This document shows, piece after piece, positions 1-29,905 of a DNA stretch of 29,905 nt; position 1 is the first letter of the stretch; each line of letters opens with the position of its first letter. The stretch spans positions 1 to 29,905 of the IMG/VR virus record IMGVR_UViG_3300046028_008611. One strand, written 5' to 3'. The position numbers and the translations under genes are program-made. A model generated the notes under the pieces. The model saw nothing but the letters and a program-made list of their open reading frames with translations, was not told the DNA's origin and made no database searches. The DNA is from a virus.

Positions 1-1
1 A

Positions 2-361
2 TTAGAATATAGCTGTCTTATCCAAACTTATTATATGGAGCAGTTAAATAAAGTAATAGAAGCATGTGAGTACGCCTCGGATTCATATTGGGGTAATCCT
101 GAAAGATTTCAATTTAGAGCTTTTATTGATAGTTTTGCTACTGCTACTGAATTAACAGTTAATGAAGATAGATTAGTAAAAGGTACTTTTAATATAAGAT
201 TAAGAGGATATATTATTCCTGATACAATTCAAAATGAATTAAATTCAATGAAAAAATATAATTCTAAAGCAAAAATTACAATTACATCAGAAGCTGTTAG
301 TAATATTAATGAACCCTTTATTAATTACAATCCTCCTCAAGAAGGTAGAACTAGAATATAA
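2..361 (+). CDS. Tail/neck structural protein, 5'-truncated by window edge
   Basis: The frame is open to the first base of the window with no in-frame stop, so the gene very likely begins upstream; the ATG at 35 is probably internal. About 119 residues are visible. The segment RFQFRAFIDSF followed by a beta-rich stretch (KGTFNIRLRGYIIPDT) looks like a virion protein. The octapeptide FRAFIDSF recurs in the large tail protein at 7092-9371, suggesting related folds. Its place just before the sheath operon fits a tail completion, terminator or sheath-stabilizer role as in other T4-like tail modules, but this is inference from position. No catalytic motif is visible. Confidence 0.65.
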   Translation, partial: LEYSCLIQTYYMEQLNKVIEACEYASDSYWGNPERFQFRAFIDSFATATELTVNEDRLVKGTFNIRLRGYIIPDTIQNELNSMKKYNSKAKITITSEAVSNINEPFINYNPPQEGRTRI

Positions 362-380
362 TTTTAAATAAACATATCCA

Positions 381-393
381 TATTTATAATAAA
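381..393 (+). promoter_or_regulatory. Putative late promoter, class 2
   Basis: TATTTATAATAAA lies 13 bases before the ATG at 407. The same 13-mer, or a close variant, precedes most transcription-unit heads in the tail module and has no shared -33 element, as expected for a phage late sigma factor that reads only the -10 region. It could instead act in translation. Confidence 0.55.
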
Positions 394-406
394 CAAAAAA
401 CACTAT

Positions 407-658
407 ATGTCAGTTACAAATTTAACACCAGAAGAATTAAAAGTCCTTCAAGAATACCAAAACGAAAATAATGAAATAGTTGCCGGATTAGGTACAATTG
501 AATTAACAATCGATAATTTAAATTCTCAAAAAATAGAGTTATTAGAAAAGTTTAAAAAACTCCAAACACAACAAACCCAAACTGCTAAAGAATTACAAGC
601 TAAATATGGGGATGGTAACATAAACCTGGAAACAGGAGAAATTAGTGCGTTGGAATAG
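407..658 (+). CDS. Small coiled-coil protein of the tail operon
   Basis: This encodes 83 residues. Residues about 8-66 are rich in Glu, Gln, Lys and Leu with heptad-like spacing (LGTIELTIDNLNSQKIELL, then EKFKKLQTQQ), predicting one long coiled coil, followed by a turn-rich end (KYGDGNINLETGE). It sits alone between two late-promoter motifs, immediately upstream of the tail sheath gene. The look is of a small prefoldin-like chaperone or scaffold acting in tail assembly, but I do not recognise a specific T4 counterpart. The start is set by the ATG shortly after the promoter motif. Confidence 0.7.
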   Translation: MSVTNLTPEELKVLQEYQNENNEIVAGLGTIELTIDNLNSQKIELLEKFKKLQTQQTQTAKELQAKYGDGNINLETGEISALE

Positions 659-678
659 ATTTTTGAGATATTTTCTAA

Positions 679-691
679 TATTTATAACAAA
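679..691 (+). promoter_or_regulatory. Putative late promoter, class 2 (sheath)
   Basis: TATTTATAACAAA, one base different from the consensus, lies 28 bases before the sheath start. It gives the highly expressed sheath gene its own promoter. Confidence 0.5.
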
Positions 692-719
692 ATAATATTA
701 AAAAATAATATAAACAACA

Positions 720-2750
720 ATGGCAGAAACATTATTATCTCCAGGTGTATTAGCAAGAGAAAACGATTCATCATTTATTGGTGCTAGACCCGTAACCTAT
801 GGTGCGGCTATTATTGGACCTGCAGTAATGGGTCCTGTTAATATCCCAACAGCAGTATCTACATTTTCTCAATACGAAGCTATTTTTGGTGGCACAGTAG
901 AAAGTGGATCCCAATTTTACACTTATTTAAATTCAATTGCAGCAAGAAATTATTTTGCTCAAGGGGGTGAATCTTTATTAATAACTAGAGTTGTTACAGG
1001 TTCATTCACAGAAGCAACTAGCTCAATCGGAAGTAAACGTACCTCAGGTGCTATACTAGGTGGATTGAATGCTCTTTCATCTTCAATTGTTTCCTCTCCA
1101 AACATTACAGGTAGTACAGGTGGTACTTCAACTAACTTAGTTACAACAACAAGTGGTGGTGGAACTGGAGCAATAGCAACCGTATCTGTAGCTCCACAAG
1201 CTAACACTGCTACCGTGTCAAATATTACAGCTGTAACATTTACTTCACCAGGTTCAGGATATGCAGTAGGTGATACTATTACAATAGCATCCGCTTCATT
1301 AGGTGCTACAGAAGCAGGAGGAACTAATTTAAATTTCCTAGTAGAAGCTAGTGATTTAGCTTACACTTCATCTTTCACATTAAAAACAATTTCTGAAGGT
1401 GTAATTATGAACAACTCTCAAATAGTTGATGGTGCAAATGGAACTTTAACAAGTGGTTCAAATTACAACATTAGATGGGAAGTAGCTTCAGTTAACACAT
1501 CTTCAGGCCAATTTTCATTATTAATTAGAAGAGGTAACGATACAAATAATCAAAAAGCAGTATTAGAAACTTATAATAACTTATCATTAGATCCAACAGC
1601 TGCTAATTATATTGGTAACGCAATTGGTGATACTTACTTTACAGTAGAACAAGATGGTGTTGATACCTATGTTAAAACAAATGGTAACTATCCAAACAGA
1701 AGTGCTTACGTTTACGTAGAATCTGTTAATTTACCAACCCCATCATATTTTGATAATGATGGTGTAGCTAAACCACAATTCACAGCTTCATTACCTCAAG
1801 TATCATCAGGTTCATTTGGTGGTGCTACAGGAACAAATTATGTAAATAATGATGCTAAATTTAACGAAAATATAACATCAACAAATACACAAGGTATTTC
1901 AGCTGCAAGTTATACTCAAGCAATTAGCTTACTTTCAAACTCTGATGATTATCAATTCAACGTAATTGCCGCTCCAGGTTTAATTAGTACTTTACATGCT
2001 TCCGCAGTTAACTCAATAGTTAGCTTAGCACAAGGAAGAACCGATTGTATCGCTGTAATTGATTTGGTACCGTATAATTCAACGATAAATACAGTAACAA
2101 ACGCGGTATCAGCATATGATAGTTCATACGCAGCTACTTACTGGCCTTGGTTGCAAACATTAGATGCAGCAACAGGACAAACAGTTTGGGCACCAGCTTC
2201 AACTTATATCCCAGGAGTATATGCATTTACAGATGCTTCATCAGACCCATGGTTCGCACCTGCAGGTTTAATTAGAGGAGCTCTAGGAAGTGTAATTAGA
2301 GCTGAAAGAAAATTAACAGCTGGAAATAGAGATACATTATACGAAGCAAATGTTAACCCAATTGCAACATTCCCAGGAACTGGTACTGTAGTATTTGGAC
2401 AAAAAACATTACAGAAAAAAGCTTCTGCTTTAGATAGAGTAAATGTAAGAAGATTATTAATCGCTCTTAAAGGATATATCAGTCAAGTATCTGATAACTT
2501 GGTATTTGAACAAAATACAATTGCTACAAGAAATAATTTCTTAAGCCAAGTTAACCCATACTTAGAATCAGTACAACAAAGACAAGGTTTGTATGCTTTC
2601 AAAGTAGTAATGGATGATACAAACAATACACCTGATGTAATTGATAGAAATGAATTAGTAGGTCAGATTTATTTACAACCAACTAAAACAGCAGAATTTA
2701 TAATCCTAGACTTTAATGTACTTCCAACAGGAGCTACATTCCCAGGATAA
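720..2750 (+). CDS. gp18: Contractile tail sheath protein (gp18-like)
   Basis: This 676-residue protein has the hallmarks of the myovirus sheath family. The N-terminus (SPGVLARENDSSF, then GAAIIGPAVMGPVNIPT and an FGG segment) matches the conserved docking domain. The C-terminal 120 residues (RRLLIALKGYISQ, FEQNT, then FLSQVNPYLESVQQRQGLYAF) match the core strand-exchange domain and end in a short extended arm. Residues about 110-240 form a Gly/Ser/Thr-rich insertion with a SPGSGYAVGDTITI motif near 175, typical of surface-exposed variable domains in T4-like sheaths. The length is close to T4 gp18. It polymerises around the tail tube and contracts at infection. The tube gene follows at once. 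Confidence 0.95.
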   Translation: MAETLLSPGVLARENDSSFIGARPVTYGAAIIGPAVMGPVNIPTAVSTFSQYEAIFGGTVESGSQFYTYLNSIAARNYFAQGGESLLITRVVTGSFTEATSSIGSKRTSGAILGGLNALSSSIVSSPNITGSTGGTSTNLVTTTSGGGTGAIATVSVAPQANTATVSNITAVTFTSPGSGYAVGDTITIASASLGATEAGGTNLNFLVEASDLAYTSSFTLKTISEGVIMNNSQIVDGANGTLTSGSNYNIRWEVASVNTSSGQFSLLIRRGNDTNNQKAVLETYNNLSLDPTAANYIGNAIGDTYFTVEQDGVDTYVKTNGNYPNRSAYVYVESVNLPTPSYFDNDGVAKPQFTASLPQVSSGSFGGATGTNYVNNDAKFNENITSTNTQGISAASYTQAISLLSNSDDYQFNVIAAPGLISTLHASAVNSIVSLAQGRTDCIAVIDLVPYNSTINTVTNAVSAYDSSYAATYWPWLQTLDAATGQTVWAPASTYIPGVYAFTDASSDPWFAPAGLIRGALGSVIRAERKLTAGNRDTLYEANVNPIATFPGTGTVVFGQKTLQKKASALDRVNVRRLLIALKGYISQVSDNLVFEQNTIATRNNFLSQVNPYLESVQQRQGLYAFKVVMDDTNNTPDVIDRNELVGQIYLQPTKTAEFIILDFNVLPTGATFPG

Positions 2751-2767
2751 AAAATTAAAATAACTAA

Positions 2768-2780
2768 TATTTATAATAAA
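2768..2780 (+). promoter_or_regulatory. Putative late promoter, class 2 (tube)
   Basis: A perfect TATTTATAATAAA, 19 bases before the tail tube start. Confidence 0.55.
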
Positions 2781-2799
2781 ATAAATAATATATAACAAA

Positions 2800-3288
2800 A
2801 TGGCAGTATTAGACCCAAACGAAATATTTTTTACAGCATTCGAACCAAAACAAAAGAATAGATTTATTCTTTATGTAGATGGGATTCCTTCATACCAAAT
2901 TAAAGGTATGGGAGCTGTAACATTAACACAAGGTACAGTAGCTTTAAATCACATTAATGTTCAACGATTTGTAAAGGGTAAATCAACTTGGGGGACTATT
3001 CAAATGACTTTATTTGATCCAATCACTCCTTCAGGAGCTCAAGCCGTAATGGAATGGGTACGTTTACACCACGAATCTGTAACAGGTAGAGATGGATATA
3101 GTGATTTCTACAAAAAAGACCTTACATTAGATGTATTAGGACCAGTAGGAGACATCGTATCTGAATGGATTATTAAAGGAGCAATTATCACAGAAGCCAA
3201 TTTTGGTGATTATAACTGGGATACAGAAAACGCTGCTCAAGAACTTACAGTAACAGTTCAACCTGATTATTGTATCTTAAACTTCTAA
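2800..3288 (+). CDS. gp19: Tail tube protein (gp19-like)
   Basis: This 162-residue protein fits the T4 gp19-like tube family in size and position. The opening (MAVLDPNEIFFTAFEPKQKN, then RFILYVDGIPSYQIKG) and the internal KGKSTWGTIQMTLFDPITPS and MEWVRLHHES segments are typical of this fold. It builds the inner tube that carries DNA through the contracting sheath. It has its own late promoter upstream and a strong intrinsic terminator downstream, so it is a one-gene unit that can be expressed at high level. T4 arranges its sheath and tube genes in the same order. Confidence 0.93.
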   Translation: MAVLDPNEIFFTAFEPKQKNRFILYVDGIPSYQIKGMGAVTLTQGTVALNHINVQRFVKGKSTWGTIQMTLFDPITPSGAQAVMEWVRLHHESVTGRDGYSDFYKKDLTLDVLGPVGDIVSEWIIKGAIITEANFGDYNWDTENAAQELTVTVQPDYCILNF

Positions 3289-3318
3289 GAAACTTATCCC
3301 CGCTTTTTTTCAAAAATT

Positions 3319-3344
3319 GCTTGGCTTCGGCCAAGCTTTTTTTT
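3319..3344 (+). terminator. Intrinsic terminator after tail tube
   Basis: A perfect 7-bp stem GCTTGGC/GCCAAGC closed by a UUCG tetraloop is followed by eight T. This is the clearest rho-independent terminator in the window. It ends the tube transcript, and a late-promoter variant begins eight bases downstream. Confidence 0.93.
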
Positions 3345-3351
3345 ATGTTCA

Positions 3352-3364
3352 TATGTATAATAAA
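3352..3364 (+). promoter_or_regulatory. Variant late promoter, class 2
   Basis: TATGTATAATAAA differs from the 13-mer consensus at one base (G for T at position 4). It follows the tube terminator and lies 27 bases before the ATG at 3392. Confidence 0.4.
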
Positions 3365-3391
3365 ACAACCGTTATTAATTAAATAAAGATT

Positions 3392-4120
3392 ATGGCCGAA
3401 TTTAAGTTCCCTACTGAAGAAGTAGAATTGCCTTCAAGAGGATTATTATATCCTAAAGAGTCTCCTTTATCAAAAGGTAAAGTAGAAATCAAATACATGA
3501 CTGCTAAGGAAGAAGATATTTTAACTAACCAATCCTATATTCAAAATGGTACTGTGTTAGATAAATTATTACAATCTTTAATTGTAAATAAAGATATTAG
3601 TACTGATGATTTATTTGTAGGAGATAAAAATGCTTTATATATCGCTGCTCGTATTTTAGGATATGGTAAAGAATATAATGTTAGAATAGCAGGTAAAGAT
3701 CAAACAATTGATTTAACTACTTTAGAACCTAAAGAAATTGACTTTTCTATATTAGAAAATGGAAAAAATGAATTTAGCTATGTATTAGAAAATACAGGTA
3801 CAGTTTTAACTTTTAAATTACTTAATGGTAAAGATGAAAAAGCCATTGATAGAGAAGTAGCTGGATTAAAAAAATTAAATCCTTTAACTTCTAGTGAATT
3901 AACTACTCGTCTAAAACACATGATTACCTCAGTTGATGGTAATGAAGAAAAAAAAGATATTAGAGATTTTGTAGATAACTACTTTCTAGCAAAAGATGCT
4001 AGAGCTTTTAGAGAGTATGTTAGAAATATTCAACCTGATATCAACATGAATGTTATTTTGGATAGTGGTGAGGAGGCTACTTTGCCTATTGGGCTTAACT
4101 TTTTTTGGCCTGACGCCTAA
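3392..4120 (+). CDS. Tail assembly/baseplate hub protein (gp26-like), likely frameshift donor
   Basis: This encodes 242 residues. The N-terminus (VELPSRGLLYPKESPLSKG, then VEIKYMTAKEEDILTNQSY) matches the T4 gp26/gp51 baseplate protein family (Pfam T4_baseplate), and the C-terminus ends in GLNFFWPDA. It lies between the tube and tape measure genes, exactly where other contractile and long-tailed phages encode the paired tail assembly chaperones. The last codons cross a run of seven T (4100-4106). The next gene overlaps in the +1 frame and encodes the conserved gp51-like segment. Slippage there would yield a fusion of about 337 residues. The unshifted product stops five codons after the slip site. 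Confidence 0.82.
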   Translation: MAEFKFPTEEVELPSRGLLYPKESPLSKGKVEIKYMTAKEEDILTNQSYIQNGTVLDKLLQSLIVNKDISTDDLFVGDKNALYIAARILGYGKEYNVRIAGKDQTIDLTTLEPKEIDFSILENGKNEFSYVLENTGTVLTFKLLNGKDEKAIDREVAGLKKLNPLTSSELTTRLKHMITSVDGNEEKKDIRDFVDNYFLAKDARAFREYVRNIQPDINMNVILDSGEEATLPIGLNFFWPDA

Positions 4121-4406
4121 TTCCGCTCCCGAGTTCCGAAAATCTTTATTTTCACAAATCCATAGTATAGTATTCCATGGAAAAGGTGGATATGATTTTG
4201 GTACTATATACAATATGCCCATTTGGTTGCGTAAATTTACCTTATTTGAAATGAATAATTTCTATACCGACCAAAATGAACAAAGAGAAAAATCCAATAA
4301 AGGTAATAAAAATGCTACCAATATGGTTAATTCCGATGGTACAGTTAATACCCCTGCTTTTTTAGCTGCCTCTAAGCAATACAAAGGTAAAACAGATTAT
4401 AAGTAA
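4050..4406 (+). CDS. gp51-like tail assembly segment in +1 frame, probably made by frameshift
   Basis: The conserved part starts at about 4107 (GLTPNSAPEFRKSLFSQIHS, then IVFHGKGGYDFGTIYNMPIW and LRKFTLFEMNNFY), a signature of a small tail protein found next to gp26 in T4-like phages. The nominal ATG at 4050 lies inside the upstream gene and gives an unlikely leader (MLFWIVVRRLLCLLG) that is just the other gene read out of frame; there is no good start between it and the conserved segment. Translation therefore probably enters from the upstream frame at the T7 run (4100-4106) by +1 or -2 slippage. Independent initiation at 4050, or at TTG 4089, remains possible. Confidence 0.72.
   Translation: MLFWIVVRRLLCLLGLTFFGLTPNSAPEFRKSLFSQIHSIVFHGKGGYDFGTIYNMPIWLRKFTLFEMNNFYTDQNEQREKSNKGNKNATNMVNSDGTVNTPAFLAASKQYKGKTDYK
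4100..4106 (+). promoter_or_regulatory. Candidate programmed frameshift site (T7 run)
   Basis: In the upstream frame this reads AAC TTT TTT TGG. A tRNA-Phe in the P site on bases 4103-4105 can re-pair perfectly one base forward (4104-4106) or two bases back (4101-4103). Both moves place the ribosome in the downstream frame, which reads GGC next. Confidence 0.55.
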
Positions 4407-4409
4407 TAA

Positions 4410-4422
4410 TATTTATAATAAA
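4410..4422 (+). promoter_or_regulatory. Putative late promoter, class 2 (tape measure)
   Basis: A perfect TATTTATAATAAA ends only eight bases before the tape measure ATG. If it acts as a -10 box, the transcript would be almost leaderless. Confidence 0.55.
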
Positions 4423-4430
4423 ATATTTAC

Positions 4431-6827
4431 ATGGCTTTAGATCCTCAAAAAGACTTAAAAACAATACAGCAACTTAATGCTGAAATTGATTCTCTTTATA
4501 AAAGATTAGGGAGGCAAGATACTCCTCCTATCTTTGATGCTGCTAAAATAGGATCTGCTCGAAGAGAGATTAAAAAATTAAATGAGGATTTAGATGATGT
4601 AAATAATTCACTTACCTTTATTTCTAAATCTTTTAGAGACAGTATAGCAGAACTATCTAAACAAAACACCGAATTAGGATTTGCTAAGAAATCTCTTAGA
4701 AGTATTGAATCCATTGCTCGTAATATAGCTTATGAAAATTCACAAGGATTATTAATAAGCGATAAAACCCTAAATTCTTTAGAAAAAAAAGCAAAAATAG
4801 AATACCAAAGTTTGCAAATTGCTATAGATAGCGGTAGAATAAAAGGAAAAGAATTAAAAGAATTTAAAGATAACCTTGCAACTCAAGAGGAATTTTTAAA
4901 AACAATGGAAAAAATCCGTAACCAAACTAAAATGGTTAAGGATGATTTAGGTACTAAAACATTTGCATTTTTTGATGATTTAACCTCTAAAATACCAGGC
5001 TTAGCGGCATTATCAGAACCGTTTAAAGCTGCAAGAGAAGAAGCAGAAAGAGCAGGTAAAGCTAATGTTAACTTATTTGGGCAAGCAAAACCACTACAGA
5101 AAAAACAACTTGAAGCTTTAGAAAAAGCTGCTAAAACCGGTAAAGGTCTTACACAAGATAAAGTTAAAGAATTAGGATTAGAAAAATTATTAACTTCTCA
5201 ATCTGGAAAAACTTTATCAGGTAAAGTTGCATCACAAAAAGCAGGTAAATTATTAGGAAGTGCTGCCTCTGCAGCAGGTCAAAGTGCTGTATCTCCTCTA
5301 ATGGCTGGTTTAAAATCTATAGGCCCCGCAATATCGGGTATGCTTAAAAAAGTATTAGGCCCTATTGGTTTACTTATGGAGTTATTTGAAGCAATTAAAG
5401 CATCAGATGCAGCTGTAGCTGATATGGCTAAGAATTTCGGTATGACTTATAATGAGGCCAGAGATTTAAAATCTGAAATGACCTCTGTTGCTACTTCTTC
5501 AGGTGATATTTTTGTTACTTCAAAAGGTGTTTTAGAAACTTTTACTGCTATTAATGGTGCTTTAGGTACTAATGCTATGTTAAGTGATGAAATGTCTATT
5601 TCTTTTACTAAATTAAGAGAAAAAGCTGGTTTTACTAATGAAGAATTACAAGGTATAGCTAGAATTCAATTAGGTACTAAAAATACTACTGAAGATATTA
5701 CAGGTCAATTTTTAGCTCAAGCAAAAGTTTCATCACTTAAAAATGGTGTTATAATGAATGAGCAAAAAATGCTTAAAGAAATAGGAAAAGTTTCCGCTGC
5801 AACTACTTTATCATTAGGTAAAAACCCAGGATTAATAGGACAAGCAGTAGCTACAGCAAAATCTTTAGGTATGGAATTATCTCAAGTAGATGCTATAGCT
5901 GGAAGTTTACTTGATTTTGAATCATCTATTGAAAATGAATTATCAGCTGAATTATTATTAAATAAAGATCTTAATTTAGAAAAAGCTAGACAAGCAGCTT
6001 TAAATAATGATTTAGCTACAGTTGCTGAAGAAATAGCAAATCAAGTAGGTTCATCTGCTGAATTTGCTGAAATGAATAGAATCCAACAAGAAGCATTAGC
6101 TAAATCTGTTGGTATGTCTAGAGAAGATTTAGCCGAAACTTTAATACTTCAAGATCAATTAAAAGGATTAACTGCTGAACAAGCTGCTGAAGAGACTAAA
6201 AAATTTGAACAATTAAAAGGTCAAGTAGGAGAACAAGAAGCAATGAGAATTCTTCAAGAACAAGGAGTTGAAGGTTTAGATAAACAAGTTGGGATGGCTG
6301 ATAAGCTAAATGCCCAAATGGAAAAATTAAAAGAAATTTTTGTTATCGTAGGTGAAGCTTTAATGCCTATTTTAGATATATTTGTTAGTATTTTTGATGT
6401 TATAGGTCCTATAATGAAATTATTAGACCCTATGATACAAACTGTATTAGTAGGTGTTGCTGCTATAACAGATTTAGTTAAAGGTATTATGTATGTACTT
6501 TCTCTAGGTAACATGGAATTTGGAGAAAGCGCTACCAAAAAACAAATTCAAAAAGCAGAAGCTTCATCCCAGAAAAACTACGGAGTTAGTGGAGATGCTT
6601 TTGGAGAAGATAAAAGTATTAGAAACCGTGCAGAAATGGCTTCAGGTGGTATAGTAACAGGACCAACTAATGCACTTGTAGGTGAAGCAGGACCAGAAGC
6701 AGTTATACCATTATCGAGTAATTCACCACAAATTAAAGTAGACAACTCAGAAACAAATGCATTATTAAAACAATTAATTAGAAAAACACCTGAAATGGCT
6801 CCTTTAGGGTTGTATGAGGTACAATAA
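4431..6827 (+). CDS. Tail tape measure protein
   Basis: This 798-residue protein has the classical tape measure layout. A charged helical, coiled-coil N-terminal half (about 1-280) is followed by a hydrophobic stretch at about 285-330 (LGPIGLLMELFEA). Then come further helices and a second long hydrophobic region at about 636-692. The C-terminus at about 739-761 carries the well-known GGIVTGPTNALVGEAGPEAV-IPL motif. It sets tail length and is threaded in the tube, with the upstream gp26/gp51-like pair as its likely chaperones. At the usual ~1.5 angstrom per residue it would specify a tail of roughly 120 nm, longer than in T4. That figure is an inference, since part of the chain may not be helical. 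Confidence 0.9.
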   Translation: MALDPQKDLKTIQQLNAEIDSLYKRLGRQDTPPIFDAAKIGSARREIKKLNEDLDDVNNSLTFISKSFRDSIAELSKQNTELGFAKKSLRSIESIARNIAYENSQGLLISDKTLNSLEKKAKIEYQSLQIAIDSGRIKGKELKEFKDNLATQEEFLKTMEKIRNQTKMVKDDLGTKTFAFFDDLTSKIPGLAALSEPFKAAREEAERAGKANVNLFGQAKPLQKKQLEALEKAAKTGKGLTQDKVKELGLEKLLTSQSGKTLSGKVASQKAGKLLGSAASAAGQSAVSPLMAGLKSIGPAISGMLKKVLGPIGLLMELFEAIKASDAAVADMAKNFGMTYNEARDLKSEMTSVATSSGDIFVTSKGVLETFTAINGALGTNAMLSDEMSISFTKLREKAGFTNEELQGIARIQLGTKNTTEDITGQFLAQAKVSSLKNGVIMNEQKMLKEIGKVSAATTLSLGKNPGLIGQAVATAKSLGMELSQVDAIAGSLLDFESSIENELSAELLLNKDLNLEKARQAALNNDLATVAEEIANQVGSSAEFAEMNRIQQEALAKSVGMSREDLAETLILQDQLKGLTAEQAAEETKKFEQLKGQVGEQEAMRILQEQGVEGLDKQVGMADKLNAQMEKLKEIFVIVGEALMPILDIFVSIFDVIGPIMKLLDPMIQTVLVGVAAITDLVKGIMYVLSLGNMEFGESATKKQIQKAEASSQKNYGVSGDAFGEDKSIRNRAEMASGGIVTGPTNALVGEAGPEAVIPLSSNSPQIKVDNSETNALLKQLIRKTPEMAPLGLYEVQ

Positions 6828-6832
6828 TTTAA

Positions 6833-6845
6833 TATTTATAATAAA
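6833..6845 (+). promoter_or_regulatory. Putative late promoter, class 2
   Basis: A perfect TATTTATAATAAA lies 11 bases before the ATG at 6857. It heads an apparent operon 6857-13811, where the next five genes have very short gaps and no further copy of the motif. Confidence 0.55.
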
Positions 6846-6856
6846 AACAATATATT

Positions 6857-7084
6857 ATGGGCTTATTAAACAAATTAACAACAGGACAATCGCAATTAAC
6901 TGCGTTAAATGGTACAACTCCGGTTACACCAAATTTCCAACAATCAACATTACATAAAGATTATTCTACTATTGGTGTTCCAACTTCTATTCAAGTTTTA
7001 CCTCCAAACGGAATACTACCTTCTCCATCTCAATTAGATAGACAAGGAGAACCAGTAAAATATTTGAATAACCTACCTGGATAA
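6857..7084 (+). CDS. Small Pro/Thr-rich virion protein
   Basis: This encodes 75 residues with many Pro, Gln and Thr (LPPNGILPSPSQLD) and no hydrophobic segment or catalytic motif. It is probably extended and binds other tail proteins. It is the first gene of a baseplate operon: the next start is only seven bases after its stop. A small tail or baseplate connector is likely by position, but I do not recognise the family. Confidence 0.65.
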   Translation: MGLLNKLTTGQSQLTALNGTTPVTPNFQQSTLHKDYSTIGVPTSIQVLPPNGILPSPSQLDRQGEPVKYLNNLPG

Positions 7085-7091
7085 TTAAAAT

Positions 7092-9371
7092 ATGCCATTA
7101 GTAAGTATGACAACCAACCTTAAATCCTTAAGGTTTGGTAATGACAGAGTTGGAGGTGGAAACAGCAACCAGCCTTACATAGTAACTCCTATACCAGAAA
7201 AATTCTCAGATATTGGAAGAACTGGTGGGCCGGATTTTCTATTGCGAGGTGGTACTCTTTTACCAAGAGTAATTGTTCAAGATACTTCTAGGCTATTTAA
7301 AATGTTTTTCGATTTTAGATCACCTTCTGGTCCTCTATTTATTGCAAAACAAAATGTATTATCCTTAACTAATGTTAATTCCGGTACGGGTTATATATCA
7401 TATGATGCATATAATGGTGCTAAAACTGGTAATTTACTACAACGTACTCTTTCTTCTATAGGTAATTTTATAAGTAGTATAATACCATTAAATCAAGGTA
7501 TTTACACACCCCTATCTACTTTAGGTCAGGCAGCCGGTAATAGTCTTGGTATTCACTTAAATAAACAAGGAATTAATCCATTTAGAGGAACCACTAAAGG
7601 TTCAACTGATGGTAATACTCCATTAGGTTTACCCACTTATTTAAATATTATTGCAACACCTGAAAACCAGGGAAAAAAAAGTAGATTATTAGGGCTTACT
7701 GATAAAATAAATATTAAACAAACAGATACTGTATTATACAAATATAGTGGGGGTCCTGGAGCTTATTTAGGAGTAGGTAGAACTACTATAAATATGATTA
7801 ATGATCAAAGAACAGGTATAAATAATATTTACAATACTCAACTACCTTATATTAGTACTTGGGGTAAAAATTTTACATTTGATACTAGACAAATAACTGT
7901 AGGCGGTGAAGATCCAACAGCATCTCCTCAAACAGTAACCAATACCAGAATTAAATATGTTGGTAGTTCTTATAGTGTGGGTCAAGGTAAATATTCAAAC
8001 CCTACTGGAGAAGCATATATTCCCTCTCAAACTACTCCGGCAGCTGACTATAATTTACAATTAGCATATGGTGCTTCTATTAAATATTTTTCAACTCTAC
8101 CACAAAACGCATATAATGATTCAAATTTTAATAATAATTGGTTAAATGTATCTGGTGTTGTAGCTCCATTATCTCCTAGTGTTTATAAACCTGGAGCAGG
8201 TTTAAAAACTAATGTTGATGGAGGTAAATTAAATAGTGGTGCTGGAAATTTTGTTCCACCTCAAGTTTTTACTCAAACTCAAATTAATAATTTTGATCCT
8301 GCTAGTAAAACTGATTTATCTTGGAAACCAAGTTTTACTAAAGAAATTGCTGAATTTGGATCACCATACATACCTAATACATTAGATTATGTAACCCAAA
8401 ATATTGAAGATAGAGTTAAATTAGGAAACCCAGGCAAAAGAGGAAATTTAACTAGTTATGTTGTAGGTAAAATATCATCAAATTTAAGTGTGAGTCAAGG
8501 TGAAGATGCTATTAGAGCTAATAGTGGATATAAAAATGCAGCCGATTGGGTTACTGCCTTTCCTTTATATCAAACACTAGGTTTACCCCCAGCAGAAACT
8601 AATGATTTAGTTAAATTTAGAATTGGAGTTATAGATAATAAAAATCCAAAAAAGAAAACATATATTCATTTTAGAGCTTTTATAGATAGTTTTTCAGATC
8701 AATATTCATCTGATTGGAACTCTCAAAAATTTATGGGTAGAGGTGAAAGTTTTTATAAATATAATGGGTTTGATAGAACAATTTCATTATCTTGGACTGT
8801 AGCCGCTCAATCGAAACAGGAATTAATACCAATGCATCAAAAATTAAATTATCTAGCATCAGTATGTGCTCCTGATTACTCAGATGCGGGATACATGAGA
8901 GGTAATTTAATATCATTAACCGTAGGTGGTTATTGTTATGAACAAGTAGGTATTATGAAAGGTATTACATTAGATGTACCTGGAGAATCACCATGGGAAA
9001 TTGGAATATCTGATGGATTTATTACAGGATCAAATAACGCCAACCTTTCATCAGATCCTAGTGTTAAAGAATTACCAATGATAATTAAAGTATCCGGATT
9101 TACATTTGTACCTATTCATAAATTTGTTCCAAGAATACAACAAAATGCTTTTTACAATGGAGGTGATTCAGATGCTACTAATTTTATAACAAGTTATGGT
9201 AAAGAACATTATATAGGTTTAGCAGCTGCCGGGGTTAATAATTATGATGGAGGAACAGTAAAAGGTGCAACTAATGGAAATTTAAATTATATACCACCAC
9301 CACCAATTAGATTTGCTGCTCCTATTTTAGGTTTAAATGCCCCACAATTTCCACCATCAATAACAGGATAA
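7092..9371 (+). CDS. Large tail/baseplate protein, possible tube-initiator (gp48/gp54-like)
   Basis: This encodes 759 residues. The first ~480 are Gly/Asn/Ser/Thr-rich with little recognisable sequence (PYIVTPIPEKFSDIGRTGGP, then LLPRVIVQDTSRLF). The C-terminal ~270 look like a compact beta-rich domain: YIHFRAFIDSFSDQYSSDWN, then YNGFDRTISLSWTVAAQSKQ, MHQKLNYLAS and MIIKVSGFTFVPI. That part resembles tube-related baseplate proteins and shares FRAFIDSF with the truncated protein at the window start. Its position between the tape measure and the LysM wedge/hub genes matches gp48/gp54 in T4, which start the tube on the baseplate. I infer the role from position and fold look only. Confidence 0.65.
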   Translation: MPLVSMTTNLKSLRFGNDRVGGGNSNQPYIVTPIPEKFSDIGRTGGPDFLLRGGTLLPRVIVQDTSRLFKMFFDFRSPSGPLFIAKQNVLSLTNVNSGTGYISYDAYNGAKTGNLLQRTLSSIGNFISSIIPLNQGIYTPLSTLGQAAGNSLGIHLNKQGINPFRGTTKGSTDGNTPLGLPTYLNIIATPENQGKKSRLLGLTDKINIKQTDTVLYKYSGGPGAYLGVGRTTINMINDQRTGINNIYNTQLPYISTWGKNFTFDTRQITVGGEDPTASPQTVTNTRIKYVGSSYSVGQGKYSNPTGEAYIPSQTTPAADYNLQLAYGASIKYFSTLPQNAYNDSNFNNNWLNVSGVVAPLSPSVYKPGAGLKTNVDGGKLNSGAGNFVPPQVFTQTQINNFDPASKTDLSWKPSFTKEIAEFGSPYIPNTLDYVTQNIEDRVKLGNPGKRGNLTSYVVGKISSNLSVSQGEDAIRANSGYKNAADWVTAFPLYQTLGLPPAETNDLVKFRIGVIDNKNPKKKTYIHFRAFIDSFSDQYSSDWNSQKFMGRGESFYKYNGFDRTISLSWTVAAQSKQELIPMHQKLNYLASVCAPDYSDAGYMRGNLISLTVGGYCYEQVGIMKGITLDVPGESPWEIGISDGFITGSNNANLSSDPSVKELPMIIKVSGFTFVPIHKFVPRIQQNAFYNGGDSDATNFITSYGKEHYIGLAAAGVNNYDGGTVKGATNGNLNYIPPPPIRFAAPILGLNAPQFPPSITG

Positions 9372-9375
9372 AAAA

Positions 9376-9705
9376 ATGGGAAGATATAGTCCAATAAAAC
9401 AAGTTAATAGAACAAGACAAAACGTTACATCTGGAGTGAGAATGTATATGGGTAACAAATACCCACAAGTTCCTCTAACTCAAGAAGATACTTATGTATG
9501 TGCCTCAGAAGGAGATAGATTTGATACTATAGCTCAACAATACTATGGTGATTCTTCAATGTGGTGGATTATATCAATAGCAAATGAATCATTAAAACAA
9601 AATTCATATTATTTACCATTAGGAATCCAAATTAGAATCCCAGCTAATGTAGCTTCTATAATAGCGGATTACAATAAATTAAATAATAGAAGTAATAGGT
9701 TATGA
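9376..9705 (+). CDS. LysM-domain baseplate wedge protein (gp53-like)
   Basis: This encodes 109 residues with one LysM-like unit: YVCASEGDRFDTIAQQYYGD, then SSMWWIISIANE, then YYLPLGIQIRIP. The pattern of polar turn, Gly-Asp, a Trp-rich helix and the closing IRIP strand is typical of T4 gp53 and of the LysM baseplate proteins of other myoviruses, which clamp neighbouring baseplate parts rather than cut peptidoglycan. The gene overlaps the hub gene by four bases (ATGA), so the two are probably translationally coupled. Confidence 0.85.
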   Translation: MGRYSPIKQVNRTRQNVTSGVRMYMGNKYPQVPLTQEDTYVCASEGDRFDTIAQQYYGDSSMWWIISIANESLKQNSYYLPLGIQIRIPANVASIIADYNKLNNRSNRL

Positions 9706-12700
9706 GCGTAATAGGAGAAAAATTTAAAAAATATGTTCAATCCCAAATTGCCGTAAGACAAAGAACACATGGTAAGGGGTATGCACCTAATTCATTTAGA
9801 ACTAATGCAGAAATTGAAGTATTAAATAACCAAAATGCCTGGTTAAAACTTTCATCTTCAGTTAGAATAGTAGGAAATGAAGCAGCTAGTGGAAGTAGTT
9901 CTACAGATTCTGTTCCTATAAGTGCAGGGATTCAAAGATTAATAGATATAGGATTAACTAATACCTCTAATTTTACTGGAAACAAATTAGCTAGACAAGC
10001 AGTATTATTTAATACTTTATCAGAAGTAGTCCCTACAACTTATAGCAAGGGTAAAGTTGCAAATGCGGGTACTCATAATTTTAGATCAGGAGTAGCCACT
10101 TCAGGTAATGTGTGGAATATGAATTCTTATGGTTTAGGAGGTAATAGTTTTGGTTTATCTCCTGCTCCAGGTTTAATATCAGCTAAAATTGATTGTAAAA
10201 ATCGAGGTTCTATTCGTAGTGCTACAGTTGAAATAAAATGTTATAATAAATTTCAATTTGAATTACTAGAATTATTATACATTAGATTAGGATACTCTAT
10301 GTTGTTAGAGTGGGGTTGGGATAAATATATAAATGGCGGTAATCAATTATCACAAGTTGGAAATACTTTATGTGAAGATGTATGGTTTCAAGATTTACCT
10401 ACTAATACTTTTAGAAATGTTATTGATACTATAGAAAAATATAGACAAAAATATGAAGGTAACTATGATGGGTTTTTAGGTAAAGTAACTAACTTTAACT
10501 GGAAATTTGGTGCTGATGGTACCTTTGATATAACTCTTAATTTAATAACTATTGGAGACGTTATTGAATCTTTAAAGGTAAATTTACCTCAAAAAATGAA
10601 AAGTGTTGCTGATATTCAACAAATTTCTCTAACTTCTCCATATACTACTAATTTATTAGATACTTCAATTGTTCAAAATGCTGGTTCTTCAACCTTAGCA
10701 TATAGATTATATTCTGATATAGTAGAAACTGATCAAGAAAAATGGACAGGAGGAGGTGGTTATTTAGGTTTATTTACTTTATTAAAACAAACAGAAGAAT
10801 CATTAGTAAATAATATACAATCAGGTGAAGGAAAAGAAGGTAAAGGAGTAAATATAGATAAATATAATTATTTTTTAACCTTTGGTCAATTATTAAATTA
10901 TATTACTGAATATGTTATTCCTTCTGTTCAAGGTAATAAAATGATTAAAATAGATACTAATTCAACTGAAAATATATGTTCTATATTTCCAATGCAAGTA
11001 TCTTTAGATCCCAGAGTATGTTTTATTAAACCTTTTTATCTACCAGAATTATCAGCAAACCAAACAAGTGAAGCTGCTGGAAAAACAACTTATATTAAAA
11101 ATTGGTATGGTTGGAATTTATCTGCTGTAGATTTTGGTATAACTGATACCAAAGGAGTAATGTATGGTCAGATTATGAACGTATATTTAAATTATAATTT
11201 TGTTTCTGATTGTTTAAAAGATACTACTTCTAATGATGAAGTATTTTTATTTAAATTTTTATCTAAAATTTGTAGTGGTATTAATAGTTCATTAGGAGGT
11301 TTAACTCAATTAGAACCTATATTAGAAGATGATAATATCTTAAAAATTATAGATCAAAATCCTATACCTGGTATAGCAAATTCTGCTACATTTGGAAGCA
11401 GATTTAAGGGGCAAATCACTCCATTTGAAATTTTTGGTTACAACACAGCCAACATAGCAAATAGTGGATCAGTTACATCTAATTTTGTACGTGATTTTGG
11501 TTTTGTAACTAAAATAGATCCAAGTTTAGCTTCAATGATAACCATTGGTGCTACAAAAGAAGGAACTAAATCCAAAAATTATGATGGTACCGCTTTTTCT
11601 AAATGGAATGAAGGTTTAGAAGATGCTTATGCTATGAAGTATGACGATCCTAATTCATATGTTGAGACAAATATAGAAGATAGTAAAGGTTTATATGCCC
11701 CTCTTACTAATGAAAATATTAATGCGATGGAGACATATTTTAATAGTCTCCCTGAAGATGATGGCTATTCTTTCTGGTTTGATCCTGATGGATACCAAGA
11801 ATGGTCCGATGCCGGAGGAAAAAGACTTTACTCAACTCGTGATATAGTTAAATGTCCTGTTACAGGAGAAAGTTTTGGCACATCTACTTGGAAAGAATAT
11901 TTTGCCGATGTTATGGAATTTTTTCTATCTCAACAAAAAGAAGAACCTAAAAAAGAAGAAATTGCTACTAATTACATTCAATGGTTAGCAGTTGCTTTTC
12001 AGGGAGTAATAAACGGTACAGCTTATACTGATCCTAATTATTTTCAATTAAGTGAAGATTTTATTAATTTAGGAAAACAATTATGGAAATCTTATAAAAC
12101 TGCTTATGATAATTTAGAATACGAAACAAACCAAAATCCCTCAAATGTTATAGGTTTTATTCCTATAGATGCTAATATTAAAATTGATGGTTTATCTGGA
12201 ATTAGAATTTATCAAGAATTAACAGTACAACAAGGTGTATTACCTCCTGCTTATCCAAAAGCAGTAAAATTTTTAATAACTAAAGTAAATCATGAAATTT
12301 CTGATAATGATTGGTCAACCTCTTTAGGTACAGTTTCAACCCCAGTTACTAAAGAAAGTAAAATACCATTAAACAATATAGTTTCTGATATAATTATAAA
12401 CAACCCAGATTTAGGTGATACTGGTGAAACTAAAGTAACTGTTATAACCTCAGAAGAAAAGAAAAATAATATTAGAATAATAGCAAAATATCTTAAATCT
12501 ATAGGAGTTACTAGAGAAGGAGCTATTGGATTTATAGGTAATGTTTTAGGTGAATCTGGTGCTAATCCTCAAGCATATGAAAGAAGTAGTGCAATAGGTG
12601 GAAAAGGTGGAGTTGGAATAGTACAATGGACGGCTGCCAGAAGAAGAGCATTAGAAACATTTTCGGGTAAGGATAAAAGTAAAGTAGAAGATATTAATAA

Positions 12701-12935
12701 TCAATTAACATTCCTAGGAAAAGAATTATCAGCTAGTTATAGTGGTGTATTAAAAAATTTAAAATCAAGTAAAAGTATAGCAGATAGCACAGCTTATGTT
12801 TTAGAAAAATTTGAAGTACCCGCAACATATCTAAACCGAGGAACCAACCCAAAGGCTTATGCAGCTACTAAACAAAAACGAATAAATTATGCATTATCCG
12901 CTGAAGCAGTTGTTAATGAAGTATATAATAAATAA
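9702..12935 (+). CDS. Baseplate hub protein with C-terminal tail lysozyme
   Basis: This long 1077-residue protein combines a hub-like body with an enzyme. The middle N-terminal part (RSATVEIKCYNKFQFELLEL, then LYIRLGYSMLLEWGWDKY) is typical of hub proteins of the gp27 type in T4-like phages. After a linker around 905-915, residues about 915-1077 match the phage tail lysozyme family (Phage_lysozyme2): IRIIAKYLKSIGVTREGAIG, then GNVLGESGANP with Glu951 as likely catalytic acid, then GIVQWTAARRRALE. It would sit at the tail tip and open peptidoglycan during DNA entry. In T4 these functions are split between gp27 and gp5, so the fusion is notable. It starts within the stop of the LysM gene. Confidence 0.85.
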   Translation: MSVIGEKFKKYVQSQIAVRQRTHGKGYAPNSFRTNAEIEVLNNQNAWLKLSSSVRIVGNEAASGSSSTDSVPISAGIQRLIDIGLTNTSNFTGNKLARQAVLFNTLSEVVPTTYSKGKVANAGTHNFRSGVATSGNVWNMNSYGLGGNSFGLSPAPGLISAKIDCKNRGSIRSATVEIKCYNKFQFELLELLYIRLGYSMLLEWGWDKYINGGNQLSQVGNTLCEDVWFQDLPTNTFRNVIDTIEKYRQKYEGNYDGFLGKVTNFNWKFGADGTFDITLNLITIGDVIESLKVNLPQKMKSVADIQQISLTSPYTTNLLDTSIVQNAGSSTLAYRLYSDIVETDQEKWTGGGGYLGLFTLLKQTEESLVNNIQSGEGKEGKGVNIDKYNYFLTFGQLLNYITEYVIPSVQGNKMIKIDTNSTENICSIFPMQVSLDPRVCFIKPFYLPELSANQTSEAAGKTTYIKNWYGWNLSAVDFGITDTKGVMYGQIMNVYLNYNFVSDCLKDTTSNDEVFLFKFLSKICSGINSSLGGLTQLEPILEDDNILKIIDQNPIPGIANSATFGSRFKGQITPFEIFGYNTANIANSGSVTSNFVRDFGFVTKIDPSLASMITIGATKEGTKSKNYDGTAFSKWNEGLEDAYAMKYDDPNSYVETNIEDSKGLYAPLTNENINAMETYFNSLPEDDGYSFWFDPDGYQEWSDAGGKRLYSTRDIVKCPVTGESFGTSTWKEYFADVMEFFLSQQKEEPKKEEIATNYIQWLAVAFQGVINGTAYTDPNYFQLSEDFINLGKQLWKSYKTAYDNLEYETNQNPSNVIGFIPIDANIKIDGLSGIRIYQELTVQQGVLPPAYPKAVKFLITKVNHEISDNDWSTSLGTVSTPVTKESKIPLNNIVSDIIINNPDLGDTGETKVTVITSEEKKNNIRIIAKYLKSIGVTREGAIGFIGNVLGESGANPQAYERSSAIGGKGGVGIVQWTAARRRALETFSGKDKSKVEDINNQLTFLGKELSASYSGVLKNLKSSKSIADSTAYVLEKFEVPATYLNRGTNPKAYAATKQKRINYALSAEAVVNEVYNK

Positions 12936-12941
12936 AATATC

Positions 12942-13811
12942 ATGTATTACCCTCTATCACAAATAAATCCTAATCTTTATACTAATGGAGATGAATTTGT
13001 GTATCTTGATCCAAGTAAAAATAATCAACCCTATACAGGAAATTATTTTGCAACTTCTAATGGTAAATTTTTTACAGGTAAAACCCCACAAGATGTTCCT
13101 ACTAATGAATTAGTACGTATTGTAGAAACATCAACTAATGAATCTATAGTAGATATTATTGGGGATTATCCCTTTGGTATTAATCCATCAACAATTGGGT
13201 ATTCACCTTCAAAATTACTCTCTCAGGTATCTAAGGAATCTCCTAGAATATCAATTCCATTTCCAACTCAAGCAGATTATGCTACTGGAGAATTTTTAAG
13301 ATATTTTTTAAAAAGAAGAACAAATTATACTTATTTAGAGGTAGATCAATTAACATATGAAAATATAAAAAATCAAAATCCAAAAAGTCAATATCAATTA
13401 TATGAAGGAAAATCTATAACATGGATATTAACTGGTAAATTATTAGAAGTTTATAAAATTAATTACAATATTACTGAATTGGTTGAAAAACGAGATGGAT
13501 GGTTAGGTTTTTCTAGATTTTTTAAAAATAACTTTACTAAATACTTTTCATTCGAAGCATCATCCCCTGTATTTTTATACACTAAAGGAAGTGAATTAAA
13601 ACTTGAATCAACAGGCGAGGATTATGTAGGATATTACAATATATCTTCTATTGGTAGAATAATAGCAGGTAAGTCTGCTACTAGAACAACTCAAGAATAT
13701 CTAATTCCATATAAAGGTGGTGAAAAAATTAACCAATCAAGATCTATTGCTACTCTTGATAATGAAGTAGGCACATCAAGAAGACAAAATATACCTTTTA
13801 CTCCAAGATAA
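12942..13811 (+). CDS. Virion structural protein with internal duplication
   Basis: This encodes 289 residues. Residues from about 12 (LYTNGDEF, then YTGNYFATSNGKFFTGKTP) and from about 212 (LYTKGSEL, then YVGYYNISSIGRIIAGKSA) align as two copies of one beta-rich unit of about 40 residues: LYT-G-E, Y-G-Y, G, GK. Between them are helical and mixed segments (GEFLRYFLKRRTNYTYLEVD). No enzyme motif is visible. It is the last gene of the tail operon, six bases after the hub gene, and probably belongs to the baseplate or its attached fibres. I do not recognise a T4 equivalent. Confidence 0.72.
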   Translation: MYYPLSQINPNLYTNGDEFVYLDPSKNNQPYTGNYFATSNGKFFTGKTPQDVPTNELVRIVETSTNESIVDIIGDYPFGINPSTIGYSPSKLLSQVSKESPRISIPFPTQADYATGEFLRYFLKRRTNYTYLEVDQLTYENIKNQNPKSQYQLYEGKSITWILTGKLLEVYKINYNITELVEKRDGWLGFSRFFKNNFTKYFSFEASSPVFLYTKGSELKLESTGEDYVGYYNISSIGRIIAGKSATRTTQEYLIPYKGGEKINQSRSIATLDNEVGTSRRQNIPFTPR

Positions 13812-13842
13812 TTGGTTTATTCAAAATAAGTTCGTATATTGA
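13811..13842 (+). promoter_or_regulatory. Class 1 promoter before polymerase gene
   Basis: ATTG, 20 bases, TATATTGA, with TTCG just before the second box. It shares the exact 32-base frame of six other sites here and resembles Bacteroidota promoters. It marks the switch from tail to replication genes and overlaps a possible TTG start at 13839, which argues for the ATG at 13857. Confidence 0.6.
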
Positions 13843-13856
13843 TCCAAAAAGGTTAT

Positions 13857-15128
13857 ATGTATTGGCTTATAGAAAACGAGGAACAATTAGGGTTTTTAAT
13901 AAATAGTGGTTATAAAGAAGCATTTGTTGAAGTAATCCCATTTAATGATAACATACACCCGGTATTAAACGACGTAAGTTTGGTGTATATTAGACCAATT
14001 TACGCATCTAAAGGTTATATGGTGGGCGTTATGCATAGCGAAACTTTAAATGAGTTAAACACGTGTGTTACCGAACTACTAAAGAATTTTGATATACTAT
14101 ATTGTCGAGATAAAAAGGAAATATTACATTATTTTCAACTAAATTCTTTCTTTGACATCACCCCACCCCCTACTCCGTATATACGACCTACCACACAAAC
14201 ACACGAATTATTCTATAGACAACATGGTGATAATCCGGATATAAATTTAATTATACCGATTGTTAAACACTATGAATTGTGTGAAAATATTTTTGAAGAT
14301 CTAAAAGCGAATATAAACAAACCAAAAACAAGTTATGATGAATTCTTTAACAGTAAAACCTCAATGGTGTTCAACGCCATCGAGAGAAATGGAATACGTG
14401 TACACATTCCTACCTTCCAAGAGTATTTCCACCCCATTGATAGTGAATACACTTACACTCAGTACAACCTCAAAACTACCACAACAAGACCTTCAAACAA
14501 ATTTAAAAACGTAAATTATGCAGCACTCAACAAAGAAAATGGATGTAGGAAAAGCTTTATACCGCGTAATGGAAGGTTTGTGGAAATTGATATTTCTGCT
14601 TACCATCCTAGCTTGGCTGCTCGCCTCATTGGTTATAATTTTACCACTAGCGATATTCACGCTCATTTCGCTACCCTTTATAATGTTGATTACCAAAAAT
14701 CGAAAGAACTTACTTTTAAACAGCTATATGGAGGTGTATTTGAGAATTATAAACATCTGGAATTCTTTCAAAAAGTAGAAAAGTATGTTAAAGAAAACTG
14801 GAAATTATTTGAGAATGAAGGATACATAAAGTGTCCGGTATCGAATTTTGTATATACGAAGGAAGGGTTAGGGGATATGAATCCGCAAAAACTGTTTAAT
14901 TATGTGCTACAAAATTTGGAGACGTCAATGAACGTTCGTATATTATGGGATATGATAAGGATATTGAGGGGGAAAAAGACAAAGCTAGTCTTATATACTT
15001 ATGATTCATTTTTATTAGATATAGAGGAAGATGAGATAGAAGTTTTAGAGGAAATTAGAACTGTATTCAAAAATTATAAATTTAACATTAAAGAAAAAAC
15101 AGGTTATGATTACAGTTTTGCAGAATGA
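13857..15128 (+). CDS. Very short family A DNA polymerase-like protein
   Basis: This encodes 423 residues from ATG 13857. The C-terminal half carries the family A palm and fingers. Motif A is EIDISAYHPSLAARL with Asp245, followed by DIHAHFA. Motif B keeps K283-x3-F287-x3-Y291-G, the O-helix spacing of K758/F762/Y766 in E. coli Pol I. Motif C is YTYDSF with Asp383. The first ~190 residues show no 3'-5' exonuclease motifs, and the Klenow-like core is much shorter than the usual ~600 residues. It heads the replication block, with SSB, UvsX and helicase downstream. T4 itself uses a family B enzyme. It could be the replicase, a repair or lesion-bypass enzyme, or a primase-like polymerase. Its CpG content is far above that of the tail genes. 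Confidence 0.78.
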   Translation: MYWLIENEEQLGFLINSGYKEAFVEVIPFNDNIHPVLNDVSLVYIRPIYASKGYMVGVMHSETLNELNTCVTELLKNFDILYCRDKKEILHYFQLNSFFDITPPPTPYIRPTTQTHELFYRQHGDNPDINLIIPIVKHYELCENIFEDLKANINKPKTSYDEFFNSKTSMVFNAIERNGIRVHIPTFQEYFHPIDSEYTYTQYNLKTTTTRPSNKFKNVNYAALNKENGCRKSFIPRNGRFVEIDISAYHPSLAARLIGYNFTTSDIHAHFATLYNVDYQKSKELTFKQLYGGVFENYKHLEFFQKVEKYVKENWKLFENEGYIKCPVSNFVYTKEGLGDMNPQKLFNYVLQNLETSMNVRILWDMIRILRGKKTKLVLYTYDSFLLDIEEDEIEVLEEIRTVFKNYKFNIKEKTGYDYSFAE

Positions 15129-15573
15129 TTTTAATACGTATAACACGAATTACGATGTTATAACAGATATTAAAATACTAGGAGATTTGAACAATAAATT
15201 ATTTTGTACGTTTACCGATTTAGAAGGATTGGACGCACTAATAGAAGATATAAAAATAAAATACGACATTATATACAATAAACTTTTTGTCTTAGAGATT
15301 ATAGGCAAAGATGAATATGTTGTTACCTACAATGTCGATCAGACAAACTTAAATTCTATACCAGAAAATACTATTTTGGTTCATAGAAAAAAGGAATCTA
15401 ACACTTTATACACAATTAATGCCCTTAACGAATTGATTAAGAAATTAAATGGTGGTGTGGTAGATCCGAAATTTCAAATAGATTGGAACCATTACAGAAA
15501 TTGTGTATTGTTAACTCAACACAATGAATTGAACCAATTAAATACAAAGATTTATAAGATAATCGAAGTATAA
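15106..15573 (+). CDS. Unknown protein coupled to the polymerase gene
   Basis: This encodes 155 residues, starting 23 bases inside the end of the polymerase gene, so the two are probably co-translated. There is no membrane segment or signal peptide. The N-terminal part is acidic and Asp/Asn-rich (DFNTYNTNYDVITDIKILGD). A more conserved-looking end reads ILVHRKKESNTLYTINALNE, then FQIDWNHYRNCVLLTQ. It shares with the polymerase gene an elevated CpG content compared with the rest of the window. A polymerase accessory factor is a reasonable guess from the overlap, but I do not recognise the family. Confidence 0.7.
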   Translation: MITVLQNDFNTYNTNYDVITDIKILGDLNNKLFCTFTDLEGLDALIEDIKIKYDIIYNKLFVLEIIGKDEYVVTYNVDQTNLNSIPENTILVHRKKESNTLYTINALNELIKKLNGGVVDPKFQIDWNHYRNCVLLTQHNELNQLNTKIYKIIEV

Positions 15574-15605
15574 TTTGGTTCCCCAAAGATTTCTTCGTAT
15601 ATTTA
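15574..15605 (+). promoter_or_regulatory. Class 1 promoter with dyad (SSB operon)
   Basis: TTTG, 20 bases, TATATTTA, the best match in the window to the Bacteroidota consensus. TTCG precedes the second box. A 5-bp dyad (TTTGG, TTCC, CCAAA; 15574-15587) overlaps the first box. It heads the SSB, uvsX, exonuclease and helicase operon. Confidence 0.65.
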
Positions 15606-15628
15606 GTTACATTTAAACAGTTATAATT

Positions 15629-16471
15629 ATGGATTTATCATTATTGAAAGCGAGACTAGATGGACTCCAATCAAAACCATCTGCGGGAGGTAACAAAACC
15701 GACTATTCAACTATCTTTTGGAACCCAAAAGTAGGTAAACATCAAATTAGAATCGTACCATCAGCGTTTGATTCTAAAAACCCATTTAAAGAATTAAAAT
15801 TTTATTATGGTATTACCAATAAGGTAATGATTTCACCATCAAATTTTAATGAAAAAGACCCAATTGCTTTATTTGCTTCTAAACTTAGAGAAGAGTATAA
15901 TAAAGAAAATTTCGTACTTGCTAAAAAATTAGACCCTAAAAACCGTGTTTTCGCACCTGTAGTTGTACGTGGTGAAGAAGATAAAGGTGTTCGTTTATGG
16001 CAATTTGGAAAACAAGTATATGAAGAACTACTTGCACTTGCAGTAGATGATGAAATTGGAGATTACACTGACATAGTTTCAGGACGTGATCTTACAGTTG
16101 AAACTGTTGGACCAGAGTCTACAGGTACTCCTTATAATAAATCTTCTATTCGTGTTAGATTAAAATCAACACCACTTAGTGAAAATAAAGATGAGGCACA
16201 AGCTTGGTTAGATAACCAACCAAACCCGGTTGAATTATTTAAACGTTACACGTTTGATGAAATGAAATCAGCATTAGAAAAATGGTTATCACCAGAGGAT
16301 GCAGCTGAAGAAGGAGATATTATTTCTGAACCAGCAGTCGCGTTTGATGAACCTAAATCAAACTTCGCTTTAGATACTTCTGCACCTAAAGTAAAACAGA
16401 ACAAAGTAGATCAATTTGATTCTTTATTTGATGAAGATAAAAAAGAAGATTTTGACGATTTACCGTTCTAA
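15629..16471 (+). CDS. gp32: Single-stranded DNA-binding protein (gp32-like)
   Basis: This 280-residue protein has the gp32-like plan. A basic N-terminus (MDLSLLKARLDGLQSK) is probably for cooperativity. The core has the diagnostic IFWNPKVGKHQIRIVPS, then FKELKFYYGI and FAPVVVRGEEDKGVRLWQFG. The C-terminal tail is acidic and ends in EDFDDLPF. It coats single-stranded DNA in replication and recombination. T4 gp32 uses His and three Cys to bind zinc; this protein has no Cys, so the zinc site is absent. The DDLPF end is the form of SSB tail that recruits partner proteins in bacteria, and it is shared with the 82-residue protein at 29206. UvsX starts two bases downstream. Confidence 0.9.
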   Translation: MDLSLLKARLDGLQSKPSAGGNKTDYSTIFWNPKVGKHQIRIVPSAFDSKNPFKELKFYYGITNKVMISPSNFNEKDPIALFASKLREEYNKENFVLAKKLDPKNRVFAPVVVRGEEDKGVRLWQFGKQVYEELLALAVDDEIGDYTDIVSGRDLTVETVGPESTGTPYNKSSIRVRLKSTPLSENKDEAQAWLDNQPNPVELFKRYTFDEMKSALEKWLSPEDAAEEGDIISEPAVAFDEPKSNFALDTSAPKVKQNKVDQFDSLFDEDKKEDFDDLPF

Positions 16472-16473
16472 TT

Positions 16474-17553
16474 ATGGCAAGAAGTGTAAAAAAATCTCTC
16501 TCGGCGGCAGTGTCCGCCGAGATTAAAAGCAAATTTGACTTAAATAATTTTAAAACCAAAAAAGGTTTAGATAAAAACGTCAAATTTAAAGATCAACAAT
16601 GGATTCCATTATCACCAGCGTTTCAAGAAGTTACTTCTATTCCTGGTATTCCTATGGGACACATTGTGATGCTTAGAGGACATTCAGATACGGGTAAAAC
16701 CACAGCAATGATCGAAGCAGCTGTATCGGCACAAACCAATGGAATTTTACCAGTATTCATTATTACTGAGATGAAATGGAATTGGGAACATGCAGTACAG
16801 ATGGGTTTAGAAATTAATATTACTAAAGATCCTGCTACTGGAGAGGTTATTGATTATGAAGGTAATTTTATTTACGTAGATAGAGAAACACTTAATTCTA
16901 TTGAGGACGTAGCTGCGTTTATGTTAGATTTAATGGATGAGCAGAAAAAAGGTAATTTACCTTATGATTTATTATTCTTATGGGATAGTATTGGTTCAAT
17001 TCCTTGTGATTTATCAATTCGTTCAAATAAAAATAATAATGAATGGAATGCAGGTGCTATGTCAACCCAATTTGGAAATAGCGTTAATCAAAAAATTGTA
17101 ATGACTCGTAAAGAATCATCACCTTATACTAACACATTAGTAGTGGTTAATAAAGTTTGGACATTAAAACCTGAAGGTCCTATGGGACAACCAAAATTAA
17201 TGAACAAAGGTGGGTATGCTATGTGGTACGATTCAACTTTTGTAGTTACATTCGGAAATGTTATGTCTGCTGGTACATCTAAAATTAAAGCAATTAAAGA
17301 TGGTAAACAAGTAGAATTTGCAAAACGTACTAATCTACAAATTGATAAGAATCACGTTAATGGTGTTACAACTAGAGGTAAAATTATTATGACACCTCAT
17401 GGGTTTATTAATGATGATGAAAAAGAACTTAAAGCCTACAAAAACCAGTACGCTGGTGAGTGGAGTAAAATATTAGGAGGAACTGATTTCCAAGTAGTTG
17501 AAGAAGGTGAAGAAGTAATGAATACTTCTTACTTCGATCAAGAACCAGAATAA
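16474..17553 (+). CDS. uvsX: UvsX, RecA-like recombinase
   Basis: This 359-residue protein has a RecA-fold ATPase core. Walker A is GHSDTGKTT at about 69-77, and a Walker B-like strand LLFLWDSIGSIPC follows. The intervening EMKWNWEHAVQMGLEINIT and the downstream STQFGNSVNQKIVMTR, then TLVVVNKVW, fit UvsX of T4-like phages. It forms filaments on single-stranded DNA and drives strand exchange and recombination-dependent replication with the SSB encoded two bases upstream. The length is close to T4 UvsX (about 390). No mediator gene (uvsY) is visible in this window. Confidence 0.93.
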   Translation: MARSVKKSLSAAVSAEIKSKFDLNNFKTKKGLDKNVKFKDQQWIPLSPAFQEVTSIPGIPMGHIVMLRGHSDTGKTTAMIEAAVSAQTNGILPVFIITEMKWNWEHAVQMGLEINITKDPATGEVIDYEGNFIYVDRETLNSIEDVAAFMLDLMDEQKKGNLPYDLLFLWDSIGSIPCDLSIRSNKNNNEWNAGAMSTQFGNSVNQKIVMTRKESSPYTNTLVVVNKVWTLKPEGPMGQPKLMNKGGYAMWYDSTFVVTFGNVMSAGTSKIKAIKDGKQVEFAKRTNLQIDKNHVNGVTTRGKIIMTPHGFINDDEKELKAYKNQYAGEWSKILGGTDFQVVEEGEEVMNTSYFDQEPE

Positions 17554-17557
17554 ATTT

Positions 17558-18595
17558 ATGAAACACAAAGAACTATTTAGTCTCCTGAATGATATTCAGG
17601 AAGACCAGGATATCCCTACCCTAAAAAAACATGACAGGGTTTTATTAATAGATGGTTTAAATCTATTTTTTAGAAATTTTGCTATGATGAATATGGTAAA
17701 CCCTGATGGAATACACGTTGGTGGTTTAGGGGGATTTTTCCGTTCTTTAGGTGCCATGATTAGACAAATGAATCCAACTTCTGTTTATGTAGTATTCGAT
17801 GGGGCAGGTTCTACGACAAATCGTAAGAACCTACTCTCCGAGTACAAAGGAGGAAGAAATTTGCAAAGAATTACTAATTGGGAAGCATTTGAAAGCTTAG
17901 AAGAAGAACACGATTCTAAAATCGACCAAATAGTACGAGTTATACAGTATCTTAAGTTATTACCTGTAAAAACTACCTTGCTTGACAAGGTGGAAGCAGA
18001 TGATATTATTGCTGTGTTAGCTGAGAAACTTGTTGAAAAATATAATTCAACAGTTTTTATTCTTTCATCAGATAAAGATTTTGTCCAATTGGTTACTGAT
18101 AAGATTATATTATACAGACCTATGGATAAGGTTTACTTTACTCCTAAAGTGGTAGAAGAAAAGTTTGGTGTATTAACTAAAAACTTTATTTTATACAAAA
18201 CACTATTAGGTGATAGTTCTGATAATATTCAAGGAATTAAAGGATTAGGTGAGAAAGGATTATTTAAAAGGTTTCCTGAGTTAAGAACTCAAGAATTAAC
18301 CTTAGATGATATCTTTGATATATCTGCTAGGAAATATAAAGAACATTTAGTATATTCGCGTATCGTTCAAGATGAAGCTAGAATAAGAAACAATTATAAA
18401 GTCATGGATTTAAGTAATCCAATGATAGATAAAAATGAGATTAAATATCTTGAGAGTTTAATAGAAGAGGATTTCCCTGAGCTTAATTCTGAGTTATTTG
18501 TTCAATGTTATCATGAAGACAAATTAGGAGGAATTATTAGGAATGTGGAATCATGGGTAGAGGATAATTTTTCACAATTTAAAGGTTATAAATAA
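17558..18595 (+). CDS. 5'-3' exonuclease / RNase H (FEN family)
   Basis: This 345-residue protein has the FEN acidic metal-binding set: IDGLNLFFRNF with Asp32, VVFDGAG with Asp81, EADDIIA with Glu146, Asp148 and Asp149, SSDKDF with Asp172 and Asp174, and GDSSDNI with Asp219 and Asp222. The helix-hairpin-helix segment GIKGLGEKG follows at about 226-234. It likely removes RNA primers and 5' flaps, the role of T4 RNase H. The helicase start codon directly abuts its stop. It is a free-standing protein, which suits the polymerase here, which lacks a 5' nuclease domain. Confidence 0.9.
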   Translation: MKHKELFSLLNDIQEDQDIPTLKKHDRVLLIDGLNLFFRNFAMMNMVNPDGIHVGGLGGFFRSLGAMIRQMNPTSVYVVFDGAGSTTNRKNLLSEYKGGRNLQRITNWEAFESLEEEHDSKIDQIVRVIQYLKLLPVKTTLLDKVEADDIIAVLAEKLVEKYNSTVFILSSDKDFVQLVTDKIILYRPMDKVYFTPKVVEEKFGVLTKNFILYKTLLGDSSDNIQGIKGLGEKGLFKRFPELRTQELTLDDIFDISARKYKEHLVYSRIVQDEARIRNNYKVMDLSNPMIDKNEIKYLESLIEEDFPELNSELFVQCYHEDKLGGIIRNVESWVEDNFSQFKGYK

Positions 18596-19969
18596 ATGAC
18601 ATTAAAATGTATTCAATCATATGGACATGAGTTCCAAATAAAAGTAATTTCATCACTGTTAACACACAAAGAATTTTTAGTTAACATTCATGATATTATT
18701 TCAGATGAGTATTTTGAAAATCCTGCTGTTAAGTGGTGTATAAAAGAAATACTTAACTATTACGACAAATACCACACAACACCTTCTCTTGAAGTGTTAA
18801 AGGTTGAATTACAAAAAGTAGATAATGAAGTATTACAAATCTCCATTAAAGAACAATTAAAACAAGCTTATGTTTCATCTGATGAAGATTTAGAATATGT
18901 TCAAGAAGAATTTACTAATTTTTGTAAAAATCAACAATTAAAAAAAGCATTAATGTCCTCTGTAGATTTATTAAAAGCAGGGGATTTTGATGGTATTCGT
19001 TTTATTGTTGATAATGCTTTAAAAGCAGGACAAGATAAAAATTTAGGACATGAATATGTTAAAGATATTGAAGAAAGATATAGAGAAAATTCAAGAGAAG
19101 TTATACCAACTCCTTGGGACCGTATTAACAATATTTTACAAGGTGGACTTGGAAATGGCGACTTTGGTCTTATATTTGGTAATCCAGGAGGTGGTAAATC
19201 TTGGTCACTAGTTGCCTTAGGAGGACATGCTGTAAGATTAGGATATAATGTTTTACACTATACTCTAGAGTTAGGAGAAGATTATGTTGGTAAAAGATAT
19301 GACGCTTATTTTACTAAAATACCAGTAGATAAAATAGATTCTTTTCGTAATAAGGTTGAAGAAACCATTCCTCAATTACCAGGTAAGTTGATTATCAAAG
19401 AATATCCAACAGGAAGGGCATCAGTTTCAACTATCGAATCACATATTGCAAAATGCACAAGCATGGGAGTAAAACCGGATATGGTTATTATTGACTATGT
19501 AGATTTACTTTCATCAAGAAAAACTAATCGCGAGCGTAAGGATGAAATTGATGATATTTATACTAGCACTAAAGGATTAGCTAGACAATTAAACATACCT
19601 GTTTGGTCTGTTTCGCAAGTTAATCGTGCAGGTGCTAAGGATAATATTATTGAAGGGGACAAGGCTGCAGGGTCGTATGATAAAATTATGATTACTGATT
19701 TTTGTATGTCTCTTTCACGTAAAAAAGAAGATAAAGTAAATAACACAGGTAGATTTCACGTTATGAAAAATAGATATGGTATGGATGGTATTACATTTTC
19801 ATTAGAAGCAGATACATCTACAGGTCATATTTCAGTAAATGATGTCTACGAGGATGATGGTGGAGATGAACATATGGCACCTAAAACTCAATCCAATAAG
19901 TTTGATACCGATGTTGACACTTTCGATAAGCAATTGTTACGCCAGAAATTTTTTGAACTAAACCCTTAA
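18596..19969 (+). CDS. gp41: Replicative DnaB-like helicase (gp41-like)
   Basis: This 457-residue protein has an N-terminal helical domain (about 1-150) and a RecA-like motor. Walker A is GNPGGGKSW at about 195-203; the linker before it reads TPWDRINNILQGGLGNGDFG. Walker B is PDMVIIDYVDLLSS, and GLARQLNIPVWSVSQVNRAG follows, as in the DnaB family. The size is near T4 gp41 (475). It unwinds DNA at the fork. No primase gene is seen next to it, so either the primase lies elsewhere or priming works differently. The gene follows the exonuclease with no spacer. Confidence 0.92.
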   Translation: MTLKCIQSYGHEFQIKVISSLLTHKEFLVNIHDIISDEYFENPAVKWCIKEILNYYDKYHTTPSLEVLKVELQKVDNEVLQISIKEQLKQAYVSSDEDLEYVQEEFTNFCKNQQLKKALMSSVDLLKAGDFDGIRFIVDNALKAGQDKNLGHEYVKDIEERYRENSREVIPTPWDRINNILQGGLGNGDFGLIFGNPGGGKSWSLVALGGHAVRLGYNVLHYTLELGEDYVGKRYDAYFTKIPVDKIDSFRNKVEETIPQLPGKLIIKEYPTGRASVSTIESHIAKCTSMGVKPDMVIIDYVDLLSSRKTNRERKDEIDDIYTSTKGLARQLNIPVWSVSQVNRAGAKDNIIEGDKAAGSYDKIMITDFCMSLSRKKEDKVNNTGRFHVMKNRYGMDGITFSLEADTSTGHISVNDVYEDDGGDEHMAPKTQSNKFDTDVDTFDKQLLRQKFFELNP

Positions 19970-19991
19970 TTTTTAAAAAAAACAACATTAC

Positions 19992-20978
19992 ATGGCAAAG
20001 AAGTCTCTATTGCAGGAAAGAATCGTTTATAAACCATTTGAATATACCGAAGCACACGACTATTGGTTAAAACAACAACAGGCTCACTGGTTACATACTG
20101 AAGTACCAATGATGTCTGATGTAAATGATTGGAAACAAAACTTAACAAAAACAGAAAAAAATATTGTAGGTTCTATATTAAAAGGGTTCGCACAGACTGA
20201 AACTGTAGTAAATGATTATTGGACAAATTTAGTAACTCAATGGTTTAGAAAACCAGAGATTATCAAAATGGCAGTTACATTTGGTGCCTTTGAGACAATT
20301 CACGCTGAAGCTTATTCTTTATTAAATGAAGAATTAGGTCTTGATGATTTTAGTGAATTTCTTGAAGATGAAGCCACAATGGCTAAGATTCAAGGTCTAA
20401 TGGATGTTAGAGATTCACACACTGGTGAAGTAGATTGGCATAAAAGAGCTAAATCATTAGCAATATTTTCAGCGTTTACTGAAGGGGTTAATTTATTTTC
20501 TTCATTTGCAATTTTACTTTCTTTTAAATTACAAAACAAACTCAAAGGAGTAGGTCAGATAGTAGAGTGGAGTATTAGAGATGAATCATTACATTCCGAA
20601 GCAGGGTGTTGGTTATTTAGAACATTAATGGAAGAAAATCCAGATTTAAATACACCTGAATTAAAAGAAGATATCAAACAAGCAGCTTTATTATCTCTAA
20701 AATTAGAATTAGACTTTATTGATAAAGTTTATGAAATGGGAGATTTAGAAGGTTGTTCAAAATATGACTTAGTTAGCTTTATTAAATATAGAGTTAATAC
20801 TAAAATGCAAGATTTAGGTTATGAGTCTATTGTAAACGGTATTGACGCTGCTTCAATTAAAAGGATGAAATGGTTTGATAGCTTATCAGCTGGTAAACAA
20901 CATACAGACTTTTTTGCAAATCGAGTAACAAATTATTCAAAAGGTGTTCAAAATTGGGATGCTAATGACTTATTTTAA
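19992..20978 (+). CDS. nrdB: Ribonucleotide reductase, class I small subunit
   Basis: This 328-residue protein carries the di-iron ferritin-like site. Glu101 and His104 are in ETIHAEAYS, Glu164 in FTEGVNLF, and Glu198 and His201 in RDESLHSEAG. The radical tyrosine is Tyr108, four residues after the histidine as in E. coli (H118/Y122). The first ligand, Asp84 in E. coli, corresponds by spacing to Glu70 in GFAQTETVV, so a Glu replaces the usual Asp. The protein generates the radical that the large subunit uses to make deoxyribonucleotides. It lies 22 bases before nrdA. Confidence 0.94.
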   Translation: MAKKSLLQERIVYKPFEYTEAHDYWLKQQQAHWLHTEVPMMSDVNDWKQNLTKTEKNIVGSILKGFAQTETVVNDYWTNLVTQWFRKPEIIKMAVTFGAFETIHAEAYSLLNEELGLDDFSEFLEDEATMAKIQGLMDVRDSHTGEVDWHKRAKSLAIFSAFTEGVNLFSSFAILLSFKLQNKLKGVGQIVEWSIRDESLHSEAGCWLFRTLMEENPDLNTPELKEDIKQAALLSLKLELDFIDKVYEMGDLEGCSKYDLVSFIKYRVNTKMQDLGYESIVNGIDAASIKRMKWFDSLSAGKQHTDFFANRVTNYSKGVQNWDANDLF

Positions 20979-20999
20979 TATATAAAATTATAAACAAAA

Positions 21000-22715
21000 A
21001 TGGATAACAACTCCTTAATAGCGGATTATAGTAATTGGATTGCTGGTAAAGATTACCCTGAATATATGGATGAAGTTTCTTTGGCTACAATTAGCAAGGG
21101 ATACTTGCTACCTGGAGAGACAGTAAGAACAGCATATAAAAGAGTATCAAATGCCGCAGCTTTTAGATTAAAAAAACCAGAATTAGCCCCTAAATTCTTT
21201 AAAATAATGTGGAATGGTTGGCTAGGTCTTGCATCACCAGTTTTATCAAATATGGGGACAGATAGAGGTTTACCTATTTCATGTTTTGGTATAGATACAC
21301 CTGATTCAATACGTGGAATCGGTTTAACTAACGCGGAACTAATGAAATTAACCGCCTCTGGTGGTGGTGTAGGTATTTCATTATCTCGAATTAGACCACG
21401 TGGAACCGAAATTTCAGGAAATGGTAAATCTGAAGGAGTAGTGCCATGGGCTAAAATATATGATTCATCTATTATTGCTACAAATCAGGGTAATGTTAGA
21501 AGAGGAGCAGCTTCGGTAAATTTAGATATTAATCATGCCGATGTCGATGAATTTTTAGAAATTAGAAGACCAAAAGGTGACCCAAACAGACAATGTTTAA
21601 ACTTACACCAATGTGTAGTTATTGATGATCATTTTATGCGTCGATTAGAAACACGTGATTCTGAAACATTAAATACTTGGGCTAAAGTATTAAAATCAAG
21701 AATGGAAACTGGTGAACCTTACATTATGTACAAAGATAATGTAAATAAACAAAACCCAATGGCTTACATGCTAAATAATTTAGATGTAACTATGACTAAT
21801 ATCTGTTCTGAAATTACATTATTTACAGATGAAGAACATTCATTTATCTGTTGTTTATCCTCTTTAAATTTAGCTAAATATGAAGAATGGAAAGATACAG
21901 ATACTGTAGAGATGGCTACTTGGTTCTTAGATGGTGTAATGCAAGAATTTATTGAAAAATCTAATGGTATAGATTCATTAACTAGAACAAATGCACATGC
22001 TAGAAAAGGTAGAGCATTAGGTTTAGGAGTAATGGGTTGGCATACTTTCTTACAACAAAAAGGATTACCATTTAACTCAATTGCCTCTACAGCTCACACA
22101 CATAATATTTTTAGTGATATTAGAAATAAAGCAGAAAAAGCATCTAGAGATATGGCGGTTGAATATGGGGAACCATTATGGTGTAGAGGTACAGGTATGA
22201 GAAATACTCATTTACTTGCAATTGCCCCAACAGTGTCTAATTCAGTAATTACAGGTGGTATTTCAGCTGGTATTGAACCTTTACCTGCTAACATTTATAC
22301 ATTTAATGGTGCTAAAGGTACTTTTATTAGAAAAAACAAAGTATTAGAAGCTTTATTAGAAAGTAAAGGTTACAACAAAGATGAATATTGGGATCAAATG
22401 TTAAGAGATAATGGTTCAGTAGTAGGGTTATCGGATAATATTTTATCACCAGATGAAAAAGAATTATTTTTAACATTCCCCGAAATCAACCAATTAGAAT
22501 TAGTTAGACAAGCAGCTATCAGACAAAGATATATTGACCAAACTCAATCATTAAACTTAAGTTTTGATGTAAATGATTCACCAAAATGGATTAATCAAGT
22601 TCATATCGAAGCTTGGAAATTAGGAGTTAAAACCTTGTATTATTTAAGAACAGATTCAGTAATAAAAGGTGATTTAGGTTCTAGACAAGCAGACTGTGTG
22701 AGCTGTGATGGTTAA
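21000..22715 (+). CDS. nrdA: Ribonucleotide reductase, class I large subunit, no ATP-cone
   Basis: This 571-residue protein shows the class I catalytic N-x-C-x-E (Asn267, Cys269, Glu271 in NICSEITL). It also has Cys95 in PISCFGIDTP, the GGGVGISLSRIRPRG loop and the C-terminal redox pair Cys566/Cys569 (ADCVSCDG). E. coli and T4 enzymes are about 750-760 residues; here the N-terminal ATP-cone is absent, so dATP would not switch the enzyme off in the usual way. It supplies dNTPs for phage DNA. NrdB comes first in the operon. No thioredoxin or glutaredoxin gene is visible nearby, so the host reductant is presumably used. Confidence 0.95.
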   Translation: MDNNSLIADYSNWIAGKDYPEYMDEVSLATISKGYLLPGETVRTAYKRVSNAAAFRLKKPELAPKFFKIMWNGWLGLASPVLSNMGTDRGLPISCFGIDTPDSIRGIGLTNAELMKLTASGGGVGISLSRIRPRGTEISGNGKSEGVVPWAKIYDSSIIATNQGNVRRGAASVNLDINHADVDEFLEIRRPKGDPNRQCLNLHQCVVIDDHFMRRLETRDSETLNTWAKVLKSRMETGEPYIMYKDNVNKQNPMAYMLNNLDVTMTNICSEITLFTDEEHSFICCLSSLNLAKYEEWKDTDTVEMATWFLDGVMQEFIEKSNGIDSLTRTNAHARKGRALGLGVMGWHTFLQQKGLPFNSIASTAHTHNIFSDIRNKAEKASRDMAVEYGEPLWCRGTGMRNTHLLAIAPTVSNSVITGGISAGIEPLPANIYTFNGAKGTFIRKNKVLEALLESKGYNKDEYWDQMLRDNGSVVGLSDNILSPDEKELFLTFPEINQLELVRQAAIRQRYIDQTQSLNLSFDVNDSPKWINQVHIEAWKLGVKTLYYLRTDSVIKGDLGSRQADCVSCDG

Positions 22716-22727
22716 CAAGATACCACA

Positions 22728-22740
22728 TATTTATAACTAG
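22728..22740 (+). promoter_or_regulatory. Late promoter-like motif before lysis region
   Basis: TATTTATAACTAG keeps the first nine bases of the class 2 motif found before sheath. It lies 20 bases before a strong hairpin with a T-rich tail, so much of any transcript from it would stop after about 45 bases, or it would be attenuated before the lysis genes. Confidence 0.4.
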
Positions 22741-22759
22741 ATTAATAAAATAAAATGTT

Positions 22760-22793
22760 ATGCCTCTTACTATAAGTAAGGGGCATTTCCTTT
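22760..22793 (+). terminator. Intrinsic terminator after nrdA
   Basis: TGCCTCTTACT (22761-22771), loop ATA, AGTAAGGGGCA (22775-22785) form 11 bp with one G-T wobble, plus an outer A-T pair. The tail is TTTCCTTT. It most simply ends the ribonucleotide reductase transcript. Confidence 0.8.
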
Positions 22794-22823
22794 CTCACAT
22801 AGTATTAACTAAAAATAATTCAA

Positions 22824-23009
22824 ATGAATCAAGAACTAGTGTTAAACGAAATCTTAAACCACCTTAAAGAATTAAAACCAACTACAAAATCTAAACCTAT
22901 AATTAAACTTTTACAAGAACTAGAAAACCAACATAAAATCCAAGAAGAAAAACTACAAGTTCAAATTAATCAACTAAAAACTGAAAACCAACGTTTAAGT
23001 CATCTATGA
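22824..23009 (+). CDS. Coiled-coil mini-protein
   Basis: This encodes 61 residues, almost entirely helical and charged (ELENQHKIQEEKLQVQINQL, then KTENQRLSHL), predicting a coiled coil over its second half. There is no signal peptide or membrane span. It lies between the nrdA terminator and the lysis genes. The function is unknown; a small oligomeric regulator or a partner of the adjacent membrane proteins is possible. Confidence 0.6.
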   Translation: MNQELVLNEILNHLKELKPTTKSKPIIKLLQELENQHKIQEEKLQVQINQLKTENQRLSHL

Positions 23010-23047
23010 CTTATTTAAAAATTTCCAATACGTATAAGAAAGTACTG

Positions 23048-23092
23048 TTACACTTAATTAGTTATTTTTTATTTAATTTAATATAAGTGTAA
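23048..23092 (+). promoter_or_regulatory. Inverted repeat abutting the holin-like start codon
   Basis: TTACACTTA (23048-23056) and TAAGTGTAA (23084-23092) are perfect 9-base inverted copies separated by 27 AT-rich bases. The second arm ends one base before the ATG at 23094. In RNA it would form a hairpin whose 3' arm covers the ribosome-binding zone; in DNA it could be an operator. Confidence 0.5.
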
Positions 23093-23093
23093 T

Positions 23094-23336
23094 ATGGCTT
23101 TTAAAGACATTTTTAAAAAATCCAACGACTATAATGAAAAAACAATAATTGGTTTTCTTTCATTTATGGTAATGGTAATGGCAATTATAGTAGATTTAGT
23201 AACAGGGTGGTTAGGTAAACCTTTAGAATTAAATGAATATATCTTTGATGCGTTCATGTATATTACTTTAGGATCTTTCCTACCAGATGTATTGGAAAAA
23301 TTTGCATTAATAAAAAACGGTAAAAAAGAAGAATAA
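23094..23336 (+). CDS. Holin-like small membrane protein
   Basis: This 80-residue protein has a charged N-terminus, a hydrophobic segment at about 18-41 (IIGFLSFMVMVMAIIVDLV), a second at about 50-68 (FDAFMYITLGSFL) and a Lys/Glu-rich tail. This two-span plan with a charged end is that of a class II holin. It overlaps the endolysin start by one base (TAATG), giving tight coupling. The alternative is an unrelated small membrane protein, but the neighbouring muralytic enzyme makes a lysis role likely. Confidence 0.65.
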   Translation: MAFKDIFKKSNDYNEKTIIGFLSFMVMVMAIIVDLVTGWLGKPLELNEYIFDAFMYITLGSFLPDVLEKFALIKNGKKEE

Positions 23337-23947
23337 TGAGCTTAAAAAGTTTACAAGAAAAGATCGGGGTAGCTGCAGATGGAGTATTCGGTCCTGGAAC
23401 AATGAAAAAAGCAATGGAGTTTTATAAATTAACTCCTGTAAGAGCAGCACATTTCTTCGCACAAACTGCTCATGAAACAGGTGGTTTTAAAGCTTTCTCA
23501 GAAAACTTAAACTATTCAGCACAAGGTCTTCAAGGTATCTTTGGAAAATACTTTCCAGGTAACTTAGAAGAATCTTATGCTAGAAATCCTGAAAAAATCG
23601 CTAACAGAGTTTACGCATCTAGAATGGGTAACGGAGCAGAAGCTTCAGGAGATGGATTTAAATTTAGAGGAAGAGGTGCTCTTCAATTAACTGGAAAAGA
23701 CAATTATAAAGCATTTTCAGATTACTTGAAAAAACCAGAAATCATGACTAATCCTGACTTAGTAGCTACAACTTATTCATTTGAATCAGCAATGTTCTTC
23801 TTTGATAAAAATAAATTGTGGTCAATATGTGATCAAGGAATCAACGATGCAGCAATATTAGCATTAACAAAAAGAATTAACGGTGGTACTCACGGGTTAG
23901 AAGACAGAAATCAAAAAACTAAAAAGTATTACGAATACGTTAAATAA
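23336..23947 (+). CDS. Endolysin, GH19 chitinase-like muramidase
   Basis: This 203-residue protein opens with a mini peptidoglycan-binding-like stretch (LQEKIGVAADGVFGPGTMKK, residues 6-25). The GH19 domain follows: AAHFFAQTAHETGGF with the likely catalytic Glu47, YASRMGNG at about 93-100, then GDGFKFRGRGALQLTGKDNY. It is free of a signal peptide, so it needs a holin to reach the wall. It is flanked by two holin-like genes and starts within the stop of the first. GH19 endolysins cut the glycan backbone of peptidoglycan. Confidence 0.93.
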   Translation: MSLKSLQEKIGVAADGVFGPGTMKKAMEFYKLTPVRAAHFFAQTAHETGGFKAFSENLNYSAQGLQGIFGKYFPGNLEESYARNPEKIANRVYASRMGNGAEASGDGFKFRGRGALQLTGKDNYKAFSDYLKKPEIMTNPDLVATTYSFESAMFFFDKNKLWSICDQGINDAAILALTKRINGGTHGLEDRNQKTKKYYEYVK

Positions 23948-23958
23948 GTTACTATAAG

Positions 23959-24375
23959 ATGAAAACTTCACTATTAATTACATTATCATTGACAACAGCA
24001 TGCGCCTTTATAGGTTCATATTTTATGAATCTTACAGCAGATAACATCGAACAATACCTTTCAGTAGCATTTGTAATTTTTGCAGATGGATTTTTTGGCG
24101 TGTGGGCTGGAATCAAGAGAGAAGGATTCCAAACTCGTAAAGCATTAAGTGTAATAAAAACATTTTTATTTTGGATAATAATGCTCTCAGCTATACTAAC
24201 AATAGAAAAAGGATTTACGGGGACAGCTTGGTTAAGTGAAACAATTATGGCTCCATTTTTAGTATTTCAATTAATAAGCATATTAAAAAATGCTTCAATG
24301 GTTGGAGTAGTTAAAAATGAGTTACTAACTCAAATCTTAGATAAGTTAGATAAACATAAAGGACAACGAGAATAA
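23959..24375 (+). CDS. Second holin-like membrane protein (Phage_holin_4-type look)
   Basis: This encodes 138 residues with about four hydrophobic segments: LLITLSLTTACAFIGSYF (about 5-22), LSVAFVIFADGFFGVWAGI, TFLFWIIMLSAILTI and MAPFLVFQLISIL. A polar, charged tail follows (LLTQILDKLDKHKGQRE). The DGFFGVWAGIKREGFQTRKA pattern resembles toxin-secretion/phage lysis holins. It starts 11 bases after the endolysin and ends with an intrinsic terminator, closing the lysis cassette. Whether this or the gene at 23094 is the true holin, or one is an antiholin, cannot be told from sequence. Confidence 0.68.
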   Translation: MKTSLLITLSLTTACAFIGSYFMNLTADNIEQYLSVAFVIFADGFFGVWAGIKREGFQTRKALSVIKTFLFWIIMLSAILTIEKGFTGTAWLSETIMAPFLVFQLISILKNASMVGVVKNELLTQILDKLDKHKGQRE

Positions 24376-24385
24376 TTATAAAGAT

Positions 24386-24412
24386 AGGTTGGATTAGTTC
24401 CAACCTTTTTTT
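24386..24412 (+). terminator. Intrinsic terminator of lysis cassette, overlapping a promoter
   Basis: AGGTTGGA (24386-24393), loop of five, TCCAACCT (24399-24406), then a run of T (24406-24412). It lies almost entirely inside the spacer of the class 1 promoter-like site at 24388-24419. Confidence 0.85.
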
Positions 24413-24419
24413 ATATTTA
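24388..24419 (+). promoter_or_regulatory. Class 1 promoter-like site over the terminator
   Basis: GTTG, 20 bases, TATATTTA. The second box ends six bases before the ATG at 24425, so the transcript would be leaderless or nearly so. The TTCG before the second box seen at most other sites is replaced by the T run of the terminator. Confidence 0.45.
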
Positions 24420-24424
24420 TCAAT

Positions 24425-25651
24425 ATGACAAAATTAAAACAAAGTATATTTCCGTTTCTGATAGCATTCGCTGCTTTATCAGTATCAGCCTCAGCTGCAT
24501 TTTATTCAGTTAGTGGGTTAAGTAAATTATTTGCTGGTGCTTCATTAGAAGTAATTGTAATGGCTAGTTCATTAGAATTTGCAAAATTAGTTATTGCCTC
24601 TCTTTTATATCAATATTGGGGTTCAATAAACAAAGTACTTCGAACTTATCTTTCGATAGCTACTGTAGTGTTAATTTTAATTACCTCAATGGGTATTTAT
24701 GGTTTTTTATCTGCTGCTTACCAAGAAACCGCTAATAAAGCGGGTAGTGTAGACGCTCAAGTTGAATTGTTGGAAACTAAAAAACAAAACTTCATACAAC
24801 AACGAGATTTATATAATACAGAAAAAACTAACTTAGTACAAGGTATTACTCAATTACAAACAGGTTTAGCAGGTAATAAAACTTCATATGTTGATAAAAA
24901 AGGTAGATTAATCCAATCAACAAATGCTGCTAATACAAAATCTTTTGATAAACAGTTAGATAAATCAAATGCTCGACAATCTGAAATTTCATCTAAATTA
25001 GATGCTATAAATGATTCTATATTTAAATTAGATACTAAAATAGTAGAAACTAAAACAAATAGCGATACTGCTGGAGAATTAGGACCCTTAAAGTATTTAT
25101 CTAATCTTACTGGTACTCCTATGGATCAGATTATTAATTATTTATTATTAGTAATTATATTTGTTTTTGATCCTTTAGCTATATCTTTAGTAATTGCAGC
25201 TAACTTTGCTTTTTCTCAAGCATTCCCAAAAAAAAATTATAAAGAAAATTTATACGGGGAACAAGAGGAAATTAAATTAGAAGATATATTTAATGAAGAA
25301 AAAAAAGAAGGTTTAAAAGAATTTATTTCAAAACATAAACAAGAACAAAACATTATTGATATGATGGAAGTTGATGAAGTAGATAAATTTTATTTAAAAC
25401 CTGAAAATGATGAAAGAATGAATATCATAGGACAAAATGGTAATGATGGGTTACATTATGAATCAAACGTTTTAGATACAAATAAAGATGGAGTAGTTGA
25501 TGGTGAAGAAGTTAAAACTGCTCAATCACGACTTGTTCAATTATACCACTTACTTAATTCTAATATATCTTCATGGAGAAGAAGAAAAATTCAAAACGAA
25601 ATTAATACACTTAACTCCGCCCTAAATGACGACGAAACAAAAACTTATTAG
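24425..25651 (+). CDS. Membrane protein with coiled coil and EF-hand loop
   Basis: This encodes 408 residues. There are three hydrophobic segments at about 9-37, 41-65 and 74-99. A long coiled-coil region follows at about 100-215 (ETKKQNFIQQRDLYNTEKTN), then a fourth span at about 233-263 (YLLLVIIFVFDPLAISLVIA). The C-terminal tail is soluble and charged. If the N-terminus is cytoplasmic, the coiled coil is periplasmic. Residues 351-362, DTNKDGVVDGEE, form a canonical EF-hand loop (D, N, D, V, D, E at positions 1, 3, 5, 7, 9, 12). Its position after the lysis genes suggests envelope remodelling, spanin-like action or superinfection exclusion; none is proven. The last 26 bases overlap the nuclease gene. 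Confidence 0.75.
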   Translation: MTKLKQSIFPFLIAFAALSVSASAAFYSVSGLSKLFAGASLEVIVMASSLEFAKLVIASLLYQYWGSINKVLRTYLSIATVVLILITSMGIYGFLSAAYQETANKAGSVDAQVELLETKKQNFIQQRDLYNTEKTNLVQGITQLQTGLAGNKTSYVDKKGRLIQSTNAANTKSFDKQLDKSNARQSEISSKLDAINDSIFKLDTKIVETKTNSDTAGELGPLKYLSNLTGTPMDQIINYLLLVIIFVFDPLAISLVIAANFAFSQAFPKKNYKENLYGEQEEIKLEDIFNEEKKEGLKEFISKHKQEQNIIDMMEVDEVDKFYLKPENDERMNIIGQNGNDGLHYESNVLDTNKDGVVDGEEVKTAQSRLVQLYHLLNSNISSWRRRKIQNEINTLNSALNDDETKTY

Positions 25652-26216
25652 CCTATTATTATTATTTCCCCTATTATTATTTGGGCAATTAAGAGACAGT
25701 GTTTATGTAAAAACTGACATTTATGAAGTGATGTACTCTGAGACATTAGAACAACCACTTTGGGTAAAATATCAGGTTCAGTGTACTGGAGTAGGAGCAT
25801 CTAGAAAAGGTATGGATTTTTATACTGTAAAAGATGTCAAAACCTCAGATGCAAAAGATTATGAGAAAAATGAATGGGACAAAGGTCATGTAGCACCAGC
25901 TGCTGATTTTAATTGTACTAAAGAAATGTTATATAAAACATTCTCATATTTAAATTGCACATTACAACATGAAAAACTAAACAGAGTTCATTGGAGACTT
26001 TTAGAAGACTATGAAAGATTATTAGCATACTCTGAAGGACCAGTATTTGTTGAAGTTAAAGTATTATTTGATAAAATTCCAAAACGAGTAAGTACGGGTG
26101 CAGCTATTCCAACTGCTTTTCTTAAGATAATAAAAACAAAAACTAAAACAATTAAATTTTATTTTAAAAATGAACCACCAACAAAACCAACATTTGTTGA
26201 TTATCAAGTAAAATAA
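25626..26216 (+). CDS. Secreted NUC1-type DNA/RNA endonuclease
   Basis: This encodes 196 residues. An N-terminal signal peptide is clear: Lys at 4 and 6, then the hydrophobic SLLLLFPLLLFG to residue 20. The bba-metal motif is DKGHVAPAADF with His88 as the general base (DRGH in Serratia nuclease). The second motif LNRVHWRLLE gives the Mg-binding Asn119 and, eight residues on, Glu127, the spacing of the Serratia enzyme. The protein is therefore probably exported to the periplasm or outside. The start is supported because a later one would lose the signal. It overlaps the membrane protein gene by 26 bases. Likely roles are degrading incoming DNA or DNA released at lysis. Confidence 0.86.
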   Translation: MTTKQKLISLLLLFPLLLFGQLRDSVYVKTDIYEVMYSETLEQPLWVKYQVQCTGVGASRKGMDFYTVKDVKTSDAKDYEKNEWDKGHVAPAADFNCTKEMLYKTFSYLNCTLQHEKLNRVHWRLLEDYERLLAYSEGPVFVEVKVLFDKIPKRVSTGAAIPTAFLKIIKTKTKTIKFYFKNEPPTKPTFVDYQVK

Positions 26217-26234
26217 TTTAAAAGTATATACAAA

Positions 26235-26270
26235 AAAATTAGGCTCCCGTAGGGAGCCTTCATACATTTA
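26235..26270 (+). repeat. 36-base dyad-promoter cassette, copy 1
   Basis: Matches copy 2 (27799-27834) at 33 of 36 bases. It holds AGGCTCCC, GTA, GGGAGCCT (26241-26259), then TTCATACATTTA. Two of the three differences lie in the loop, so the stem is conserved. Confidence 0.85.
26239..26270 (+). promoter_or_regulatory. Class 1 promoter with dyad in the spacer
   Basis: TTAG, 20 bases, TACATTTA, 26 bases before the ATG at 26297. The 8-bp dyad fills most of the spacer and has no T-run after it, so it may be an operator, a weak terminator for the nuclease gene, or both. Confidence 0.6.
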
Positions 26271-26296
26271 CCACATAATAATTAAAACAAAAACAT

Positions 26297-26512
26297 ATGA
26301 AAAAAGTAATTCCACTTGTTGGGATAGTGCTTATGGTTGCGGGGTTGACCGAGTTACTAGATTTAACATTTTATTTAATGAACCAATCAGATACCTTTGT
26401 ATTTAATTTAGGGTTGGTATCTTTAGCGTGTATTTTCATTGCATTCGGTTTTTTAGGAATGTATACGTACAAATACCTTTCTACGTTTAAAGAAGAAGAA
26501 AAAGAAGAGTAG
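26297..26512 (+). CDS. Small two-span membrane protein
   Basis: This encodes 71 residues with hydrophobic segments at about 5-25 (IPLVGIVLMVAGLTELLDL) and about 36-58 (FNLGLVSLACIFIAFGFLG), then an acidic/basic tail (FKEEEKEE). There is no recognisable domain. It begins a small operon under a dyad-bearing promoter, two bases before the next membrane gene. A membrane-modifying accessory protein is likely, possibly blocking superinfection, but this is a guess. Confidence 0.65.
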   Translation: MKKVIPLVGIVLMVAGLTELLDLTFYLMNQSDTFVFNLGLVSLACIFIAFGFLGMYTYKYLSTFKEEEKEE

Positions 26513-26514
26513 TT

Positions 26515-26889
26515 ATGGAAATGTTTTTTTTAATACTTGTATTAGTTATTTTAGGAGTAATAATATTAGGTACTATAATAGCTCATATTGTACTTTTAAA
26601 TGATGAAGGAGGTATATTAGATGAGAAAGTATTAGAGGATTATCTAAATACTTTATCTGATAACTATGAAATATACCGCTCAGAATATACAATTAGTATA
26701 GTGCCTTTATCTCCAAGTACCTTAAGAAAACAGATAGAAGTATCATACCCCGCTACTACATTACTACTTCCTTACTATATACAAGGAGTAGGAGTAATTC
26801 CAATTTGGAGTAAATCAAAGAAGAGGATTGATGCTATGTTTGAATCATCACCTAAAGTAGATTGGAAAAGAAAAAAATTAGGATTATAA
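26515..26889 (+). CDS. Membrane-anchored protein, unknown
   Basis: This encodes 124 residues with one strong N-terminal hydrophobic segment (residues 2-28, MFFLILVLVILGVIILG) and a soluble domain of about 95 residues with several beta-like stretches (YRSEYTISIVPLSPS, then LLLPYYIQGVGVIPIW). It ends in a basic tail (KRKKLGL). The anchor has no cleavage site I would trust. The start codon follows AGTT, like many here. It sits between the small membrane protein and the SPFH gene; its role is unknown. Confidence 0.65.
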   Translation: MEMFFLILVLVILGVIILGTIIAHIVLLNDEGGILDEKVLEDYLNTLSDNYEIYRSEYTISIVPLSPSTLRKQIEVSYPATTLLLPYYIQGVGVIPIWSKSKKRIDAMFESSPKVDWKRKKLGL

Positions 26890-26909
26890 TAAAAGATTTC
26901 GTATATTAA
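26878..26909 (+). promoter_or_regulatory. Class 1 promoter (SPFH gene)
   Basis: TTAG, 20 bases, TATATTAA, with TTCG before the second box, 31 bases before the ATG at 26941. No dyad in this spacer. The first box lies within the end of the preceding gene. Confidence 0.58.
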
Positions 26910-26940
26910 ACAAATAAATAATTAATTTAAACAACAAGTT

Positions 26941-27780
26941 ATGAACAGAATTTTAGTAGTATTAGGATTAGTAGTGTTATTAGTAGTGGGAGTTTTCTCA
27001 TGTGAAAGAATTGACGCAGGTCATGTAGGTGTAAAAGTGAATCTATATGGTTCAGGTAAAGGAGTAAGTGATGTTACAGAATGTACTGGATTAGTATTTT
27101 ACAATCCAATGTCAACAAAGATCTATGAATTTCCAACTTATATCCAACACAAAGAATATAAGAAATCAGATGAAGGAGATAATTCATTTATTGTAAACAG
27201 TAAGGATGGATCAGAATTTAGTGTATCACCTATTATGAATTACTCAGTACAGAGAGAAAAAGTACCAGCTATCTTTGCAAAATATAGAAGAAGCTTACCA
27301 GAAATCGAAGAAGGATTCTTAAAGACAGCTGTATACGATGCCTTTAGATTAGCAGCAAATAAATACACAGCAGATGGATTGATTTCAAATAGAGAAGTAT
27401 TTGAGGTTGAAGTAAGAAGAATATTAGTATCACAATTACAGAAAGAAGGATTCATATTAAATCAATTCACATCAAATCTAATCTATCCAGATTCATTTAA
27501 GAAAGCTATTAACGCTAAGAATAATGCCGTACAATCAGCTTTAATGGCTGAGAATAAAGTTAAGCAGGCAGAAGCAGAAGCAAAAATTAAAGTAGCAACA
27601 GCAAATGGTAATGCAGAAGCTTTACTAGCAAATGCTCGTGCCGAAGCTGAATCAAATAGATTAAGACAACAAACATTAACTCCGATGTTAATCCAACAAC
27701 AATGGATTGAAAAATGGAAAGGTAATGTACCAACAACACAATTAGGATCAGGTACTAGTGTATTGTACGGATTAAAATAA
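26941..27780 (+). CDS. SPFH/prohibitin-like membrane protein
   Basis: This encodes 279 residues. An N-terminal anchor (ILVVLGLVVLLVVGVFSC) is followed by the band-7 opening IDAGHVGVKVNLYGSGKGVS, then FPTYIQHKEYK and the SPFH core to about 190. A helical, Ala/Glu-rich stalk follows (KQAEAEAKIKVATANGNAEA), then RAEAESNRLRQQTLTP. Cys21 after VFS could be a lipidation site, but Phe at -2 is not ideal for a lipobox. SPFH proteins form ring-like cages on membranes and control proteases. In a phage one may protect membrane proteins or alter host envelope quality control. It is a monocistronic unit with its own promoter. Confidence 0.85.
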   Translation: MNRILVVLGLVVLLVVGVFSCERIDAGHVGVKVNLYGSGKGVSDVTECTGLVFYNPMSTKIYEFPTYIQHKEYKKSDEGDNSFIVNSKDGSEFSVSPIMNYSVQREKVPAIFAKYRRSLPEIEEGFLKTAVYDAFRLAANKYTADGLISNREVFEVEVRRILVSQLQKEGFILNQFTSNLIYPDSFKKAINAKNNAVQSALMAENKVKQAEAEAKIKVATANGNAEALLANARAEAESNRLRQQTLTPMLIQQQWIEKWKGNVPTTQLGSGTSVLYGLK

Positions 27781-27798
27781 TTTAAAAATAAATGTGCG

Positions 27799-27834
27799 AA
27801 AATTAGGCTCCCTAAGGGAGCCTTCGTACATTTA
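27799..27834 (+). repeat. 36-base dyad-promoter cassette, copy 2
   Basis: Second copy of the cassette at 26235-26270. The dyad is AGGCTCCC, TAA, GGGAGCCT (27805-27823), followed by TTCGTACATTTA. It lies about 1.6 kb from the first copy, with three genes between. Confidence 0.85.
27803..27834 (+). promoter_or_regulatory. Class 1 promoter with dyad in the spacer (modification operon)
   Basis: TTAG, 20 bases, TACATTTA, 37 bases before the ATG at 27872. The perfect dyad sits between the two boxes, an operator-like place. It heads the operon with the DpdA-like gene. Confidence 0.62.
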
Positions 27835-27871
27835 TCAAATAAATTGAATAATCAATTAAATAATAAAGGTT

Positions 27872-28405
27872 ATGGTAAAAATGTATAGTCCCGTCTTAAC
27901 TAGACCTCAGTTAGAAAAAGAATTATCTAAATTGCGTAAATTAAATTATAATGCTTTTAGATGGTGGAGAATGTATGACGTTAAATCTCCTAAATTACAT
28001 CACCGTTGTCCATTAATTGATCGTATTAAAAATGGTGATTTTGATTATTCACATTACAAATATCAAGTTGAATGGTGTGAGCACGAAATGAATGATATAT
28101 GGGATCAGTGTCGTCCTGATATGCAAATGTTTGTAGAAAAAACCTCATTATTACGATCTCGTAGAAAACGATTAACCGATGATTTTAATAAAGATGAAGC
28201 TGAAAAATTAGAGGTAGTTATTAAGGCATTTGTAGAATCATTTAGTTGTACTAAAGAACAAGTTTATGAAGAAATTGATAAATGTAGTGGAACCCTAAAA
28301 GATCTTTATTATATTATAGAGAGTAAATACGGTTATCTTTTTTCAACTGTTCCAAATATGTTTAAAACATCTAGAAGAGGACGACCAGCTAAAATAAAAA
28401 TATAA
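27872..28405 (+). CDS. Unknown basic protein with C-terminal AT-hook-like tail
   Basis: This encodes 177 residues. The body is helical with many aromatic and charged residues (NYNAFRWWRMYD, then YKYQVEWCEHEMNDIWDQC) and four Cys, with no membrane segment. The end reads SRRGRPAKIKI: RGRP flanked by basic residues is the core of an AT-hook, which binds the minor groove of AT-rich DNA. The gene overlaps the start of the DpdA-like gene by one base (TAATG), so the two are probably co-translated. It may guide the base-exchange enzyme to DNA, which is inference from the coupling and the tail. Confidence 0.68.
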   Translation: MVKMYSPVLTRPQLEKELSKLRKLNYNAFRWWRMYDVKSPKLHHRCPLIDRIKNGDFDYSHYKYQVEWCEHEMNDIWDQCRPDMQMFVEKTSLLRSRRKRLTDDFNKDEAEKLEVVIKAFVESFSCTKEQVYEEIDKCSGTLKDLYYIIESKYGYLFSTVPNMFKTSRRGRPAKIKI

Positions 28406-29199
28406 TGAAAATATCTCACGAAGTACCTAGGTGTTTATTATCGGTATCATCTGAATTTAACGATTACGATTACTGTCTTCCTCATTTAATGGATGAAGAT
28501 GAAGAATATAGACAATATTTTTACGATGCTAAGGCAAAGGGTAGATATATTGTAATGGATAATTCATTACATGAATTAGGTCATGCCTATGATCATGATC
28601 GTTTATTCTATTGGATGAATGAAATTAAACCAAATGAATTTATTGTTCCTGATGTTTGGATGGATAAAACATCAACTCTAGTTAATGCAAAATACTGGAA
28701 GCAATATAAATATCCAAAAGAAACAACAGCAGTTGCAGTAGTTCAAGCTAAATCGTATGGTGAAGCAGTTGAATGTTATACGATATTGCGTGATTTAAAG
28801 TATAGAAAAATAGCATTTTCATACGGCGCTGATTGGTATGCTGACTTAATTAATATACCGAATAAAACGCTAGCTAAAGCGATAGGACGCATATATACTA
28901 TATCAAAAATGTATGAAGATAAAATTATTGCATCTAAAGATAGAGTACATTTATTAGGTTGTTCTGTACCTCAAGAATTTAGTTGGCATAGAAGTTTCCC
29001 ATTTATTGAATCTATTGATACTTCAAATCCGGTAATGGCTGCTTTAGAAGGAATACGATATACTGAACAAGGTTTAACAATTAAACCTACAGCTAATATG
29101 AATACTCACTTTAACATCGATTTTAAAGATGTTAATTACGAGGATGTTATTTATAACACCACAATGTTTAGAAAAATTAATGGTTTTAAATTAAAATAG
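28405..29199 (+). CDS. dpdA: TGT/DpdA-like base-exchange enzyme
   Basis: This encodes 264 residues. I recognise a tRNA-guanine transglycosylase-like barrel. YIVMDNSLHELG places Asp52 at the position of the substrate-binding Asp of the TGT DSGGFQ motif. FIVPDVWMDK follows (Asp83), then AVVQAKSYGEA, VHLLGCSVP at 181-189 and FIESIDTSNPV with Asp205 as the candidate nucleophile. No zinc-binding Cys cluster of true TGT is visible. Phage DpdA enzymes exchange guanine in DNA for a 7-deazaguanine. The queC gene 400 bases downstream supports this. It is shorter than TGT (about 375), so a DNA-acting small form is likely. Alternative: an unrelated TIM-barrel enzyme. Confidence 0.68.
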   Translation: MKISHEVPRCLLSVSSEFNDYDYCLPHLMDEDEEYRQYFYDAKAKGRYIVMDNSLHELGHAYDHDRLFYWMNEIKPNEFIVPDVWMDKTSTLVNAKYWKQYKYPKETTAVAVVQAKSYGEAVECYTILRDLKYRKIAFSYGADWYADLINIPNKTLAKAIGRIYTISKMYEDKIIASKDRVHLLGCSVPQEFSWHRSFPFIESIDTSNPVMAALEGIRYTEQGLTIKPTANMNTHFNIDFKDVNYEDVIYNTTMFRKINGFKLK

Positions 29200-29205
29200 A
29201 AAGTT

Positions 29206-29454
29206 ATGACAGAAGAAAACAATTTACCCTACATGATGAGTTTGTACGATTATTTAGGTAAAGCAGCTGGGCCCGAACTTGGGAAAGAAGTTTGTGAAGT
29301 CGCAGTTAAATTAAAAGAAACAATTCAGGAAAGAGAAGTTTCAAATCCAAAATATACTGGAAAAATAAAATTATATCGTAGAGAATTTCTTGATACTTAT
29401 TTTGGAAATATAGTATATGAAGGTGAAAAAGTAGAAGATGATTTACCATTTTAA
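29206..29454 (+). CDS. Small protein with SSB-like DDLPF tail
   Basis: This encodes 82 residues. The first 30 are helical (YMMSLYDYLGKAAGPELGKE, then VCEVAVKLKE); then comes a basic stretch (YTGKIKLYRREFLDTYFG) and an acidic linker ending in EDDLPF. The last five residues are the same as those of the phage SSB at 15629-16471 and of the bacterial SSB C-terminal peptide type, which docks onto replication and repair proteins. No OB fold is visible, so it is not itself an SSB. It may compete with or stand in for the SSB tail. It lies in the modification operon, six bases after the DpdA-like gene. Confidence 0.7.
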   Translation: MTEENNLPYMMSLYDYLGKAAGPELGKEVCEVAVKLKETIQEREVSNPKYTGKIKLYRREFLDTYFGNIVYEGEKVEDDLPF

Positions 29455-29457
29455 GTT

Positions 29458-29628
29458 ATGTTAGAAACAGTTATACATTCTTTAGGGTTATGTGGTGAAC
29501 CTCATTTTAAATTGCTTGATATTGCCCCCCTTTATTCGTACATTGTAGAAAATAATAGCGTTTGCCTATACGCTTCAAATACCTGGCACAAATTAAATTA
29601 TAAATTATGTCTAAAAAACATGTTGTAG
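29458..29628 (+). CDS. Possible 56-residue mini-protein overlapping queC
   Basis: This open frame starts with ATG after TTTTAAGTT, the same AGTTATG context as other genes here, three bases after the previous stop. The product ([20 protein letters not shown], then [13 protein letters not shown]) has no membrane segment and no domain I recognise. It overlaps the first 22 bases of queC in another frame, and a class 1 promoter-like site (29515-29546) lies inside it. It may be a real small gene or simply leader DNA of queC. Confidence 0.4.
29515..29546 (+). promoter_or_regulatory. Class 1 promoter-like site for queC
   Basis: CTTG, 20 bases, TACATTGT, with TTCG before the second box, 60 bases upstream of the queC ATG. 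It would allow queC to be expressed apart from the preceding genes. Confidence 0.45.
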
Positions 29629-29905
29629 TATCCTTATCAGGAGGAATGGACTCAAGTACTTTATTACTTAGATGTCTAAAAGAATTTGATAGTGTAACAG
29701 CTATCTCATTTGACTATGGTCAAAAACACAGAGTAGAGCTAGAGAGAGCTCAATCATTAGTAGATTATATTAATGCTACAGCTTTACAGCAAGTAGGATT
29801 AGATGCATTAAAGCATGGAGAACATAGAACTTCTCTTGAACCAATCAATTACCGTCAAATCCAACTAAACGGACTGGTTGATTTATTAGATTCAGCTTTA
29901 GTATT
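29607..29905 (+). CDS. queC: QueC, 7-cyano-7-deazaguanine synthase, 3'-truncated by window edge
   Basis: About 99 residues are visible from ATG 29607; the gene runs past the end of the window. The PP-loop ATP-binding motif [15 protein letters not shown] is at residues 9-23, and [16 protein letters not shown] at about 36-51 is diagnostic of QueC, which converts carboxy-deazaguanine to preQ0 using ATP and ammonia. PreQ0 is the substrate that phage DpdA enzymes insert into DNA. FolE, QueD and QueE partners, if present, would lie beyond the window or come from the host. The usual length is about 220 residues. Confidence 0.93.

Follow-up and report, generated by a model that had tools for sequence, protein, structure and literature searches.

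The window, a 29,905-nucleotide stretch of viral DNA (positions 1 to 29,905 of IMG/VR record IMGVR_UViG_3300046028_008611), ends in a series of plus-strand genes encoding an AT-hook protein that we designate C4, a 264-aa protein that we treat below as a predicted DpdA, two small proteins and a QueC-like enzyme (Table 1). The stop codon of C4 (TAA) and the start codon of the 264-aa ORF (ATG) share base 28405. A sequence-only reading of the window had described this one-base coupling, a TGT-like protein with the motifs MDNS (D52), HLLGC and IDTS (D205), and a QueC-like gene behind it. We recovered all of these elements where it had placed them and found the AT-hook partner to be conserved in the clade. 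The two small ORFs between dpdA and queC were absent from that reading and are kept in 35 and 34 relatives.

Table 1. Predicted genes at the 3' end of the window
Feature	Coordinates	Strand	Evidence
C4, helical, 177 aa, C-terminal AT-hook (RGRP; ends RRGRPAK)	27872-28405	+	IMG/VR family, alignment, model
Predicted DpdA-type DNA-guanine transglycosylase, compact (DpdA3-like), 264 aa	28405-29199	+	AlphaFold, fold match, motifs, dN/dS
Small ORF, 82 aa, no assigned function	29206-29454	+	35 homologues, mostly directly after dpdA
Small ORF, 56 aa, no assigned function	29458-29628	+	34 homologues, sited between dpdA and queC
QueC-like gene, 5' part, open at window end	29607-29905	+	PF06508; SGGMDS; [19 protein letters not shown]

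A second contig, L004, matches window positions 18919-29903 at 99.99% identity over 10,985 bp, and from it the full QueC-like protein of 310 aa could be read (L004:10689-11621). In the window's own phage the visible part of the cluster consists of dpdA and queC, as the window and L004 both end before any queD, queE or folE; a search for sequence extending this phage beyond L004 yielded none. Four tRNA genes (Ser, Gln, Pro, Lys; L004:13237-13561) lie ~1.6 kb past queC, so queD must follow queC less closely here than it does in relatives. Directly upstream of the cluster, the window encodes an SPFH/Band 7 protein (26941-27780; PF01145, 2.8e-21; phrog_200 lipoprotein), and further upstream a DNA/RNA non-specific endonuclease (25626-26216; PF01223, 1.3e-23) with a hydrophobic N-terminal stretch reminiscent of exported nucleases. 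In this phage, a relative of Flavobacterium phages, an endolysin/holin stretch (23090-24363) shares 80% DNA identity with Flavobacterium phage immuto by megablast, and the remainder of window positions 1-25000 has no megablast match; a module exchange is possible.

The 264-aa ORF is more than a chance reading frame, given its match to a PHROGs family (phrog_19058, 9e-41), 112 relatives in IMG/VR and a dN/dS of 0.06-0.08 against two homologues of 93-94% identity. A Pfam search returned nothing above the cut-off, PHROGs matched only function-unknown families, and profile alignment to TGT and DpdA1 was weak. The AlphaFold model (pLDDT 95.5, from a 54-sequence alignment) finds its best Foldseek matches among TGTs and 7ui4 ("DNA preQ0 insertase DpdA"), as the TGT-like assignment of the sequence-only reading predicted. 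VIA-align gave Z 17.3 to archaeosine TGT (233 residues) and Z 17.2 to 7ui4 (230 residues), an aligned length that takes in nearly the whole protein. D52 and D205 are invariant in the 54 clade sequences and align with both aspartate motifs of DpdA1; the weak profile alignment to E. coli TGT also places D205 next to that enzyme's MFDC aspartate motif. The TGT zinc site (CxCxxC...H), which E. coli TGT carries as CDCYTC, is absent from the 264-aa protein.

By tblastn, the protein is 35% identical over 97-99% of its length to homologues in Campylobacter Firehammervirus phages (CP220) and in immuto, where the gene is annotated DpdA (E 3e-46 and 2e-37), with weaker matches in Bacillus, Weizmannia and Cellulophaga phages. 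Small size had earlier been taken as a pointer to a variant system. This argument falls away, since lengths of 258-264 aa are usual in the compact DpdA group, as in immuto, CP21 and BSTP8. We take the compact group (immuto, CP220, phiST, BSTP8) to be the DpdA3 of Cui et al. 2023. Searches with the BSTP8 DpdA as query found no IMG/VR relative. Matches among cellular sequences (genome_contigs) all fall in short metagenome-bin contigs, which are probably stray phage DNA. From the modeled TGT/DpdA fold, the aligned aspartates and this kinship, we conclude that the 264-aa protein is very probably a DpdA-type enzyme.

The genes surrounding dpdA in relatives are those of the 7-deazaguanine pathway. 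Among 50 relative contigs from IMG/VR, 48 encode QueC and 37 FolE. When the analysis is confined to long loci, defined as those with at least 8 kb after dpdA (n=43), QueC, QueD, QueE and a thioredoxin-like gene are each present in all 43, alongside a MazG-like pyrophosphohydrolase (39), FolE (38), the AT-hook protein (34) and a phosphoribosyltransferase (33). All of the counted cluster genes lie on the same strand as dpdA. The expectation that folE, queD and queE would lie downstream is thus borne out in relatives. Pathway genes also occur beside or along with a dpdA homologue in immuto, Campylobacter CP220, Cellulophaga phiST and Bacillus BSTP8. A search of the PDB with the MazG-like profile gave no convincing match on which a kinship to the dGTP-specific MazZ could be judged. 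No QueF was found above the cut-off in the 50 relative contigs; matches at E 1e-2 to 1e-4 were discarded as cross-matches, since their positions fall inside FolE genes. This lack of QueF makes preQ0 or its amide ADG likelier than a preQ1 derivative, and either of the two is most likely the inserted base as judged from gene content in contigs that are fragmentary and in a setting to which the host may contribute.

QueC itself departs from the expected pattern in this clade. A 2026 survey characterizes QueC by two motifs, SGGxDS and the zinc-binding C(x)8CxxCxxC, and takes the second as a mark of preQ0 synthesis (PMC13329287). The window protein matches PF06508 (4.5e-15 for the 99 aa in the window, 2.7e-34 for the full 310 aa from L004), and the clade retains SGGMDS, VPNRN and YPDCR. 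At the site of the zinc cysteines it has SDYKSASSVER instead, and CxxCxxC occurs in none of 75 members. The motif is present in CP220, BSTP8, VpKK5 and Youna2. The same zinc-less variant, 79.6% identical to that of the window's phage, is found in immuto, which is annotated with QueF, an enzyme that uses preQ0, which makes continued preQ0 synthesis by the variant probable. Stenotrophomonas phage Bhz54 encodes a different QueC (L173:3636-4487) that likewise lacks the zinc cysteines, apparently through an independent loss. The zinc-less clade appears to be undescribed in the searchable literature, and because it includes a phage annotated with QueF, it offers a test of the zinc site's necessity for making preQ0.

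The gene coupled to dpdA belongs to a family found at more than 500 IMG/VR loci, in which NYNxFxWWR, RRKRL and, at the C terminus, RGRPxK hardly vary. Searches seeded with C4 and counting loci with at least 600 bp downstream recovered dpdA in 56 of 57 loci, directly or nearly downstream of C4 and mostly as the next gene; some of these contigs also belong to the DpdA-seeded set, and the two counts are to that extent dependent on each other. The junction is usually a short overlap or a direct abutment. The sole exception (L159:3779-4288) has neither dpdA nor a deazaguanine gene in the 10 kb downstream. C4 is also under constraint, with a dN/dS of 0.16-0.17 against homologues of 93-94% identity. 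Its predicted model is helical, and Foldseek and VIA-align gave no solid fold match, the viral, uncharacterized A0A6J5MBI2 reaching E 0.006. A Pfam hit to thymidylate kinase (E 0.12) was dropped, as C4 has no P-loop and the model is helical. The likeliest role for C4, given its AT-hook motif and gene coupling, is that of a DNA-binding partner of DpdA. As a conserved, coupled AT-hook partner of this enzyme, it appears undescribed in the searchable literature.

A further companion of these clusters, encoded in relatives and outside the window, is a Gpt-like phosphoribosyltransferase. It matches Gpt-type purine enzymes in the PDB (7e-27 to 8e-15) and carries the PRPP loop DDICDSG. With this protein as query, tblastn detected the N-terminal part of annotated GTP cyclohydrolases in Vibrio, Stenotrophomonas and Pseudomonas phages, in which residues 1 to ~115 contain the PRPP motif and a FolE domain follows. 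The fused gene lies directly upstream of an annotated DpdA/tRNA-ribosyltransferase in VpKK5, Bhz54 and MMDA13; in two other phages the gene that follows it carries no annotation. Phages of Vibrio, Stenotrophomonas and Sphingomonas have the fused form next to DpdA, with further FolE fusions in Xanthomonas and more Pseudomonas phages. Four of the products annotated "GTP cyclohydrolase" come from DpdA phages of several groups and begin with a Gpt-like domain on which the annotations are silent (L174:4917-5816, L173:4923-5813, L193:3899-4792, L194:3989-4876). As a stand-alone enzyme it is encoded by immuto, phiST, Brevundimonas and Campylobacter phages; BSTP8 and Youna2 have no such form.

As a control, we searched 50,697 phage records with E. 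coli Gpt and found 16. These include two short records that look like host DNA (98% identity), one Salmonella record and two gut fragments, one of which (MT835497) encodes the Gpt-like enzyme without QueC. The other matches come only from Brevundimonas, Flavobacterium and Cellulophaga phages; one was checked per kind, each with pathway genes. The searchable literature, within whose reach the key papers do not fall, makes no mention of Gpt-like guanine recycling in deazaguanine phages, and the Gpt-like gene appears undescribed there as a companion of DpdA clusters.

Taken as a whole, the locus is in our judgment quite likely a phage 7-deazaguanine DNA-modification system, a reading already advanced from the letters of the window and now well supported by the TGT/DpdA fold and the linked QueC, QueD, QueE and FolE. 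Fold, motif positions, linkage and purifying selection are computed; we infer DpdA activity, the identity of the base, the extent of replacement and the roles of C4 and the phosphoribosyltransferase. Weighing against modification of DNA are the missing QueC zinc motif, the weak alignment to TGT and DpdA1 at the level of sequence, and the restriction of the visible cluster in the window's own phage to dpdA and queC. In the proposed scheme, FolE, QueD, QueE and the QueC-like enzyme would convert GTP to a 7-deazaguanine base. DpdA would cleave the guanine-sugar bond in DNA, with D205 as nucleophile and D52 as acid/base, insert the deaza base with release of guanine, and thereby shield the phage genome from the host's restriction enzymes. 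C4, with its coupled gene, might hold DpdA on AT-rich phage DNA, a step we regard as somewhat short of an even bet. TGT chemistry frees one guanine for each base inserted, and conversion of that guanine to GMP removes the product and refills the GTP that FolE uses. The Gpt-like enzyme would serve in this capacity, an assignment that we marginally favor.

Base exchange could instead precede replication: DpdA would swap the base of dGMP, a kinase would make the triphosphate and the MazG-like enzyme would destroy dGTP, by analogy with T4 hydroxymethylcytosine and the Z-DNA phages. If true, this combination would allow complete guanine replacement during replication. Kinase-like genes of different families adjoin dpdA in Campylobacter, immuto, phiST and Bacillus phages, and probably in Youna2; MazG-like genes belong to 39 of 43 clusters, with another family in phiST; and this DpdA is small, without an extra nucleic-acid domain. 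In CP220, the gene before dpdA (L162:4868-5899) encodes a single protein in which an HD phosphohydrolase domain is joined to one resembling P-loop kinases. The window's clade, however, has no kinase beside dpdA, a full-length phrog_2107 kinase being confined to 7 of 50 contigs, at a distance from dpdA; its place is taken by an AT-hook protein with a DNA-binding motif, and nucleic acids are known substrates of TGT-fold enzymes. For these reasons we retain action on DNA and consider exchange at the nucleotide level improbable. Crippen et al. 2019 reportedly saw no dADG phosphates in Firehammervirus-infected cells, which also counts against it. Action on phage or host tRNA, raising queuosine-type bases rather than modifying DNA, would fit the TGT fold and the tRNA genes in relatives and in the window's phage. 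We nonetheless judge it highly improbable: the protein lacks the TGT zinc site and is ~110 residues shorter than E. coli TGT, its nearest named structure apart from TGTs is DpdA, a homologue occurs in CP220, where 100% of dG is reportedly replaced, and its cellular relatives are confined to short metagenome-bin contigs.

A separate question is whether C4 and the phosphoribosyltransferase have any role in modification or are mere neighbors through inherited gene order. C4 loci are drawn from a single broad group of phages, salvage genes are numerous in phages, the L159 locus has C4 with no deazaguanine gene within 10 kb, and one gut fragment has a Gpt-like gene without QueC. Against this, C4 and dpdA still overlap or directly abut in relatives whose C4 is 30-60% identical, and almost all phage Gpt-like genes belong to deazaguanine phages, of groups separate from one another, with FolE fusions in several. 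We therefore hold bystander status for the two genes to be the less probable account, though one with a substantial chance of being right. Should C4 instead prove to be a subunit that targets DNA, it would, as far as our searches reach, be the first DpdA partner protein. The modification reading also suggests what two previously unassigned families probably do, namely phrog_19058 and that of the AT-hook partner, which spans more than 500 loci. It makes guanine supply a testable matter as well, in that freed guanine is apparently returned to the GTP pool feeding the new base by an enzyme that elsewhere is fused to FolE.

An enzyme of this kind is already known; new in the clade are C4 as its partner, a QueC without the zinc motif and the connection with guanine recycling. 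Its closest counterparts, the group of Flavobacterium immuto 2-6A, Campylobacter CP220, Cellulophaga phiST and Bacillus BSTP8, resemble the window in DpdA length, motifs and deazaguanine linkage. The window's clade is distinguished from them by the adjoining queC, the coupled AT-hook partner and the absence of a kinase beside dpdA. Bacterial DpdA (7ui4) has the fold in common over 230 residues (Z 17.2), but shares 16% identity, is 413 rather than 264 residues long and sits in another gene context. Phage DpdA1, as in Vibrio VpKK5 and Enterobacteria phage 9g, has alignable aspartate motifs and the same pathway genes; at 307 aa, it does not match the window protein significantly in sequence, and the VpKK5 FolE is fused to the phosphoribosyltransferase. 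Tgt has in common the TIM-barrel fold and the nucleophile motif, whereas the window protein is much shorter and lacks the zinc site. Canonical QueC (PF06508) likewise possesses SGGxDS, VPxRN and YPDCR, and the clade's QueC differs in its missing zinc cysteines and a long C-terminal insert. Compared with E. coli Gpt (E 8e-15), the enzyme of the window's relatives shows the same RGGL, DDxxDxG and W..PW hood motifs, but is shorter and is found in a deazaguanine cluster or fused to FolE.
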